NCBI RefSeq assembly: GCF_029909975.1
Contig: NZ_CP094516.1
Span: 4,216,001-4,280,000, forward strand
DNA from: Bradyrhizobium sp. ISRA430
GTDB lineage: Bacteria > Pseudomonadota > Alphaproteobacteria > Rhizobiales > Xanthobacteraceae
Length of the DNA: 64,000 nt
Direction of reading: 5' to 3'
The position numbers were made by a program, and so were the translations under genes. The notes beneath the pieces are model-generated. The model was not told the DNA's origin. It did no database searches and saw only the letters and a program-made list of their open reading frames with translations. The first letter of the stretch is position 1. Each line of letters starts with the position of its first letter. Shown piece after piece: positions 1 through 64,000 of this stretch.

Positions 1-545
1 GCCAATCGAGACTGTTGTCCCGCGGGTTGCCTAAGGCGAGTAGCTGAGCCGGTCCGAGGTAGGACCAAGCGATATCCTCAGCATTGAGAGCATCGACAAG
101 CTCGGCGTATGCCAACATTGCCGCGTGCAACTCGAGTAGCTTTAGGCACGTCTCGCGGGCGCGACGGCTGTGTTCCTCGCGGACTTGATTGCAGACGATC
201 ACTGACGCGGCGGTGCGCTCATGGCCGAGGCGATCTTCCAGCACCTTCACAGCATCCTTTAACGCGCGCGCATGCTGTTGAAGCTCGCGCAGTCTCTCCG
301 GAGTCGCCTCCGGCGAATTCGGGACCTGATCTCCAACCAATTCGGCAACCTTCGCGCGGCGAAGCTCCCGCGGAGCGCCACGTACCTGGACCTCCACCCC
401 GCGCAATCTCGGCGTCGGTTACGGCCGCGTCGTTGAGCAACCGTTGCCGACGCGCGACCATTTCGGCGTACTTAGGCGAGGCCTCGGCGAGAGTTGGAAC
501 GGAGAACTTTTTTGGCTTCGCGGACTTCAAGGCGGCTATCGACAT
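1..545 (-). pseudogene. Hypothetical protein, frameshifted, runs off left edge
   Basis: The reading frame starts at 545 (MSIAALKSAKPKKF) and is protein-like for about 50 residues. Near position 400 it shifts into another frame, which continues to the window edge with sequence such as HAAMLAYAELVDALNAEDIA. It is the last member of a chain of short minus-strand genes (1734 to 1) with overlapping ends, so it was probably co-transcribed with them. Charged, helical composition suggests a phage or island accessory protein. No function is recognised. Confidence 0.5.
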
Positions 546-614
546 CTGGCGTTCACCCATCGAATTTGATGAGAAGCAATCTAGATGATGCGTCCCGTGA
601 CAAAAATTATTATG

Positions 615-998
615 TCACACCTTTTTCCGGACGGGCCTGATGCCCTGCTTAAGGCGATAGCGGACAATGCGCCGATAGTGTCGGTTCAACTCCCTATCGT
701 TGCTCGAGACACGCAGTACCACGCTCAAGATGACGTCGCGTTCAGACTTCACGTTGCCTTCGGCAAGCCTAATGTCGACTTCACGCGATAGCGATCGGTC
801 GAGCGCTTCGTATTTTGCCTTCCGGCCGGGAGATTGCTGAAAGAAGGCCCGGCACGCGCGCTGATAGGCAGCCCGGACTGCCGGATCCGTGCACTGATCA
901 GCCAAGCGTGCCAACCGGTCAGCTTCGGCAGAGATGTCGACCGCACAGAGCGCATGCGACGGCTCAATTGCAGCGGTCGTTTCGGAGTGGCCATTCAT
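615..998 (-). CDS. Conserved-looking hypothetical protein, 127 aa
   Basis: Open frame starting MNGHSETTAAIEPSHAL. Its ATG overlaps the stop of the upstream gene (ATGA), which indicates translational coupling. The protein is acidic in the first half, with a helical segment AEADRLARLADQCTDPAVRA, and basic at the C-terminus (LKQGIRPVRKKV). No domain is recognised. It belongs to the same minus-strand chain as its neighbours. Confidence 0.55.
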   Translation of the reverse strand: MNGHSETTAAIEPSHALCAVDISAEADRLARLADQCTDPAVRAAYQRACRAFFQQSPGRKAKYEALDRSLSREVDIRLAEGNVKSERDVILSVVLRVSSNDRELNRHYRRIVRYRLKQGIRPVRKKV

Positions 999-1222
999 TT
1001 GCGCAGCACCCCGCCGGTAAAGCTGGCGAGGACCTGCGCGGCCGCGTCAGCAGCTTCCTCGGGCATGGTCGGCGACAGCCAACGCAAGTCGCCCCCGAGC
1101 GAATGCCAGGACACACTGAAGCGGTCCCCGTCCTCGCCTGTTCGATCGCGAATCCTCGTGATGCTGCGATGCCGCCGAGCTGTTGCGGTTGGTGACGATT
1201 GCGCGATGGTTTCATGTCGCAC
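995..1222 (-). CDS. Hypothetical protein, 75 aa, GTG start
   Basis: The likely start is the GTG at 1222 (reading VRHETIAQSS) just after the stop of the upstream gene. The overlapping frame from the ATG at 1233 looks like non-coding shadow, being rich in Arg, Pro and Cys. The body contains GEDGDRFSVSWHSLGGDLRW and an Ala-rich C-terminal helix. It overlaps the next gene by ATGA. Function unknown. Confidence 0.5.
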   Translation of the reverse strand: MRHETIAQSSPTATARRHRSITRIRDRTGEDGDRFSVSWHSLGGDLRWLSPTMPEEAADAAAQVLASFTGGVLRK

Positions 1223-1229
1223 CTCGTGG

Positions 1230-1484
1230 TCATGCTGCGGCTTCCTTGGTGATGCCGTACTCGGCCAAAAGATGATCAGGTACGATGCAGCCTTGTTTCC
1301 CTGGCTCCGGACCAAACTGGGTCACATACCGCGTCCATCGGCAGAGCTTCTTGTAGACAGCCAGCACGTCGCGAAATTCGGCTTCTGACGGCTTGGACAG
1401 TTGGATTTCAGCTAGGGCGCGGTCAGCTGTGGCGTTGATTCTCGCCTTTTTCGATGGCCCGATCGGTCCGCCGGCGAGCGTCAT
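1230..1484 (-). CDS. Hypothetical protein, 84 aa
   Basis: Starts MTLAGGPIGPSKKARINATA and ends YGITKEAAA. It is basic at the N-terminus with a KKLCRWTRYVTQFG segment. It overlaps the preceding minus-strand frame and is followed within a few bases by the next gene, consistent with an operon of short accessory genes. No family recognised. Confidence 0.5.
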   Translation of the reverse strand: MTLAGGPIGPSKKARINATADRALAEIQLSKPSEAEFRDVLAVYKKLCRWTRYVTQFGPEPGKQGCIVPDHLLAEYGITKEAAA

Positions 1485-1734
1485 CGCTGATCCAGAGTCG
1501 AGCCCTGGCCTGCCAATCTCGGGAGTACGCCTGCTTACCGGTCACCTGTCGGCAATGGTCGACGAACCGCTCAAGCGATCTATCGACCGCCTCTGGAAGT
1601 TCGACCCCATGGAGGCCAAGACCGACCTTTAGGCCGTTGGCAAGGACCGGCTGGACCAACTGATCGCCGGCGATCTGGCCGAAGGTGATGAAGGATTGGC
1701 AAAGGCCCTGCGCGCTCGACAAGCTTTCAGTCAT
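1423..1734 (-). CDS. Putative replication-type hypothetical protein, partial
   Basis: The C-terminal half (FVDHCRQVTGKQAYSRDWQA) resembles the tail of phage or plasmid replication-associated proteins, in which a conserved W and R follow a YxxDW motif. The first 35 codons look antisense to a plus-strand fragment at 1631-1854, so the true gene is probably truncated near 1620. Assignment is by resemblance only. Confidence 0.35.
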   Translation of the reverse strand: MTESLSSAQGLCQSFITFGQIAGDQLVQPVLANGLKVGLGLHGVELPEAVDRSLERFVDHCRQVTGKQAYSRDWQARARLWISDDARRRTDRAIEKGENQRHS

Positions 1735-1854
1735 GCCGGCGCCGGCGCGACAGGCGCACGCATCGATGATTGGCGACGCGAGCAGCCAGACCTGCCCGGT
1801 CGCCCTGAAGCTATCCGCAGGCTCGTTGAGGCAGGGCTAAAAGCCAAGAAATGA
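1631..1854 (+). pseudogene. Ribbon-helix-helix-like C-terminal fragment
   Basis: The open frame has no convincing start codon. It ends with RIDDWRREQPDLPGRPEAIR and then a Lys-rich tail. This pattern (short acidic Trp segment followed by PxxPEAIRRLVExGL) is common in small DNA-binding or hypothetical rhizobial proteins. The 5' part overlaps the minus-strand frame at 1423-1734, so a recombination breakpoint probably lies between 1620 and 1740. Confidence 0.35.
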
Positions 1855-1897
1855 CTTGTGGGGCCTACAGAAGCCGCGGAGTTGAAAGGAGGACAGG

Positions 1898-2066
1898 ATG
1901 GCCGCTATTTCAGTTCTGATTGATTATCGTGGTTGTCGGGGGAATCTGTTTTTGGGCGATCGACAGATTTGCGCTGGACGGTCGGCTAGCAAATTTGCTG
2001 AAGCTCCTGGTCGTGCTCGTCTGCTTGGGCGCGATCGTGCAACGGCTATTGGCGTTGACCTATTAG
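1898..2066 (+). pseudogene. Small membrane protein, one frameshift
   Basis: A strong ribosome site (AAAGGAGG) precedes MAAISVLI. After about eight codons the protein-like frame shifts by one base and continues as IVVVGGICFWAIDRFALDGR, then LLKLLVVLVCLGAIVQRLL. Together these make a 55-residue protein with two hydrophobic segments, of a type common in Bradyrhizobium. As given, it cannot be translated intact. Confidence 0.55.
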
Positions 2067-2418
2067 CAAATGAGCCATGTGCTCGACATGTAGTTCGGAC
2101 CTAGAACTAGAATGCCTGTCAGAAGGGCCCGCAACTTCTCCTCGCACCTGCGCGGCATCGTACTCGTCCGCCGGTCGGCGCTTCGCTCCGGCTTCAATCT
2201 CCAATGCGTCGGCCTGCGCGCGATAGGGCCGCGGCGATAAAGGTTTCTGCACGAAGCCTGGAGATCGGCTTAGCGTCGCCAGCCAGACTGGCACGCGCAA
2301 ACAAAACGGGCCGCCCGTGTGAGCGGCCAAGTCCTCAGGGGAGGAAATACCTTAGAGAGTCCCCTCGGCCGCTCCCGCAAAGCGATGTCGCGATGGGGCT
2401 TCCGCCCGGTCGTAATCT
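2067..2418. other. Gap with no supported gene
   Basis: Open frames here lack coding character. The only structure seen is a GC-rich hairpin (GGGCCGC, spacer, GCGGCC) at about 2309-2329, which could be a transcription terminator for the minus-strand gene starting at 2634. Confidence 0.4.
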
Positions 2419-2634
2419 CTATAATCGATTTGGCGAGCTGGTTGGGGGCGCTTGGGGATTCGTGTTTTCGCGCCCCGTTTTTGCGTACTCGTGCTCAGCA
2501 ATCCATTTAACTGCGTCGTCCTCCGTATTAAAACCCTTGATTACTTCCGTTTCGCCATCTGGCCACAGAATATCTACCCCCCAGCCAAGCCCAGGATTTT
2601 TGCGCACTCCGAAGGTTGGGCGCTGTTCTAACAT
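2419..2634 (-). CDS. Small hypothetical protein, 71 aa
   Basis: The sequence (MLEQRPTFGVRKNPGLGWGV, then DILWPDGETEVIKGF and TEDDAVKWIAEH) reads as a compact alpha/beta protein with no membrane segment. Similar small proteins with a WPDG and GFxTEDDAxxWI pattern occur in rhizobia as uncharacterised families. The Asn/Pro-rich C-terminus may be read-through. The gene stands alone. Confidence 0.6.
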   Translation of the reverse strand: MLEQRPTFGVRKNPGLGWGVDILWPDGETEVIKGFNTEDDAVKWIAEHEYAKTGRENTNPQAPPTSSPNRL

Positions 2635-2759
2635 CGTTTGAGTATGCGCCTATGGCACCTGGCTTCAAGCCAGCTATCCTGCCACAATCAAACTGATCCA
2701 CTACCCACGAGAGGAACCGATAATTTGCGAAGCACGCAGGTTGTCACTTCAATAGCGGC

Positions 2760-3047
2760 ATGCCCAGCCCTTTCCGACGCCACACGCCTACCCATGCCGA
2801 CGGCCGCCCGGTCAAGATCACGCTTGGCCAGATGCGCGCCATGGGCGTTCGCGGCGTTCTCGTCTACTGCGCCGACTGTACGTGCGGCCACCACGTTGCG
2901 CTGAGCGCCGATCGATGGTCTGAAGACGTGCGGCTATCGGACCTTGAGTCGCGGTTCATCTGCCAGGCTTGCGGCCGGCGGGGGGCCGATATCCGGCCTG
3001 ACTTCAATTGGAATATGCCGACAGTGGCAGCTATGGGATACCGGTGA
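2760..3047 (+). CDS. CxxC zinc-ribbon-like hypothetical protein, 95 aa
   Basis: Two cysteine pairs, CADCTCGHH near residue 38 and CQACGRRG near residue 70, suggest a metal-binding fold. A DSRF-like DLESRFICQACG segment is strongly conserved in a second, frameshifted copy at 46392-46677. Directly after the stop lies a remnant of the start of the MKLT family gene (GTGAAACTCACGACCGG), as in the second copy, where the two genes overlap. Here the real MKLT gene sits 220 bases further on, which marks a recombination scar. Function unknown. Confidence 0.7.
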   Translation: MPSPFRRHTPTHADGRPVKITLGQMRAMGVRGVLVYCADCTCGHHVALSADRWSEDVRLSDLESRFICQACGRRGADIRPDFNWNMPTVAAMGYR

Positions 3048-3072
3048 AACTCACGACCGGTCAACAACGAAA

Positions 3073-3104
3073 GGCCCCAGCGCAGGCTGGGGGGCGCTGG
3101 GACC
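3073..3104 (+). terminator. Hairpin, GGCCCCAGCGC/GCGCTGGGACC
   Basis: An 11-bp stem with one mismatch around a 10-base loop, downstream of the CxxC gene. There is no strong T run, so it may be a terminator or a processed 3' end. Similar GGCCCCAGC hairpins recur at 23318 and 47427. Confidence 0.4.
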
Positions 3105-3266
3105 TCATTCCGGTACCGGTCCAATCGCGGTTAAGACCAGTGCACGTAGGATCGCCCGCAAAAGTTATAGAGTGGTTGACGCTGCGCGTGAGCGACTGAG
3201 CGCAGCGCTTGTGTAAGCCGGCAGGCTGCGTCATCTAACATCGAATTATAAATTTCGATTCGAGCG

Positions 3267-3524
3267 ATGAAGCTTACTAGCCAACGTCCCTTTGCCACTC
3301 CTGAAGCCGCAGCGCGCAAGCTGGTCGAGTTGGCCGCGAGCATCGCGGCCGTTCAGGACGGTCGTATCCACATCGAGAAAATCAACGCGCCGTTCCTGTA
3401 CAGCCTCAAGGCCACCGGGCCAGACTTCGGCGCCGGCATAAAGCACGCGGTCGAGAGCGGCTGGCTCGAGTTGCACGAGTCCGGCACTTATGTCCGGCTC
3501 TTGAAGGCAGAGCCAGCAAACTGA
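3267..3524 (+). CDS. MKLT-family hypothetical protein, 85 aa
   Basis: Starts MKLTSQRPFATPEAAARKLV and contains DGRIHIEKINAPFLYSLKAT and WLELHESGTYVRLLK. It is soluble and about 85 residues long. A close paralogue is intact at 23044-23310, and a broken one lies at 46675-46925. The family follows the CxxC protein in the third block, so the two may work together. No recognised domain. Confidence 0.7.
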   Translation: MKLTSQRPFATPEAAARKLVELAASIAAVQDGRIHIEKINAPFLYSLKATGPDFGAGIKHAVESGWLELHESGTYVRLLKAEPAN

Positions 3525-3546
3525 TGATGGATTGCGGGTGCGCCCG

Positions 3547-3753
3547 TCAGCCAATCCGCAGATTTTCCGCGGACATCTTGCCCGAGCGCCCCGCCTTCAG
3601 CTCGTAGCTAATCCGCGCGCCCTCGGCCAAGTCCGTGTACCCGGCTTTCTCGACGGCGCTGACATGCACGAAGACGTCTGAGCTGCCGTCATCAGGCTGA
3701 ATAAAGCCATAGCCTTTGGTCGCGTTAAACCACTTCACTGTACCGATCGCCAA
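3547..3753 (-). CDS. Cold shock protein, CspA family
   Basis: Sixty-eight residues with both RNA-binding motifs of the cold shock domain: KGYGFIQPDD (RNP1) and VFVHVSAVEKAG (RNP2). The start MAIGTVKWFNATKG is typical. These single OB-fold proteins bind single-stranded RNA or DNA and act as RNA chaperones. The gene is intact and stands alone, convergent with the MKLT gene. Confidence 0.93.
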   Translation of the reverse strand: MAIGTVKWFNATKGYGFIQPDDGSSDVFVHVSAVEKAGYTDLAEGARISYELKAGRSGKMSAENLRIG

Positions 3754-4131
3754 CGCAGTGCCTCCGAATCAAAAAATGACTTTCACGAAGTGGGAGCGTA
3801 GCCTGATCATGGACGTCTGACTGTACGATTTCCGATATTGGAGCGAGCGGCCAGTATATCGCCGTCTCAATCCGCGCTCTTCGCCTGGATGGTCAGTGTC
3901 TGGATGGTCAATGCTCGGTCTGCGTACCCGCGCGGTAGAAGATGTTAGCGCCACATCGTGGGTAAGTTCAGGGCCTTGTGACCTACCGCTTTCAACGCGT
4001 CTATAGAGAGTTGCCCCTGTGCCGCAGCTTCGAGGATCTTCGACGCAACGCGCGTTCTGGCGCCGATCTCATTGACAGGAATATTCTCGCAAACTTCCTC
4101 GAGCACCGCCCCCGCCAGCGAACTCTATCCC

Positions 4132-4617
4132 TCAACACCAGCGCTGCCGCGGCGGACAGCGCGTGCCGCTGCAGACATACGGCCGCGCCAAGCCCTCGCC
4201 GATTAGTATCTGCCCGACGTCACGGCCGCCGACGGTAAGCGAGCCGCACAACCGGCCGTAATTGCAGCGCGATGTACCCTCTTCGCCTGGCCGGCACGCG
4301 CAGGCAACCCGCTGGAGGCGAACTTCGCCGCCAGCAACAAGCTCACGCAGCCTGCTGGTCGCCTTCTCAGCCCGTCGGCTCTCGTCCTCACAGCGGGCCC
4401 TATTGCCACTCTCCGGCGCATCGAAGCCAACGAGCCGATAGACTTGTCCCTGGTGTCTCACTGTGTCGCCGTCAACGGCAAAGATCGCGATCGGCGAGCT
4501 GGGCGAGGTCCAGAAATGCGCCACCCCGAGCAGGATCGCCGCTACCACGACGGCAACGGAGGCCCAGCGCAAACGTTCGGCTTGGCTCGGAATGGGACCA
4601 CGGACATGCGCGGACAA
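4132..4617 (-). CDS. Membrane-anchored thermonuclease-like (SNase) protein
   Basis: An N-terminal membrane segment (VAVVVAAILLGVAHFW, residues 21-37) is followed by a staphylococcal nuclease-like core: VDGDTVRHQGQVYRLVGFDA, then ESGNRARC and CxCRPGxEGTSRCNYGRLCG. The DGDT and RLVGFDAPE motifs match the family. Whether all catalytic Arg/Glu residues are present cannot be judged. Cysteines are numerous, fitting a periplasmic domain. A decayed second copy lies at 25505-25976 with the same flanking small gene. Confidence 0.75.
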   Translation of the reverse strand: MSAHVRGPIPSQAERLRWASVAVVVAAILLGVAHFWTSPSSPIAIFAVDGDTVRHQGQVYRLVGFDAPESGNRARCEDESRRAEKATSRLRELVAGGEVRLQRVACACRPGEEGTSRCNYGRLCGSLTVGGRDVGQILIGEGLARPYVCSGTRCPPRQRWC

Positions 4618-4738
4618 TCATATACCGGGCCCGACCCGAAATATGCCTCGTTTTAAGCTCCTGATCCCCGAACCAGGAGTGCCACCCGTAAATTTCCCAA
4701 TGTCGCGCGCCTCGGAACAGCAGGAAGATTTCAAAAAT

Positions 4739-4843
4739 ATGAAATCATCGAAGCGGAAGGAACGGACCGACATCGAACGCAAAAAGCTTTCGGCGATGAT
4801 ACGCCCCAGAACACCGCATGGGCGTCGGACGTACTCAGAATGA
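4739..4843 (+). pseudogene. Degenerate copy of small HTH-like gene
   Basis: Reads MKSSKRKERTDIERKKLSAM and then diverges after IR. The fuller copy is at 26134-26271 (IERNKFSAMIRRRFGAAEIA). Both lie directly upstream of, and divergent from, the nuclease-like gene, so the pair was duplicated as a unit. Confidence 0.5.
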
Positions 4844-4943
4844 TCGATGCAGAAAAGGAAGCGAGAGCGGCACATAGCGGGAAGAGCGTTCGCATCGTCA
4901 TTCTCCGGCTTGGAAGTTGCTTACAGTATGACCATCATCCCGA

Positions 4944-5273
4944 TTGGCCTTATCCCGATTGGCCTTCGAGCGCAGACCGGCGAAAGTTTTGAGTTTCGCG
5001 CCAACGGCCGCGGCCTCAAAATGCAAGCGAATAGCAGAACTTCTGCGCCAGCTCGGGATCGACGTACCCGCTCCCATCGATCCATTCGTGTGGGCAATAG
5101 CCGAGCGACAAAGGATCGATGAAGATCCCGTCTCGAACGATTGCTTCGCGAGTGCCCATCAGACTGTGGCGACTCTGTCGCGGCTACCCGAGTCAAAACG
5201 CAAAGCGTCGAAAACTGCAGTATCATTGGTCACGGCAAACTCCGGCCCGTCTCAAATGAACGATCTGCAATGA
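4944..5273 (+). CDS. Uncertain hypothetical protein, 109 aa
   Basis: The middle part (IAELLRQLGIDVPAPIDPFV, then WAIAERQRIDED) reads like a real soluble protein. The first 25 and last 35 residues are less convincing. It could be a fusion of fragments. No family recognised. Confidence 0.3.
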   Translation: MALSRLAFERRPAKVLSFAPTAAASKCKRIAELLRQLGIDVPAPIDPFVWAIAERQRIDEDPVSNDCFASAHQTVATLSRLPESKRKASKTAVSLVTANSGPSQMNDLQ

Positions 5274-5595
5274 ATGCAGCGTGTCGCGTCGGCGCTCGAG
5301 AGCAAGCAATATCGTTTTTGCAATTGCTCACGCTGGTAGCACCGACACTGATCACCTCAAGAGGATCACGGGAGCCGATTACCTCACACGGCGGGTGCTG
5401 ATAACGTCAGCTCGTTGTTTCCGAACCAGTGCTGTCGCGAACATTTGAGCCAGAGATTTACGCGAGCTAAATCTCAAGGCGCTGTATCGCGGCCGTCAAG
5501 GAGGACGGCATGCAAGAACATCTGGGCGATGGAGGGCTGGGAGGTTATCTCGGTCATTACTTGGGACATGGTGCTCGCCATGAGTGACGACGATC
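5274..5595. other. Gap with no supported gene
   Basis: No convincing gene. The 3' end leads into the DNA ligase fragment at 5596, and the reading frame upstream of that fragment has no ligase similarity. Confidence 0.4.
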
Positions 5596-5840
5596 TGCGG
5601 TCCCTGCCCCTCCACATGCGCAAGACGAACCTGGAGCGGCTCCTAGCCCGCCGACCGGACAGCATCACCGTGGCGCCGTTTGAACGCGGGGAGATCGGCC
5701 CCGATCTATTCCGCGCGGCCTGCCGGATGAGCCTAGAAGTTTGGTGTCCAAGCATCGCGACCGGCCTTACCGTGGTGGCCGGCAGAAGCACTGGATCGAT
5801 GAAGAACCGGAGCCATCCCGCGATGGGGCGCGAGCTGTAG
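5596..5840 (+). pseudogene. ATP-dependent DNA ligase fragment (copy 1)
   Basis: Residues LRSLPLHMRKTNLERLLARR, VAPFERGEIGPDLF and, after a frame change, SKHRDRPYRGGRQKHWI match the later part of the adenylation domain of short bacterial ATP-dependent ligases. The catalytic KxDG lysine motif and the N-terminus are missing, and the frame is broken near 5735 and 5795. Parallel fragments lie at 24031, 25040 and 48152. Confidence 0.7.
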
Positions 5841-6476
5841 AAACCTAAATCGGCCGCAACACCCCACCCATCGAGTGATCGCATACTCGAAGGACGGCGC
5901 CGGCCGTGAGGAGCTAGCGCTCAAAATTGATCTGGGTCAGGATTTTGTGTTGCCTCTTCGTCAGCGGCGATCTCCAGGGGAATAAGCTAGGGCCGTTCAA
6001 GTGAGGGGCCGCTATGCCCAGGGAAATCGCGATAGCGCTTTGGTCCTTAGCTACTCGCCGGTCTAATTGGGGCTCAGCAAGCATTTTCCTACCAGGCGGA
6101 TGTTAGCGCGAAAGCTGCCATAGTTGTCGATCCGGTTGCCAATCGGGCGGTCAAGGTGACAGGCTGCCTGCTATGCGAGCGCTGCCTAACGCTCAAAATG
6201 GATTACCCGTGCCAAAATTGCGCTTCGACGCGAATTGCAAGCCGCCGATTGACGTCGTGGGGACGTTTCGCCGACGCGAGATTGAACCAGGGCATAGCCC
6301 GAGCAGAGCAGCATTCCCCTCTGTCCGCTATGCTGTGACCTGCCGGCCCGCCGCGGCCGGGTGAATTGGGGGTTTGTTCGTTTCAGCGTTTCACCGGATG
6401 TCCGGCCGCTGACCATGAGATGTCGCGCAACGGGATTTCATTGCGAGGCCCGCAGCCGGGCGGTGTCACAAACCTG
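5841..6476. other. Gap with no supported gene
   Basis: No frame looks convincingly coding. A 60-codon frame at 6156-6338 has two Cys pairs (CLLCERC, CQNC) but no ribosome site and no known relatives. I treat it as unsupported. Confidence 0.4.
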
Positions 6477-6580
6477 TGGCATGGCCATTGCAAAGTTGCA
6501 ACCAACTGGGATTTCAGCGCTCAGTTTGAGAATAAAACGCTGCCGGGACATGTATTTCGAGCCCGGCAGCGTCCTATTTC
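6477..6580 (+). ncRNA. Putative sigma-54-driven small RNA, copy 1
   Basis: TGGCATGGCCATTGCA at 6477-6492 matches the sigma-54 consensus, with GG and GC exactly 12 bases apart. Transcription would start near 6503. About 35 bases later a perfect 11-bp stem, ACGCTGCCGGG at 6538-6548 and its complement at 6562-6572, ends the unit, followed by a short T-rich stretch. A second weak stem (AACTG/CAGTT) precedes it. Closely similar units lie at 24504 and 29534, with a partial one at 45629. No ORF is conserved inside. The RNA itself is inferred. Confidence 0.6.
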
Positions 6581-6951
6581 GAGATTAGTGGGACAGCCGC
6601 CCGCCGATGCGTCGCCTGGCGAGACGAGTTGGCTCGAGCGTCAAACTGATCGAAAATGCTCCTCGTCTATGAAGTCGTCACCACATTGGCGCCTGCGGCT
6701 CGAAGCCGGAAAACCGTCCATAACGACCGTACCTGCCGAAGCTGCACAATGTTCATGTCTCGTTTGACATCCGTTCGTATCGTTGAGCCGGAATTGCATA
6801 GTTATCCCCGCGCCTGTTCATCTACCGTTCCTATCAGAACACGCGACTTCACCGTTAAATCGGGACATCCAGTGATAAGAATTGCATAGTTTTCCCGGTC
6901 GAAAGGCTGCCCCGCCGGCCCTACACGCATCCGCGCCTTCGGATTTTTTTC
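6581..6951. other. Gap; direct repeat GAATTGCATAGTT
   Basis: No supported gene. The 13-mer GAATTGCATAGTT occurs at 6791-6803 and again at 6879-6891, each followed by T/A and TCCC. It could be a binding-site pair or a small insertion footprint. Confidence 0.4.
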
Positions 6952-7065
6952 CTAGCGCATCAGCAGGGCAGCGACGGCGGCCACGAAGCCGACCACCAGA
7001 AGGCTGCCGGTCGTGAGCGCGATGAAGTCGATCGATGGGCTGTGATCAAAGTGGTGAAGGCGCAT
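6952..7065 (-). CDS. Tiny membrane protein MRLH family, 37 aa (copy A)
   Basis: The ATG at 7065 is preceded by a strong AAGGAGG. The product begins MRLHHFDHSPSIDFIALTTG and ends in a single hydrophobic helix (SLLVVGFVAAVAALLMR). A second copy at 29183-29287 shares MRLHxH, the Ile-Asp before the helix, the helix and the final Arg, with many silent and conservative changes. That argues for selection on protein. Both share a long conserved upstream leader. Function unknown; a single-pass inner membrane peptide is likely. Confidence 0.7.
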   Translation of the reverse strand: MRLHHFDHSPSIDFIALTTGSLLVVGFVAAVAALLMR

Positions 7066-7210
7066 TGTCGCCTCCTTGCATATTGCCCCGCATCAGGCCC
7101 CGCCGCCTTGGGGTAGAGAGGGGGTCCGCGGCGACGGGACCCCGCGGCCAGGGGATGAGGCCGCACATAGGCAACGGTCGCGATGGGTGATCCGTTCCGG
7201 CCCGCCGAAC
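7066..7210 (-). promoter_or_regulatory. Conserved structured leader of tiny membrane gene (copy A)
   Basis: About 140 bases upstream of the 7065 start align with the region upstream of the 29287 start, well beyond the ribosome site. Read on the minus strand it can form GGCC-loop-GGCC, GGGGTCC-loop-GGACCCC and CCCC-loop-GGGG hairpins in a row before AAGGAGG. The second stem is partly kept in the other copy through G-U pairs. A structured 5' UTR is inferred. Confidence 0.5.
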
Positions 7211-7258
7211 ACACCCGCGCCTGCAGGAAAATTTTCCCTGGTCTACTGGGTGACGCGC

Positions 7259-7399
7259 TCAACCGCCGCCCGCGCGACTGTCGTACAACGTCGACGATAC
7301 GAAGGTCGACCCGGCGTAGTGGTGGTGATGGTGCCGCGCCAGCGCGGCGCTGCTACTGACCGCGAACGCTGTCGCGAGGACGATTGCGAAAAATCTCAT
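7259..7399 (-). CDS. Small secreted His-rich protein, 46 aa
   Basis: The ATG at 7399 follows a GGAG site. Residues 1-22 form a clear signal peptide (MRFFAIVLATAFAVSSSAAL, then A-R), followed at once by five histidines, HHHHHY. Longer Bradyrhizobium proteins with the same layout continue after an AGGWCGW-like motif, so this one, ending SRAGGG, may be a shortened member. It could bind metal in the periplasm. The IS21 element inserted upstream at 7558 may have separated it from its promoter. Confidence 0.6.
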   Translation of the reverse strand: MRFFAIVLATAFAVSSSAALARHHHHHYAGSTFVSSTLYDSRAGGG

Positions 7400-7817
7400 T
7401 CTGAAATCTCCGCCTTTCGGTTGGGGCCCGCGCTGAAGGAATCCAACGGTCGCGACGACCTGTCGTTCCTGATCGCGCGGCCCATACGGAAAAACACTCC
7501 GTAGTCGGTGACGAAAAACCCCGATTTCGCAAGGATCGCCACCTCCTTGAAATTAGCTGCTGATTCCGATGATCTCGCCCGGGTGTACCGATTTGATCTC
7601 GCCCAGGATTCCGAGATGATCTCGCCCACCATTCCGATTTGATGTCGCCCGGGGCGTGAGGCGTTCTGGCTGTCTGGTTTCTGGCATCGGCGAAGCCGCG
7701 TGGTCAATCTTGAATCGCGGCTCGACGGGCGGGTTTTTCTGTTGCTCCTGCTGTGGGCATGTGGGCAACGCCCTTCGCGTTGTCCAAGCGTAGCGGCATG
7801 TCCACAGCGCCACAGGC

Positions 7818-8561
7818 TCAGGCCTTTCGGTCGGGTTTGCGGGTTCGCCGCATGCTTTCGCCGTTGAGATCGATCCGGTGGGCGTTATGGACCAGGCGGT
7901 CGAGGACGGCGTCAGCGTAGGTGGGATCGCCGATCAGCGCGTGCCATTGATCGACCGGGAGCTGGCTGGTGACGATGGTGGAGCGGCGGCCGTAGCGGTC
8001 CTCGAGGATCTCCAGGAGGTCGTGGCGGGCCGCGGCGTCGAGCGGCTCGAGGCCCCAGTCGTCGAAGATGAGGAGATCGACGCGGCCAAGCGCGCGCAAC
8101 AGGCGGGAGTGGCGGCCATCGCCGCGCGCCAAAGCAAGATCGGTGAACAGCCGCGGGACGCGCTGGTAGAGCACGGAGCGATTGTCGCGGCAGGCCTTGT
8201 TGCCGAGCGCTGAGGCGAGCCAGCTTTTGCCGACGCCGGAGGGCCCGCAGATTAGCAGATTGGCGTGGTCATCGATCCAGCGGCCTTCGACCAGCATCGT
8301 CAGCAGGCTGCGGTCGAGGCCGCGTGGGGTGCGGTAGTCGATGTCTTCGACGCAGGCCTCCTGGCGCAGCTTGGCGTATTGCAGCCGCTTCGACAGCCGC
8401 TTGTCGCGTCGCAATGACGCTTCGCGTTCGAGCAGCAGCGCGAGCCATTCGGCGTGGCCGAGGCTTGCGGCCTCGCCGCCGGCTTCGATGTCGGCGAAGG
8501 CCTTGGCCATGCCATGCAGGCCGAGCGCGTAGAGTTGATCGAGGGTCGGATGCGTAAGCAA
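7818..8561 (-). CDS. istB: IstB-like ATP-binding transposition helper
   Basis: The Walker A motif CGPSGVGKSWLASALG and Walker B LLIFDDWG, followed by the TSQLPVDQWH sensor, are those of IS21 IstB, an AAA+ protein that activates the IstA transposase. I place the start at the TTG at 8561 (reading LLTHPTLDQLYALGL), eight bases after a GGAG site. The longer open frame upstream overlaps istA and is not protein-like. About 247 residues, intact. Confidence 0.9.
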   Translation of the reverse strand: MLTHPTLDQLYALGLHGMAKAFADIEAGGEAASLGHAEWLALLLEREASLRRDKRLSKRLQYAKLRQEACVEDIDYRTPRGLDRSLLTMLVEGRWIDDHANLLICGPSGVGKSWLASALGNKACRDNRSVLYQRVPRLFTDLALARGDGRHSRLLRALGRVDLLIFDDWGLEPLDAAARHDLLEILEDRYGRRSTIVTSQLPVDQWHALIGDPTYADAVLDRLVHNAHRIDLNGESMRRTRKPDRKA

Positions 8562-8572
8562 GACGTGATCTC

Positions 8573-10132
8573 CTAATTGTAGTAGCGCGGCCCGCGGATG
8601 TTGGGATGAAGGATCGGCGCGTCGTCCGCGGAGCGCTTGGGTGAAGGACGCCGATCGAGATTGTTGGCAAGGATCGATTTGACCGAGCCGTAGGTGCGCG
8701 CGCCAATATCGATCGCCCGCATGGCGGCGGCATCGAGCCGCTCGTGCCCGTAGGATCGGGCGAGCCGGATGATGCCGAGACAGGCGCGGAAGCCCTGTTC
8801 CGGATGCGCGCGCTCGTCGAGGATCAGGTCGCACAGCGCCGCGGTGGCCGGCCCGATCGAGGCTGCGTCCTTACGGATGCGCTCGATAGTCCAGCCAGCG
8901 TAGCGCCGATGACTGGAGGCCATGTGCTCCGGCACCGTCGTGTGCTTGTGGTTGCCGCTCATGCGCTGATGCGCGGCGATCCGCTCACCCTTGTGGAAGA
9001 TCTCGACGGTGCGAGCCGTGAAGCGCACCTCCACCTCGGCGCGGACGAAGCGATGTGGAACGCTGTAGTAATGCGCCTCGACCTCGACGTGATAATCGAT
9101 GCTGACCCGGCAGATCCGCCACTCGGCGAACACGTAAGGGTTCTCCGGCAAGGCCTTGAGCGCGGGCCAATCGATCTCCTCCAACAGCTTGCGGCGGGTC
9201 ACGCCGAGCCGCCGGATCGGCCGCTCCTCGTTGAGCCGGGTGAGCAACTCGGCGATCGCCGCATTGACCTCGGCGAGGCTGTGGAAGATGCGGTGGCGCA
9301 GCCGCCCGAGCAGCCAGCGCTCGACCATGAGGACCGCCTGCTCGACCTTCGCCTTGTCTCGTGGTCGTCGCGGCCTGGCTGGCAGAATGGCCGAGCCGTA
9401 ATGCGCCGCCATGTCGGCGTAGCTGCGGTTGATCTGCGGATCGTAGAGGCAGGCCTTGATCACCGCGACTTTGGTGTTGTCCGGCACCAGCAGCGCCGGC
9501 ACGCCGTTGATCGCCTCGAAGGCGCCGACGTGGCCGCTGATCCAATCGGCGAGCCCCTGCGTCCAGGTCGCCTGCGCGTAGGTGAAGCTGGAAGCGCCGA
9601 GCACCGCGACGAAGATCTGCGCGGCGCGCCGCTCGCCGCTGAGCCGGTCGATCACGACCGGCACGCCGTCACCGGCATAATCGACGAACAGCTTGTCGCC
9701 GGCCGCATGCGACTGGCGCATCGTCACCGACAGCCGGCCTTCCCAGGCGCGGTAGAGCTCGCAGAAACGCGAATAGCGATACCCGCCGGGCTCGCTTGCG
9801 ATGTACTCCTCCCACAGGATCGACAGCGTCACGTGCTTGCGCCGGAGCTCGCGGTGCACCGCCGCCCAGTCCGGCTCCGCCTGCCGGCGATGGCCCCGCC
9901 GCGTGCCGGAACCCGCACCGGCGCTGGCGAACAGCCGGGCCTCCAGATCAGTGTCGGTGACGTCATCGGGCAGCGGCCAGGTCAGCCCCGATGCCTCGAA
10001 CCGCCGGATCGTCAGCCGCACCGTCGAAGGCGCCGTCCCCAACCGCCGCGCAATCTCGCGGGTCGGCATCCCAGCCGACTTCAATCTGATCACTTCGCGC
10101 ACATGGCGCATCGCAAGCCTCTCCGTCGGCAT
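8573..10132 (-). CDS. istA: IstA transposase of IS21 family
   Basis: About 519 residues from MPTERLAMRHVREVIRLKSA. An N-terminal helix-turn-helix (GMPTREIARRLGTAPSTVRL) is followed by the RNase H-like DDE core, with DYAGDGVPVV holding the first Asp, VPDNTKVAVIKA the second, and a later PRRPRDKAKVEQ segment the Glu. A beta-barrel-like C-terminus (YHVEVEAHYYSVPHRFV) is typical. The frame is intact and the stop lies 12 bases before istB. Confidence 0.93.
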   Translation of the reverse strand: MPTERLAMRHVREVIRLKSAGMPTREIARRLGTAPSTVRLTIRRFEASGLTWPLPDDVTDTDLEARLFASAGAGSGTRRGHRRQAEPDWAAVHRELRRKHVTLSILWEEYIASEPGGYRYSRFCELYRAWEGRLSVTMRQSHAAGDKLFVDYAGDGVPVVIDRLSGERRAAQIFVAVLGASSFTYAQATWTQGLADWISGHVGAFEAINGVPALLVPDNTKVAVIKACLYDPQINRSYADMAAHYGSAILPARPRRPRDKAKVEQAVLMVERWLLGRLRHRIFHSLAEVNAAIAELLTRLNEERPIRRLGVTRRKLLEEIDWPALKALPENPYVFAEWRICRVSIDYHVEVEAHYYSVPHRFVRAEVEVRFTARTVEIFHKGERIAAHQRMSGNHKHTTVPEHMASSHRRYAGWTIERIRKDAASIGPATAALCDLILDERAHPEQGFRACLGIIRLARSYGHERLDAAAMRAIDIGARTYGSVKSILANNLDRRPSPKRSADDAPILHPNIRGPRYYN

Positions 10133-10366
10133 CCAGGTCCCCCTTCGCAAAGCCGAAAGGCGGGACCGTATCGGAGCCAGAAGAGGCCTCGTCACCCCGG
10201 GCGACATCATCCCGGAATGGTGGGCGAGATCATCTCGGAATGGTGGGCGACATCAAATCGGAACGGTGGGCGAGATCATTCCGGAATGGTGGGCGACATC
10301 GAGCGGAATCAGCAATTAGCATACGTATAGATAGGCGTATGCTGATCGCCAGCATAGGAGGCCACC

Positions 10367-10958
10367 ATGAAGCGAGTTGGCATCTACTTGCGTGTTTCCA
10401 CCAAGAACGGCCAGAACACCGAGAGCCAGCGTCGCGAGCTGGAGGCCGTCGCCGCCCGCTCCGGTTGGCAGGTCGTCGACATCTATGAGGATGCTGGTAT
10501 CAGCGGCGCCAAGGGTCGCGACAAGCGGCCGGCATTCGATCGGCTCCTCAAAGCCGCGACGAGGCGCGAGATCGATATGATCGCGGCCTGGAGCGTCGAC
10601 CGGCTCGGCCGTAGCGTGCAGCATCTTGTCGGCTTCCTGAATGAGCTGCAGGCGCTAGGCTGTGATCTCTACTTGCATCAGCAAGCGATCGACACGACCA
10701 CGCCGAGCGGCCGCGCCAATGTTCCAGATGTGCGGCGTCTTCGCCGAGTTCGAGCGCTCCATGATCCGAGAGTGCGTCAATGCCGGGCTTGCGCAGGCAG
10801 GTGAGGAGAACACGAGGCTCGGCCGGCCTCCAGTCAAGCCGCAGATCGAGGCGCGCATCCGCGCCCTCCGCGCCAAGGGCATGGGCATCTTGAAGATCGG
10901 GAAGACCCTCGGTGTCGGAACCTCGACCGTGCAGAGAGTTCTCAAGCCGGGCGCCTGA
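10367..10958 (+). pseudogene. Serine recombinase (resolvase/invertase), frameshifted
   Basis: The first part reads MKRVGIYLRVSTKNGQNTES with the catalytic Ser in LRVST, then DRLGRSVQHLVGFLNEL. Near 10716 an extra A shifts the frame. The other frame continues MFQMCGVFAEFERSMIRE and ends in a helix-turn-helix (GMGILKIGKTLGVGTSTVQR). Rejoined, it would be a full small recombinase of about 195 residues. Its ribosome site (ATAGGAGG) is intact. Confidence 0.8.
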
Positions 10959-11018
10959 ATCGATTGACGGCTCCTATCACTGGGTGTTCCATCCAAGCCT
11001 TGGCCGCGAGTGGCAGCC

Positions 11019-11192
11019 ATGGTAAAGAACATCGTAGCCGGAGGAGTCGTAGCGGCTTTGATTATCATGGCCTTGATTGGCTACGCCCAAAAGCACCATG
11101 AATGTTGGAACGGGCACGTGGTCAAAAATTGGCGGCACGCGCACGTGCTCATAACCCGTGAGCCATGCGGGTCCGTCAGCCCTTCAATTTAG
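11019..11192 (+). CDS. Small membrane-anchored protein, 57 aa
   Basis: MVKNIVAGGVVAALIIMALI forms a single membrane helix, followed by YAQKHHECWNGHVVKNWRHA and a short soluble tail with two Cys. No ribosome site is obvious. It follows the recombinase remnant by 60 bases. Unknown function. Confidence 0.45.
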   Translation: MVKNIVAGGVVAALIIMALIGYAQKHHECWNGHVVKNWRHAHVLITREPCGSVSPSI

Positions 11193-11259
11193 GAACCATT
11201 TTCCGCTGATCTCTGTGCAGTCGCGAGCGCGCGTTGCCCCCGCGTTGCCGCGCCTCGGC

Positions 11260-11421
11260 CTATGACGGTTGTCCGAGCTCGCGATCGTCTGGCGTCAACC
11301 GCCTAGCCAAGCGCGGCCGTATGTCCTCGGCGCGGCGACGGGGTCGCTGTCTGGCGATCAGCACTGCGAAGGCGATGATCGCGATGCCGTCAACTGCGAG
11401 TGCGTAGCTCTCGTATGGCAA
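11260..11421 (-). CDS. Small single-pass membrane protein, 53 aa
   Basis: From a TTG at 11421, six bases after AGGGGA, the product reads LPYESYALAVDGIAIIAFAV, then LIARQRPRRRAEDIRPRLAR. That is one hydrophobic helix followed by a strongly basic tail, a positive-inside topology. The start is uncertain and no family is recognised. Confidence 0.4.
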   Translation of the reverse strand: MPYESYALAVDGIAIIAFAVLIARQRPRRRAEDIRPRLARRLTPDDRELGQPS

Positions 11422-11616
11422 CGGCCGTCCCCTGTGCCGCCCAGCAGCCGCAGGCTAGTCGATTCCACCGTCTCTCCTCGGTTCGGTTTGTGACACTGAG
11501 CGGCCCGTCTCGCAGGGCTCCTCCCGCGCCTGGCGGTAGCAGCGACAATAGGGACGTTTGAATATTCGGGAAAAAGTGGCAAGTTGCTGTGCCCAAGAAT
11601 CGGGCAATCTCCAGAG

Positions 11617-11655
11617 AAGGCTCCAGTCGCTCAGCCCCGGGACTGGGGCCTTTTC
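11617..11655 (+). terminator. Rho-independent terminator
   Basis: GGCTCCAGTC at 11619-11628 pairs with GACTGGGGCC at 11641-11650 (one mismatch) and is followed directly by TTTT. No clear plus-strand gene ends just before it, so it may serve a decayed gene. Confidence 0.6.
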
Positions 11656-11789
11656 CATTTGCGCGCCATGTTGCGCCTAACCGGTGCAACTTATTGATAT
11701 TAATTAAGTATTTTCACGAGGCAAGTCATTTTGAAATCAGCACCGATACGGTGGACATATCAGGAACATACCCTGCCGATGGACACCCG

Positions 11790-12112
11790 ATGGCCGAGCT
11801 ATCCAGGATCGATGGACGCACGAAACTGGCGAGGCGTCTCAAGGCCGATGCTGCGCGTCGCCAAGAGATCGCCGCTGGGTTGCTTGCCGATCTCCATCGA
11901 TGCGCGATCGGATCTGCGCCACCAATACGGCCGCGCTGGTGTTTCTGGCGGAGCAGGCCGAGGCGCGCGGCGAGGACAGCGCCGAACTGCGGCGCCAGGT
12001 CAACCAGGCCTTCAGGCCGAGCGCGCGGCCGGCGCCGGCAACGCCGCAGAAGCCCAGTGGTGACGACTTCCTGGCAGAGATGCGCGCACTCGCCACGCCA
12101 GAGGCCTCATGA
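11790..12112 (+). pseudogene. Phage-type hypothetical gene, frameshifted
   Basis: Starts MAELSRIDGRTKLARRLKAD. The frame changes near 11895, and the second part reads RICATNTAALVFLAEQAEAR and continues to a stop overlapping an ATG (ATGA). The position just before a terminase remnant suggests a small terminase-type or head-packaging gene. A short frame of 47 codons (12109-12252) overlaps its end and may be another remnant. Confidence 0.45.
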
Positions 12113-12412
12113 GCGCTCCGCCTTCACGTAGACTCGGGGCTCTGGCCGACGTCCTCATGCTTCACAGCTATCATACCCGCCAACGTGACGGCGCCGTCAT
12201 CATGATCCCGGCTCAATCGGCGAGGTCCGGCCTCACCGCGGCGAACTGCTAGTCATCCTCCGGCAACGCTCCAGCGCGGCCCTGGTCCGTTAACTTCTCG
12301 GCCTCGCTGTTTTGGACGTCGCCGGGAACGGCGACTTGAAGCTCAAGAGGATGCCGAATCCGACTGAGGCACCGCTGCTTCGCGACTTGCTCGGGCTTCA
12401 CGCGAGGCGGAC

Positions 12413-12770
12413 ATGACCCAGCCCGACCCGATCGCCTTCATCAACGCGGTGCTGCGCGATCCTGCGCCCGGTGATCCGGCGACCAGCCGACACTTTGAGC
12501 TGCTGCCTGCTGAAATCGCTTTCCTCGAGCACGCCTTCAACCTCGATGAGACCGGCCGCGCGATCTATCCGGAATTGACCTACAGCGCGCCGAAGAAAAG
12601 CGGCAAGACCGCATTCGCCGCCATCCTGACGTTGACGGCAACACTCCTCTACGGCGGCCGCAACGCCGAGGCGATCTGCTGTGCCAATGACCTAGAGCAG
12701 TCGCAGTCGCGCGTGTTCTCGGCGATCGAGAACATCGTGCAGGAATGGGCGTTCAGTTTCGGAAGTGGCC
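12413..12770 (+). pseudogene. Phage terminase large subunit, N-terminal fragment
   Basis: MTQPDPIAFINAVLRDPAPG, then YSAPKKSGKTAFAAILTLTA (Walker A) and NAEAICCANDLEQSQSRVFS match the ATPase N-terminus of large terminases, the motors that package phage DNA. Similarity ends near 12760, where unrelated sequence begins. Walker B and the nuclease domain are missing, so this is a prophage relic. Confidence 0.75.
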
Positions 12771-12831
12771 GCCGAGGGCGTATGTACCGGCCGGAATCAA
12801 ACAGAACAAGCCCGCGGAAAGTGAGACGACT

Positions 12832-13223
12832 ATGCCGAACGACAAACAAACCTACTCCGAACAGCTAGACGAGATTTGGAAAATCCATTTCGAACAGCAC
12901 TTCAAGAATGCGAATCTCCTTCTAGTGGGCCATGCTGGGGGCATTAGTCGCCTGCTTCACCGAGAGAACATGCTGCCGTTCCTCAGACTCACGGAATCGG
13001 CGCAGTTATCGCGATCGCATGCGCGGGTCTTCTGGCGGCGATCTTGGGCTATGCCTGCCTCTCAGTCTTCTATCTCCCCTCGTCGGCAAGACCGCACCTT
13101 AAGAGCGAATTCGAGAACCACGCGCCTAAGTTCATCAACGCGGCGTTTGCAATGCAAATCCTTGCACTCGGTGCTCTAGTGCTGACAGTCGTGATTGTCG
13201 GCGTACGACTCGCTCGACTTTAG
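12832..13223 (+). pseudogene. Membrane protein, multiply frameshifted
   Basis: MPNDKQTYSEQLDEIWKIHF opens the gene, followed by LLLVGHAGG. After shifts near 12945 and 12990 a clean frame gives GIGAVIAIACAGLLAAILGY, then KFINAAFAMQILALGALVLT and a final VRLARL. Rejoined, it would be a roughly 130-residue protein with three hydrophobic helices. No function recognised. Confidence 0.55.
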
Positions 13224-13576
13224 TCCGCGACTAAACGCGAACAATAACAAAAGCAGCCCGACTGGATGCCGGGGCCGCTATTTGTTCTTTGTGCTTGCCT
13301 TGTTCCTACAGGCATTTGGGCAGTGGCTTAGGTTAACCCCTAGTGGCCTAAACGGAGTGGCCTAATTTGACCCGTTGGAGTAGCGCCGCCCTTTCGCCGC
13401 GATCTGTTCGCTACGCCCAACTCTGTTCATAGACCTTTGTAGGTAACAAAGGCGTCGTGTGTTCTCGGTTTGTCTTATCCTGTGGTTGGCCGGTACTGGT
13501 TATTGGAGACGTGAGGGCATGCACGGCGCCGCGCGGTGCTTTAAATTGATACAATGTCCTGTCGGAGCATCTTGCA
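13224..13576. other. Gap with hairpins
   Basis: No gene seen. GCAGCCCGACTGG-type GC-rich sequence just after 13240 may end the upstream transcript. A perfect 7-bp inverted repeat, CCTTTGT and ACAAAGG with a 5-base spacer, lies at 13434-13452 and could be an operator or small hairpin upstream of the 13577 gene. Confidence 0.4.
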
Positions 13577-13750
13577 ATGCTCACCCCTTCACAGTGCCTA
13601 GCACTCGCCGACGAATACAAATCCATGGCGCAACAGGCTGAAGTTTCCAAGGAACGCGCGGCGATGCTGATGAATATTGCCAGAAGTCTTGTCGGTCTGG
13701 CGACCCAGCTTGATAAGCTCGCAGCCCACATCAGGGATAATGGGAAGTAA
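13577..13750 (+). CDS. Small helical hypothetical protein, 57 aa
   Basis: MLTPSQCLALADEYKSMAQQ, then AEVSKERAAMLMNIARSLVG. It is fully alpha-helical, soluble and intact. Small proteins of this pattern are frequent in Bradyrhizobium islands. It is followed directly by a GCCGCC/GGCGGC hairpin. Function unknown. Confidence 0.65.
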   Translation: MLTPSQCLALADEYKSMAQQAEVSKERAAMLMNIARSLVGLATQLDKLAAHIRDNGK

Positions 13751-13774
13751 GGCCGCCTTGTTGGCGGCTCTTTC
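13751..13774 (+). terminator. Terminator after the 57-aa gene
   Basis: GCCGCC and GGCGGC separated by TTGTT, followed by TCTTTC, begin at the stop codon of the gene ending at 13750. Confidence 0.6.
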
Positions 13775-13792
13775 ACACCAAGTTCTTGAAGT

Positions 13793-13870
13793 TCATCTGC
13801 CGCGATCTTTTTCAATCTGGTTAGCGGTAGCTAGCTTGCATCCGCCCGAGAACTCCTCAATCTCCCGTCC
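13793..13870 (-). pseudogene. DUF768 gene, C-terminal scrap
   Basis: On the minus strand the frame reads IEEFSGGCKLATANQIEKDR and ends GR. This matches the end of the intact DUF768 protein at 32437-32679 (KLATANQIERDRRK). Nothing upstream fits the rest of the family. Confidence 0.55.
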
Positions 13871-13969
13871 CAAGGTTTGCCATCCCGAGCCGCCAAAAGG
13901 GTAGTTCTGTTCGCTTTGGAACGAATGTACATCTTTGCGCTTAGCCCTCTCGTTGAGAGGCTTGAGCAA

Positions 13970-14143
13970 ATGACTGCGCATCACCAGGAAAAGCTGCCAG
14001 CGCAGCAGACACAGGACCAACAGCCGCGCTGCCCCGCCTGTGCCGCCTTCCCCCGCCTAACCCAATCCGTACTCGATACCCGGAAGGGCAAGACTGTTCG
14101 CCTCTATCAATGCCAGTGTGGCGAACTCATGTGGGACGATTAA
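13970..14143 (+). CDS. Small zinc-ribbon protein, 57 aa (copy A)
   Basis: Starts MTAHHQEKLPAQQTQDQQPR and contains RCPACAAFPRLTQ and YQCQCGELMWDD, giving CPxC and CxC pairs typical of a zinc ribbon. A paralogue at 31145-31318 shares QQTQD, PRCPxCAAFPRL, the VRLYQCQCGE segment and the WDD end. The variable N-terminus and conserved metal site suggest a small nucleic-acid or protein-binding module. Function unknown. Confidence 0.7.
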   Translation: MTAHHQEKLPAQQTQDQQPRCPACAAFPRLTQSVLDTRKGKTVRLYQCQCGELMWDD

Positions 14144-14168
14144 GGCCTCCTCGGTTGGCGGCCTTCTT
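14142..14168 (+). terminator. Terminator after zinc-ribbon gene
   Basis: AAGGCC and GGCCTT enclose a 13-base loop and are followed by CTTAT. The hairpin begins at the stop codon. Confidence 0.5.
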
Positions 14169-14410
14169 ATGTCTGCGGGGCAGCGGCCCCGCCAACGCCG
14201 TTACACATGGCGAGGCCGCCTGCGCTCCGGACCGGGGCTGGGGAGCTTGAGCCCGGAGGCCGTCAGACTCTACGCCGCCCGACTGAGAATGATGATTGCC
14301 CGAAAGAGGCACTCAATTCGGCGTATCCCAATCTGCCCCACCGGCTGAACCATTGCCTAGATCGTCAGACTAACTTTACCGGGATTTGCATTCCTTCTCG
14401 GGGCTGGTAA

Positions 14411-14448
14411 GCCGCCGCCTGCGCTTCATTTAAGCGGGCGGCGTTTTT
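14411..14448 (+). terminator. Strong GC-rich terminator
   Basis: GCCGCCGCCTGCGCTT pairs imperfectly with AAGCGGGCGGCG and is followed by TTTTT. It follows a TAA at 14408 of a poorly supported plus-strand frame and also lies at the 3' end of the minus-strand frame 14430-14765. Confidence 0.55.
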
Positions 14449-14765
14449 ACGTCGACGCTGAGGAAGTCGCCAAACCAATTTGCCCACTGCCGCGCTTTGA
14501 TTTCGCCCAGCCGTTCAACGCCACTCGTTCTCGGGTGCCGTCCCGGATGGCGGCCGAAGCTGCTCGGGTCGTCTTCGATCACTCGCAGATCCTCTAGAAC
14601 AACCTCTCGCGATTGACGCGGATCGATGCCAGATGTGGATTTTAGCGTACCCAACAACTGCCGCCGAAGTTCTCGCATATCTTCCAGCGCTCGCCGGTTT
14701 TTCAGACGCACATACAAGACCAAGACGGAAGCCGAATCCGCCGTCAAGACCACCAAGGTCTGCAC
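14430..14765 (-). CDS. Hypothetical protein, 111 aa
   Basis: A hydrophobic N-terminus (LVVLTADSASVLVLYV) is followed by a charged helical stretch, KNRRALEDMRELRRQLLGTL, and a soluble C-terminus with WANWFGDFLSVDV. Codon use looks coding. The 3' end enters the terminator at 14411-14448. No family recognised. Confidence 0.45.
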   Translation of the reverse strand: MQTLVVLTADSASVLVLYVRLKNRRALEDMRELRRQLLGTLKSTSGIDPRQSREVVLEDLRVIEDDPSSFGRHPGRHPRTSGVERLGEIKARQWANWFGDFLSVDVKTPPA

Positions 14766-14846
14766 CGAACAGTAAGGATTTCGTCCGGGCCGATGCCGAC
14801 CCTGAGGAAAGAGTGACGACTGACGACTTGAGGAGGAGGACTAACG

Positions 14847-14909
14847 GTGCCCGTATTGCTGTTGTGGGTCGTTCCCGCGGTGATCGTCATCGGCGGCGTC
14901 GGCTATTGA
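14847..14909 (+). CDS. Tiny hydrophobic peptide, 20 aa, possibly truncated
   Basis: GTG at 14847 follows the very strong AGGAGGAGG. The product reads VPVLLLWVVPAVIVIGGVGY and stops at TGA. If that TGA were TGG, the frame would add W-LVHMH and stop at the next TGA, giving a 26-residue single-helix protein of a kind I associate with Bradyrhizobium. A terminator follows at 14948. Either a truncated variant or a functional short form. Confidence 0.55.
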   Translation: MPVLLLWVVPAVIVIGGVGY

Positions 14910-14947
14910 TTAGTTCACATGCATTGAGCGAATAAAAGCTCGCTCTG

Positions 14948-14987
14948 AAACGGCTCGTCCGATTGCTCGGACGGGCCGTTTCTATTT
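14948..14987 (+). terminator. Strong rho-independent terminator
   Basis: AAACGGCTCGTCCGA and TCGGACGGGCCGTTT pair over 15 bases with one mismatch around a 4-base loop, followed by CTATTT. It ends the transcript of the tiny hydrophobic peptide. Confidence 0.75.
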
Positions 14988-15013
14988 GCCGCGCCCAGTT
15001 CTCCCGAATCCTT

Positions 15014-15939
15014 TCACGTTACCGACGGTTGCAGATCCTGCTCGCGCTCGGTGCCCACGGCGATCAGCACGGCGCTGACGGCCTTCTCCTCGCTGTCAAC
15101 GATGAAACCGGTTACCCCGTCGTCGATCACCTCCGGCACAGAGCCCGAGCCGCCATGGCCTCAATCAGCAACAGACCGAACGGCTCCGGCCAGTCGATCG
15201 GGAACAGTAGGGCTGCTGCCTGCGCGAGGAAGGGCTGCTTCCTCGCCTCGTCGACCTCACCGACGAGCTGCACTCCCTCGCCGTCGATGTGAGGCTCCAG
15301 GCGCTTTTTGAAGTAAGCGGTCTCGGCGCGCGGGATGCGCAGCGGCTTTCCCGCGCCGCGCGCGATGCGGATGGCATCTTCCGGACCTTTCTCCGCCGCA
15401 AGGCGCCCGAGAAAGGTCAGGTATGATCCTTGTCCGTACGACGGCCGAACAGGTCGACGGGCAGCCTGTGCTGGATCGTGCCGCACCAATTCGCGTCAGG
15501 AAGCGGCAGGCGCTGGTGGCCGGAAATCGATACGAAGCTGGCGTCAGGAAATTGCCGAACCACGCTGGGCAGTCCCCGCAGATCGAGCCGCCCGTGTATG
15601 GTCGTGAGAAAGGGCACGCCTAACCGGCCGAGCAGCGGGAGATGCAGCCAGTCGATGTGCGCGTGGATCACGTCGAACTCCTTCGCCCGTTTGGAAATCG
15701 CCTCCAGCAGCAGCGCGCAAGCCGCATTCGGATCGGTGCGTTTCCGTTCGAGGCGCAGCGCGTGAGGCCACACCGGATGAAGCTTGCCGCGCGTCCGGGA
15801 ATCCCCGCTCGCAAAGAGGGTGACGTCATGCCCCAGCTCGACGAGTTCTCGACCAGCCAGGCGACCACCCGCTCCGTGCCGCCGTAAAGCCTGGGAGGGG
15901 GACGCTTTCGGCCAAGGGAGCGAGTTGGGCGATGCGCAT
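15014..15939 (-). pseudogene. Family 4-type glycosyltransferase, broken
   Basis: The start MRIAQLAPLAESVP is followed by shifted pieces PRLYGGTERVVAWLVE and ELVELGHDVTLFASGDSRTR. Then comes a long clean stretch with FDVIHAHIDWLHLPLLGRLG, a shift near 15420, and TFLGRLAAEKGPEDAIRIAR, WPEPFGLLLIEAMA. The active-site GTPVIA region is deleted and the tail resumes as SVPEVIDDGVTGFIVDSEEK. The layout is that of a GT-B glycosyltransferase, with at least four lesions. It is the last gene of a minus-strand operon of small proteins. Confidence 0.8.
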
Positions 15940-15952
15940 CGGAGCCTACCCG

Positions 15953-16087
15953 CTAAGCCCCTAAAACCGATCGAAGAACCAGCACGATCGCTCCGGAAAG
16001 GAGATACGAAACGGCAAGCAGCGTCCAATCCGGCCGCGCGCTTTCGGCCGCGATCCGTCCGACCAACCCTTCCATCCGCCTCAACAT
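15953..16087 (-). CDS. Small membrane protein, 44 aa
   Basis: The ATG at 16087 overlaps the stop of the upstream gene. The product reads MLRRMEGLVGRIAAESARPD, then WTLLAVSYLLSGAIVLVLRS. It has one membrane helix and a basic N-terminus. It sits between the 82-aa gene and the glycosyltransferase remnant and was probably co-transcribed with both. Unknown function. Confidence 0.6.
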   Translation of the reverse strand: MLRRMEGLVGRIAAESARPDWTLLAVSYLLSGAIVLVLRSVLGA

Positions 16088-16329
16088 TCGTCCTCGGAAA
16101 GTCGCGCGAGATAAGCTAGTCCAAAGCTCGCCAGCTCTTCGACATCACCTTCACGCGCCTGCCATCTCCCGTGCAGATGGCGCTCGAGCAGGCAACGACG
16201 GCTGTCCGCTGCATCGACACCATCATGGGTCGCCCGGTACACGGACCAAGCGGTGTCTACGGCCTTTTTTAGCGAGACTTCATCGGCCACTTCTCGAGCT
16301 CCGGTCACCGAAACATCGTCTGCCGGCAA
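16081..16329 (-). CDS. Hypothetical protein, 82 aa
   Basis: The region VDTAWSVYRATHDGVDAADS, then RRCLLERHLHGRWQAREGDV, is strongly protein-like and recalls uncharacterised rhizobial proteins with the same ERHLxGRW motif. Soluble and helical. The stop overlaps the start of the following membrane gene, so the two are coupled. Confidence 0.65.
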   Translation of the reverse strand: MPADDVSVTGAREVADEVSLKKAVDTAWSVYRATHDGVDAADSRRCLLERHLHGRWQAREGDVEELASFGLAYLARLSEDEC

Positions 16330-16437
16330 CTCCTTTTCAGGTGAAAGTTTCCAGTGCTTCTCGAAGACGCCGAGCGCTTGGGTAGCGCATCCGCTCGACA
16401 GGACGGACCCGCCGCGGCCTCAGCGGCCATAGAGGCT

Positions 16438-16799
16438 CTACGGCGCTTGTGGCCCGGGCGGCGCGGCGACGTTGCGGAGCTGGGCGATGGCGGTGTCGAG
16501 CAGCATCGGCGCGAGGGGCTTTGCAGAAGGATACTGCCGGGGACGCTGCTCCGGGGGACAGACGCCACCATGGGAAGTGAACGAGGCGGCAAGCGGCAGC
16601 GAAGCGCCGAGCAGCCCGTGCCCGGCCTTACGCCGCGAACCGATCCGAGAAGCCGCCCGTCCAGCAGCCGCTGCTCTCGCTCGATGCGGCTTTCGATAGA
16701 GTTCGCGCTCAGGTTCGGTTTTGCGCTCGCGAGAAGGAGCCGGTAGTGTCCGATGACTTTCTCGCTGCCACGGATGAGCAGCTCGCGAACGTCGCTCAT
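16438..16799 (-). pseudogene. Two small genes joined by a frameshift
   Basis: The ATG at 16799 overlaps the stop of the previous gene. The first 45 residues (MSDVRELLIRGSEKVIGHYR, then IESRIEREQRLLDGRL) are clear. After about 16665 the coding signal moves to another frame, reading HGLLGASLPLAASFTSHGGV and LAPMLLDTAIAQLRNVAAPP, which looks like an exported or membrane protein. Either one gene lost a base or two genes fused. Confidence 0.5.
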
Positions 16800-17023
16800 G
16801 GCTTCGCCTCCAAGCTGGCGGGATCGGCTTTCGGAAGGGGGAATGCGACCGGAAAGGTTTCGCTGGCGAGTGCCTGGAGCGCTGTCTGCTCCTCGGCGAG
16901 GCGTCTTTCGATAAACTGACGTTCCAGCTCCGACAGCTTCGTTCGAAGCAGCCGTCGATAGCGGTGGATGTTGTTGCGGTGCGCACGAATGCGGGCCAGA
17001 TCTTCGTCGAGCATCGTCGCCAC
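16796..17023 (-). CDS. Helical hypothetical protein, 75 aa
   Basis: MATMLDEDLARIRAHRNNIH, then RYRRLLRTKLSELERQFIER. It is strongly helical and charged, probably a coiled coil. It leads a minus-strand operon (17023 to 15014) that includes a glycosyltransferase remnant, and runs divergently from the heat-shock genes. Confidence 0.65.
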   Translation of the reverse strand: MATMLDEDLARIRAHRNNIHRYRRLLRTKLSELERQFIERRLAEEQTALQALASETFPVAFPLPKADPASLEAKP

Positions 17024-17279
17024 TCCTGACGGTCGTCACGGTCCTTTTGGATGTTGAAAAACTGGGAAAGAGAACTTCCCGGCGAAAAAAAATATTCGTG
17101 GGCGATCCTCTGTCAAGACGCCTCTCGCCGCATCTCCGAATCCATCGGAAAGGCGGCGCTGGGGGGACGACGAGCGGTGCTGGGATCGTTGCAAAATTTT
17201 TTGCGACCGCCCTCTTGAACCGGCTTCCCTTTTTTCTAACTCATTTTTCGCCGCGAGAGCGGTGTGCCGGGCGCCTTCG

Positions 17280-17378
17280 CGGGTCCGGCCCGGGCGCCGG
17301 GATCGGTGTCTTCGGACCCTTCTGAAACCCCACTCCTGCGCTCCTTCGTATCCATCTTGCTCTTTGGAGAACTTGGTT
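17280..17378 (+). promoter_or_regulatory. ROSE-like RNA thermometer candidate
   Basis: The roughly 100-base leader of the first small heat-shock gene ends with TTGCTCTTTGGAGA just before the ATG. In known ROSE elements of Bradyrhizobium heat-shock leaders a UUGCU or UCGCU block pairs with the AGGA of the ribosome site at low temperature. Upstream GGGTCCGGCCCGGGCGCC is GC-rich and can fold. A possible promoter (TTGAAC near 17216) lies further upstream. Assignment rests on position and this motif only. Confidence 0.5.
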
Positions 17379-17837
17379 ATGAGGACCACGTTTGACTTCG
17401 CGCCCCTGTGGCGCTCCACCATCGGCTTCGACCACCTGGCCGATCTCGTCGACAGCACGCTGCGCCAGGCGAGCGAAGACCATTATCCCCCGTACAACAT
17501 CGAACGCACCAGCGAGGACCATTACCGGATCTCGCTCGCCGTCGCCGGCTTCGGCGCCGACGACATCGCCGTGACGGCCGAGCAGAACGCGCTCACCATC
17601 GAGGGCAGGAAGCCCGAGAAAGCCGCCGGCGAGTTCCTGTACCAGGGCATCGCCGCGCGTCCGTTCCGGCGCGTGTTCAACCTCGCCGACTACGTCCAGG
17701 TGAAGGAGGCGGCCTTCCGCGACGGACTGTTGATCATCGATCTCGTCCGCGAGGTGCCGGAGGCCATGAAGCCGCGCCGGATCCAGATCGGAGGCGGCGC
17801 CTCGGCCTCGGCACAGATCGAGCAGAAGGCGGCCTGA
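17379..17837 (+). CDS. Small heat shock protein, Hsp20 family (class A type)
   Basis: 152 residues with an alpha-crystallin domain: YNIERTSEDHYRISLAVAGF, then ALTIEGRKPE, and a C-terminal IQI (I-x-I) anchor before GGGASAS. The start follows a TTTGGAGA ribosome site. ATP-independent holdases of this family keep denatured proteins soluble. It is followed 78 bases later by a second Hsp20, forming a two-gene heat-shock operon. Confidence 0.93.
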   Translation: MRTTFDFAPLWRSTIGFDHLADLVDSTLRQASEDHYPPYNIERTSEDHYRISLAVAGFGADDIAVTAEQNALTIEGRKPEKAAGEFLYQGIAARPFRRVFNLADYVQVKEAAFRDGLLIIDLVREVPEAMKPRRIQIGGGASASAQIEQKAA

Positions 17838-17915
17838 CGCTTGGTCGAGCTTCTGAGCGGGAACGCGGCGCGCGCGAGCGCGGCCGCGTTCCCTTCCGCA
17901 TGCAGGAGAACAACC

Positions 17916-18407
17916 ATGGCAATTCGAGATCTCATTCCCCGGTCGCGCAATCAGGACCTGGCGCCGACGCGCGGCAACTACGATCCGTTCATGACGCTTC
18001 ATCGCGAGATGAACCGCCTGTTCGACCACGTCTTCCGCGGCTTCGGCGGCACAGGCCTGTCGCCGTTCACGGAAGGGCAATTCGGCTGGCCCAAGATCGA
18101 GCTCAGCGAGACCGACAAGATGCTGACGATCTCGGCCGAACTTCCCGGTTTGACGGAGAAGGACGTCGAGATCGAAATCGCGAATGGGGTCCTGACCATC
18201 TGCGGCGAGAAGAAGAGCGAGCGCAACGACGAAGGCAAATACTTCACCGAGCGCTACTACGGCTCGTTCCAGCGGCAGATCGCGCTCGAAGACGTCGAGG
18301 AGGACAAGGCCGAGGCGTCGTTCAACAACGGCGTCCTGACGATCTCGCTGCCGAAAGCTGAAAAGCCGCGAGCGGGCGTCAAACGCATCGCGATCAATAA
18401 GCAGTAA
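17916..18407 (+). CDS. Small heat shock protein, Hsp20 family (second type)
   Basis: 163 residues starting MAIRDLIPRSRNQDLAPTRG. The alpha-crystallin core (KMLTISAELPGLTEKDVEIE, GVLTICGEKKSE, GVLTISLPKAE) is complete, and the end KRIAINKQ holds the I-x-I motif. It differs clearly from its upstream neighbour, fitting the pairing of two Hsp20 classes that can form mixed operons in rhizobia. Confidence 0.93.
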   Translation: MAIRDLIPRSRNQDLAPTRGNYDPFMTLHREMNRLFDHVFRGFGGTGLSPFTEGQFGWPKIELSETDKMLTISAELPGLTEKDVEIEIANGVLTICGEKKSERNDEGKYFTERYYGSFQRQIALEDVEEDKAEASFNNGVLTISLPKAEKPRAGVKRIAINKQ

Positions 18408-18488
18408 AGACCATCACGGGCGGCGGTCGCCGCCGCCCGAACCCACGGCAAATCGTCCCGAGGAAAGGAGCGTAAAGGGAGGAAATCG

Positions 18489-18808
18489 ATGACCAATGCC
18501 AACACGATACCGGCGATCTCAATCCCCTCTTCCATCCGGCCGCGCACTATGCGTCTGGCTTGGACCTTTGTGTCGGGACGACCAAACGATCGAGGCGAAC
18601 GGCGAAGAGATCAAAGCCGACGAGATCCCTGGCTGACGCTGCGCGGTGCTGCGCGTCGTTGGCAGCACCGACAATCTGGAGCCCGCCGCGCTCTACCTCT
18701 ATCACGATGAGGAAGCACGCGACTTCCCGATCTATTGCCGCGGCTGAGCTTCTTCCCGAGGTGCCGGAGCATGAGACCGCCGCGGAACTGTTTTTGCCGC
18801 TGAAATAG
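18489..18808 (+). pseudogene. Decayed hypothetical gene downstream of hsp20
   Basis: Protein-like pieces appear in three frames: NPLFHPAAHYASG near 18520, TIEANGEEIKADEIPG near 18590, and VLRVVGSTDNLEPAALYLYH with DEEARDFPIYCRG near 18650-18745. These suggest a conserved stress-island protein broken by several indels. The order and spacing after hsp20 suggest it once belonged to that operon. Confidence 0.4.
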
Positions 18809-18998
18809 CGCCCTCTGACGGCGGCCTGTCCCTTCCGATCGCAAACAGGCCCGCTACCCCAATCTCGGTCTTTATGGGTTTACGGCCTAACTAATTAGGA
18901 CAGGACCTATTACGCTCGAACCCTATAGGATTCGGGTTGTTTAATCAGCCCGCCATGGAGGACTCCCAAGGAAACTGACACCCAGCGAATACTAGCAG

Positions 18999-19129
18999 AT
19001 GCGCGCCGAAGAATTCCGTGCCAAGGCGGATAATGCGAGCGTCGCCAGACCAAGTAGAGCCTGCGCAAGGTGGCAGAGGCTTACGATGATCTCGCGCGCC
19101 GCGCTAAGCAGGTCCCGTCGAAGACCTAG
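18999..19129 (+). pseudogene. Small helical gene with frameshift
   Basis: MRAEEFRAKADNAS is followed, after a lost stretch and frame change, by SLRKVAEAYDDLARRAKQVP and SKT-stop. Rejoined, it would be about 47 residues, of a type widespread in Bradyrhizobium. Function unknown. Confidence 0.5.
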
Positions 19130-19199
19130 ACGAGCGCCGAAGGACCGAGGCTCGCCCCCGTCATTTGGAACTTCAAAACGAGTGCTTCATTTCTTCCGT

Positions 19200-19441
19200 A
19201 TGCGCCACGCGACAGTTCGCAAATAGACGCCCGAGCAAATCGAGCTCTTACAGAGCTTGGTTCACAAAGGTGTTTCGCCGTACCGCACGTCCGTGATGCT
19301 CAAGCGCTCGATAGATTCAGTTCGGCACAAAGCACGCGAGGTGGTGTACCTTTTCCCTTGGAGCGAGTTCTTCGCGCGAAGCGACGGGCCCAAGAGGCGA
19401 ATGCTAAGGACGACCATCGCTTCGACAACCCTAACAGCTGA
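19200..19441 (+). pseudogene. Small DNA-binding-like protein, stop codon and frameshift
   Basis: MRHATVRK is followed by TAG where Trp is expected, then TPEQIELLQSLVHKGVSPYR and TSVMLKRSIDSVRHKAREV. A one-base shift then gives GVPFPLERVLRAKRRAQEAN. The W-x-x-EQ...SxxRTxxxLKRSxxxVR layout resembles Myb/SANT or GcrA-like small DNA-binding proteins. Two independent lesions show it is dead. Confidence 0.6.
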
Positions 19442-19576
19442 CCAACCTATCGAGCGGCCCGTGACGAGCGCCCGAGTGAGGCGGCTCCGGCCTGTGGGGC
19501 GGGGAGCTGGGTTGAAGGCCGGGGCCCGCTTGTGGATGCTTGGCCCTGGCAAGGCCGAGTGGTTGCGAGCTTGCTC

Positions 19577-20298
19577 AAAGCCTGTTCGCCGGGCTCGAGA
19601 GTGCATTCACGACCTTCGGCGGCGTGCCGGAGGAAGTGCTGACGGACAATCCACGTGCGTTCGTCGTGCGCCATGACGCGGTGAGCCGGTCGGTTCAGCG
19701 ACAAGCTGATCGCGTTTGCGAAGCATTGGGGCTTCCGTCCTCGCGCCTGCGCGCCGAATCGGGCGCGCACGAAGGGCAAGACGGAGAATGGCGTCGGCTA
19801 CGTGAAGAAGAACGCGATCGCGGGGCATTCCTTCGCCAGCTGGGAGGTATTTGAGGCGCATCTCGCCGAGTGGGAGCGTGAGGTGGCAAACGTGCGTATC
19901 CACGGCACGACCGGCGAGGCGCCGATCGCCCGCTTTGCGCGTGACGAAGCACACCGGTTGAGACCGCTCGGCGGGCAACCGTCGTTCGGCAACGATTGTG
20001 CCTCGAGATCGACACGAACAGCTACTCGGTGCCGTGGCGGCTGATCGGCGAGCGCGTGGCGGTGACGGTTGCGGCCGGCGAGGTGCGCATCCGCCACGGC
20101 ATGCGCGAGGTTGCAGTCCACAAGCAATCGGAAGGTCGCCGGCTGCGGATCGTCGATTCCGCCCACCTCGACGGCGTTGCAGGTCGCAATGGCACGGTCT
20201 GCCGACCGGCAACCGCGACACCGACAGTGCCGGCGCCACTGCCCTCGTTGTTGCGTCCTCTTGCCGAATACGAAGCAGCGATCGGAGGGAGCTTCTGA
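19577..20298 (+). pseudogene. IS21 IstA transposase, C-terminal remnant
   Basis: LFAGLESAFTTFGGVPEEVL, then TDNPRAFVV, AKHWGFRPRACAPNRARTKG, KTENGVGYVKKNAIAGHSFA and SYSVPWRLIGERVAVTVAAG belong to an IS21 IstA different from the one at 8573. The N-terminus is missing and the frame shifts near 19697 and 20000. The stop overlaps the ATG of an istB start (ATGA). Confidence 0.8.
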
Positions 20299-20468
20299 TG
20301 GCGCGCACAAAGAAGGCTACCGAAGCACCAATCGATCGGCTCGACGCCATGCTGGCGCGATTGCAGCTCTCTGGCATCCGCGACCAGCTCGAGCAACCTG
20401 CTCGACGAGGCGGCGCGCGCAAACCTGTCGGCGCGTGAGACGCTGATCCTGCTGTGCGAGCGCGAGAT
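20298..20468 (+). pseudogene. IS21 IstB, 5' fragment
   Basis: MARTKKATEAPIDRLDAMLA, then RLQLSGIRDQL and, after a shift, LLDEAARANLSARETLILLC. This is the N-terminal region of an IstB. The ATPase core is absent here. The missing 3' end of the same IstB type occurs at 28741-28958 on the same strand. Confidence 0.75.
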
Positions 20469-20572
20469 AGCCATAAACCCCGGGGACGTGACGCATCGAA
20501 GCTAATATCTTCTTTGCTCCTAAACCCAAAGCCGACCGGCGAAGCGTCGCCCGAGATGCTCAAGGCAGAGGA

Positions 20573-20835
20573 TCAGGAGCGCGACTCGATACGGTTTGCG
20601 AGAAACTCGGCGTCTTCGCCAACGCCCAAAGAAACGACGATTTTACCTTGTGCATCCCAGCCAGGCCGAGAAAGTAGAGTCCCGGCCCGCTTGTCGCGCC
20701 GCAATTTCTGAAGCGGCGCGCCACGCGCATCGAAGACACTGCAGCTCGTCCGACTGAAATCGTAACTTTCGCCTAACGCCCAGATCACCGTGCCGATCCC
20801 GGTATCAGGCAGGTCGAGCGCTTCGATCTCGTGCT
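20573..20835 (-). pseudogene. FAD-dependent monooxygenase, C-terminal fragment
   Basis: Pieces in two frames join to GIGTVIWALGESYDFSRTSC, SVFDARGAPLQK, then GLYFLGLAGMHKVKSSFLWA and GVGEDAEFLANRI. The pattern of an IWATG-like segment followed by GLYFLGLxxxxKxKSxxLxGVGEDA is that of the C-terminus of flavoprotein monooxygenases and related pyridine-nucleotide disulfide oxidoreductases. The rest of the gene is missing. Confidence 0.55.
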
Positions 20836-21030
20836 GTTCCAGCCTCCCTCGTCGTGCTTCCTCGGACTCTCCGTCGGGCGGGGCGCTGGCACCGGTATAC
20901 GGGTCGAGCGAGGATACCCGTGGCGGAACGTTTCATCGCCGGCTTCGAGATTCCTATTGAGGCCGGTCGCGAGTCTCAGACGTTCAGCTAGCGCTCGATA
21001 TGCGCCCCTCGAAACCATTGACCGCCGCAC

Positions 21031-21465
21031 TTACTCGCAGTCCTGCTCGGCCGCCGTCACCTTTTGCTCAGACGGTGCGGGCTCGGCCGCACCGGCCGTC
21101 GCCTTCTTTGATTGTTCAGTGGGTGCGGGACGGGTCTGCTCGACCGTGCCTGCCGTCCTATCCGGTTGCTGCGTGGAGGGTGCGGGCTGGGCCGCCGTTG
21201 ATTGCTCGGCAGCGGTGGGCTGGCTCTGCATCTGCCGCTGCGCGTCTTCCGACGACGTTGCGGTATGCTCCGAGGCTTTGCTCATCGAAGATGTCGGCGG
21301 ATGCTCCTTGGAATCAGTTGCTGTGGAACCAGTAGTTTGTCCGGTATAGCCCGGGACCTTTCCTGACCCTGCATCGCGGCTCGCCGTGTTGCAGGGACCG
21401 GCATACACGGAGGTGGCGCTGAAGGCGAGCACCGCGCCCAAGATCACAAGTCTGTTCGTAATCAT
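21031..21465 (-). CDS. Exported Ser/Thr/Ala-rich protein, 144 aa
   Basis: The ATG at 21465 follows GAGGAGAAGG. A signal peptide (MITNRLVILGAVLAFSATSV, then YAG) precedes a low-complexity mature part rich in Gln, Ser, Thr and Ala, with Cys near both ends (GPCNTASRD, EQDCE). Similar layout to the exported protein at 44545. Likely periplasmic; function unknown. Confidence 0.65.
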   Translation of the reverse strand: MITNRLVILGAVLAFSATSVYAGPCNTASRDAGSGKVPGYTGQTTGSTATDSKEHPPTSSMSKASEHTATSSEDAQRQMQSQPTAAEQSTAAQPAPSTQQPDRTAGTVEQTRPAPTEQSKKATAGAAEPAPSEQKVTAAEQDCE

Positions 21466-21884
21466 AGCCCTTCTCCTCAGATGGACTCTGGACGATTGAA
21501 CAAAAGTAGGGGCCTTCCGTTCCTGACGCGCGCGAGCAGCGCCAACATTCACGAGTGGCTGAGTTCACGGGCTTAAAATCGTCCACCTAAAATAAGGCGG
21601 CTTCAGTTGGCGGCCTATTCCTCTTGATCATCGTCTTTGCCCGTTCGCCTTCTACCAGAAGGCGAACATATCTCGACCAACGGAGTCTCAAGGACAACTT
21701 CGGCTAGCTGGTTGAATGGATTGTGACCTTGGCGCAGGTTCTTCGCCATACCGGACGTTGTCGGAAGCGATGTCGGCAACGATAGGCTTATGGTTGGCGC
21801 CACGACATGTTTTCCGAAGCCAGGAACGCCCGCGTAGCGGCCGAGTTAAGCTGACAAAATCCACTTGTGAGGGGAGACGAAGCC

Positions 21885-22265
21885 ATGGCCCGTGCAACAG
21901 CCCATCCGGATCATCAATGCATCTCAAGCGAAGACATTCAAGGAACCGAGGTTTATGGAGCAGATGGAAAGAACATCGGTGAGATTGATCACCTCATCAT
22001 CGACAAAGTGTCAGGTCGCGTGGCTTATGCCGTTATGAGCTTTGGCGGATTTGTTGGGTTGGGCCACAGCCACTACCCCATTCCCTGGGGGGCTCTGACC
22101 TATGATACGTCGCTTCGCGGTTTTCGAACCAATATCACCGAGCAACAGCTGAGGGACGCGCCTGAGTTCAGTGATGACTCGTGGCAGGATCGAGACTGGG
22201 AAACGCGCACCCACCAGTACTATGGCACGCCTACGTACTGGGAGGCGCGACCAGGTGGACTATAA
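21885..22265 (+). CDS. PRC-barrel domain protein, 126 aa
   Basis: Residues 12-80 (ISSEDIQGTEVYGADGKNIG, EIDHLIIDKVSGRVAYAVMS, then LPIPWG-like HYPIPWGALTYD) match the PRC-barrel fold found in photosynthetic reaction centre H subunits and in stand-alone stress-linked proteins. Intact, with a GGGGAG ribosome site. Probably a soluble regulatory or scaffold protein. Confidence 0.85.
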   Translation: MARATAHPDHQCISSEDIQGTEVYGADGKNIGEIDHLIIDKVSGRVAYAVMSFGGFVGLGHSHYPIPWGALTYDTSLRGFRTNITEQQLRDAPEFSDDSWQDRDWETRTHQYYGTPTYWEARPGGL

Positions 22266-22372
22266 AGCGAGGCACCGCATCTGAGAATCTTAGTCGTGAG
22301 TGCTAACTGATTCATTGAAGAACTGATCTACCAGCTTCACAGAGATCGGTGCGAGGCGGCCGCTGCCCAGTG

Positions 22373-22440
22373 CAGCAAAAACCCTTTCTAATCGTCGCCT
22401 TCAACACCAGCGATAGCGCTGGTCGCGATGTCAGCGACAA
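22373..22440 (+). pseudogene. Scrap of a small conserved gene
   Basis: The frame KPFLIVAFNTSDSAGRDVSD, then KIAETLHQLCG resembles the N-terminus of a rhizobial family with KPFxIVxxNT...WxxDVSxxIA. A related C-terminal piece is at 48655-48842. The remaining 22266-22617 interval shows no gene. Confidence 0.35.
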
Positions 22441-22617
22441 GATCGCAGAGACGCTGCATCAGCTCTGCGGATCGCGATGAGGTGCCGCTCTCGCTGAAGG
22501 AAATCCTGCTTCGCCGCGGTCTGAGACACGTCAAACCTCACTGCGGCCACTCCTTGTAAAGCGTCACGCCCCTCATGATCAGCGAGCCGATGCGCGCCGG
22601 TTTAGCCGAGCGCACGC

Positions 22618-22800
22618 TTGCCAAGCGTTTTTCACAAAAAGAACTTACGGAGGATGCGACCATGCGGCTGTCGTGGTTGCGGCTGCCGAGGCTGCCGAGG
22701 TTGCGGCTGCGCTGGCTGCCGAGGTTGCGGTTGCGGCGGCGGCAATACCTCCGGCTTCGGCGGCGGCCAAGCGTCCCAATCTGGCGGCCAGCCTCAATGA
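22618..22800 (+). CDS. Cys/Gly-rich repeat peptide, possible RiPP-like precursor
   Basis: From a TTG at 22618 (an ATG lies at 22654) the frame encodes a basic leader-like segment and then PCGCRGCGCRGCRGCGCAGC followed by RGCGCGGG and a Gly/Gln/Ser tail. GC and RGC units repeat about every three residues, giving 11 cysteines in 26 residues. The alternative frame encodes KRFSQKELTEDAT, which looks more leader-like, so a frameshift between leader and core is possible. It could be a modified peptide precursor or a metal-binding peptide. Codon bias alone cannot be excluded. Confidence 0.4.
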   Translation: MPSVFHKKNLRRMRPCGCRGCGCRGCRGCGCAGCRGCGCGGGNTSGFGGGQASQSGGQPQ

Positions 22801-23043
22801 TTTTGCCGATCGGCCGGCGCTTCAAGCCCACCCAACGAGCGCCATGGCAGTAGTCTTCCGGACAGGGACAGGGGCCCGCCCGCCTGCATATGCGGCGACG
22901 CGGGAATGGCTTGCCCCATTTGCAATCAGATCGATCCCGGCGATCCTGTCGACGTCTCCCGGAGATGCCGGAGCGGTTTCTTCCCGACGTGAAGCGCAGG
23001 GAATGAGCACCGTCCCCAGCCCGAATCGCGATGGGGCTCGCTC

Positions 23044-23310
23044 ATGAAGCTCACAGCCGAACGTCCATTTGCCAACCCGGAAGCCGCAGCGCGCAAACTG
23101 GTCGAGATCGCCACCGGCATCGAGGCCGTCCAGGACGGCCGCATTCACATCGAGAAAATCAACGCGCCATTCCTGTACACTCTCAAGGCCAGCGGGCCGG
23201 AGTTCGGCGCCGGCATCAAGTACGCCCTCGAAAAAGGCTGGCTCGAGATGCACGAGAGCGGGACCTACGTGCGGCTGCTGGCGCCGGGCCAAAATTTGCT
23301 CACTGAGTAG
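23044..23310 (+). CDS. MKLT-family hypothetical protein, 88 aa (copy 2)
   Basis: MKLTAERPFANPEAAARKLV, GIEAVQDGRIHIEKINAPFL and WLEMHESGTYVRLLAPGQ match the protein at 3267-3524 almost throughout. It is intact and lacks the CxxC partner gene upstream. A terminator-like hairpin follows. Confidence 0.7.
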   Translation: MKLTAERPFANPEAAARKLVEIATGIEAVQDGRIHIEKINAPFLYTLKASGPEFGAGIKYALEKGWLEMHESGTYVRLLAPGQNLLTE

Positions 23311-23317
23311 ATAAATC

Positions 23318-23345
23318 GGCCCCAGCCGGTGGGACTGGGGCCTAG
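23318..23345 (+). terminator. Hairpin after MKLT copy 2
   Basis: GGCCCCAG and CTGGGGCC pair perfectly around a 9-base loop. The T run is weak (TAGTGGG). Confidence 0.45.
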
Positions 23346-23460
23346 TGGGCGACACGTCTTGCGAAAGGATGGGCCGCAAGACTGATCGTTGAACTGGCTG
23401 CGGGAGCCCTCGTTCCTAACCAAACGACCCCACGTCGGGCAAGAAACTGTACAATGCGGC

Positions 23461-23696
23461 ATGGACCGCGCCATGCTGGGGCATCACCTGGCCATCGCTG
23501 AGCGTCACGCTGTGCAAAGCAGGCAGCTTCTTGGCCGGCAAGAGGAGCTGGTAGCTCAGCTAGACCGAGACGGCCGTGACACCATGGAGGCCCCGAAAGG
23601 TGCTCGCCACGTCAAACCCAACTTTTGCAGGAACAGGACGTTGAGCGCCTCTCAAACGATTTGGGAGAACCAGAACCACGACTGAGATGCCTCTGA
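23461..23696 (+). pseudogene. Helical hypothetical protein, frameshifted
   Basis: MDRAMLGHHLAIAERHAVQS, RQLLGRQEELVAQLDRDGRD and TMEA are followed by pieces in other frames, RKVLATS and LLQEQDVERLSNDLGEPEPR. Rejoined, it would be about 75 residues of charged coiled-coil, a type common in Bradyrhizobium islands. At least two shifts, near 23590 and 23620. Confidence 0.5.
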
Positions 23697-23851
23697 TATT
23701 GACGACGATCGGTTTCGTCGTAATCGGATCAATCGTGGCCTCGAAATCAAGGCCGCGCACGAGAGCAGGCGCCTCGAAAGGTAAGCCGCTCTTCAATTGG
23801 GGGATTCCTTCATCGATTTCGATGGCCCGCAAAAACAACCCCGGCCTTTGA
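23687..23851 (+). CDS. Small membrane-anchored protein, 54 aa
   Basis: MPLILTTIGFVVIGSIVASK is a single N-terminal helix, followed by a basic soluble tail. It overlaps the end of the preceding pseudogene. Weak support: no clear ribosome site and no known relatives. Confidence 0.3.
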   Translation: MPLILTTIGFVVIGSIVASKSRPRTRAGASKGKPLFNWGIPSSISMARKNNPGL

Positions 23852-24030
23852 GGGGAGTCGGACCGGAAAGGCCGGGGCCCGCTGGAGGAAGCTTGGTCCT
23901 CGGGCTAGCAAGGGCCAAGCGAAAACAGGCTACTCAACTCATCGCGTTGTTCTGTTCGCTTCAGCACTGTTCCGGACAGGAACTTCAGTAGATTCGTAAA
24001 ATCCCGTTCGAGTGCCTATCTTTTGGGCCC

Positions 24031-24162
24031 ATGCGTAAGACGTACGAGCTCTGCCTCGCGACCTCCGGCAAGCAGGTCCCCAACGGGCCGGACTGGATCC
24101 ATGAATCGTTGAACGCAATTGGCCCCACCTTGCTCGCGAAGCTACCGCCGGAAGAACTCTGA
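24031..24162 (+). pseudogene. ATP-dependent DNA ligase, N-terminal fragment (copy 2)
   Basis: MRKTYELCLATSGKQVPNGP, then DWIHE matches the start of short rhizobial ATP-dependent DNA ligases, whose next residues normally hold the catalytic lysine (KYDG). Here the sequence leaves the family just before that lysine (SLNAIGPTLLAKLPPEEL). A matching C-terminal piece lies at 25040-25150 on the same strand. Confidence 0.6.
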
Positions 24163-24503
24163 TGACGCGGGAGCAGCCAGCAGCGGATTCGACGGGCAAA
24201 TACAATATGAGCGGCGGCGCAAATGGGAAAAGCCGCAGCGTGGTTCCAGCCCCCACTGCGGCCATCCCGGACAAATTAGAAATTGGTGCTCAAATCTCGC
24301 CGGTGTTCTTTTAGTAGAACACCCCTTTCCGAAAATGGAGTCCGGACAACTACCGGAGTGCGAGCTTCTACCATTGAACTTAAGAGCGAACGTGGCACGG
24401 CTAGCGCTTCTAGCCCCAATGCTCCCGGCTGCCAATCCCATTGCGGATCAGAGCGCTGGGGGTTGCTGCGCCCGCCAGCGTGAACCGGCGTGTCACAAAC
24501 CCG
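24163..24503. other. Gap with no supported gene
   Basis: Frames on both strands lack coding character. The stretch lies between the ligase N-terminal fragment and the putative small RNA copy 2. Confidence 0.35.
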
Positions 24504-24602
24504 TGGCATGACCCTTGCTAAATCCAACTGGGATTTCAGAGCTCAGTTTGAGAAGAAAACGCTGCCGGGACATGTATTTCGAGCCCGGCAGCGTTCTATT
24601 TC
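24504..24602 (+). ncRNA. Putative sigma-54-driven small RNA, copy 2
   Basis: TGGCATGACCCTTGCT at 24504-24519 fits the sigma-54 consensus with GG and GC 12 bases apart. The transcribed part matches copy 1 closely, although five bases are missing just after the promoter. The stem ACGCTGCCGGG (24559-24569) and its partner (24584-24594) are identical to copy 1, followed by TCTATTTC. It is followed by the MALHF gene at 24738, a pairing repeated at 45629-46031. Confidence 0.6.
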
Positions 24603-24737
24603 GAGACATGTAGAACAGCCAGCGGTGAACCGACGGGCCTTCCTCATCGATGGTTGTGATGTCCGAACGCTACGCAGGTAAATGCGCCCGGCCTGCACCC
24701 GTGGCACTTTCTGACGAGCAAGAGTGTGGAGGGTGAT

Positions 24738-24995
24738 ATGGCCCTGCACTTTACTCGCATGGATACTCCGCTGGATGAGCTTGAAATCTGGATGGCAAGC
24801 AGCAGCGGGTTTTCGTTTGTGATTAGCAATGAAAGCCGCACTGGTCCCGGGCTCCACGGGCAGCCTGGCTTCATTGCTTCATGGCGGCCGATCCACCTGA
24901 ACAAGCCGGCAATCAAAATCGCTGGATCCCCGTTCAATACCTTCACCGAAGCCGAGAATGCCTGCGAGGCTTTCCTGAGACATCTGACGCGGTAA
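24738..24995 (+). CDS. MALHF-family hypothetical protein, 85 aa (copy 1)
   Basis: The ATG at 24738 follows GGAGGG. The product starts MALHFTRMDTPLDELEIWMA and contains FSFVISNESRTGPGLHGQPG and a helical end, AENACEAFLRHLTR. It is soluble. The paralogue at 45777-46031 is nearly identical apart from a two-residue gap. Both copies also share about 70 bases upstream including the ribosome site. Function unknown. Confidence 0.7.
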   Translation: MALHFTRMDTPLDELEIWMASSSGFSFVISNESRTGPGLHGQPGFIASWRPIHLNKPAIKIAGSPFNTFTEAENACEAFLRHLTR

Positions 24996-25039
24996 CGAAG
25001 GGTGCTGGCGCACTTCGACGGTGCCGCCCCTCGGAGCAG

Positions 25040-25150
25040 CCTGGTGGATGGGCCTTGAGCCTCGTTTCCAAGCATCGCGATTTGCCGTGGTGGTCGGCAA
25101 AGCACTGGATCAAGTAAACCGGACTCATCCCGCAATAGGTGCGAGCTATG
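25040..25150 (+). pseudogene. ATP-dependent DNA ligase, C-terminal scrap (copy 2)
   Basis: LSLVSKHRDLPWWSAKHWIK corresponds to GLVSKHRDRPYRGGRQKHWIK in the other copies, but with several missing bases and an early stop. A trace of the THPAIG segment follows. Probably the other end of the gene whose start is at 24031. Confidence 0.5.
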
Positions 25151-25504
25151 ACGGTCGGCGGCTCGGGCACACTGCCCCCGTCGAAACGTGTGCCGAGCCT
25201 AGCCAGTCTTTCGCTGGTCGAACCAACCGGCTGTTGTCGGACTGAGGCAAATATCCGGTTTTGAAAATTGCTTGGCTGCAACACTTGCGGAATTTCAAAA
25301 GCACTATGGCGAGCAGCATCGGCTTGAACGAATGGCGCCATGCATCGGCCGCCAACAGGCCCGAATCACGATTGCAAATTCAGCGGGTCGGGACTTCGAT
25401 CGATTTCCAGCGCTCGTGCGAACGAAGCTCCGTCGCCCGCTCCATCGCTATTCAGCCCCCAGCCCCAGCGATGGAGCGGGTCTCATCACACCACACACTT
25501 TGGC
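25151..25504. other. Gap with no supported gene
   Basis: A plus-strand frame near 25272 (LAEFQKHYGEQHRLERMAPC) is protein-like for about 20 residues but leads nowhere recognisable. Otherwise nothing was seen. Confidence 0.3.
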
Positions 25505-25976
25505 CTAGCCGCACCACCGCTGCCGCGGCGGACAGCGCGTGCAGCTAGAGATGTAAGCGCGCGAACCCCTCGCCCGATCAGGATTTGACCGACGTCACGG
25601 CCGCCGACAGCAAGCGAGTCGCATAGTCTGCCGTAGTTGCAACGAGAGGCGCCCTCTTCACCGCTTGAATACGCAGGCGGCCCGCTGCAGCGGGATTCGC
25701 CGGCGGCGATTAGTGGCGCGTGATTTGTCGCAGGTTCAGCGCGGTGCCGCTCGTCCGAACATCAGTATCTGTCGCTGTATCGAAGCCTACGAGCCGGTAG
25801 ATCCGTCCCTGATGTCGCACCGTGTCGCCATCAATGGCGAAGATTGCGATCGGCGAGCTGGGCGAGATCCAGAAATGCGCGACCCCGAGCACGATCGCCG
25901 CTGCCGCTATGGCAGCGGACGCCCGCAAGGGCTTCGGATTGGCTTGCAACGGGACCACGGCCATGCGGACAAGCAT
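25505..25976 (-). pseudogene. Thermonuclease-like protein, decayed copy
   Basis: The first part (AAIVLGVAHFWISPSSPIAI, FAIDGDTVRHQGRIYRLVGF) matches the intact gene at 4132-4617. After GFD it degenerates, with loss of the PE and central segment, and reappears in another frame as SRCNYGRLCDSLAVGGRDVG and QILIG. The flanking small gene at 26134 parallels the first copy. Confidence 0.65.
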
Positions 25977-26133
25977 ACACCGGGCGCGACCGAAGTATGC
26001 CTCCTTTTAAAGACCCACGACTGGGTTTCCTGCCTTTAGGGACTGAACCAGGATGGCCAGCCGTAAATTTCGCAATATCGCCCGCCTCCGACAGCTTGAA
26101 AGATTTTAGCATGAAATCATCGAAGTCGAAGGA

Positions 26134-26271
26134 ATGAACATCGAACGCAACAAGTTTTCGGCGATGATACGCCGGCGGTTCGGTGCTGCGGAAATTGCCT
26201 CAGCTCTTCACCGGCATACTGGCTCAGTAAGACGGATGGCGCGAGAAATGGGATTCATCTTGAAGAAATGA
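26134..26271 (+). CDS. Small HTH-like protein, 45 aa
   Basis: MNIERNKFSAMIRRRFGAAE, then IASALHRHTGSVRRMAREMG and FILKK. The spacing resembles a single helix-turn-helix (IASALHRHTGSVRRMA). A slightly longer N-terminus (MKSSKxK) is found in the degenerate copy at 4739, but here it ends in a stop, so the start at 26134 is needed. It is divergent from the nuclease remnant. Confidence 0.55.
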   Translation: MNIERNKFSAMIRRRFGAAEIASALHRHTGSVRRMAREMGFILKK

Positions 26272-26314
26272 CGCCAAATGCTTCCCCAGCCGTTTGCAGA
26301 CCTGCGATCCGAAC

Positions 26315-26475
26315 GCAGAGGTCAAGCGCGTCCACCCGAAGGCGATGCCGAGGAGCACGATGTCTAGATGCGCGCGCCCTGGGATGAGGCCGAGGCGCTG
26401 CAGCGCCCGCTTCCGGATGGCACGCTCAAGATCGTCGCAACCGGCGAAAAGGAAGGCCCCGCGCTCGCCGCCTAA
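26315..26475 (+). pseudogene. SRAP (HMCES/YedK-like) gene, C-terminal fragment
   Basis: VKRVHPKAMP followed in shifted frames by [20 protein letters not shown] and [16 protein letters not shown] corresponds to the end of the intact SRAP protein at 44960-45622 ([11 protein letters not shown]...[19 protein letters not shown]). The front of the gene is absent. Confidence 0.6.
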
Positions 26476-26602
26476 GGCTGTGCACAGGCCCGCGGAACAG
26501 GTGGACAAGCCGGAGCTACGGCAATTCTGAATCCCTGGTCTGTGTTAGCAGCCCGGAACGGGCGCGGTCGGCAAGGAATCGTCCCCGGTCAGGAGCGATC
26601 TC

Positions 26603-26872
26603 ATGCTGATGTTCAGGGAAAGCCGGCCCGCAATGCGGACGCTGCGAGGCTGGGCGATCTCCGTGCTCCAGGAAGCTGGCGCCATTCGCGAGTGCGATGA
26701 GCACGGCTGGATGCAGGACCGGGCTGACCCGCATGCCCGGGAGCGCGCCTTCGCCATCGCCCGTCGGGATCCGCCGGCTGGCATCTCCGCCGATGAAGCT
26801 GTCGCCGAGATTCGCGACGTTCTCGACTCGATTGGCGACACCTGCCCAGAGTGCCCGCCGGATTCCGGCTAG
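26603..26872 (+). CDS. Hypothetical protein, 89 aa
   Basis: MLMFRESRPAMRTLRGWAIS, ECDEHGWMQDRADPHARERA and DEAVAEIRDVLDSIGDTCPE. Soluble, alpha-helical, intact, with CPECP near the end. Similar small proteins occur in rhizobia without assigned function. Its end overlaps the converging gene at 26869. Confidence 0.65.
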   Translation: MLMFRESRPAMRTLRGWAISVLQEAGAIRECDEHGWMQDRADPHARERAFAIARRDPPAGISADEAVAEIRDVLDSIGDTCPECPPDSG

Positions 26873-27039
26873 GCCATCTCTTCGGTGCCGACACCTGATA
26901 TTGAGGACTGCCGCATGCGAGCGATTTCCTGCCACGCTGTCGCCACGCCAATCCAGCGTTGCCGCTCGGCTCCATCGGCTTCGGAGGCGGTTTTCATCGC
27001 CGCAATTGCTTCGCGCCCGGGGTCGTACTCGATGTCCAT
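26869..27039 (-). CDS. Small helical protein, 56 aa
   Basis: MDIEYDPGREAIAAMKTASE, then ADGAERQRWIGVATAWQEIA and RMRQSS. It recalls the protein at 43677-43847 (EEAMRQAAAATSAVDRLKWL, RVALAWQDLAR), so the two are probably distant members of one family of short helical proteins. The stop overlaps the end of the convergent gene by four b. Confidence 0.55.
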   Translation of the reverse strand: MDIEYDPGREAIAAMKTASEADGAERQRWIGVATAWQEIARMRQSSISGVGTEEMA

Positions 27040-27138
27040 CGGACAGAAATATAGCCGCAGATCGTAAACGATCCGGCGTCGATGCGACCGTAGGAATCCG
27101 GGGACGGCGACGCGCTGACGCTGGCCGCGGCCGAGTCC

Positions 27139-27906
27139 TCAAGGAAGTGCCACACCCGTCAGTTCGCCCAACCTGACGATGAGCCGGTCCTGGAATTTCG
27201 GATCGGCGGTCTCACTCACCGGCTGCTCTTGCCGGAGGTGGTGCCAGTAGCGGCCGCTGACCATCGCGGCCGGCTCCTCGCTTACGGCCAGCCAGGTCTG
27301 GGTCCGCTGTCCGGTATCGAGATCCACCGGCGCTCCTGGGCCGCCCATCTTCGTGCGCGCCCAGCCGGAATCGACCGCGTTGCTCAAGACTTGAGGCCAG
27401 CGTCGCGCCAGCGCGAATGCGAGAGCGACTACGTGCAGCTTGCTTTCAGCGTAGGCCTTTGCTGGACCCCAGCTCCGCTTCTTCCAGTCAAGATCGTCCA
27501 GCGAACCTTCGCCGCTGCGATGCAGGCCGCTGCTGAGATACACCAGCCGATCGGGACGTTGGATCAGCGCCGCCAGGATATACGGCGCAAGCGCGTTTAT
27601 CGCCAGGACGCCGGCGTGACCTTCCGGTGTCGAGCCGCGGCTCCCTTCCGTGTAGATGCCCGCGTTGTGGATGATCGCATCCGTGCGACCGATTGCGTTG
27701 ACCTGATCCGCGATGCTTCGGACATCGGCCGCGCTGCGGAGATCGCCGACCGCGACTCCTGAGGCACGCGAGGCGAGCTCGCCGATGCTCGCGGCGCGAT
27801 CCGCCGATCGGGCATGCAGCACCACTCGATGACCGTCGCCAATAAGAGACTGGGCCGCCGCGCGGCCGAGCCCGTCGGTGCTGCCGGTGATGAAGATGAA
27901 CGCCAT
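27139..27906 (-). CDS. Short-chain dehydrogenase/reductase, 255 aa
   Basis: The Rossmann motif TGSTDGLG sits at residues 7-14, NAG in IIHNAGIY, and the catalytic YAESK near residue 150, all in order. Length is typical for a classical SDR. I start at MAFIFITGSTDGLGRAAAQS (27906) because a ribosome site, AAGGAG, lies just upstream. Substrate unknown; it acts on a small carbonyl or alcohol with NAD(P). Intact and standing alone. Confidence 0.85.
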   Translation of the reverse strand: MAFIFITGSTDGLGRAAAQSLIGDGHRVVLHARSADRAASIGELASRASGVAVGDLRSAADVRSIADQVNAIGRTDAIIHNAGIYTEGSRGSTPEGHAGVLAINALAPYILAALIQRPDRLVYLSSGLHRSGEGSLDDLDWKKRSWGPAKAYAESKLHVVALAFALARRWPQVLSNAVDSGWARTKMGGPGAPVDLDTGQRTQTWLAVSEEPAAMVSGRYWHHLRQEQPVSETADPKFQDRLIVRLGELTGVALP

Positions 27907-28088
27907 TTGATTCTCCTTCCCTACCCCAGCGACTTGGAATTCAGCCGCTCTTGGCGGACGATCTGGCGTCACGCACCGTGTTCGGGGAAGTGCCGCCTCG
28001 GGTCGAATATGAGACCACGCCCAAAGCGCGGGGGCCCGGTTCCGTGTTGAGACGTGTCACTGGCGCCGGGCGCAATTAAGGACGCGCC

Positions 28089-28289
28089 CTATCGGTTTGC
28101 TAGCCACAGGATCACGCTTAGCACCACCGAGATGATGAGCGAGGTCGTCAGCGGAAGGTAGAAGGCAAAATTCGGCCGTTCGACGTAAATATCGCCGGGT
28201 AGCCGGCCAAGCCCGAACTTGCCAAGGTCAGGCCAAAGCAGCCCAGTGGCGACCAGCACAAGCCCGAAGATGATGAGCGTGCGCGACAT
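28089..28289 (-). CDS. DUF2905 membrane protein, 66 aa
   Basis: MSRTLIIFGLVLVATGLLWP, then GRLPGDIYVERPNFAFYLPL and a second hydrophobic helix ending WLANR. The G-R-L-P-G-D-I segment between two helices is the hallmark of DUF2905. Function unknown. Intact. Confidence 0.85.
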   Translation of the reverse strand: MSRTLIIFGLVLVATGLLWPDLGKFGLGRLPGDIYVERPNFAFYLPLTTSLIISVVLSVILWLANR

Positions 28290-28332
28290 CTCGCATCTCC
28301 ATCGGCCCTGCGGCCTGCGCCTTCAACACGCC

Positions 28333-28599
28333 CTAAGCCGACTTCCGCTGCGATCTGGCTGCCGGCTTTTTCGCCGCTGCTTCCTTCGGCTTCTTGCCCT
28401 CGATCGGCGTCAGCATCTCCTTCTGGCCGCTCGACGCCTTGCGCGGCTTCTTGGTGGGCTTGGCCACCTTCGCCGGCGCGGCCTCCTTGCCGACGGATCG
28501 GCGGAGCGCCTCCATCAGATCGACGACATTGGTCGCGGCGGGCCGCTCCTTCGGTGTGATCGGCTTGCCGGCGCGCTTCCCGTTGATGAGATCGATCAT
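28333..28599 (-). pseudogene. Ku protein, C-terminal tail fragment
   Basis: MIDLINGKRAGKPITPKERP, NVVDLMEALRRSVGKE and a Lys/Ala/Pro-rich tail ending SQRKSA match the variable C-terminal extension of bacterial Ku, the end-binding protein of non-homologous end joining. The Ku core is missing and another truncated gene is joined at 28600. Confidence 0.6.
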
Positions 28600-28774
28600 C
28601 TTCCGGTTGGAGCAGGCTCAATCCGGTCTCGATCTGCGCGAGCAGCCGTTCGATTTCCTCGCGCTCGTTGGGCCCGGGATCACTCTCAAGTTGCGCCACG
28701 AGCCGTTTCTTCCACGCCAGCAACTTCGCGATGGTCGAATTGGGCGCCGTGTTCGCCGATCCCGTGGTCGCCAC
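28600..28774 (-). pseudogene. Small hypothetical gene, 5' fragment
   Basis: MATTGSANTAPNSTIAKLLA, WKKRLVAQLESDPGPNEREE and IERLLAQIETGLSLLQP resemble short rhizobial coiled-coil proteins. The frame runs on antisense to the Ku tail, so the natural end is lost. Its start lies beside the IstB fragment at 28741. Confidence 0.45.
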
Positions 28775-29020
28775 CGCGATCCTCGACCGGCTCTTGCACC
28801 ACAGCCACGTGCTGACGATCCGCGGCGACAGTTACCGGCTCCGCGCCAAGCGCAAGAGCGGCCTCATCCGGCCGCCGCCCGCCGGTGACGACCCTCCGGT
28901 CGGCTCCGCCTCCCTCCGGCCCGTCACCGGCGGAAACAACCTTCAACCGAGATCATAACCCAGATGGTGGGGGCAGTTCTTCATGACGCAAAGGGGGCAG
29001 TTCCGGATGGCGTTTGACAC
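28741..29020 (+). pseudogene. IS21 IstB 3' fragment and element end
   Basis: VFADPVVATAILDRLLHHSH, then VLTIRGDSYRLRAKRKSG is the end of an IstB of the type that starts MARTKKATEAPIDRLDAM, whose 5' fragment is at 20298. After the stop, two direct copies of GGGGGCAGTTC at about 28969 and 28994 look like the terminal repeats of the element. Confidence 0.7.
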
Positions 29021-29182
29021 GCGGAGGCCACACCGCCGCCGCCCCGTCCAGGGGACGGGATGACGGCGGCGGCGGGCGCGGCCTCGCCATGATGGCCGCG
29101 CGCTCAGGTCAACTCCGTCGAGACGGGAGGTTTCCGAGGACGCGCGCGCCCATCCGCCCGTCAGATTTTTTCGATGGTCGCC

Positions 29183-29287
29183 TCAGCGGACTAGCACTGC
29201 GACGGCGACCATAAGTCCAAGCACAAGAATGGTGCCAGCCACGACGGCAACTAAATCGATCGTCGGGTTATGGAGGTGAAGGCGCAT
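29183..29287 (-). CDS. Tiny membrane protein MRLH family, 34 aa (copy B)
   Basis: The ATG at 29287 follows TAGGAGG. The product MRLHLHNPTIDLVAVVAGTI, then LVLGLMVAVAVLVR has the same plan as the copy at 6952-7065: MRLHxH, a short polar stretch with Ile-Asp, one membrane helix and a terminal Arg. Divergence at many codon third positions with preserved protein features argues that it is translated. Unknown function. Confidence 0.7.
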   Translation of the reverse strand: MRLHLHNPTIDLVAVVAGTILVLGLMVAVAVLVR

Positions 29288-29440
29288 TGTCGCCTCCTAC
29301 ATATTGCCCCGACTCTCAGGCCCCGCCGCCTGGGGGTAGAGAGGGAGATCCGCGCGGCGACGGGACCCTGCGCGGCCAGGGGATGAGACCGCGCATTATC
29401 AACCGTCGCGACGGGCGGTCCGTTCCACCGCTGGCCGCAG
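29288..29440 (-). promoter_or_regulatory. Conserved structured leader (copy B)
   Basis: This interval aligns with 7066-7210 upstream of the other copy. The CCCC-loop-GGGG hairpin near the start codon is fully kept. The longer AGGGTCC stem is kept partly through G-U pairs. Divergently transcribed small RNA copy 3 begins 100 bases further on. Confidence 0.5.
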
Positions 29441-29533
29441 GGGACCATCGATAGCAGACGGCCCTCGTTGCGATTTGTGAAGTAATTCACAAACGGCGAG
29501 AAAAGCCCGCCAGCCCGGCGTGTTCCAGGCCTG

Positions 29534-29638
29534 TGGCATGCCCCTTGCTAAATCGAAGCCAACTGGGATTTCAGCGCTCAGTTTGAGAATGAAACGCTGC
29601 CGGGACATGTATTTTGAGCCCGGCAGCGTCCTGTTTCG
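29534..29638 (+). ncRNA. Putative sigma-54-driven small RNA, copy 3
   Basis: TGGCATGCCCCTTGCT at 29534-29549 fits the sigma-54 consensus with exact spacing. Predicted start near 29560. The body matches copy 1 almost base for base, with the same 11-bp stem (29594-29604 and 29619-29629) followed by CCTGTTTC. The spacing between promoter and body equals copy 1, which makes copy 2 the deletion variant. Confidence 0.6.
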
Positions 29639-29770
29639 AGACTAGTGGGACAGCTCCTCAACTCCCGTCCCTTTTTTCCCGCAATGGGTTTTCACCGGTC
29701 GTTGTTTCGATTCGGCGTCTGTTATCCAGCGCCTAACGGAAAAGCCGCACGATGGAGAGTGGAGATACCG

Positions 29771-30296
29771 ATGGACGACGCCGTGTTTGAAGCCATTAAG
29801 AGCAAGCTGGATGCCGAAATCGACGGCTTTCCGGAGACGCCCATAGTCGGAATCAAGCTGGGCTGGGATCGCGGCGCTCGACTATGCGCGCGAGGGCGAC
29901 ACCCTCGTGGTCACGAAGCTGGATAGGCTCGCAAGAAGCGCGCGGCACCTCTCAGAGCTGGTGGATGCACCGGAAACCAAGCGCGTCGGCCTCCGCATCT
30001 TGAACTTTGGCGGCGACGCCGTGGATACCCGAAGTGCCACGGGAAGGCTGATGCTGAACATGTTCGCTGCCATGGCACAGTTCGAGCGCGAGATCATGCT
30101 TGAACGACAGCGCGAGGGCATCGCCAAGGCAAAGGCGGACGGCAAGTACAAGGGGCGGAAGCCCACGGCGCGAGCGAAGGCAGAAGATGCTGTGCGCCTC
30201 TTTCGAGATGGCAAGAAGGTCGTGCACGTAGCCAAGGAAGTAGGCATTGGGCGAGGCAGTGTCTACCGCGCCCTTGAAGCTGAGGGTCTCGCATGA
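29771..30296 (+). pseudogene. Serine recombinase lacking its catalytic start
   Basis: From about 29880 the frame reads ALDYAREGDTLVVTKLDRLA, then SATGRLMLNMFAAMAQFERE and a C-terminal HTH (VHVAKEVGIGRGSVYRALEA). The N-terminal beta strand with the nucleophilic Ser is absent. It is replaced, in another frame, by MDDAVFEAIKSKLDAEIDGF of unknown origin. It cannot act as a recombinase as given. Confidence 0.75.
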
Positions 30297-30415
30297 CCAA
30301 CTGCGCCGGGGCTGGCGCCGGCGCGTGTTTCGACCAGGATTCCGCTACATAGGGCCACGGTTTTTCGGGCGAGACATTGCCAAGTTTCGATCAGCGGTCC
30401 TGCGCGTTCGCAGAT

Positions 30416-30849
30416 CACGTTTGGTCTGCCCGATCAGGCCGCGCTTAAGCCGCCGGAGAACGCGGTTGAGCGCCGTTATGCCCTTCGTGCCGTCAAGCAA
30501 CGGCTTCACCAAGCATCATTCCGCATGGCCGTCATCACTGCCTACAACGGTCGTTGCGCATTGTCTGGACTGCCCGAACCTCTTCTTCTCGATACCGCAC
30601 ACATCGTAGCCGACAAGGACGAGCGCTACGGGCAACCCGTCGTTTCCAATGGCATCCCGCTGTCCAAAACCCATCACGCGGCGTTCGACGCGCATTTGAT
30701 CGGCATCGATCCGGATTATCGCCTACACGTATCTGATCGCCTGCTGGCGCAGAACGATGGCCATCGAAGCCCTGAAGCGGCTCCACAATTCACTTGCCAA
30801 GTCGCGCCAAAGACCTCCCCGAAAGTCGGTAGTCTGGAGGCCCGCATGA
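30416..30849 (+). pseudogene. HNH endonuclease fragment (restriction-like)
   Basis: ERRYALRAVKQRLHQASFRM, AVITAYNGRCALSGLPEPLL, DTAHIVADKDERYGQPVVSN and GIPLSKTHHAAFDAHLIGID form a C-terminal HNH nuclease domain like those of YeeC-type putative restriction enzymes. The N-terminal half is missing and the frame shifts near 30760 before ALKRLHNSLAKSRQ. Probably the relic of a defence gene. Confidence 0.65.
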
Positions 30850-30878
30850 GACCTAGGGGCGTCTCCTCGCCCGCAGTC

Positions 30879-31085
30879 TCAATGACCAAGCTGCCGTAGG
30901 GCGACCTCGGAGATTGCGTTCGGATCGGTAACGTCAGTCGTCCCGATCTGAATGATCTTCCGCGCGACCATGTCGCAAATCGGATCGTTCCGATCCACCA
31001 AGCTGAGCTTGCGCAGGGTGCGTTCAAAGGCCTTTAAGAGGATTTGCTGCTGCTCAGCGGTACCGGCCCCGGCAGTAGGGTCCCA
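30879..31085 (-). CDS. Hypothetical protein, start unclear
   Basis: The minus-strand frame AGTAEQQQILLKAFERTLRK, LSLVDRNDPICDMVARKIIQ and IGTTDVTDPNAISEVALRQL is strongly protein-like. It recalls a conserved rhizobial family with LVDRNDPIC. No good start codon lies upstream before a stop, so it may be 5' truncated. Confidence 0.5.
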   Translation of the reverse strand, partial: WDPTAGAGTAEQQQILLKAFERTLRKLSLVDRNDPICDMVARKIIQIGTTDVTDPNAISEVALRQLGH

Positions 31086-31144
31086 GAAATCCTACTTCCT
31101 CTTTTTGGGAACCGGGAACAGGGCATCGAGGCCAACTCGCCGCA

Positions 31145-31318
31145 TCAGTCATCCCAGATGCGTTCGCCGCACTGGCACTGATACAGCCTCACGCTCCGTC
31201 CTGTTCTTGGGTCGAGCAACTGGTGAGCAAGGCGCGGGAACGCTGCGCATACCGGACAGCGGGGCCGCGTGTCCTGCGTCTGTTGTTGCTGGGGCAACTC
31301 GTCTTCCTTCTCGGTCAC
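31145..31318 (-). CDS. Small zinc-ribbon protein, 57 aa (copy B)
   Basis: A GTG at 31318 after GGGGAGGG opens VTEKEDELPQQQQTQDTRPR, then CPVCAAFPRLAHQLLDPRTG and YQCQCGERIWDD. Metal-binding CPxC and CxC pairs match the copy at 13970. Intact. Unknown function. Confidence 0.7.
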   Translation of the reverse strand: MTEKEDELPQQQQTQDTRPRCPVCAAFPRLAHQLLDPRTGRSVRLYQCQCGERIWDD

Positions 31319-31608
31319 TTGCCCTCCCCATGCAGGGCAATAAGGCGCAGCAACTCCGACAGAGCGCACTTGTTCCTACGAGAAGAGAGTGGGTTGCCAG
31401 CGGTGATGCAATGACTGGCGACCCCTGCCGACCACTACCAATGGCTCTGGATCATCTCCAGAGGCCGTAACCGGCGTTGAATGAGAGGTATCGCAGTGCG
31501 TCCATTCGGAGCAAGACGGGCCTAATATGGGGTCGCAGTCAGGCAGGTTGGACGCTTCTCCGTGGGTGCCCAATTCCCCCTTGGGGCGCATCGCGCTTCG
31601 CGATTGAT

Positions 31609-32131
31609 CAAGTTGTGTATCGACCGATCCGGATGCAGGTCCGGCGATACGACATGGAGCTTGAGCGCTTGAAGGCTGCGGGCTGTGACATCGTTAGGCA
31701 GAAGAAGGCGTCTGGCCGGAGCCGAGGGCCGAACGACCATCCTCGACTTCATCAGGCCCGGTGACACGTTGGTGGTCGTGAAGCTCGACCGGCTTGGCCG
31801 ATCCACTCGCGATGCCCTGAACCTCGTCCACGAATTGGATCAGAAGGGAGTATCGCTCCGCATTCTTGAGCCCGAGGTCAGCACAGCGGGGCCGCTTAGG
31901 CGCATGGTGGTTACTGTGCTGGGCATGGTCGCTGAGATGGAGTTGGGCTTCATCAAAGAGCGGCAGGCGGCTGGCAAGGCCAAGGCCAACGGTGTTTATA
32001 AGGGCAGGCCGATCAGCGTCGATCACCTCCAGATCAAGACGCTACGCTCGCAGGGTCTCGGCGCGACCGCTATCGCCAAACGGTTGGGATGCTCGCGAGG
32101 CGCGATCTACAAGGCGCTCACCGCCAGTTAG
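31609..32131 (+). pseudogene. Serine recombinase with degenerate N-terminus
   Basis: From 31720 onward the protein is clear: TTILDFIRPGDTLVVVKLDR, LGRSTRDALNLVHELDQKGV, VVTVLGMVAEMELGFIKERQ and an HTH (GLGATAIAKRLGCSRGAIYK). The front reads YDMELERLKAAGCDIVRQKK with a frame change near 31705. The catalytic Ser region (YxRVST) has become YRPIRMQV. Non-functional. Confidence 0.75.
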
Positions 32132-32176
32132 TAGCGAACGAAATGCCCACGTTTGCGGGCAACGGCTTGAGCGACC

Positions 32177-32390
32177 TCATAGACCCCTATGCAAACCGCC
32201 GACTACAAGCGAGGGCCAATGCTTGAGCGTCTCTAGCGCGAACGTGAGCTTGACGCGCATCACGGGTCCCGATTGGTCTCGAACTTCTATCGCCATGTTG
32301 TGGAAAGCAGCGTCAGCGGGCGCAGAACCTGCATCCCGAGCCATATCAGCGAGTGCCTTGCTTGCTTCGACCTGGACAAGCGCAATTGCC
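32177..32390 (-). pseudogene. DUF6894-type protein, C-terminal fragment
   Basis: LVQVEASKALADMARDAGSA, DAAFHNMAIEVRDQSGPVMR and VKLTFALETL resemble the second half of the DUF6894 family, which usually opens with PRYFF. That opening is not present upstream. Confidence 0.45.
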
Positions 32391-32436
32391 GAGCAGCTAT
32401 TGAGCCGGGTAAACTTGCCTTGTAGGGACAGGACAC

Positions 32437-32679
32437 ATGCCAACGTCGGCTCGCGAGTATATTGATTTCTGGATTGAGAACAGCGTTCACGCTGCGGAGC
32501 AGTATGGGACACCGGGCGCTTCGCAGGACGTAGGCGTATTGGTCGAACGCCTCGTCGAAGGTGCGAAGGGTCAAGGCATTACGCAGGACGCTATGGAGGA
32601 AGAAGTGGGCGACCTAACGGAGTTCATCAGAACCAAGCTGGCGACCGCAAACCAGATTGAACGTGATCGCCGCAAATGA
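32437..32679 (+). CDS. DUF768 family protein, 80 aa
   Basis: MPTSAREYIDFWIENSVHAA, EQYGTPGASQDVGVLVERLV and ITQDAMEEEVGDLTEFIRTK match the rhizobial DUF768 family across its length. Soluble and helical, function unknown. Intact. A C-terminal scrap of another copy lies at 13793. Confidence 0.8.
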   Translation: MPTSAREYIDFWIENSVHAAEQYGTPGASQDVGVLVERLVEGAKGQGITQDAMEEEVGDLTEFIRTKLATANQIERDRRK

Positions 32680-32961
32680 GCTTCGATATCCCTCGAAAAT
32701 TGCTCCAAACGGAGCCGCTGCCGGATGGCAGGCAAGGCAGTGATTCTGCGGAGGCGCAAAGCACGACGACCACATGCGTTCACCCAGCGAATAAGCTTGG
32801 TTACGGCTTGAGAGTGAATGGCTGAAATTGGCAGAGGAAGCGACATCGCGATCCCCATGAGGCTGTTCCCCTTTTCCAGCCTTTCGTTGAGCGTCACCAT
32901 TGGCAGCGCGAGTTCCCCGTGGCGGGGGCGAGCCACACCTTGGCCAGCCGTAGATTTGTGA

Positions 32962-33108
32962 ATGGCCGATGAACAAAACATGGCGGGCGGTGTTCTTCGA
33001 TTCATGGATGACCGCAACATAGCGAAACGAATGGAGCAGGCCCTTGTGACAATTGCGCTTAGCATGGCGACAGTCGTTGTCTGCATGGGCCTGCTGGTGT
33101 TGTGGTAA
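32962..33108 (+). CDS. Small C-terminally anchored membrane protein, 48 aa
   Basis: MADEQNMAGGVLRFMDDRNI, then AKRMEQALVTIALSMATVVV and CMGLLVLW. A charged amphipathic N-terminus is followed by one membrane helix at the very C-terminus. It looks coding, but the ribosome site is weak. Unknown. Confidence 0.5.
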   Translation: MADEQNMAGGVLRFMDDRNIAKRMEQALVTIALSMATVVVCMGLLVLW

Positions 33109-33321
33109 AGGGCCAACGAACCGCCAGACACTGGCAGAGCAGTAGTGGCCTATATCCAATGTGCTTGGAACCAGTTCTCTCCTCGGAACTTGCTCCAATC
33201 CACCGGACGCCTTGCCGCTGATTGTCGTCCGGTGCAGAATGGCGGCCCTGACCTTGCCCCCGTGGTCGGGGCCGTTTCGGCGCGGATATTGAACGCCGGG
33301 AGACGGCGCAGACGCTGCAAC

Positions 33322-33489
33322 CTACTTTTTCTGCCTTTCAAACTTTTCGATTGTCTCAGCGAGACGGGCCAGTTGGTCGTAATGCTTTGCGACTTTGCGG
33401 AGCGTGTCTCTGGTCTGATTGTTCACGCAATTCTCCGCTTTGGAGCGGAACTGCTCGGCTCGTTTCCGCCAGTATTGCGGCGGGTACAT
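33322..33489 (-). CDS. Small helical protein, 55 aa
   Basis: MYPPQYWRKRAEQFRSKAEN, CVNNQTRDTLRKVAKHYDQL and ARLAETIEKFERQKK. The pattern (WRxRAExxRxxAE...RxxLxxVAxxYDxLAxxAE) is that of a frequent short rhizobial family also represented by the broken gene at 18999. Function unknown. Confidence 0.65.
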   Translation of the reverse strand: MYPPQYWRKRAEQFRSKAENCVNNQTRDTLRKVAKHYDQLARLAETIEKFERQKK

Positions 33490-33598
33490 ACGCTCAATTC
33501 CCCATTGCCGCCCTCACTGTGCCGAGTTCCCTTTGCGCCTAACATTAGGTCAGCAATACGGCTGCCAGTGATTCGGTTCCTTTTGGGTGTCCTCTAAT

Positions 33599-33690
33599 CG
33601 GACCACACCATAGGTGGTCTGATAAATCAGATTGACAATTCAAAACAGACCAATCGCAATCAGACCATTCAAATCGGACTGATGGGGTTC
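33599..33690 (+). promoter_or_regulatory. Repeat array upstream of recombinase (res-like site)
   Basis: The 90 bases before the intact recombinase hold an inverted repeat, GACCACACC-ATAG-GTGGTC, and then AATCAGATTG, AACAGACCAATCG, AATCAGACCATTC and AATCGGACTGA. A roughly 6-base CAGACC/GGTCTG core is repeated five times at intervals near 20 bases. This fits binding sites of the recombinase and an autoregulated promoter. Confidence 0.5.
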
Positions 33691-33693
33691 AAG

Positions 33694-34332
33694 ATGTTCG
33701 TTAGAGCCTACCTTCGCGCTTCCACGGATGAGCAGGACGCCAGCCGCGCCAAAGACCAACTCAAGGCGTTTGCGGCGGAGCGCGGTCTGTCGATTGCCTG
33801 CTGGTATGTCGAGAATGAAAGCGGTGCTTCTCTCTCCCGCCCCGAATTGTTTCGGCTGCTGGCCGATGCCTCACCTGGAGACGTTCTCTTGGTGGAACAG
33901 GTTGACCGGCTGTCGCGCCTCACCGCTGCCGACTGGGAACGGCTCAAGGCTGAAATGACTGCTCGGAAGGTGCGTGTCGTTGCCTTGGACTTGCCCACGT
34001 CATGGATGATGACCACGGGCAACGGCGATGAGTTCACCGGGCGGCTGTTCGATGCGATCAACAACATGCTCCTCGACATGCTGGCTGCTGTCGCTCGCAA
34101 GGACTATGAGGACCGCCGACGCCGTCAAGCCCAAGGACAGGCAAAGGCCAAGGCGGAAGGCAAGTACAAAGGACGCCCTGAGGATACGGAGCGCAATGCA
34201 CGTATCGCTCACTTGCTGGCGTCCGGGCAGTCATGGAATGAGGTAATGGAGATGGTGGGGTGCAGCCGCACCAGCGTGGCAAGGGCAGCTAAGAGGCTGG
34301 CCGATACGAACGCAGCGGGACGGCTGCCATGA
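33694..34332 (+). CDS. Serine recombinase (resolvase/invertase family), intact
   Basis: 212 residues from MFVRAYLRASTDEQDASRAK. The catalytic Ser lies in LRAST, followed by VEQVDRLSRLTAADWERLKA with the conserved DRLSR, a long helix and a C-terminal HTH (SWNEVMEMVGCSRTSVARAA). An ATG at 33682 in frame is also possible. The only intact one of four recombinases here, so the likely source of rearrangement in this island. Convergent with the Crp/Fnr gene. Confidence 0.92.
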   Translation: MFVRAYLRASTDEQDASRAKDQLKAFAAERGLSIACWYVENESGASLSRPELFRLLADASPGDVLLVEQVDRLSRLTAADWERLKAEMTARKVRVVALDLPTSWMMTTGNGDEFTGRLFDAINNMLLDMLAAVARKDYEDRRRRQAQGQAKAKAEGKYKGRPEDTERNARIAHLLASGQSWNEVMEMVGCSRTSVARAAKRLADTNAAGRLP

Positions 34333-34438
34333 TGCCCCTCCCATACGGCGATATTGACGGGAATGGCTATCGCCGACGCGGTTCAGGACTTCTGGAGGAG
34401 CTACGTCGCTCGCCTGACTCGCGCAGACCTCAACCGAG

Positions 34439-35140
34439 CTAACTTTGCAGGTCAAAGGCAAGCAGTTGCTTCCGGTCGAGCAGCCGGACCTCCCGTTGCG
34501 TGTTGCCAACGAAGTCGAGCGCTCCAGCCCGACGCAATCGCGCCAATGCGCGAGATACCGTTTCGAGCGTCAGACCGAGGTAGTCGGCAATGTCTCGCCG
34601 TGACATGGGGAGTGTCATGTTGCCAGCGCCGGCAAGCCGATCATCCATTTCGAGCAGAAACGCAGCAACCCTCTCGATTGCATCTTTTCGGCCCAGAAGA
34701 AGCATGTGATTTTCAGCGTGCTGGAGGCTTTTCGTGGTCATGCTGAGCAGGTTGCGGGTCACGACTGCATCGTTCTCGGCCACGGTTTCGAGGCTTTGGC
34801 GCTTGATCAGCCGAACCGTGGTTTCGACGACCGCTTCCGCCGTGAAGCGGTGCGTGCTGCCATTTTCCAGACCAAAAAAGTCGCCGACGAGGTGAAAGGC
34901 ACCAATCTGACGGCGGCCATCCGCCAGAATTTTGTAAGTTTGCACGGCACCTTTCTTGACCTGATAAACGTATTCGGCAGGTTGTTTCTCTCCGTAAATC
35001 TCATTGTGTTCCTTGTACGTAAATTCGATTAGGCTGACGAGCGGATTGGTATCGCTGGTCATGCCGATGTCCTGGAGTGAATTAGGCTGGGACGCCTGCC
35101 CCTTCGTGATGCGCAGAAACATGAGCCAACCCTTCAACAA
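34439..35140 (-). CDS. Crp/Fnr-family regulator, FixK-like
   Basis: A cyclic-nucleotide-binding-like beta barrel (EYVYQVKKGAVQTYKILADG, RRQIGAFHLVGDFFGLENGS) and a C-terminal winged helix (MSRRDIADYLGLTLETVSRA) place it with the FixK/FnrN group. The Fnr-type N-terminal cysteine cluster is absent, as in FixK. Such proteins activate microaerobic and nitrogen-fixation genes at TTGAT-N4-ATCAA boxes. The start is placed at MLKGWLMFLRITKG; MFLRITKG (35119) is possible. The upstream inverted repeat ATTGT-N8-ACAAT near 35240 could be a binding site. Confidence 0.85.
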   Translation of the reverse strand: MLKGWLMFLRITKGQASQPNSLQDIGMTSDTNPLVSLIEFTYKEHNEIYGEKQPAEYVYQVKKGAVQTYKILADGRRQIGAFHLVGDFFGLENGSTHRFTAEAVVETTVRLIKRQSLETVAENDAVVTRNLLSMTTKSLQHAENHMLLLGRKDAIERVAAFLLEMDDRLAGAGNMTLPMSRRDIADYLGLTLETVSRALARLRRAGALDFVGNTQREVRLLDRKQLLAFDLQS

Positions 35141-35383
35141 TTGAACGGTCGAACAATCGTGCGCGGAGTGACAAATTCAGTTTCTACACGGACAGGATGT
35201 AAAGAGGCACCGTAAGCACCAGCTGTCCGTAAGGACATTGTACTGAGGGACAATGCGGGCAACAGGCTTTGGCCATGCAGCTTCGCTTCTCAATACGAGC
35301 GACGGCCTGCCGGCTCAGCCGCGCGGCTGCTCGCCGAGCGGACACCGCCGCTCACATACCGACTGGATCAATTCACCGGGCAT

Positions 35384-35802
35384 TCAAGGAATTGTCGGCT
35401 TGTTGAGCAGTGTTGAGACAGCGGTGACGGCTTGCGTTGGGGCGAATGGCTTCTTGAGCAGAACGCTTTCTGGCACCCTTGTGATCTCCATTCGTGGGCA
35501 GCAGCGCCCATCATGCAAACGACGGCAAGCGCGGGAAGCATCTGCCTCGCTCGCTTCGCAAGCTCCCAACCAGTCATGCGGCCGTGCAAATCGATGTCGG
35601 TAACGAGCGCTTTGTAGTCGCCACCTCCGTCGAGCAGCGTCAGCCCTTCCTCGGCGCTTGAGACAACCGCTGTTGCAAAGCCACCCTCCTTGAGAGCGTC
35701 CTCGATCGTTTCCTGTATTAGGCTTTCGTCTTCCGCGACCAGCACGGTTGGCAATTCCACGACTTCACCAAACCCATTCGACTTGCCAGCCGCGCCAGCC
35801 AT
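35384..35802 (-). pseudogene. Single-domain response regulator, late frameshift
   Basis: PTVLVAEDESLIQETIEDAL is the start of a CheY-like receiver with acidic pocket EDE, followed by LVTDIDLHGRMTGWELAKRA holding the phospho-acceptor Asp. After MLPALAVVCMMGAAAHEW the frame is lost. The correct end (VPESVLLKKPFAPTQAVTAV) continues in the next frame. A stand-alone signalling receiver, broken only at the final third. Confidence 0.75.
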
Positions 35803-36092
35803 GGCCGATCGCCAGCCGCGCGGGAACCGGCTCGCCTCGTTCGCTTATCTGTTGATGCGCTTTAAACGTTTCATCGCTGCTACGTGACAACGCACGTTGC
35901 GCTTTGTCGAGCTGGATCGGAGCGGGCCAAGCGACGTGGGGCAGTGCGCGCTTGATGTCTGTTATACCCCTGACAGCGGCGCGAGAGCGGACGTTGTGGG
36001 AGGTCCGAGTCGGGCCAATTCCGGACGTTGTTGAGAAAGTGCGCCGGCTCGCGAAGAGGTGCGGGCCGGCGCACTTGGGACCTCGGCGATTG

Positions 36093-37871
36093 TTACTGGG
36101 TACGACCCTGGTTGAGGATCCTGTTCAAGGCGCCGCGAACCTGTTCGGGGTCCAAGCCCTCCTTCAGCATCTTCCTCGTCTTGAGGTCGTCCATCATACC
36201 CTCCATGACGTTCGCCGGGTTGAAGCTCGGCGGGAACGAGCGAGGCGGGAAGTCCTTAAACGTCGTCACGAACTGGAAGACTTCGTCCATCATCCCGTAA
36301 GCACCGCCGACGTGATTAAGCTGCCAATCCCAGAAGGTGTTGGACGTGATGTCCGCACGCTCAAACGGGTCCTGCATCAGGTTGAAGATTTTTTGCAATC
36401 GGAGCGTTGTGAAGGGCTCGGCCCACAGACCCATTGTGCCTTGCATGCGCTGCTCGGAGAAAACGTACTTTAGATCGTCCAGCCGCATGGCCACAAGCAA
36501 GCCGTCGTCGTCGGAGTAGAAGAACTTGTTGCGGGCGCTTTTCGTCCCGTTATTGTTCGCCGCGCCGCCGCTCACGTTCCGTAAGAATGCGGATTGATCG
36601 TAGCCGTCGAGGTGGACCTTGTAGTTCACGCCATTGGCCGTGTAGCCCGCCTTGAGCTTGTTGACGATGTCCGGCTCGCCGGCGATTGAACACAGCGTGG
36701 GAATCCAGTCGTTGTGACTCATCAGCTCGTTTGTGACGGTGCCGGGCCGGATTACGCCCGGCCATCGCACTAGACACGGCACGCGGAAGGCGCCCTCCCA
36801 GTTGGTGTTCTTCTCGCTGCGGAACCAGGTCATGGCACCGTCCGGCCAGGTGTTCATGTGCGGCCCGTTGTCGCTCGAGTAGACGACGATGGTGTTGCCT
36901 GCGACGCCCATGTCATCGAGCGCCTTGAGCAAGCTGCCCACCGTATCGTCATGCTCCTGCATGCCGTCGATGTATTCGCTGTCGCCGTGCTTGTAACGGC
37001 CGCGATGTTCGGCGCGCACGTGCGTGCGCAGATGCATGCGAGTGGAGTTGAACCAGACGAAGAACGGCTTGCCCGCCGTCTGCTGCCGCTTCATGAAATC
37101 GATGGCCGCGGCCGAGGTCTCGTCGTCGATTGTCTCCATTCGCTTCTTGGTGAGTGCGCCGGTGTCCTCGATGGTCTGCTTGCCGATCTTGCCGAAACGC
37201 GGATCGACCGTTGGGTCGTCTACCTCAGTCGCCTTGCACCTTAACACACCGCGCGGGCCGAACTTGGCGCGATAGGCGGGGTCTTTCGGGTAGTCGGGCA
37301 GTTCCGGCTCTTCCTCGGCGTTGAGGTGGTAGAGGTTGCCAAAGAACTCATCGAAGCCGTTCACGGTCGGCAGCGACGGGTTGCGATCACCGACGTGGTT
37401 CTTGCCGAACTGACCCGTGGCATAGCCGAGGTTCTTGAGCAGACCGCCAATGGAGGGATCCAGTTGACTCATGCCCATCGGTGCGCCGGGGAAGCCTACC
37501 TTGCTGAGTCCGGTTCGAATGATGTGCTGGCCGGTAAGGAACGCCGAGCGCCCCGCCGTGCATGACTGCTCGCCGTAGTAGTGCTGGAACTTGATGCCCT
37601 CGCGAGCGATGCGGTCGATATTTGGAGTCTCGTAGCCCATCAGGCCATTGGAGTATGCGCTGATGTTGGCGATGCCGATGTCGTCGCCCCAGATCACAAG
37701 GATGTTTGGCTTGCGCCCAGAAGGTGCGGGTTGCTGCGCTTGCGCCTGCGCCATCCTGACCGGCGAACTTGCGGCGAGGGCGGATGCCGCCGCCAATGTG
37801 GTGCTGCCGAGCAAAATGCTGCGCCGATTGAGGGTGGTCGGCTCGCCTCGGTCCTTTTTCTTTATCGTCAT
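36093..37871 (-). CDS. Tat-exported formylglycine-dependent sulfatase
   Basis: About 592 residues from MTIKKKDRGEPTTLNRRSIL. The twin-arginine signal (LNRRSILLGSTTLAAASALA) is followed by NILVIWGDDIGIANISAYSN with metal-binding Asp pair, and SCTAGRSAFLTGQ, the C-x-A/P-x-R sulfatase motif whose Cys is turned into formylglycine. YSSDNGPHMNTWPDG gives the second metal-site pair. It hydrolyses sulfate esters in the periplasm. The start overlaps the end of the FGE gene (ATGA), so modifier and substrate are translated together. Confidence 0.93.
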   Translation of the reverse strand: MTIKKKDRGEPTTLNRRSILLGSTTLAAASALAASSPVRMAQAQAQQPAPSGRKPNILVIWGDDIGIANISAYSNGLMGYETPNIDRIAREGIKFQHYYGEQSCTAGRSAFLTGQHIIRTGLSKVGFPGAPMGMSQLDPSIGGLLKNLGYATGQFGKNHVGDRNPSLPTVNGFDEFFGNLYHLNAEEEPELPDYPKDPAYRAKFGPRGVLRCKATEVDDPTVDPRFGKIGKQTIEDTGALTKKRMETIDDETSAAAIDFMKRQQTAGKPFFVWFNSTRMHLRTHVRAEHRGRYKHGDSEYIDGMQEHDDTVGSLLKALDDMGVAGNTIVVYSSDNGPHMNTWPDGAMTWFRSEKNTNWEGAFRVPCLVRWPGVIRPGTVTNELMSHNDWIPTLCSIAGEPDIVNKLKAGYTANGVNYKVHLDGYDQSAFLRNVSGGAANNNGTKSARNKFFYSDDDGLLVAMRLDDLKYVFSEQRMQGTMGLWAEPFTTLRLQKIFNLMQDPFERADITSNTFWDWQLNHVGGAYGMMDEVFQFVTTFKDFPPRSFPPSFNPANVMEGMMDDLKTRKMLKEGLDPEQVRGALNRILNQGRTQ

Positions 37872-38902
37872 GTTTCTCTTCCTTTTCTCACGACACATCG
37901 GAAGCCGACGTGGCTCGTTGACGTATCAACCGGCTCGGCATGGCGTGCAGCCGGGCGGTAGCGGCGGCAATAATTCGGCGCGCACAAGTGCGAGCCGCCT
38001 TTGAGCACCTTGCGCGGGATCCTGATTTTCGGTTGGTGAGGGTCGTAGCTCGCCGTCTCTGGCCCGCCGCGCGGATTTTCCGGGATGCAGCACGCCTTCG
38101 AAGCGTCGGCTTCGTGCCCGGTCGACCACCAATCGGTGGTCCATTCCCAGACATTGCCGATCATGTCGTGGACGCCATAGCCATTGGGCGGAAATGCCGT
38201 CACTGGCGAGGTGCGCTCATAGCCATCGAGGGCAAGATTTTCGTGCGGGAACATGCCTTGCCAGGTGTTCGCCAACGCCCGTCCGCCCGGGGCAAGCTCG
38301 TCGCCCCACGCGAACTCGGCCTGCTCCAGTCCGCCGCGGGCAGCAAATTCCCATTCCGCTTCCGTTGGCAATTCCTTGCCGGCCCACGTCGCGTAGGCCT
38401 GCGCGTCGCGATAGGCGACGTGGACGACCGGATGATCGTCAAGCCCGCTGATAGAGCTGCGCGGACCGTACGGACGACGCCAATTGGCGCCGAATTTGAA
38501 ACTCCACCACTGGGCCCAGTCGCGCGTGTCTACCGCATGCTTGGGTGGCGTGAACACCAGTGAGCCGGCCTTGAGCATATGGGACAGCGCGCCCGGGTAA
38601 TCGTTCGGGTCGGGCGCAATCTCGGCGAAGGTGACGTAAGCGGTGGCATTGACGAACTTGCGGAACTCGCGATTGGTCACTGGCGTGCGATCAATCCAGA
38701 AGCCGTCGACGCTGACGCGGTGAACAGGCGCTTCTTCTGGATAATGCTGATCCGAGCCCATGCGGAATGTGCCGCCGGCAATCCAGATCATGTTCGAAAG
38801 GACCGGCTCCAGGCCCGCTGCCCCGGGTCGCGTCGTCGCTATCTTACCCCTATTCATCGAACCGTCACCAAGACCGAGCGACGAGTGGTCATCATCACGC
38901 AT
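37868..38902 (-). CDS. Formylglycine-generating enzyme (SUMF1/EgtB family)
   Basis: 344 residues. MIWIAGGTFRMGSDQHYPEE opens the FGE-sulfatase domain, ELPTEAEWEFAARGGLEQAE and YGVHDMIGNVWEWTTDWW are family signatures, and GGSHLCAPNYCRRYRPAARH carries the two active-site cysteines in their normal context. It oxidises the sulfatase Cys to formylglycine with copper and oxygen. No signal peptide, as expected for modifying a Tat substrate before export. Coupled to the sulfatase gene downstream. Confidence 0.93.
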   Translation of the reverse strand: MRDDDHSSLGLGDGSMNRGKIATTRPGAAGLEPVLSNMIWIAGGTFRMGSDQHYPEEAPVHRVSVDGFWIDRTPVTNREFRKFVNATAYVTFAEIAPDPNDYPGALSHMLKAGSLVFTPPKHAVDTRDWAQWWSFKFGANWRRPYGPRSSISGLDDHPVVHVAYRDAQAYATWAGKELPTEAEWEFAARGGLEQAEFAWGDELAPGGRALANTWQGMFPHENLALDGYERTSPVTAFPPNGYGVHDMIGNVWEWTTDWWSTGHEADASKACCIPENPRGGPETASYDPHQPKIRIPRKVLKGGSHLCAPNYCRRYRPAARHAEPVDTSTSHVGFRCVVRKGRET

Positions 38903-39273
38903 TCCTCAATCATTGCGCAGCGCATGCAGCCGCTCGCCGAGGGTGTGACCCGCGGCGAGGCTTTCATTCCGAAGCTTACCTAGAGTTGCGGGCGCGCGTC
39001 TATGCCAATCCGGCAGGTTGCGTGAGGGCAGGAGGTCCGAGCACTCCTGGCAATCCTAAAGTCTGGCCTCTGATGGGTGTCGCTGTCGACTTCCGGGGTG
39101 GGTCATTCTCGACTGAGCCAGCCAGTCCTGCCCGCCATCCAATGTCCGTTTTGACCTGAAAGCGACCTAGTTGTGCACGCACGAGAAATGACTGCTGTGC
39201 CAAGAGCGGACGTCAAACAATTGCCCCGAAACAAGCGCAAGCCGCCCTGAAGGATGCAAAGGGCACTAAGCTG
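38903..39273. other. Divergent intergenic region
   Basis: Lies between the FGE gene and the metallo-hydrolase gene, which diverge. No gene is supported. Promoters for both sides must sit here, but none is clear enough to call. Confidence 0.4.
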
Positions 39274-40116
39274 GTGCTACTCGGCACCGCCGCTGGTCCA
39301 GTGCCGGGCCGCTCGCGAGAAATGACTTCACACGTGATGCTGAGCAACGGCACGGCCTATGTGCTCGATTGCGGGATGGGTGTTACCAACCAGTTTGCCC
39401 GTACTGGGATTCCCTTTCACGCGCTGAAATCGATCTTCATCACGCACCATCACCCCGATCATAACATTGAATACGGTCCGCTGCTGATCGTCGGCTGGAT
39501 ACAGGGATTGCCGCTCGACGTGCGCGCTTTTGGTCCCTCACCACTGAAGCAAATGACCGAGGATTTCATGCGCGCCTATAAGCAAACCGTCGATTTTTGG
39601 GCTGAGGATTTTCGGATAAAGCCGCTGACGTCAGTCAACGTCCAGGAGGTCTCCGCCGCTGGTCCGGTAACCCAGGATGACAACGTCAAGGTGTCGGCCA
39701 TCCTTGTGGAGCACCCGCCAGTGAAGCCAGCGCTGGGCTATCGCTTCGACTTCACGGACCGCTCGATTGCATTTTCCGGCGATACAGCACCACTCGAAGC
39801 CGTGGCGAAAATGGCGAAAGGCGCCGACGTACTGGTTCACGAAACTATGTACGTGCCAGCCGTCGAGACAGCCATAAGGGCACGGATTGCTCAGGGTTGG
39901 CCGGTGACGTTCGACGCATTCATGGCGCATATGAAGGCGGACCACACACCCTCTGAAGATGTCGGCCGCATTGCCCAGGACGCAGGTGTCAAAACACTCG
40001 TGCTATCGCACCTTACGCCGGCCAGCGACAGCATCGACGATGAGACCTGGCGTGCCCCAGTGGCGAAGTACTTCAAGGGCGAGATCATTGTCGGCAAGGA
40101 CCTGATAGTGGTGTAA
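39274..40116 (+). CDS. Metallo-beta-lactamase-fold hydrolase, N-terminus shortened
   Basis: The metal site THHHPDHNIEYG (H-x-H-x-D-H), GDTAP and VLSHLTPA fit the lactamase_B_2/RNase Z-like group. The called start is a GTG at 39274 within the first strand (LVLLGTAAGPVPGRSREMTS). In-frame sequence upstream, TIAPKQAQAALKDAKGTK, resembles the mature N-terminus of exported relatives, so a signal peptide has probably been lost. The neighbouring sulfatase and transporter suggest a role in sulfur-ester or related hydrolysis; substrate unknown. Confidence 0.75.
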   Translation: MLLGTAAGPVPGRSREMTSHVMLSNGTAYVLDCGMGVTNQFARTGIPFHALKSIFITHHHPDHNIEYGPLLIVGWIQGLPLDVRAFGPSPLKQMTEDFMRAYKQTVDFWAEDFRIKPLTSVNVQEVSAAGPVTQDDNVKVSAILVEHPPVKPALGYRFDFTDRSIAFSGDTAPLEAVAKMAKGADVLVHETMYVPAVETAIRARIAQGWPVTFDAFMAHMKADHTPSEDVGRIAQDAGVKTLVLSHLTPASDSIDDETWRAPVAKYFKGEIIVGKDLIVV

Positions 40117-40392
40117 CGCGGTGAAGGCAGCATGTCGCCTTCAGGTCAAAATGCGAAGAACTCAGCGTGAGCAAATCTAGTCGGCTATGCCCCACCAAGC
40201 TGACTTCAAGTAGGGGCATCGCCACTTCGCTGACAGGCCAAATCCGGACATTATTAGCACGACGGTTAGCGCCGTCGGCGCCGCACTACTCGTTCGGCAT
40301 GGCTATGCGATTTAGACCCTCTAGCGTCTGCTACAGCCAGCAATTGCACCCCGTTCGCGGCCGTGAGCGCGAGTTTGCGTGTGTCCTTCTTG

Positions 40393-41535
40393 CTAAGCAG
40401 CGAAGATGAAGCGCGTGCCTGTGTAGGAGCGCAGGAGCTTGTTCGGCATCTCGGTCTTCGCCATCTCGTAGAACGGCTCACCAGTGCAGTGCAGTGGAAT
40501 GACGTAGTTGATGTCGATACCCTTCAGCGTTGTGATCGTGTCGCGCACATAGTCCTCCTTGTAGGGCGCGAGGTGGAAGCCGCCGATCACCGCATGAATC
40601 TTGTTGATGCCCGAAGCTGCTTGGGCTTGTTTGATCGCGTTGATTACCCCGCGATGGCTGCAAGAGGTCAATACGATTAACCCGCGGCCTCTTAGATTGA
40701 ACGCCGTGGCGATCTCGTGCCGGAACTGGTCCGGGATGACATCCTTCGTCCGTTCGTCCTCCGGAAGCTTGTCGGCATAGCATCCAATGCCGTGGTCCAA
40801 GCCGATCTTCATGGCACTAGGGGACAGCAGCTTCTCAAAACTCGTCTGGCCGATGTGTCCTGTGGTGAAGCCGTGATCGGCGACCAGTGCCGGTCCTTCC
40901 GCATAGGTCACCGCAACATTGGCGTCCTCCAGTTCTTTGCGATCCAAGGCTCCGAAGTCGCCGCGCACCGGCGGAGCCGTCCATTCGCGGGAGCAGAATG
41001 CCTCCTCGCCGCCGATGTAAATCGGTAGCTTGGCTTTGAGTTTGCCGTTGTTTTGTTTCAGGAAGCCGGCGAGACCGCCAAAATGATCGTAGTGACCGTG
41101 GCTCAAGACAAGGGCATCAAGCGCGGCTGGATCGATGCCTACGAGATTGGCGTTGTTGACCAGCGCGTCCGATGTGAAGCCGAAATCGACCAAGACACGT
41201 CGTGTTTCGGCGCCGCGCCGCGACTCGACGTGCATCGACAGGCCGAACTCACTGATCAACGTTTTACCCGGCGGCTTGCCACCGCCGATGCCCCAGCCGA
41301 AGTGTTCAATCTCAACATCGGAAACCTTCCGGCTCGGCGCGACAGCAAATTGGTAGCTGTCGACGACCACGCGCACTGCCACACGATCGATCTCCGGAAC
41401 TTTGCCGGCGACCGATTCTGCGCGTACCGGCTTTCCGCTGCCGATCAGCGTCGCCACGACGACGCCGAATAAGGCAGCACCGCCGCCGCATACCACATCG
41501 CGTCGATGAATTGCGTTGCACTGACAAATTAACAT
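40393..41535 (-). CDS. Exported metallo-beta-lactamase-fold hydrolase
   Basis: 380 residues from MLICQCNAIHRRDVVCGGGA after AGGGAGG. A twin-arginine-like signal (HRRDVVCGGGAALFGVVVAT) leads to a metal site, LVLSHGHYDHFGGLAGFL (H-x-H-x-D-H), SHRGVINAI and AVIGGFHLAP, typical of the group annotated as dihydropterin-phosphate synthase-like MBL proteins. Periplasmic location is inferred. A perfect 18-bp palindrome lies 130 bases upstream at 41665. Confidence 0.85.
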   Translation of the reverse strand: MLICQCNAIHRRDVVCGGGAALFGVVVATLIGSGKPVRAESVAGKVPEIDRVAVRVVVDSYQFAVAPSRKVSDVEIEHFGWGIGGGKPPGKTLISEFGLSMHVESRRGAETRRVLVDFGFTSDALVNNANLVGIDPAALDALVLSHGHYDHFGGLAGFLKQNNGKLKAKLPIYIGGEEAFCSREWTAPPVRGDFGALDRKELEDANVAVTYAEGPALVADHGFTTGHIGQTSFEKLLSPSAMKIGLDHGIGCYADKLPEDERTKDVIPDQFRHEIATAFNLRGRGLIVLTSCSHRGVINAIKQAQAASGINKIHAVIGGFHLAPYKEDYVRDTITTLKGIDINYVIPLHCTGEPFYEMAKTEMPNKLLRSYTGTRFIFAA

Positions 41536-41664
41536 GATCAATCCTCCCTTTACGTGACCTTTGCTGCCGCAAGGCATCACGCGGAAAAGCACTCCAGGGC
41601 GGAGGCGTTGGGGTGCCGAACACACCAGCGTCTGGCAGCCCGCACACCGAGGATTAGACGCATC

Positions 41665-41682
41665 CTATCCCGCGCGGGATAG
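41665..41682. promoter_or_regulatory. Perfect 18-bp palindrome, possible operator
   Basis: CTATCCCGCGCGGGATAG reads the same on both strands. It sits upstream of the exported metallo-hydrolase gene and could be the site of a dimeric repressor. No regulator gene lies next to it. Confidence 0.5.
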
Positions 41683-42014
41683 CGTGGCGAGTCACATTGG
41701 CCGGTCCGGGTCAGACTCGGAATAACTAGCAATGAGCACAACAAGTCTGCTTTACCCGGCAGGCGGACAACAGCGGTTAACTCAAGGAGGTCCGTCCCGG
41801 GCCGCGCCGCTGGACGAGTTCGGATTGGTTCGCGAGCGTCGCCTCCGAACTCCTCAGACCCGCGTCACGCGGATTTTTGCCTGATCAGCGAGCGCCGGTG
41901 CGGTGTCTTCAAGGCACGACTGGGCGCAGCAGACGCGCGGGTTGCCAAAACGCCGGTTAATTGCGCCGATACAGACGGTGATCGTCCGGCGCCTCAATGG
42001 ATTGCTCTCGCTGC
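41683..42014. other. Gap with weak ORF and terminator
   Basis: A 50-codon plus-strand frame at 41732-41884 (MSTTSLLYPAGGQQRLTQGG) is unsupported by relatives. Inside it an inverted repeat, GAGTTCGGA/TCCGAACTC, and a terminator-like hairpin, CCGCG-TCA-CGCGG-ATTTTT (41860-41878), suggest a transcript end or small RNA instead. Confidence 0.35.
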
Positions 42015-43250
42015 CTATCCACTTCGTTCAACAGCCAACCCGAACAGCGGACGCAATCGTGTCCCGAAAATGCTACCGACAAATGCTGCGGCTAACCACA
42101 GCCAGCCGTGTAGGCTTCCGGAGGCGATGCCGCTGAAGTAAGCGCCGATATTGCAGCCGTACGCGAGGCGCGCGCCATAGCCGAGCAGTAGACCACCGAT
42201 AACAGCGGCCAGGAGTGAACGAGCCGGGATACGCCAAGTGGGCGCGAACTTGCCGGCGATGCCCGCCGCCGTGAGCGCGCCCAAGACAATCCCGAAGTCC
42301 ATCACCGACGTCACATCGCGGAATATGCTCTGATGCAGCGCCGCCGATCGGGCTGGGTTCTGCCAATAACCCCACGAGGCGACGTCGGCTCCCGCCAGCT
42401 CGAATATTTTGGAGCCCCATAGCGCAAATGCGGAAGTGACTCCCCAAGGCCTTCCAGCGAGATAGAGAGTCGCGAAGTTGCCCAACGCCAGCGCAACAGC
42501 ACCTGCGACGAGTGGCCATGGACCGTGTAGGGCGCGTCGCCAACCACGACGCTTTGGGACACCGCCGACCAGCAGCGTGCCGTGCCGGCGCTTTTCGATC
42601 ACCATGGTAGCGGTCCAGATCCCGCCAAAAGCCGCCAGGCTGATCGCGAGCGCCGGTCCCCAGCCAAGCGTCTCGATGAGCGAAATGGAGCCGATGTTTG
42701 GCTGCTCCGACCACCAGGGCAAGTGCATCGCGCCGACGGCGGAGCCAATGATAAAGAAGAAAAGCGTGACGAACATCCGCGTGTTGCCGCCGCCCGCCGA
42801 GTAAAGCGTTCCGGATGCGCAACCGCCGCCGAGCTGCATTCCTATACCGAATAGGAAAGCCCCGACGAGCACCGATACCCCGAGAGCACCATATTCGCCA
42901 TGGACACTCTGTCCGAAGAGCGATCCGTGCGCGAGCGCTGGAAAGAACAGCACGACTGCGACGGCGAGCATAAGCATCTGGGCGCGCAGTCCCGCGCCCC
43001 GTCCATCGGCGATGAAGACACGCCACGCCGAGGTAAATCCGAACAGCGCGTGATAGAGAACAAGTCCGAGGAACCCACCCAACACAAACAGTGCCCCCAG
43101 ACGCCAAGAGTACGCCTCTGCAAGAGCAATAGCGCCCGACGCCAGAGCCGCCAGCCCGACCATCACCACGATCCTGTTGGCAGAATTCGGCTCTAACGTT
43201 TGTGAGTGATGGGGTGCAAGCAGCCTTGCGTCGACAGAAAGGTCGGTCAT
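42015..43250 (-). CDS. YeeE/YedE (TsuA-type) sulfur-compound transporter
   Basis: About 411 residues starting MTDLSVDARLLAPHHSQTLE, with roughly nine membrane helices. The repeat-like conserved motifs QLGGGCASGTLYSAGGG and RLAYGCNIGAYFSGIASG, each with an essential-type Cys, define the YeeE/YedE family, whose characterised members import thiosulfate. The longer frame upstream of 43250 is not protein-like. Placed near a sulfatase, it probably feeds sulfur into cysteine synthesis. Confidence 0.9.
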   Translation of the reverse strand: MTDLSVDARLLAPHHSQTLEPNSANRIVVMVGLAALASGAIALAEAYSWRLGALFVLGGFLGLVLYHALFGFTSAWRVFIADGRGAGLRAQMLMLAVAVVLFFPALAHGSLFGQSVHGEYGALGVSVLVGAFLFGIGMQLGGGCASGTLYSAGGGNTRMFVTLFFFIIGSAVGAMHLPWWSEQPNIGSISLIETLGWGPALAISLAAFGGIWTATMVIEKRRHGTLLVGGVPKRRGWRRALHGPWPLVAGAVALALGNFATLYLAGRPWGVTSAFALWGSKIFELAGADVASWGYWQNPARSAALHQSIFRDVTSVMDFGIVLGALTAAGIAGKFAPTWRIPARSLLAAVIGGLLLGYGARLAYGCNIGAYFSGIASGSLHGWLWLAAAFVGSIFGTRLRPLFGLAVERSG

Positions 43251-43566
43251 CAGAATTCCGAGATGGGATGAAAGGGTTGCGACTGGAAATGTAGAAATCG
43301 TCCTGCTGGCCGCAATCGGGCACGACGAGAAAAGCACCTTCTTCCCTCGAAGTGGCTGCGCACGAAACGTGCGTTCTTTGCCGGCCGCCAAATGTAAAAT
43401 GGCGAGCGATGGATGGGCGTCTTGATAGGATAATACGAGACAAGCCCCTGAGATCAGTTCCGCTTCCTTCTGCTCGCGCAATGCCGGCTTTGCCGAGCTA
43501 AGCGATCAAACCATCAAGTCGGACCACTTCAAAATTGCCCTGCCTCAACAGGAAGGCCCCAGCCGG

Positions 43567-43680
43567 TCAGCCCCAGGGTGGCGCCTTGCTCTTTGTACTC
43601 GCGGAGGGGAACTGGGATACTTGCAGGCGCTGCCAAGCCTGCGGGTCGGCGGATGGATGGTTCTTCGGCGGTCGTTTCAT
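43567..43680 (-). CDS. Short hypothetical protein, 37 aa
   Basis: MKRPPKNHPSADPQAWQRLQ, then VSQFPSASTKSKAPPWG. The ATG overlaps the stop of the gene above (ATGA), implying coupling. No other evidence. Confidence 0.35.
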   Translation of the reverse strand: MKRPPKNHPSADPQAWQRLQVSQFPSASTKSKAPPWG

Positions 43681-43847
43681 GCCGCCGACGCTCGCTGTTG
43701 CCCCACGCGCTGGGCTTCTGTCCGAGCAAGGTCCTGCCACGCCAGAGCAACACGCAACCACTTCAAACGATCGACCGCGCTGGTCGCGGCTGCGGCTTGG
43801 CGCATCGCCTCCTCGGCTTCGGTTCGCGGGTCAACACCTTGGCGCAT
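43677..43847 (-). CDS. Small helical protein, 56 aa
   Basis: MRQGVDPRTEAEEAMRQAAA, ATSAVDRLKWLRVALAWQDL and ARTEAQRVG. Resembles the 56-aa protein at 26869-27039 in length and in the WxxxAxAWQ(D/E)xAR segment. Intact. Confidence 0.55.
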   Translation of the reverse strand: MRQGVDPRTEAEEAMRQAAAATSAVDRLKWLRVALAWQDLARTEAQRVGQQRASAA

Positions 43848-44056
43848 CCCCCATCCTGTAGCCAGTACAGCTTAATAGCCAAACAACGAAGCAGTCCGGG
43901 AAACTACGACTCGTCACCACCGACGCATAATTGACCAACACCATGTGGTCCGCCGCGCAAGCGGCCGGGTTTACCCAGCGTGATGCGCATCCGCAAAGAG
44001 CCTAGCTTGACGAAGCACTGGTTGCTCGGCTCCACCAAACTACAAGGTTTAGCGGC

Positions 44057-44481
44057 TTGTCTTGGACCTTGGCGCGACACATGTTTGAACTATGGGCACC
44101 AAGCGAGGGGATTTACTGCGCGTCCGTGCGCGCGTCAGCCGAGTGCGCGGCAGACGCGCGCAAACAGGTCGATCGGCTCGGCTGTGAAGCCTGGAACAAG
44201 CGTGTGCTGGCCTTCAAGAGACCAGCCCAGCCCTCGCCGACGCTCGGCGATGCACTCAATGCCGGTTACGGCCTCTGCTGCGACACCAATCAAACCGTCG
44301 CGCTCGACATCGTGCGCCGACCGAAAGCGACGCCAATCCATGAGCTGGAGCGCTATATGCGCTGAAAGGACTGCTCGCAGGTGCGCGGCTATCCGTACAA
44401 AGCGATCCCATCTCGTCGCCCTACGGCGAACCAAGAGTCCGGCGAGCGATCCGCCATCAACGTGGTGGCCGAGGGAGCGGT
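44057..44481 (+). pseudogene. Conserved Cys-containing protein, stop codon and frameshift
   Basis: From about 44210 the frame reads FKRPAQPSPTLGDALNAGYG, CDTNQTVALDIVRRPKATPI and HELERYMR, then TGA where a Cys (TGC) is expected before KDCSQVRGYPYK. A shift then leads to RSHLVALRRTKSPASDPPST. Intact rhizobial relatives as I recall them have two CxxC pairs here. The first 50 codons look foreign. Confidence 0.55.
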
Positions 44482-44544
44482 AGCCCATGCGGAACTATCG
44501 GACGTGCAACTCATTGAGCGGTTATTCATTTCGAGAACCGCCCT

Positions 44545-44895
44545 ATGAACCACATAGCTGTTATCTTGATCTTACTCATTGGCGGCTCTTCGCTCGCCTT
44601 GGCCCAGACTGCGGGTGGATCGAGTAGCGGCTCGGCGGCGAGCGGAACTTCAGCGACCGGATCCACAGGTTATGAGGACGGCACCCTATCGACCGGGCAC
44701 ACCATAAGCGGCACTGCGGGCTCCTCCAGTCCGAACGGAGGCAACGCGCTCGGCCACGCAGCGACCGGCGGCGACGTGGATGCTTCCTCGGTTACCCAGG
44801 CTCCAACCTCGCATGACAACGCGGTGGATACGCCCGCCGCTGAACGCGCCATGAAGAACTTGGGCAATACCGATATTGGCATTCTCAAGAAGTAA
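44545..44895 (+). CDS. Exported Gly/Ser/Thr-rich protein, 116 aa
   Basis: The signal peptide MNHIAVILILLIGGSSLALA (cleavage after AQ likely) precedes a low-complexity mature protein and a conserved-looking end, AAERAMKNLGNTDIGILKK. Probably periplasmic or cell-envelope. Similar in style to 21031-21465. Function unknown. Confidence 0.65.
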   Translation: MNHIAVILILLIGGSSLALAQTAGGSSSGSAASGTSATGSTGYEDGTLSTGHTISGTAGSSSPNGGNALGHAATGGDVDASSVTQAPTSHDNAVDTPAAERAMKNLGNTDIGILKK

Positions 44896-44959
44896 GACCA
44901 TTCTGCAAGTCGGGCTCGGTCTTGGCGTTTGCGGCTATTCTCGGTAGTCTCCGCGCCTA

Positions 44960-45622
44960 ATGTGCAACCTCTATTCAGTTACGACGAACCAGGAGGCGAT
45001 CCGCGCCCTCTTTCGCGTCATCAATCGCTATATCGGCAACCTGCCGCCGATGCCGGGAGTCTTCCCGGACTATCCCGCACCGGTGATCCGAAATGCCGGC
45101 GACGAGCGCGAGATGGTGCCGATGCGTTGGGGTATGCCACCGCCGCCAAAGACCAGCGGCCCGCCGGTTACCAACACCCGAAACACTTCCTCGCCTCATT
45201 GGCGGGGATGGCTGAAGCCGGAGAACCGTTGCCTGGTGCCCTTCAACAGCTTCGCCGAGTTCGCGCCCGAGCCGAACCCCGAGACGAAGAGGAAGGACGT
45301 GGTCTGGTTCGCGCTGAACAACCATCGGCCGCTCTGCGCCTTTGCCGGCATCTGGACCGAGTTCGAAGGCGACCGCGGCACCAAGTCCAAGCCGATCCCA
45401 GGGCCGCATCTGGTTTACGGCTTTCTGACGACGTCGCCGAACGCGGTAGTCGAACCTATCCATCCGAAAGCCATGCCGGTGATCCTGATGACCGACGAAG
45501 AGCGTGACGTCTGGATGCGTGCGCCATGGGACGAAGCGAAAGCCCTGCAGCGCCCGCTGCCGGACGATGCACTCAAGATCGTCGCACGAGGCGCCGACAA
45601 GGAAGATAAAGCTGCTGCCTGA
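44960..45622 (+). CDS. SRAP domain protein (HMCES/YedK family), intact
   Basis: 220 residues beginning [20 protein letters not shown]. The Cys at position 2 becomes the catalytic nucleophile after Met removal and crosslinks to abasic sites in single-stranded [23 protein letters not shown] (with the NxxxE-like region), LCAFAGIW and [20 protein letters not shown] hold the other conserved active-site residues. It shields abasic DNA from breakage. Intact; a 3' scrap of a second copy is at 26315. Confidence 0.9.
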
Positions 45623-45628
45623 CGAGAT

Positions 45629-45660
45629 CGGCAGCGTCCTATTTCGACTGAGACAGCCGA
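45629..45660 (+). repeat. Partial small RNA element, copy 4
   Basis: GGCAGCGTCCTATTTCGA matches the right arm of the terminal stem and the following bases of copies 1-3. The promoter and left arm are missing, having been replaced by the SRAP gene. The downstream sequence up to the MALHF gene matches that after copy 2. Confidence 0.55.
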
Positions 45661-45776
45661 AAACGTCAATCGACGTGCCGTGCCCAGCGATTAATTGGCC
45701 GTCCGGAATTGACGCAGGTAATGCGTCCGGCCTGCACGCGTGGCACTTTCTGACGAGCAAGAGTGTGGAGGGTGAT

Positions 45777-46031
45777 ATGGCCCTGCACTTTACTCGCTTG
45801 GATACTCCGCGGGAGCTTGAAATCTGGATGGCGAGCAGCAGCGGGTTTTCGTTTGTGATTAGAAATGAAAGTCGCACTGGTCCCGGGCTCCACGGGCAGC
45901 CTGGCTTCATTGCCTCATGGCGGCCCATCCACCTGAACAAGCCGGCGATCAAAATTGCTGGATCTCCGTTCGATACCTTCGTCGAAGCTGAGAATGCGTG
46001 TGAGGCTTTCCTGAGACATCTGACTCAGTAA
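45777..46031 (+). CDS. MALHF-family hypothetical protein, 84 aa (copy 2)
   Basis: MALHFTRLDTPRELEIWMAS, FSFVIRNESRTGPGLHGQPG and AENACEAFLRHLTQ. Same ribosome site (GGAGGG) and upstream region as the copy at 24738. The few differences are mostly synonymous or conservative. Unknown function. Confidence 0.7.
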   Translation: MALHFTRLDTPRELEIWMASSSGFSFVIRNESRTGPGLHGQPGFIASWRPIHLNKPAIKIAGSPFDTFVEAENACEAFLRHLTQ

Positions 46032-46391
46032 AAGGATGGCCGCGCTACCCCGCTGAGTGCGGCTCATGTTTCAGTGCACTAAGTCACGCGAGGCGATCTA
46101 CGGCGCGTGCGAACGCTCAGGCGCCCGCGAGGCTACCGTCGGCCATGAAGTGTTGCTATACGGCCAGCGATGCCGCCCCCTGTTGGGACCCCCACACGGC
46201 CCAATCCAAATTGTTCTGGCGTCCCGTGGCAATGTCACTGGCTGCACCAATCAATCCGGCAGCGGTATAGAAGATCAGATAGATGTTCGTCGTGGCTTTT
46301 GCGCACCCACAAGACGCAGTGGTTCAGTGCGGCTCGGAGCTACCACAGATCGACAATTTGCGAGATGATCGTATTGCCGCTTTGATAGAGG
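46032..46391. other. Gap with no supported gene
   Basis: Frames in this interval have no coding character. No repeat or hairpin was noticed. Confidence 0.35.
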
Positions 46392-46677
46392 ATGCCTCGC
46401 TCTGTCCGACGTCATACGGCCGCCAACGCCAACGGCCGCCCGGTCAAGATCACCTTCGGCCAGATGCGCAGCATGGGCGTGCGCGGCATCCTCGTCTATT
46501 GCGCCGACTATCGATGCGGCCATAGCGTTGCCTTGAGCGCCAATCGATGGTCCGACGACGTGCGACTATCGGACCTTGAGTCGCGGTTCATCTGTCAGGC
46601 TTGCGGTAGACGAGGGCCGAAGTCCGGCCGGACTTCGATTGGAACACGCCGACAGTGCCAGCTATGGGTTACCGATG
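46392..46677 (+). pseudogene. CxxC zinc-ribbon-like protein, frameshifted copy
   Basis: MPRSVRRHTAANANGRPVKI, VYCADYRCGHSVALSANRWS and LESRFICQACGRRG parallel the intact copy at 2760. Two bases are lost after RRG; the right ending (EVRPDFDWNTPTVPAMGYR) is in the other frame. Its stop overlaps the ATG of the following MKLT remnant. Confidence 0.65.
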
Positions 46678-46925
46678 AAACTCACGACCGAACATCCCTT
46701 CGCTAACCCGGAAGCCGCGGCCCGCAAGTTGATCGAGCTGACTGCCGGTATCGAGCCGGCTCAAGACGCATCGACATCGAGAAAATCAATGCTCCTTGTC
46801 TCTACACGCTCAAGGCAAGTGGTGAGGAGTTCGGCGCCGGCATCAAGCATGCCGTCGAACGCGGCTGGCTCGAGCTGCATTAAAGCGGAACATACGTGCG
46901 ACTGATCAAAGCCGAGAGAAACGGC
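46675..46925 (+). pseudogene. MKLT-family gene, broken copy 3
   Basis: MKLTTEHPFANPEAAARKLI, ELTAGIEPAQD is followed by a shift to IEKINAPCLYTLKASGEEFG, AGIKHAVERGWLELH and then TAA where Glu is expected before SGTYVRLIKAE. Two lesions relative to the copies at 3267 and 23044. Confidence 0.65.
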
Positions 46926-47062
46926 CTCAGCATAACCCTATTGCCGGGGGTCATTGGAGGTCGCTTGGCGGTAATGGGCGCGCCAAGCGGGCCAATGTCC
47001 AGATCAAGGCACTACGACGGTCATGTTTACTTTTGCACAGACCAGCGTTTTCTCCCTGCCGT

Positions 47063-47305
47063 TTAAGGCCCCGGAGCTTCGAGCATATCGAAGAACCGAG
47101 AATGCAATGTGATAGGGTACTTAGAGCCGTCGAGTAAGACCCTGAACTGGCTGGCAGTCGCACCGCGCCCGACAATAATGCCTCGCTTACCGGATAGCCT
47201 GGGGCCGGCGGCGTCTACGACCACTATCCGACTTCCATTTATGAGTTCAGTCTTGGCGATCAACAGATCGGGCAACTTGGGCAAAACGCGACTGGTGCGG
47301 GTCAT
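47063..47305 (-). CDS. KOW-like small protein, 80 aa
   Basis: SRIVVVDAAGPRLSGKRGII, VGRGATASQFRVLLDGSKYP and ITLHSRFFDML read as a small beta barrel in which a G-x-G turn follows LSGKRG, as in KOW motifs of ribosome or transcription-linked proteins. Intact; function inferred only from fold resemblance. Confidence 0.6.
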   Translation of the reverse strand: MTRTSRVLPKLPDLLIAKTELINGSRIVVVDAAGPRLSGKRGIIVGRGATASQFRVLLDGSKYPITLHSRFFDMLEAPGP

Positions 47306-47920
47306 GACGGAAATTAGTTATCGGAAACAATGCTAAGACTTTGAACGCAGCGTTCTGTTCGGTTGAGCACACTTGTATTGATGCTGCTGCGCGGAGCAAT
47401 TGATGATTTGGGGCTTCCAATGAAAAGGCCCCAGCCGGGGGAAGCTGGGGCCTCTTGTGACAGTCCGGCAAGGCACCCATTAAGCACTTGCAAGACCGAA
47501 CGCCAACTCACCCGAAAGACCGTTCCTAAAGCGAAAGGTCACCGGTCTCAAGCGGGGAACCTCATTGCAACCACGTCTTAGAGGAGACCCAAGACTTGCG
47601 CTTGAACGCTGGGATCGAATGAACGTTCCTATTGTGGAGTTAGTCCCCAGCTCCTGGGCAACTGGAAGAAGCTGGGGCTGTGATATGTGTCGGCCTTTTG
47701 TGGAAGGTCGTCGGGAAAACCTGGCATCGCCACGTTTGTTCCTCCGGAATTCGGATCGCCAGCGCTGCGTTATGGGCGCGCCCCGCTTGGGGAGCTCATC
47801 TCGCGACAGACTAGTTATGGCTGATAACAATGCTAGTATTGACCTAAACGTGCAACTTGGCTCCCCGCCCATTTAGTCAATTAGGCTCCCCGCCCCTTTA
47901 GTAATGAGTTCGGGGGTCCA
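47306..47920. other. Gap of 600 bases with hairpins
   Basis: No convincing gene. Besides the hairpin at 47427-47456, a second imperfect one (CCCCAGCTCC...GAAGCTGGGGC) lies near 47647-47681. Such paired GCTGGGG hairpins may flank a lost gene or be repeat elements. Two near-identical TAGGCTCCCCGCCC/TTGGCTCCCCGCCC stretches occur near 47860-47897. Confidence 0.4.
47427..47456 (+). terminator. Hairpin GGCCCCAGC/GCTGGGGCC
   Basis: A perfect 9-bp stem with an 8-base loop preceded by AAAA and followed by TCTTG. It could end transcription on either strand, possibly of a gene now lost. Confidence 0.55.
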
Positions 47921-48097
47921 ATGTCTGCTTTCCAAGCCAAGCTGGAGCGTTTTGAAAGCCTCGCAGCCGAATGCGAATTGATCGCCAATCGATCAGGTGG
48001 AAGTGAGCGGGAGCTATACCAGCGGCTGGCCAAGCGCTACCGGGATCTGGCGTTGGACATGCGGGCGTTAATCGCAACATTCGACGTGGCCGCGTAG
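47921..48097 (+). CDS. Small helical protein, 58 aa
   Basis: MSAFQAKLERFESLAAECEL, IANRSGGSERELYQRLAKRY and RDLALDMRALIATFDVAA. Helical and soluble, of the short rhizobial class also seen at 33322. No ribosome site stands out. Function unknown. Confidence 0.6.
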   Translation: MSAFQAKLERFESLAAECELIANRSGGSERELYQRLAKRYRDLALDMRALIATFDVAA

Positions 48098-48151
48098 GCT
48101 CTTTGCAATGGGCTACGCCGCTGTCGGCTCAAGCGCCGCTCCCTGCCTCTC

Positions 48152-48382
48152 TACATGCGTAAAACCAACCTGGAGCTGCTACTCGCACGCCGGCCGGACG
48201 GGATCACCGTGGCGCCATTTGAACGCGGCGAGATTGGTCCCGATCTATTCCGGGCCGCCTGCCGGATGGGCCTTGAGGGTCTGCTTTCCAAACATCGCGA
48301 TCGGCCGTACCGTGGTGGTCGGCAGGAGCACTGGATCAAGGTGAAGGACCGGAGCCATCCCGCGATGGCGCGTGAGCTGTGA
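48152..48382 (+). pseudogene. ATP-dependent DNA ligase fragment (copy 3)
   Basis: LPLYMRKTNLELLLARRPDG, VAPFERGEIGPDLFRAACRM, GLEGLLSKHRDRPYRGGRQE and HWIKVKDRSHPAMAREL form an unbroken 75-residue stretch that aligns with the fragment at 5596. The catalytic N-terminal part and OB domain are missing, so the protein could not seal DNA. Confidence 0.75.
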
Positions 48383-48447
48383 CTTCTAAGGCAAAGCCAA
48401 AGGTGGCAGATAGGCATTTGCCAGATTTTTGCGAGCCCGAAACTCCG

Positions 48448-48651
48448 ATCAAAGCTTGCGCTTCATCTTGACCTCGACACCCTTTGGCATCTCCGGCCCG
48501 TCATCCGGATTGCCCAGCTCCGATTGCAGACCGGGCACGGCTCACCAGGTGCGCCGCAGGGACAGGAGCGGGTTTGGCTCCCCCGGAAGAGCCGGTCCGG
48601 GTGTGCCTCGCAAACCCACCGACTGTTATCGCATCGGGCGCAGAATTTCAT
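48448..48651 (-). pseudogene. Cys-rich zinc-binding protein, late frameshift
   Basis: MKFCARCDNSRWVCEAHPDR, then CPCGAPGEPCPVC gives three Cys pairs. After CNRSW the frame is lost; the other frame gives NPDDGPEMPKGVEVKMKRKL, a natural-looking end. The Cys part could still be made as a 62-residue protein with an altered tail. Confidence 0.5.
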
Positions 48652-48654
48652 CAC

Positions 48655-48842
48655 TTAGACCATTACGGGTAGCGGCAAGACGAGCTGCACCGCGAAGGGC
48701 CGCGTCGCATTGGCTTCGATGAACGCTTGCAGTGCCGGTGAAATGTCCAGCCGCTGCTCGCCGACGCGCTGCCCAAGCTCGTCTGCGATGTCGGAGGTCG
48801 TATCGCGCGACCAACCCTCGATCGGATTACGGATCGCGACGA
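48655..48842 (-). pseudogene. Fragment of conserved small protein, no start
   Basis: VVAIRNPIEGWSRDTTSDIA, DELGQRVGEQRLDISPALQA and FIEANATRPFAVQLVLPLPV form a clean stretch with no start codon, joined out of frame to the gene at 48827. The scrap at 22373 seems to be the N-terminus of the same family. Confidence 0.45.
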
Positions 48843-48994
48843 CTGCGGACGAATGCGTTCTCGTTCTGGTGAGCGGCGGTCCTGGCGAATTCAGAAATCC
48901 CCTCCATAGACTGTCGTTTATGCTTCGGAAGCTTCGCCCATTGACGAATGATCTTCCGGCGGGCTTCGCGTTGCTTTTCTCTTACGTCAGGCAT
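48827..48994 (-). CDS. Small basic helical protein, 55 aa
   Basis: MPDVREKQREARRKIIRQWA, KLPKHKRQSMEGISEFARTA and AHQNENAFVRSRRDP. Strongly basic and helical; possibly nucleic-acid binding. The end runs into a fragment in another frame, so the C-terminus may not be original. Confidence 0.5.
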   Translation of the reverse strand: MPDVREKQREARRKIIRQWAKLPKHKRQSMEGISEFARTAAHQNENAFVRSRRDP

Positions 48995-49240
48995 CGGGAC
49001 GCTCCTTGAACAGGATTTATTCCGGTCGATCTAGTATTGTTTGGGGTCACTAGAACTTCAACGTCCAATCAAGAACTCTTACCCCCCTCTGATCGTGCAG
49101 CGCTATGCACGCGAGCGAGCCTCATATTGGCTTTGCAGGCCCGCCGCCCTAGAATTGCGGCGATCGCAGGACGGGCGAAATGCAGTATGTTTGCGACGCG
49201 CCGAACCTTTTGACCCGGAATGGACATTAGGTCGCAGCCG

Positions 49241-49507
49241 CTACTTGGGAGGCTCGACGGTGGTCTTTGTCGATCCTTCCGGCGCCGGCTGCATCCGTGG
49301 GGGGCTTTGCCCTTGGGGACTTTCGGGAGGCGCACCACCTGAACCGGTGTCGATAGGCCCTGTCCAACCCTGCGGCTGCAACTGACCTTTGTCTTCGGGC
49401 GCCGAACGCCCGCTCGGCGCGCCAAGGTCGTCCGCCGGCTTGGCAGGTTGTGCAATCGCCAGTCCACTGGACAGCACAAGACATATCGATGCTCTTCGGA
49501 CGCGCAC
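49241..49507 (-). CDS. Exported Pro/Gly-rich protein, 88 aa
   Basis: A GTG at 49507, five bases after GGAGG, opens VRVRRASICLVLSSGLAIAQ, a signal peptide, followed by a Pro-, Gly- and Gln-rich mature part ending STKTTVEPPK. Likely periplasmic; unknown function. Confidence 0.55.
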   Translation of the reverse strand: MRVRRASICLVLSSGLAIAQPAKPADDLGAPSGRSAPEDKGQLQPQGWTGPIDTGSGGAPPESPQGQSPPRMQPAPEGSTKTTVEPPK

Positions 49508-49620
49508 TGACACCTCCGTTGACCCTTGAACGAAGAACTTCCCGCCGATCCTGCCGTTCCTGTTCAACGGAACCGAATTGCGGATTCCTTCGTTCAAGAA
49601 CGACTTACAGGAGGAATTAA

Positions 49621-49908
49621 ATGGCAAGAGCATCATGGAAGCGACCCGGCTCGCCGATCGGCAAGAAGGGCCCGCGCAGGGCAAATCCCTCATACAAGCA
49701 TCGTACGCGTGACCCATGGTCGAGCGCAGATGTGAAAATGCTCAAGCAGCTCGCGAAAGGCAACACGCCGACCGGAGTCATGAGCGTCAAACTTCAACGT
49801 CCCGTCGCGGCTATCCGCAGCAAGGCGCAGCGCGAAGGGATTTCCCTGAAGCCCATCAACCGTGCACCCTACAATCGGCGCGCAACGAAGAGGCGTTCGC
49901 GTCGCTAA
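49621..49908 (+). CDS. Basic SANT/Myb-like DNA-binding protein, 95 aa
   Basis: MARASWKRPGSPIGKKGPRR opens a Lys/Arg-rich protein. DPWSSADVKMLKQLAKGNTP, TGVMSVKLQRPVAAIRSKAQ and REGISL have the W...L...L and R-x-x-x-A-I-x-x-K-A layout of single SANT-type repeats seen in small rhizobial proteins. Excellent ribosome site (AGGAGG). Probably DNA-binding; target unknown. Compare the broken gene at 19200. Confidence 0.7.
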   Translation: MARASWKRPGSPIGKKGPRRANPSYKHRTRDPWSSADVKMLKQLAKGNTPTGVMSVKLQRPVAAIRSKAQREGISLKPINRAPYNRRATKRRSRR

Positions 49909-49979
49909 GACGCTCATTGGGTCTTGGGTCCAAACTACTTGCGGATGGCTTTCACAAACCCAGCAGATGCGCAGATTAT

Positions 49980-50141
49980 CTAGAGGTTATCGGGGGTGCG
50001 CACCGGCGAAGATTTGTTTTGATTCCGCAACTCTTGTTGGGCCAATTCCCAAAATTCCTTGTCGCGGCCTTCAGGCCGCCCGGCCTTTTCCCAGAGCTGA
50101 TGGGCGTAGGTTCGTATCTCATCCTCGTTCGGTTCAGCCAT
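49980..50141 (-). CDS. DUF2934 family protein, 53 aa
   Basis: MAEPNEDEIRTYAHQLWEKA, GRPEGRDKEFWELAQQELRN matches the DUF2934 signature (IRxxAYxLWExxGRPEGxxxxFWxxAxxEL). Common in alphaproteobacteria, function unknown. I start at 50141 because the longer frame adds an atypical Cys/His N-terminus. Confidence 0.85.
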   Translation of the reverse strand: MAEPNEDEIRTYAHQLWEKAGRPEGRDKEFWELAQQELRNQNKSSPVRTPDNL

Positions 50142-50402
50142 ATGCTCTTGCCTTCTGGCCTCCCTGTTGGTGCAGGCCAAATGCCGGATGCACTTCATTG
50201 GTTCCAGTGGCTGCGGTCGGCTCTCAGATGGGATTGATGACTGGTACTACGTTTCGTACGCGAAGTAGGACGGAAAGACTCGAGATACATCGGTTGGGCG
50301 TTTCGCCGACGCCAAACCACAGCCCCCCATGGCGGACCCTTGCGACCCGCTCACGTTATCAACAGTGCACGTAGCGCTGCAGCAAACCTCGGCCATGTAG
50401 AG

Positions 50403-51013
50403 TCATGTCATAGGTCGTGTCGCTTCCTCTACAGCCTGGGTCGTGGTCGCCATTCCGCCGGCGTAGGCCGCTCCAGCGCCCAGAAGAAGAGCGCAGAAGC
50501 TTGCAAACATCGCATATGCGAAGTGCTTCCGGGCTGCATCAATCTGAGCGGGCGTTGCAGCTCTCGTCGTCGCCGACGATTTCCCACTCCGTGGTATTCG
50601 ACCAATACGCGACGCGCGTGCTGGCGGAATATGACGGGCCGACGAGGTTGCTGGCGATGCTGGTCGCCGAAGCCGGCAACATCGCCGCCGCACCGACCAC
50701 CACGACGGTTGCGACCGCCCAGGCGGCCATCGCATGCCCGGCCCGACCGAGTCCTGTCTGATCCGGCGAATTGGCTGCCGCTACGGCGCCACCCAGAAAT
50801 GCGGCGATGATCCCTGAGACCGCCCACCACACGAATGCGGCCCAGCCTGCACCGGCGGGGGCCGATGAAGCAGTGGGCATGTCGATCGCGAGCAAACCGA
50901 TGCCGAACCCAGCATGGTCAGCAGGATCTGGACAACCAACGAAGTGAACATGCCGGCTAAAACGGCTGACCATGTCAGCCAAAAAACACATTGGGAACGG
51001 TGCGTGTAGCCAT
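50403..51013 (-). pseudogene. Multi-helix membrane protein, frameshifted
   Basis: The ATG at 51013 starts MATRTVPNVFF, which shifts almost at once. Clean segments then read GFGIGLLAIDMPTASSAPAG, AAFVWWAVSGIIAAFLGGAV, AGHAMAAWAVATVVVVGAAA and, after another shift, RKHFAYAMFASFCALLLGAG with a GGMATTTQA end. It is a four-helix membrane protein of rhizobial type with at least three lesions. Confidence 0.65.
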
Positions 51014-51138
51014 GGCGAACTCCTCCAGTAGCTTGTGTTCCGGTTCCAACGCGCGGTTAAATTCGTCCGTTCCTGTTGCGGGAAGTCCGGGTAGGCATAG
51101 GGACTTGGTTTTGCGAGAAACAACAACAGGAGGAACGG

Positions 51139-51261
51139 GCCATGACACTTGCCAGAGGCACTTTATTGTGGCTGCTGGGTATTCCTCTTACGGTGATCCT
51201 GCTGCTTGCATGTTCTGGCGTTAGCCAGCAAATGATCGGAGACGATGCCGATGCCGGGTAG
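51139..51261 (+). CDS. Small membrane protein, 40 aa
   Basis: MTLARGTLLWLLGIPLTVIL, then LLACSGVSQQMIGDDADAG, after a GGAGGAACGG ribosome site. The first 25 residues match a short membrane protein family widespread in Bradyrhizobium, usually ending soon after LLAL. Here the tail is different. Function unknown. Confidence 0.65.
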   Translation, partial: AMTLARGTLLWLLGIPLTVILLLACSGVSQQMIGDDADAG

Positions 51262-51463
51262 GATTTGGTAGCGAGTCGGTATAAACACCGGGAAGCTAGA
51301 GCGGATTTCCGTGAGGGGGTGCTGGTATCAATGACTGGGTTCGTTGCCCGCGACCGGCAAACCCGAGAAGAATAAACAAGCAAGACGAGAATCGCAGCCA
51401 TCAGCAATGGTGTGCGCGGCGGGCGCTACGTCACACCAAACTTCCGTCTCGTCGCTCTCGCGA

Positions 51464-52312
51464 TCAGATGAAAGGTTTCCCACCTGTTACAGCAAGCGTT
51501 GCACCCGACGTATAGCTCGACAGTGGATCGGCCAGCATAGGCGGTTGCGAGCTCAGCCGGCTGCCCGGCTCGTTTCATCGGCACCTGCTTGCCGAAGTTC
51601 TTTACCGTGTCCAATGGCATGGTTGACGGGATCAGCGGCGTCCAGATCGGGCCCGGTGCGACGGCGTTGACGCGTATGCCCTTTTCGGCAAGCATCTGGG
51701 CAAGACCGCCCGTGAAGTTCTGGATCGCACCCTTGGTAGTCGCATAGGCCAGTAGGATGGGGTTTGGCGTGTCGGCATTCACGGAAGCGGTGTTGATGAT
51801 GGCGGATCCCGACTTCATATGCGCGACGGCCGCCTTGGCGAGATAGAACATCGCATGGATGTTGACCTCGAACGTGCTCTACCATTCGTCATCACTGATA
51901 TCCGCGATATCCTTGAACGTGGCCTGATGGGCCGCATTGTTGACGAGGATATCGATCCCGCCGAGCTCATCGATGGCACGTTGAATGATGGCGCGGCAGT
52001 AATCTGGCTTTCGCAGGTCTCCGGGAAACAGGACAGCTTTGCGGCCTTCCTGCTCGACGAGAGCCTTCACCTCCTCGGCATCTTGATGTTCGTCGAGACA
52101 AGAAATGAGCACGTCGGCCCCTCGCGGGCATATGCAATTGCCACCGCTCGTCCGATGCCGCTGTCTCCTCCGGTAATGACGGCCTTTTTGCCTGCAAGAC
52201 GGCCCGATCCCTTGTAGCTTTCCTCGCCATGGTCTGGACATGGCTTCATCGCCGACGTCGAGCCGGGCATCCGTTGCTGTTGGCTGGGATAAGGCGGGCG
52301 CGGATAATCGTA
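51464..52312 (-). pseudogene. Short-chain dehydrogenase (glucose dehydrogenase type), three frameshifts
   Basis: In-frame with the gene above, [20 protein letters not shown] begins the usual N-terminal extension of this SDR group, then [21 protein letters not shown] shift near 52115 leads to [20 protein letters not shown] and GGIDILVNNAAHQATFKDIA, another near 51885 to MFYLAKAAVAHMKSGSAIIN and LLAYATTKGAIQNFTGGLAQ (the catalytic Tyr and Lys), and a last one near 51515 to MLADPLSSYTSGATLAVTGG. All parts of an NAD(P)-dependent SDR are present but cannot be made as one chain. Confidence 0.8.
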
Positions 52313-52717
52313 CGATCGTCGGTTAAACGGCAGCCGCGGCGGAAACTCGTTGGCCACCGCGAGCACGGCATTCTCGTTGGTTTCCAGAGCAATCTTCTGC
52401 GCGAGCATCACGTCGCCGGATACCAGGCGCGCTGAAGGCGCAAAGCACCAACCCACCCTCGGCGTTCCCGCCTTGTCGAGCTCGTGGACGTTCGGAGCCG
52501 TCCCATCGTTGATGCGGTACCGCTTGGCAGTATCGCAACCGACCACATCGAAGTACCGATGTTCATCGAACTGCGCGAGTTGGGCCGGTGACAGCCACGC
52601 GCGCAGCAGGTGGCGGCCGCGGGCCTCTGGCGAGTTTTCTAAGATGATGCTGGCATAGAGCTCGCGGAGCGTTTGCAGCCGCGAACCCGCCCGACGTCGA
52701 GCTCCGAACAGAAGCAT
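52313..52717 (-). CDS. Hypothetical protein fused to SDR remnant
   Basis: [40 protein letters not shown] and [20 protein letters not shown] read as an intact soluble protein of a conserved rhizobial type. Its stop is lost: after [10 protein letters not shown] the frame runs straight into the N-terminus of the dehydrogenase, then ends in its frameshift. Function unknown. Confidence 0.55.
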
Positions 52718-52730
52718 GGCAAGCGCTCAC

Positions 52731-52951
52731 CTAGCCGCCGACGAGGCGCGGGTAGAATAGCGTCTCTTGGGCTGTCGGGTCGAATGCCCGCACTACGGCA
52801 ACTTCGCCAGGCCCGTCCGCGTCGCCGCAGTGAATCTCTTGCCGGTCAAGTTCTTGAAGCGCTGCTCCGCCTTGGCCAATGCTTTCAGATCTGCCGCGTC
52901 AAATTCGCGCCGCGTGTCCCCGCTATGGTCCAAAACGACCTGCGTAGGCAT
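52731..52951 (-). pseudogene. Small protein with frameshift
   Basis: MPTQVVLDHSGDTRREFDAA, DLKALAKAEQRFKNLTGKRF and TAATRTG are followed in the next frame by GEVAVVRAFDPTAQETLFYP and RLVGG. Without the indel it would be a 72-residue protein of a known rhizobial type. Confidence 0.55.
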
Positions 52952-53052
52952 AGACGCTCCTCCTATACTCCGCAATGATTGAAGCAAACAGGCGGCGAGG
53001 CGCGACGTACCTCCACTCTCCGATATTCTTGCTATGTCTGCCTACGTTAGGC

Positions 53053-54123
53053 TCAGCGTTCGCCCTTACCGTTGCGGTTGGTGAAGCGGGCGTTGCCGAG
53101 GCCCGTGCCGATTGTCAGCACGCCCCAACGTTTCACGTCCTTCATGAACGGGACCTCGGACAGGCCCTGCACCACGCCGTCGTTATGCATGACGATAGTC
53201 GTGTCGTGTTCCCCGATCTGAGGAATGGCTTCGACCAGAGTTGCCGGCAGATTAAATTTAATGCTCTCCCAGTTGCCGGGCAGGTTCTGCGCACCCTTCG
53301 CGATCGAGCCGTCGCTCTCGATGACGCCAGGACACGCGATGCCGATGAACGGCGCGAGCTTGAATCCTTCGTTCTCCGCCTTCGTGGTCAGGTCCTTGAG
53401 CATTTTGACGAGACGCTTAACCGCTTCCTCTCGGCTCGATTCGTCGTCGGCATGACGCCACAGCTCGGATTTCCACACGCACGCCTTGGAGAGATCTGGC
53501 GCCTTCTTGCGACGCGTTTCCACGACGCCACAGCGGATATTCGTGCCGCCGATGTCGACGGCAAGGATGGAATCATGAGCTTCGAAGATCCAGGAAGGAG
53601 CGAGATGCAGCGCGCCAATCAGCCCTGCGTCGTCCGGATGCTGATGGATCGGCAGCATCTCGATCTTGAAATTCTCGGCCTTCAGGATGATTTCGGCGCG
53701 CGCGATGGCGAGTTCGCCGAGCCGGCTATTGCTAAGGCCGCCGCCCACCACGATGCGCTCGGTCTTCTCCCAGGCCTTGGTCTTGAGGAAGCGGCGCGTC
53801 ACGTGGGCGAGCTCCTGTGCGAAGTCCTCGATAGCGCTCTGCACAACTGCCCAAGCGTCGGTATCTTCGCCGATCAGGATGGCGTCGAGTTCCTTCTTGC
53901 TGATTTCTTCGGAAAGCTCCTTGCCGAATGGGTCTTCGCCGGATCTACGCAACGGCTTCCGCCACTTTTCGAGAGTGTCCCGGAAGGCGCCCTTGCTGGC
54001 ACGGTCCCCAAGAAATCCTTCCTCATCCTTCAGTTCAATGTTGAAGCTGTCGACATCCACTGACGGGAGGCGGGAAGCGCCGTGAGCAGCGATGCCGGTG
54101 GTCGTGATCGTCTCGTCAGCCAT
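53053..54123 (-). CDS. ROK-type sugar kinase with permuted lobes
   Basis: 356 residues, intact. The ASKHA phosphate motif LAVDIGGTNIRCG, which opens normal ROK kinases, sits at about residue 187. After it come FIGIACPGVIESDG, MHNDGVVQGLSE and VLTIGTGLGNARF near the C-terminus. The motif normally found near the C-terminus, IVVGGGLSNSRLGELA plus AGLIGALHLA, lies before it at residues 133-182. So the C-lobe precedes the N-lobe. Likely phosphorylates a sugar with ATP; substrate unknown. Confidence 0.8.
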   Translation of the reverse strand: MADETITTTGIAAHGASRLPSVDVDSFNIELKDEEGFLGDRASKGAFRDTLEKWRKPLRRSGEDPFGKELSEEISKKELDAILIGEDTDAWAVVQSAIEDFAQELAHVTRRFLKTKAWEKTERIVVGGGLSNSRLGELAIARAEIILKAENFKIEMLPIHQHPDDAGLIGALHLAPSWIFEAHDSILAVDIGGTNIRCGVVETRRKKAPDLSKACVWKSELWRHADDESSREEAVKRLVKMLKDLTTKAENEGFKLAPFIGIACPGVIESDGSIAKGAQNLPGNWESIKFNLPATLVEAIPQIGEHDTTIVMHNDGVVQGLSEVPFMKDVKRWGVLTIGTGLGNARFTNRNGKGER

Positions 54124-54494
54124 CTTGAACCTTGAACAAGCTGCAGGCAGCGGGCGGCTTGCGTCAACACGCGTTCGCGACGCCGGTTCCTCAGTCCGGC
54201 TTTGCCGAGGTGCCGAGGTGCATGGCCGTGGGTGATGGTAGTGCAGCAGGCGGCGAGCTCCTCGCGCCCCGCGTCTCGCCCCTTTACCGCGGTCTCAAAT
54301 AGCGCTTCCTGGAGCCGCGCAGCATATCGCCCCCGACGTCCATCGCCGCCCATCCCAACAGATTAGCGAAGCGTTCCGATCCATCCATGTCGGTCCTCCG
54401 AGTGCACTGTTGGGACAGGCGTCCGGTCGGCGGCGGTTCCATTGCCATCATTGCGACGGGAGACGTTGAATGGGACTCTAAGGATATAGAATCG

Positions 54495-54605
54495 ATGGAA
54501 GACCCGCTGATCCATGATCTTCAGGACGTCTACTACGCGGAGCAGCAGATCATCAAATCGCTGCCCGATATGATTGAAAAGGCAACCAACCCGCGACCTA
54601 GCTAG
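54495..54605 (+). pseudogene. DUF892 (YciE/YciF-like) N-terminal fragment
   Basis: MEDPLIHDLQDVYYAEQQII, KSLPDMIEKATNPR is the first helix pair of the ferritin-like DUF892 proteins linked to stress. It stops after 36 codons where relatives continue for another 120. Confidence 0.7.
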
Positions 54606-54780
54606 CGCGCGTACTCCTAAATCTTCGTTCAATATCCGCTTCGATCCGATACCGACCGGCTCTGTGCAACCGCAGCGAAGGTCGCGATGGGCCAAGAACA
54701 GACCTACTTTCTCCGTTGAACCCATCGGCGACCAATGGAATGTCGGGCTGACTTGATCCGGATTATCACGTTCTCGGCAG

Positions 54781-54982
54781 TGCACTTCATCTGACAGGAG
54801 CGATCTATCGGCTAGCTCCGGCCGTTCGGCGCCTCTCGAGTCCGGTCGGCGAGTGGAATGAATTTGAGATCACCGCGCACAGGCAAATGCCTCCTTGCGC
54901 GCCGCGCGGTCATATCGGACCGCAAAATCATCATGAGGGCTCAGCGGTCCAGTTCCGCGACTTGCGCATCGCGCTCCTGTAA
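54781..54982 (+). pseudogene. 3-keto-disaccharide hydrolase (DUF1080) fragment
   Basis: LTGAIYRLAPAVRRLSSPVG, EWNEFEITAHR and, in another frame, GHIGPQNHHEGSAVQFRDLR then IALL-stop match the central strand and the C-terminus of DUF1080 jelly-roll domains (GxIYxLAPA, GEWNxxEI, GxIGLQNHGxxxxFRNxRI). The sequence between the two pieces is short, so an internal deletion is likely. The interval from here to 55149 holds nothing else recognisable. Confidence 0.55.
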
Positions 54983-55149
54983 AAGCCATCGCCAGTACGC
55001 CGCTTAGCGAACTAATTTGAAGGAGCACGCGTTGGATCTGGATACGCAGACAGATAGGCGTTCCCGTCGCTCGGACAGACGACCGCCGAGCCTGGCGTTT
55101 TCCGCCGGCGTGGTCTTGCTTGAGACGGTCTCAGATATCACGAGTCGCC

Positions 55150-56088
55150 ATGGCGGCCGCAAGTAATCGCCTTGTTACGGTGTTCGGTGGAACGGGGTTT
55201 CTCGGCCGCCGCATTGTTCGATGCCTTCTCCAGGCGCCTGAGTTTTCTGTTCGGATTGCATCAAGAAATCCTGAACGAGGCGGGCAGCTTTTTGGCTATG
55301 ACGACCCGCGCCTCCAATCTGTGCAGGTGGATCTACACGACGAGGGTTCGATAGCCGGTGCGATTGATGACGTATACGGCGCCATCAATGCGGTCAGTCT
55401 CTATGTTGAACATGGGCCGGAGACGTTTCACTCCGTGCATGTGGAATCCGCCCGGCGATTGGCCGCCCAAGCACATCGAGCTGGCGTCAAGCGGCTCATC
55501 CACGTTTCCGGAATCGGCTCCGACGCCACTTCGCCGTCCCTCTATATTCGCAAGCGCGGCGAAGGCGAACTGGGGGTCCGCGCAGCATTTTCTGAGGCCA
55601 CGCTGGTTCGGCCGGCGGTGATGTTCGGCGCGAATGACGCGTTTCTCACCACCATCCTCAAACTGCTCCGCCGATATCCGATATATCCAATGTTCGGTCG
55701 CGGATCGACGAGATTGCAGCCGGCCTATGTTGACGATGTGGCCGAAGCGGTGACACGAGCGCTTCTGAGAACCGAAACGGGCGTCACGTACGAATGCGCT
55801 GGTCCTCGCATCTACACATACGAAGAGCTACTCAGATCAGTCGCGCACGCGGCCGGCCGCAGGCCAATACTCATTCCAGTGCCATTTGCTGCTTGGCATG
55901 TAGCAGGATGGGTTTCGGAGCTATTTGCAAGGCCACCCATCACACGGAATCAGGTGGAGTTGATGCAGATCGACAGCGTAGCGTCGATCGGAATGCCAGG
56001 ATTTTCCGAGCTCGGAATCCCGCCGCAATCAGTCGAACAAATTATATCGACCATGTTGCGGGACAGCGTCGAGCGAAACGGCTCTTGA
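55150..56088 (+). CDS. NAD(P)-binding epimerase/NDUFA9-like protein, 312 aa
   Basis: MAAASNRLVTVFGGTGFLGR gives the Rossmann G-x-G-x-x-G motif, then DLHDEGSIAGAIDDVYGAIN, GVKRLIHVSGIGSDATSPSL and LVRPAVMFGANDAFLTTILK. The atypical-SDR layout is like complex I 39-kDa subunit relatives (NmrA/epimerase), with SxxxY-x-x-x-K-like SLYIRKRGEGE. Intact. Role not known; may bind NAD(P) for nucleotide-sugar or quinone-linked chemistry. Confidence 0.85.
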   Translation: MAAASNRLVTVFGGTGFLGRRIVRCLLQAPEFSVRIASRNPERGGQLFGYDDPRLQSVQVDLHDEGSIAGAIDDVYGAINAVSLYVEHGPETFHSVHVESARRLAAQAHRAGVKRLIHVSGIGSDATSPSLYIRKRGEGELGVRAAFSEATLVRPAVMFGANDAFLTTILKLLRRYPIYPMFGRGSTRLQPAYVDDVAEAVTRALLRTETGVTYECAGPRIYTYEELLRSVAHAAGRRPILIPVPFAAWHVAGWVSELFARPPITRNQVELMQIDSVASIGMPGFSELGIPPQSVEQIISTMLRDSVERNGS

Positions 56089-56460
56089 ATGGAGGCGGTC
56101 AGGTGAATCCTGCTCCTGCAATTCCTCTTCGCTTGGTGCGAGGTAGCCAGGAGTATGGATGGGAGATTCGCTGATGGCTTCTTCACAAGCGGGACAACCC
56201 CAACCGTGACTTAAGGCGCAAGAAAGATGAATCACCGCGAGGACAACCGCCCCAAGAAGTCCCGTCACGCAGGCGATCTATCGGTTCCCCGGCGCGGACC
56301 TCGCGACCTATCTGGTAGTCCGCCGAGCCATTGAAGCCCAATTCCCCGACAATATTTTTTTGAGTCACGGCGAACTTCCGGTCACGCACCGATATGTTCG
56401 ACTATGTTAACCTGTGCTTCAAGGATCGGCTGTCCGCCCAAGACAGCGGTTTTCCCCTGC
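56089..56460. other. Gap with no supported gene
   Basis: A 35-codon frame at 56227 (MNHREDNRPKKSRHAGDLSV) resembles the start of a small rhizobial membrane protein but lacks the membrane part. Otherwise nothing. Confidence 0.3.
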
Positions 56461-56628
56461 ATGGCGCACGCGGCACGGCAGGCTATAGATTGCGTCGCGA
56501 AGACGATAATCCATTTGTTGCCGAACACCGGGGTCGATAGAGGTCGCGACGATGAAGCGCGCGTGGTTGCTGAGATTTGCCAACGCTTGATCGGAAATAT
56601 GGGCTATCCGGATTACGGTGTGGGGTGA
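56461..56628 (+). CDS. Uncertain small hypothetical protein
   Basis: MAHAARQAIDCVAKTIIHLL ends with VVAEICQRLIGNMGYPDYGV. Plausible helical protein of 55 residues without a ribosome site or relatives that I recognise. Confidence 0.3.
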   Translation: MAHAARQAIDCVAKTIIHLLPNTGVDRGRDDEARVVAEICQRLIGNMGYPDYGVG

Positions 56629-56790
56629 TGAGAGAAATTCGCATTATCTGTAGCTGGAGGACTATGGAGCCGTCTGGGCCAACCACGCTAGAATGCTTGG
56701 GTTTCTCGCGGCCTTGGTTCGGAGGCCGGGAAAATACTATCAAACATTCTATTTTGATATCATCGCAGTTAATCTCTGGAGCACGCCATC

Positions 56791-57045
56791 ATGGCCGCTG
56801 TGACCATCCGCAACCTCTCTGAGGAGGCGCATCGCGCCCTGAAAGTCCGTGCGGCCCAGCACAATCGCAGCGCCGAAGCGGAAATGCGCGCCATTCTGGA
56901 GGCCGCCGTGCGCCCTGAGGGCCGGCTGCGGCTCGGCATCGCCATTTCGGAGATGAGCCGGAAGATTGACCTCACCAATGCCGATGTCGAGGCACTTGAA
57001 CATGGTCGCGGCGCGCGTCCCGCCAGGCAAATGCGCTTCGAATGA
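56791..57045 (+). CDS. FitA-type ribbon-helix-helix antitoxin
   Basis: 84 residues. VTIRNLSEEAHRALKVRAAQ, HNRSAEAEMRAILEAAVRPE is the Arc/FitA-type ribbon-helix-helix DNA-binding domain with the usual helical C-terminus that wraps the toxin. Such proteins repress their own operon with a PIN-domain toxin. The toxin gene begins directly after (ATGA overlap) but is only a stub, so this is an orphan antitoxin. Confidence 0.85.
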   Translation: MAAVTIRNLSEEAHRALKVRAAQHNRSAEAEMRAILEAAVRPEGRLRLGIAISEMSRKIDLTNADVEALEHGRGARPARQMRFE

Positions 57046-57095
57046 TTCTGCTCGATGCCAATGTGGTCTTCGAGGAGCCGCCGCGCACGGATTGA
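57042..57095 (+). pseudogene. VapC/FitB PIN-domain toxin stub
   Basis: MILLDANVVFEEPPRTD and stop. MILLDxNV is the first strand of PIN-domain ribonucleases, with the first catalytic Asp. Everything after it is gone. Confidence 0.65.
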
Positions 57096-57299
57096 GCGAG
57101 ACTGTTCGGAAACCGTCGGTTGATCGCGAGAATTGTGACGATGCTTGGCATGGGAAGGCTCCGTGTGTCAGGTACCTGCCCTGCAGCGGCTCGTTCTTAA
57201 TGCCGTTCGTGAAGCTGCCGACTTAGGTCGGCGGCGTGATCGGCGTTGTAGGCTCGCTACAGCAGTTCACTTCGCTTCCGCCTCGGAGGCTCCTTTTTG

Positions 57300-57690
57300 G
57301 CGGGGTCCCGTATGCTCGCGCGAACTGCGCGAGTCGATCTTCAAGGGAATCCGTCTGCTTGACTCGCCCTGCGTCTCAATCCCATCGCGCATTCCTTCTT
57401 CAGATGGGAGGACTCTACGCCGCCGATCAAGGGCTCGTGCATCGAGCCAGTCGATGGCGATCTCGTAATTCGGATCGGCGAAGCCGGGTCCGGCCTTCCG
57501 AGTCAGCGGCGCTTTGCGCGAATGACTGTAGGCATCCCAGGCGGCGCCGATGATCGCATCGAGTTCGTCCGTTAAATTAGCGGCGCGAAGGCAGGATCGA
57601 TGAACTTGCGCCGGTAGCGGCTTTCGAATTCCACGCGCGGCAGCTTGACCGGCACACGATGTCCGGTTCCGGCATGCTGTCCCAAAGTGT
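57300..57690 (-). pseudogene. Flavodoxin-fold NADPH-dependent reductase, N-terminal fragment
   Basis: VKLPRVEFESRYRRKFIDPA, a shift, then ANLTDELDAIIGAAWDAYSH, SRKAPLTRKAGPGFADPNYE and IAIDWLDARA recall the N-terminal extension of a group of flavodoxin-like reductases. The flavin-binding part is reduced to short traces such as SRSSREHTGP. Confidence 0.4.
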
Positions 57691-57802
57691 TCTACGAATC
57701 AACTTTGCGCGCCCATATGGCGGTTCCTCGCCAGCCGAGCGGCACTGCTTGCGGTCGTCTCGCCTCTGCAAAGGGTTCGTATGCTGCAACGCGAAGGGAT
57801 CG

Positions 57803-58414
57803 CTATTCGCGCCAAAACTTCTCGAGCTCCTCGGCGGTTACCAGATCCACCTGGCCATGGAAGCGGGTGCGATACATCGTCATGAGCGCATCGTGGCCAA
57901 CATCGGAGGAACTGCACAAGGCGTCCTCCACGATCACAACCCTGAAGCCGTGATCGACGGCGCTGAGGACCGTCGACAAGACACAGACGTCCGTCTCGGC
58001 GCCGGTGATCACGACCGTGCCGATCCCCTTTCCGACAAGTAGATCTGCCAAAGCGGGGTTGCTGAACGCCGAATAGGCAGGCTTGTCGATCACGAGCGCG
58101 GGAGGGGCGAACCGGGCCAGAGCCGGCACGAGTTCGAGGCCGAACGGCGCAATCCGGTCGCGCGTCGCTTCCCTCCAGCGCCGGAAGTAGATTTGCCATT
58201 GTCCAACGCGATCCTCCGGCGCCTCGGGCGTGATGAAGCGCGAGAAAACGGTTCGTACCTTGTAGCGCGAAGCTATATCCGTGATCGCAGGTAAAACCCG
58301 CTCCATCCACGGCGTTTCCCAGAGGCCGCCGGGAGCGAAAATGTTCTGCATGTCAACGCAGAGGTGAACGGCATCCCGGATGTCGGGTATTTCCGACTCG
58401 CTGTCCCTCATCAT
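57803..58414 (-). CDS. Isochorismatase-like cysteine hydrolase, 203 aa
   Basis: The catalytic triad is complete: Asp in VHLCVDMQNIFAPGG, Lys in VIDKPAYSAFSNPAL, and Cys in ITGAETDVCVLSTVLSAVDH. Length and order fit the family, which hydrolyses amides, ureido compounds or isochorismate. Intact. Substrate unknown. It lies divergent from the SCO-like gene. Confidence 0.9.
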   Translation of the reverse strand: MMRDSESEIPDIRDAVHLCVDMQNIFAPGGLWETPWMERVLPAITDIASRYKVRTVFSRFITPEAPEDRVGQWQIYFRRWREATRDRIAPFGLELVPALARFAPPALVIDKPAYSAFSNPALADLLVGKGIGTVVITGAETDVCVLSTVLSAVDHGFRVVIVEDALCSSSDVGHDALMTMYRTRFHGQVDLVTAEELEKFWRE

Positions 58415-58638
58415 CCTCCGCCATTCATGTCCGCACCCCGGATTCCAATGAAATCGTGAGGATCAGGTTCCGTTCCGAAGCGACGTTGGAACAAAGGCAG
58501 CGCACCGACATTGCCGGATGCGAAATAGCCCGATCGTGGCCGCCGCCATGCACGTGGGGATCACGGGACCAGAGGCACGTTTTGCCAGCCCAAAGTACGA
58601 TCGATGTATCAAAGGTCTCCGCGCCGATCGCGGTATGG

Positions 58639-59460
58639 ATGATCGTCTTGGCGTGCCTTGGAGCGATGCCCTGCACTGCCCAGGCCGCCGTTACGGCTAG
58701 CCAGCTTGACCAAGCGACGCTCGCGCCACGACTGAATGCACTGTTGCCACTGCAAGTCCGCATGCGTGATCTGAGCAGCAACACCGCGCCGCTGCGAGAC
58801 TGGCTAGGCGTCCCTACCGTCTGGATCCTCGCCGACTACACCTGCAACGCGCTTTGCGGACCGGCGATATCGATCGTGTCGAACGCGCTGGCCGACACCG
58901 GCCTGAGCGCCGGCAGGGACTTTCGGCTCATCGTTGTCGGCTTCGATCCCAAGGATACAGCCGCTCAGGCGCAGGCCATGAAGAATGCGCAGCTGAGTAC
59001 AAGGAGTGGTCTATCCGAACACAGCGCCTTCCTGCGGACGGCGGCTGCGGACGTTGGCTCGTTGACCGATGCATTTGGCGTGCGGACCATCTACGATCGC
59101 GAGCACGATCAATTTGCCCATCCCGCAGCCGCCTTCGTGGTGACACCTGATGGGCGGATTTCGCGCGCGCTCTCGGCGCTGGCGGTGGATGCGCCGAGCC
59201 TGCGTCTTGCCCTGGTCGAAGCAGGCCAGGGGCATGTCGGGCGCTGGACCGATCAGGTCCACCTGCTCTGCTACAGCTTCGATCCCGCCAGCGGCACGTA
59301 TACGCTGGCAGCGCGGCGCCTTCTGCTAGCGGCCGCCTCCATCAGCGTCATTGTCCTTGCCCTGCTGATCGGGCTTCTCTTTCGACGCGAGTTTGCGGCC
59401 AGATACCGGCGATCGGCGCCCTCTCCTCCGCCACCCGCGCAAGGACCGCCTGGAACGTGA
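58639..59460 (+). CDS. SCO1/SenC-like copper chaperone, membrane-anchored
   Basis: WILADYTCNALCGPAISIVS holds the C-x-x-x-C copper site of the thioredoxin-like SCO fold, and FRLIVVGFDPKDTAAQAQAM follows as in the family. The expected C-terminal His lies in QFAHPAAAFVVTPDGRISR. The N-terminus MIVLACLGAMPCTAQA looks like a signal peptide, and a C-terminal helix (SISVIVLALLIGLLF) is present. The start is uncertain; a longer frame opens at 58456. It probably loads copper on a cytochrome oxidase fed by Complex III. Its 3' end overlaps actF by 113 bases. Confidence 0.85.
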   Translation: MIVLACLGAMPCTAQAAVTASQLDQATLAPRLNALLPLQVRMRDLSSNTAPLRDWLGVPTVWILADYTCNALCGPAISIVSNALADTGLSAGRDFRLIVVGFDPKDTAAQAQAMKNAQLSTRSGLSEHSAFLRTAAADVGSLTDAFGVRTIYDREHDQFAHPAAAFVVTPDGRISRALSALAVDAPSLRLALVEAGQGHVGRWTDQVHLLCYSFDPASGTYTLAARRLLLAAASISVIVLALLIGLLFRREFAARYRRSAPSPPPPAQGPPGT

Positions 59461-60460
59461 TCCACAACACCAAGCCCTGAAAGAGCGCCGCGGCGAGCAG
59501 CATTACAGCTGTCATTGCGAACGACCGCCCGTGAATGGCCGGAAGAATGAGGATCGAGGACTCGACGCACCGCATCGCCAGCGTCAGCCCGCACAGGGCC
59601 AACAACCAATGCGGGTCCGATCGCACGCTGGAGCTCAGCATCGCACAAAATGGAAACACGAATTGCCCGAACGAGAGCGCAGCCAGGATGAACTGCCAGC
59701 CGTTTTCCGATCGCACCAAATACCAGGTGACCTCCTTGGGAATATTTCCCGACCAGATGACGATGTACTGCATGGCGTGGAGGTAGCACCACAGCAGCAC
59801 CACCGAGAGCAGCAGGCCACTATAGCCGCGGCTCGGACCGATCCTTCGCGTCGACAACAGCCCGCCACCGATCACGAAGGCCGCTCCGTTGGTCAGCACG
59901 AAACTGAGATAGATCAGGCCATAGATCGATGAATGAAATTCGGGCTCCAGCGATTCCATCCAGTCGATCCCGGCGAACGACACGGTCAAGATCCACGCGA
60001 TCGACCCCACCGATGCCGCGCGCACCATGGCCTCATCGTCGCGCCAGGCACGCCGGAGCCATTCGGCGAGCCCGATCCAGACCGAGAAGTAGATCACCGT
60101 CCGCAGCACGAAGAACCACGGCACAAACCAGCGCGCCTTGAACGGCGGCAATGACGCCGGATCGGCGATGGCGGGATAGATCTCCTTCATGAAGAGAAGG
60201 ACGGGAATGAATGTCAGCGCGACGACAGGCAGGATGCCGGTGGCCGCGACGAAGATCGGATGCAGCGCCTCGGTCCAGCGGCGCCGCACCAGATAGCTTG
60301 TCATGAAGAGGACAAGCGCTCCGATCGGGATGGCTCCCCAGGCGATCCAGGCGACGAGATAGGCCGCAGCGGTCGACCGTGCGTCGACGACAAATCCAGC
60401 GATCAGGATCAGGCCCGATATTGCCGCCACCCCGCTCCCTGCGCCGGCACGAACTCTCAT
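59348..60460 (-). CDS. actF: Alternative Complex III subunit ActF
   Basis: 370 residues with about ten membrane helices (GLILIAGFVVDARSTAAAYL, then VGSIAWILTVSFAGIDWMES and LLSVVLLWCYLHAMQYIVIW). The GIDWMESLEPxFHSSIYG segment and the position after ActE identify the ActF integral membrane subunit. The start overlaps the ActE stop (ATGA). It is the last gene of the operon and converges with the SCO gene. Confidence 0.85.
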   Translation of the reverse strand: MRVRAGAGSGVAAISGLILIAGFVVDARSTAAAYLVAWIAWGAIPIGALVLFMTSYLVRRRWTEALHPIFVAATGILPVVALTFIPVLLFMKEIYPAIADPASLPPFKARWFVPWFFVLRTVIYFSVWIGLAEWLRRAWRDDEAMVRAASVGSIAWILTVSFAGIDWMESLEPEFHSSIYGLIYLSFVLTNGAAFVIGGGLLSTRRIGPSRGYSGLLLSVVLLWCYLHAMQYIVIWSGNIPKEVTWYLVRSENGWQFILAALSFGQFVFPFCAMLSSSVRSDPHWLLALCGLTLAMRCVESSILILPAIHGRSFAMTAVMLLAAALFQGLVLWITFQAVLARVAEERAPIAGIWPQTRVEREARSAGQGQ

Positions 60461-60987
60461 GGCGCGCTCTCGAGCTTGGCCCGCTCATCCGCCGGCACGT
60501 CGTCGAGCGAAGCGTGACGGCTGAGTTGAAGCGCGCGGATATAGGCGACGATCGCCCAGCGATCCCCCGGCGGGACGCGGGCCGCATAGGAATACATCGC
60601 ACCATGGCCGTTGGTGATCACATCGAAGAAGTATTGATCGTCCGCCGCGCGCAGCCGATCGTCGTGATAGCTGGTCGGCCGCGGCATGCCGCGCCGGACG
60701 ATGATCCCAGTGCCGTCGCCGCCGGCGCCGTGACATGGCGAGCAGAAAATGCCGAAGCGCTCCCGCCCCCGCGCCAGCAGTTCAGCCGAGAGCACAGGTT
60801 TCGTGCTGGCGGCCTTCTCCCGTTCGAGATCATCGCGGGCGACCGTGTTTGGCGGGGGCCAGCGCAGCGCGCTGCCGCGAAATAGCGGCGCGCGCGAATA
60901 TTCGCTGTAGCGCGGCTGCACGTCCATGTTCTGGTCGCAGGCGGCGAGCAGAGCTGCAAGCACAGCGATGAGCGGCAGCCTGTTCAT
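60457..60987 (-). CDS. actE: Alternative Complex III monohaem cytochrome c, ActE
   Basis: 176 residues from MNRLPLIAVLAALLAACDQN, with a lipoprotein signal (LLAAC). GRERFGIFCSPCHGAGGDGT holds the haem motif C-x-x-C-H, and PRPTSYHDDRLRAADDQYFF with AMYSYAARVPPGDRWAIVAY gives the distal Met region. It passes electrons from the iron-sulfur subunit to an outside acceptor. Overlaps ActD and ActF by 4 bases each. Confidence 0.9.
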   Translation of the reverse strand: MNRLPLIAVLAALLAACDQNMDVQPRYSEYSRAPLFRGSALRWPPPNTVARDDLEREKAASTKPVLSAELLARGRERFGIFCSPCHGAGGDGTGIIVRRGMPRPTSYHDDRLRAADDQYFFDVITNGHGAMYSYAARVPPGDRWAIVAYIRALQLSRHASLDDVPADERAKLESAP

Positions 60988-61514
60988 CCCGGCACGAGCT
61001 CCACGGAAAGCGCCCCCGTGCCGCGGAGGAACGCCAAGGTCTTGGCCGCCTCGAACTTGGCATCGTCCGCGCTCACGCAAAGGAAAAAGCGGTCCTTGCT
61101 GGCGTGATGAAATCGCCCGGTGCCGAACACGGGATAGTTGAGCCGCGGCAGCCCGTTCTGCCACAACATCCCCGCCAGCATCGCGAGTGCGGAGAACAGG
61201 ATGGTGAGCTCGAAGGTCACGACCGCGAAGGCCGAGATTGCATAGATCGGCCGACCGCCGACATTGAGCGGGTAGTCGTAGTTCACATAGAACTGCATGA
61301 TCAGCGCGGCGCCTGCTCCGGCGATGGCCCCAGCAAGACCGACGAAGGAAATGGTGGGGCGCGGAAGCCGCAAAATGCGATCCAGTCCCTCGACCGGAAA
61401 CGGCGTGAAGGCGTCGAGATTGCGGTAGCCGGCTTCCCGCGCCTTTCGTGTTGCCGCCAGCAGGTCCTCCGGACTCCTGAATTCCGCCAACGCGCCATAG
61501 AGCTCTTCAGCCAT
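60984..61514 (-). CDS. actD: Alternative Complex III subunit ActD (DUF3341)
   Basis: 176 residues. LYGALAEFRSPEDLLAATRK, AREAGYRNLDAFTPFPVEGL is the DUF3341 signature, followed by two membrane helices (FVGLAGAIAGAGAALIMQFY and AFAVVTFELTILFSALAMLA) and FHHASKDRFFLCVSADDAKF. Overlaps ActC by 8 bases. Confidence 0.92.
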   Translation of the reverse strand: MAEELYGALAEFRSPEDLLAATRKAREAGYRNLDAFTPFPVEGLDRILRLPRPTISFVGLAGAIAGAGAALIMQFYVNYDYPLNVGGRPIYAISAFAVVTFELTILFSALAMLAGMLWQNGLPRLNYPVFGTGRFHHASKDRFFLCVSADDAKFEAAKTLAFLRGTGALSVELVPG

Positions 61515-62858
61515 GCTGCTGCTCCTCTTTCTCTTCGTGTAGAAGCTCCTTGCTCTCGAAGATCGAGATCATGGGAACGAGCCTGATGGCGATGAGGAAC
61601 GGCACCAGGAAAAGCCCGATCGTGCCGAAATAGGTCGACCAGTCCCAAAAGGTCGGCGTGAAGTGGCTCCAGGATGAGACGAGGAAGTCGCGATAGAGAC
61701 CGGTGACTAGGATCATGTAGCGCTCGAGCCACATTCCGATCGCGACAGACACCGAGATCAGCAGCAGCATCCATCCAGTCCGCCGCACGACCCGCCACCA
61801 CAGGGCCTGTAGCGGAGTGAAATTGAAGATGACGGCGCCCCAATAAGTCCAGGCGTAGGCGCCGACGAAACGGTCCGCCAGCGTTTGGAGCTCATGAGCC
61901 TCCCCCGAATAGACGGCGTCGAACACTTCGAAGACATAGCCATACCCAGTCATCAGGCCGGTCGCGAGCAGGACCTTTCCGAGCACATCGAGATGATCGT
62001 CGGTTACAAGGTTCTCGAGCCCGAACCACGAGCGCAGCGCCACGGCGATGATGGAAACGATGGCAAAGCCGGAAAAGGCAGCCCCCAGCACGAAGTAGGG
62101 TGGAAAAATTGTCGAGTGCCAACCCGGGATCTGTCCCACCGCGAACAGCAGCGACACCTCGCTGTGGACGGATACGACCAGCGGCACGGCAAGGGCTGCT
62201 GTCAGCCGGTACGCCTGTGACCAGCGCAGCCAATGCCTGGCCGAGCCGCGCCATCCGAGTGCCGTGATGCCGAAGAAGATCTGCCAGCCGCGACGAGTTG
62301 CTCGGTCGCGCGCCGCGGCGAGGTCGGGGATCAAGCCGGTGTACCAGAACGCCAGTGAGACCGTTAGATAGGTCAGCACCGCCCAGATGTCCCATTCCAG
62401 CGGGCTGCGGAATTGCGGCCAGACGCTCATGCTGGCCGGGTAGGGAAACATCCAATAGACGTACCAAGGCCGGCCGAGATGCAGGATCGGATAGATCCCG
62501 GCGCAGACTACAGCGAACAGCGTCATGGTCTCAGCAAAGCGATTGAGCGAGTTGCGCCACTCACTTCCAGTTAGCAGCAGCAGCGCCGAGATCAGCGTGC
62601 CGGCATGGCCGATGCCGAGCCACCAGACATAGTTGTGGATCGCAAAGGCCCAGTTTACCGGGATGTTGATGCCCCAGATGCCGACGCCGCGGGTGAAGAG
62701 CTCGACCACCGAGACCATCAGCAGCAAAAGCAGCGCGCTCGCGAACATCATCGCGATCAGCCAGCGCCGCTCCACGGGGAAATGCAGGGGGATGCCGGTG
62801 AGCTGGTCGGCGATGCCGCCCATGCTCTGGCGCGTCGGCAGGATGTCGGATCGATCGC

Positions 62859-62862
<4 letters not shown>
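61507..62862 (-). CDS. actC: Alternative Complex III quinol-binding subunit ActC (NrfD-like)
   Basis: 451 residues, around ten helices. FAIHNYVWWLGIGHAGTLIS, WRNSLNRFAETMTLFAVVCA and VWSVHSEVSLLFAV-like VVSVHSEVSLLFAVGQIPGW are typical of NrfD/PsrC family subunits that oxidise quinol at the membrane. The gene starts within the ActB stop (4-base overlap). Confidence 0.92.

Positions 62863-64000
<1,138 letters not shown>

Follow-up and report, generated by a model that had tools for sequence, protein, structure and literature searches.

The window analysed here is a stretch of 64,000 nucleotides (bases 4216001-4280000) from the genome of Bradyrhizobium sp. ISRA430, an assembly of 8.56 Mb in a single contig. 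A first-pass annotation had pointed out three elements in this window with a common motif in exact spacing, a conserved body, and a perfect 11-bp stem followed by T-rich sequence (Table 1). We confirmed exact matches to TGGCAT-N5-TTGC at 6477, 24504 and 29534, with GG-N10-GC in each copy. With one mismatch allowed, the same motif gives 8 matches against 4.9 expected; since the motif alone is near chance, the evidence lies in the element as a whole. The body is indeed conserved, with 87% identity to copy 6477 over 130 bases for copy 24504 and 91% over 125 bases for copy 29534. All three copies have the stem ACGCTGCCGGG / CCCGGCAGCGT without a mismatch. The T-rich tail held up less well: it is weak in the window copies (CCTATTT, TTCTATTT, CCTGTTT) and clearer in some copies outside the window (GCTTTTC, GATTTTTTTT). 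Five further copies elsewhere bring the genome total to 8, and four of these fall inside 94 kb.

Window positions 6054-6599 are repeated, together with the small RNA, at 4315460-4316020 (88% alike), and the first part only of that upstream repeat (6054 to 6325) also occurs at 1267350-1267624 (91% alike). A transposase gene with a Mu C-terminal domain (PF22483) lies near copy 6477, at 8573-10210 on the minus strand, and a ROSE heat-shock RNA thermometer lies at 17267-17385 on the plus strand (Rfam RF00435, 52.1 bits).

Table 1. Coordinates of the window elements and of RNAs A and B. Positions refer to the window unless a genome is named; R1 and R2 are the covariance models described in the text.
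Feature	Position	Strand	Basis or remark
Upstream box GTCACAAACCTG, copy 1	6465-6476	+	Directly before the -24 element; conservation begins here
Sigma-54 -24/-12 promoter TGGCATGGCCATTGC, copy 1	6477-6491	+	Position matches 53/60 relatives from the RNA-only model
Predicted small RNA, copy 1	6503-6580	+	R1, 104 bits; +1 about 6503, predicted from sigma-54 spacing
5′ hairpin AACTGGG / CTCAGTT, loop ATTTCAGCG, predicted pairing domain, copy 1	6504-6526	+	Two-sided changes at 7/7 pairs; 14-nt antisense to own-genome B
Terminator hairpin ACGCTGCCGGG / CCCGGCAGCGT, copy 1	6537-6572	+	T-rich 6573-6580
Upstream box GTCACAAACCCG, copy 2	24492-24503	+	Sequence read and upstream conservation profile
Sigma-54 -24/-12 promoter, copy 2	24504-24518	+	Exact motif; spacer to RNA 5 nt shorter
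Small RNA body, copy 2	24525-24603	+	R1, 102.6 bits
Terminator hairpin, copy 2	24559-24594	+	Perfect stem
Sigma-54 -24/-12 promoter, copy 3	29534-29548	+	Exact motif; upstream box degraded
Predicted small RNA, copy 3	29560-29638	+	R1, 100.2 bits
Terminator hairpin, copy 3	29594-29629	+	Perfect stem
RNA B, ISRA430 genome	1294094-1294169	+	R2 match, L314
Tandem A and B, complementary loops, USDA 110 genome	4867106-4867286	-	L239

Promoter, structure and spread of the family

A covariance-model search of the genus, suggested as a check by the first-pass annotation, was run with a model (R1) built from the RNA part of 22 copies, with the promoter left out. R1 matches 100 of 190 Bradyrhizobium genomes at E ≤ 1e-6, with up to 9 matches in one genome; the 190 genomes are a sample, and the matches are not independent. 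The family copy of B. diazoefficiens USDA 110 lies at 8440113-8440190 on the minus strand. Copies also occur on the Bradyrhizobium plasmids NZ_CP088101, NZ_CP121645, NZ_CP121651 and NZ_CP064706, which are typed as conjugative.

Among 60 divergent relatives (60 of the 81 R1 matches listed between 84.4 and 56.3 bits), TGGC-N9-GC stands 25-27 nt before the RNA in 53, compared with a mean of 0.2 and a largest count of 3 in shuffled upstream DNA. The motif is missing in L131, L132, L138, L146, L154, L158 and L162. Six of the 21 matches outside the divergent set were already among the loci read, one of which (L036) is without the motif. Over all strong copies the motif is present in 87 of 95 and missing in 8. 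Upstream DNA is unlike in most of the 95; when common upstream DNA is dropped, 80 copies remain, 73 of them with the motif, and 72 of these 73 have the T of TGGC 25-27 nt ahead of the RNA. The information profile of the 80 copies runs at 0.02-0.31 bits from -30 to -14 of TGGC and rises at GTCACAAnCCTG, up to 0.99, letters fixed by the search pattern being high by construction. Conservation thus begins just before the -24 box. Further downstream the profile peaks at the two boxes and is low in most of the spacer between -12 and +1, where the RNA follows, as expected of a promoter and then a transcript. Of the 87 motif-bearing copies, 55 have GTCA exactly 12 nt upstream of TGGC. The GG and GC of the elements, with 10 nt between them and about 12 nt before the inferred start, have the layout of a sigma-54 promoter; at BjsR5a of USDA 110, the mapped start lies 13 nt after the C of GC. 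A palindrome like GCCCGCCAGCGTGAACCGGCGGGC was seen within 110 nt upstream, often just before the promoter, in 10 of the 95 copies (for example at window 24474-24489), downstream of 2 copies, and 3 times in about 55 kb of farther flank.

Two-sided base changes were found at 7 of 7 pairs in hairpin 1 and at 6 of 11 pairs in the terminator stem, a total of 13 of 18 that takes in 9 weak matches (32-39 bits), some of them antisense. A structure-free alignment of 93 distinct strong rows, which leaves these 9 matches out, has 95.2% of cells paired versus 92.3% with shuffled columns (largest 93.1), and two-sided changes at 10 of 18 pairs versus 3.6 for shuffled columns and 4-9 for slid partners. Slid partners pair in 30-49% of cells; a shift of +3 columns gives 9 two-sided pairs, but only 39.5% of cells paired. 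Among the 22 closest copies, the loops GATTTCAG and ATTTCGAG show little or no variation; loops have diversified in many paralogs. A common coding frame was rejected by eye, as the ATG in the second loop of the window copies is absent in many relatives and loop lengths differ, in line with the earlier remark that the elements share no ORF. The family has the co-varying structure and the terminator of its own that mark a small non-coding RNA gene, with T runs in many copies and weak ones in the window's three.

The annotation had proposed a small RNA of about 75 nt, present in several copies and transcribed from sigma-54 promoters. At the level of sequence this is strongly supported by promoter position (53/60), co-varying hairpins and the 80 of 95 copies with unlike upstream DNA. 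Each element is most likely a stand-alone sigma-54 small RNA gene of about 78 nt. Not every copy appears intact. In copy 24504 the spacer from the -12 box to the RNA is 5 nt short, which leaves 21 nt from the T of TGGC to the RNA and places the predicted start at about 24530, inside hairpin 1; this copy is possibly defective. The box GTCACAAACCTG that adjoins the -24 box at 6477 is present in a near form at 24504 and degraded at 29534, and the terminator stem of the copy at 4315850 has mismatches. The short spacer, the lost box and these mismatches suggest that some copies seem to be decaying, as expected for a redundant family.

It is very improbable that the elements are a non-transcribed dispersed repeat, of the REP or MITE kind or the end of an insertion sequence, that only resembles a promoter and a terminator. 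The scattering of the copies, with four so close together, would fit such a repeat, and so would the transposase genes found in every stretch around the copies on three of the four plasmids, the tail GACTAGTGGGACAGCC that one group partly conserves behind its hairpin, and a weak similarity of the ends (TGTCACA / TGGGACA). Against it, the paired bases co-vary, and many divergent copies without the tail keep the promoter, the hairpins and the T run. Nor is there a signal of target-site duplication (mean 1.63 nt versus 1.62 nt with swapped flanks) in the 16 copies, out of 95, whose two ends can both be recognised, so that transposition with target duplication, and with it the insertion-element end that the annotation had considered, was rejected for these copies. 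The repeats Br-REP1 and Br-REP2 are likewise dispersed intergenic hairpins in Bradyrhizobium, but no promoter belonging to them is mentioned in the part of their description available to us; the longest word that their published consensus has in common with the three window copies is 8 nt. A comparison of window positions 5900-7200 with 117 genomes gave no empty site, as no listed match beyond the own copy spans both flanks.

Even less credible is a role as 5′ leader or attenuator of a downstream gene. It draws on a small ORF (MTYDTVTVHMLRDVLDD...) whose start closely follows the terminator in USDA 110 and in a few relatives, yet most copies compared have unlike sequence over their first 60 nt downstream, which led us to reject the attenuator of a fixed downstream gene, and the unit has its own terminator. 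This ORF is found at L095 802-1107 on the minus strand, shortly after the USDA 110 family copy, and similar starts follow the copies in L107, L110 and L142.

Comparison with described RNAs

The elements reach no threshold of Rfam 15, a check that the annotation had also suggested, and ROSE is the only Rfam 15 family in the window. In 8 family loci, only two of the matches at E ≤ 10 fall on elements, and both are well short of their cut-offs: snoU13 (20.9 bits against 46) and, on the opposite strand, Atu_L1 (18.9 bits against 60). MmgR of Sinorhizobium meliloti is linked to nitrogen source and PHB. By description, it resembles the present family in its 78 nt (from listed coordinates), its 3 copies, and its RpoD and RpoN motifs (PMC7143759, available in part).

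Closer comparisons come from Bradyrhizobium itself. In the accessible part of the study by Hahn (2016, PMC5082802), BjsR1-10 are reported as validated in B. diazoefficiens USDA 110. BjsR5a/b and BjsR6a/b/c share several traits with our family, as they are short RNAs with several imperfect copies, one of each with a predicted RpoN promoter, and BjsR5a has TGGCAT-N5-GTGC upstream of its mapped start. However, the published coordinates of BjsR5 and BjsR6 hold other sequences, and the USDA 110 family copy is absent from the published table in that accessible part (PMC5082802). The BjsR6 RNAs are present at their published coordinates in the USDA 110 genome. The annotation had raised the question of whether the family is one of the known nodule-expressed small RNAs of Bradyrhizobium, and none of the BjsR RNAs read in USDA 110 is the same: BjsR1-7 (all listed copies), 9 and 10a have other sequence. 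BjsR3 alone overlaps a weak 24.7-bit match, and its sequence differs. A review of rhizobial small RNAs names no such family in the part available to us (PMC7143759). This large RNA family is absent from every list that we searched, none of which reports the family or its loop; the lists belong to the open-licence literature, and the 2012 BjrC paper and supplementary tables, where prior detection is possible, lie outside that scope.

RNAs A and B

A weak R1 match in USDA 110, at 4867209-4867286 on the minus strand, has the same first hairpin, CTGGGGATTTCAGCGCCCAG, and TTGAACC...GACCCAT upstream in place of the sigma-54 motif. This RNA, which we call A, is chromosomal, usually occurs once per genome, and is without the sigma-54 motif. 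About 110 nt further on in USDA 110 lies GGCGCTGAAATCCC, a 14-nt antisense of A, in the loop of a second hairpin that has its own terminator (RNA B). B is a separate conserved RNA, usually located just downstream of A, with the antisense GGCGCUGAAAUCCC in a hairpin loop. In the ISRA430 genome, A no longer adjoins B, and an A-like hairpin lies 6 kb away. Three A/B loci gave no Rfam 15 match. GAAC-N7-GAAC, which resembles the LexA box of alphaproteobacteria, occurs upstream of A in many of the loci L284-L353, before an apparent divergent gene start.

Among 297 genomes of the order, 4 have the exact A-type hairpin, and all 4 are Bradyrhizobium. In a sample of 149 genomes of the bacterial family, matches outside the genus come from two genomes only: G309 has two, both of the A type and without the sigma-54 motif, and the match in G261 has neither the loop nor the promoter. 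A model of RNA B built from 5 sequences (R2) matches 133 of 190 Bradyrhizobium genomes at E ≤ 1e-3; in 88 of these there is a single match above 70 bits. Many of the matches below 70 bits lie near 33 bits and may be chance. A few genomes have a second, weak R2 match about 400 nt away. B is supported in 109 of the 190 genomes (88 by score and 21 more by reading), sometimes without A. Reading of 70 R2 loci identified the B loop in 66 and its absence in 4; A lies upstream in 60 of the 66 and is missing in 6.

These 60 A/B pairs carry matched letters in nearly every case: CAGC/GCTG in 36, CAGG/CCTG in 19 and AAGG/CCTT in 1, as against 3 unmatched pairs (CAGG/GCTG; the A of one of them, L342, is doubtful) and 1 unreadable, with a search pattern for A whose two variable positions are restricted to C/A and C/G, respectively. 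The antisense run from A to its own B averages 11.5 nt versus 4.9 nt with shuffled B. Clade-2 B carries an insertion that interrupts the run and shortens it to 7-10 nt (mean 8.6), compared with a mean of 9.6 for clade-2 A with clade-1 B, so that support in this clade comes from the matched letters alone. The changes are confined to few clades, and independent events may therefore number only two or three. Matched changes on two molecules are nevertheless to be expected if the two pair, and genome comparison alone indicates that A and B pair. As A and B co-vary between molecules, the loop is the predicted pairing domain.

Proposed action of the sigma-54 RNAs

The sigma-54 RNAs of ISRA430 are also antisense to B of the same genome, with runs of 14-15 nt in 5 of 8 copies (including 6477 and 29534) and of 11 nt in the other 3 (including 24504). 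In 500 shuffled controls the run averages 6 nt and reaches 11 nt at most, so the 11-nt runs equal the best shuffle. We infer from this complementarity that the window RNAs mimic A and bind B. As the best explanation of the whole, which we hold with moderate confidence, each element would be a sigma-54 small RNA gene of about 78 nt whose A-like loop binds B loop to loop.

This reading competes with an unlikely but reasoned alternative, in which the loop of the sigma-54-driven RNA acts on mRNAs and the match to B is a leftover of common ancestry with A. A precedent exists in Vibrio, where the Qrr RNAs need sigma-54. In the available part of PMC4211561, these are described as several dispersed siblings per genome with a conserved core that pairs with mRNAs. 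They differ from the present family in belonging to another bacterial class; here, copy number varies widely, some copies lie on plasmids, and the candidate partner is a small RNA. The diversified loops of many paralogs would suit mRNA targets. GGGATTTCAG is kept in 62 of 95 sigma-54 copies and has drifted in 33, in some cases in a genome where B retains CTGAAATC (G118, G133). In clade-1 genomes, the base after TTTCAG in sigma-54 copies is C in 23, T in 14, A in 4 and G in 3, and 7 copies are without TTTCAG. The 16 clade-2 copies have a mean predicted pairing energy of -20.0 kcal/mol with clade-1 B, compared with -16.7 and -17.9 kcal/mol with the clade-2 types of B. Since they pair better with clade-1 B, they do not follow their own B, which also speaks for the mRNA alternative. 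Their preference for clade-1 B is nonetheless smaller than that of clade-1 copies (-3.3 versus -10.1 kcal/mol; P=6e-5, uncorrected for descent). Clade labels rest on the R2 score, and B was read in 20 of the 26 clade-2 genomes. On the other side, antisense runs of 11-15 nt to B are kept in all 8 copies of ISRA430. The 10-mer CGCTGAAATC has 66 possible target sites in USDA 110; among the 65 read, 5 have a start codon and a possible ribosome site close by, none of which is convincing. The same 10-mer has 72 sites in G021 and 55 in ISRA430, of which a minority was read.

For loop-to-loop binding of B, the favoured reading, the sequences suggest the following course. Sigma-54 RNA polymerase would begin transcription at the base of the 5′ hairpin, 12 nt past the GC, and end it at the GC-rich hairpin. 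The 5′ hairpin, the same as in A, would display the loop GGGAUUUCAGCG. Whenever sigma-54 and an enhancer-binding protein are active, the dispersed copies would make A-like RNA that binds B, and this RNA may either add to the action of A on B or draw B away from A.

The annotation had proposed nitrogen or symbiosis control, and in its favour nodC is found in 77 of 100 carriers versus 25 of 90 non-carriers, and nifD in 81 of 100 versus 44 of 90 (both uncorrected for descent; 2 of 125 nifD matches lie below the family cut-off). The 19 carriers without a nifD match indicate that nitrogen fixation is not the whole story. A NifA-type TGT-N10-ACA is not enriched (upstream of 5 of 95 copies versus downstream of 4), and neither are NtrC-like patterns upstream of the 95 copies. 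ISRA430 itself has nifD and nodC, more than 2 Mb away from the window. RpoN-like motifs at nodule-only starts, described in the part of Cuklina (2016, PMC4842269) available to us, fit the family. The proposed control is not established by these data.

Two small RNAs with complementary stretches, like A and B, are known from the sponge or anti-sRNA pairs of enteric bacteria. Unlike those pairs, A and B are tandem neighbours, and the hairpin of A recurs in a third family, which is sigma-54-driven. Tentatively, and with less confidence than in the binding itself, we propose a three-part circuit of a resident A, a tandem antisense-loop partner B, and the dispersed sigma-54 family that copies the loop of A. 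RpoN activity would set the level of free B, and the gene dosage of the dispersed family, to which copies on conjugative plasmids would contribute, would tune this level. A family that carries its own promoter and a loop apparently shaped to grip another small RNA suggests an RNA control circuit that has not been described. The A-B pair offers a case in which matched changes on both small RNAs indicate pairing from genomes alone. If the proposal is true, an agriculturally important genus would contain a large RNA family controlled by sigma-54, the same sigma factor that serves nitrogen fixation genes.
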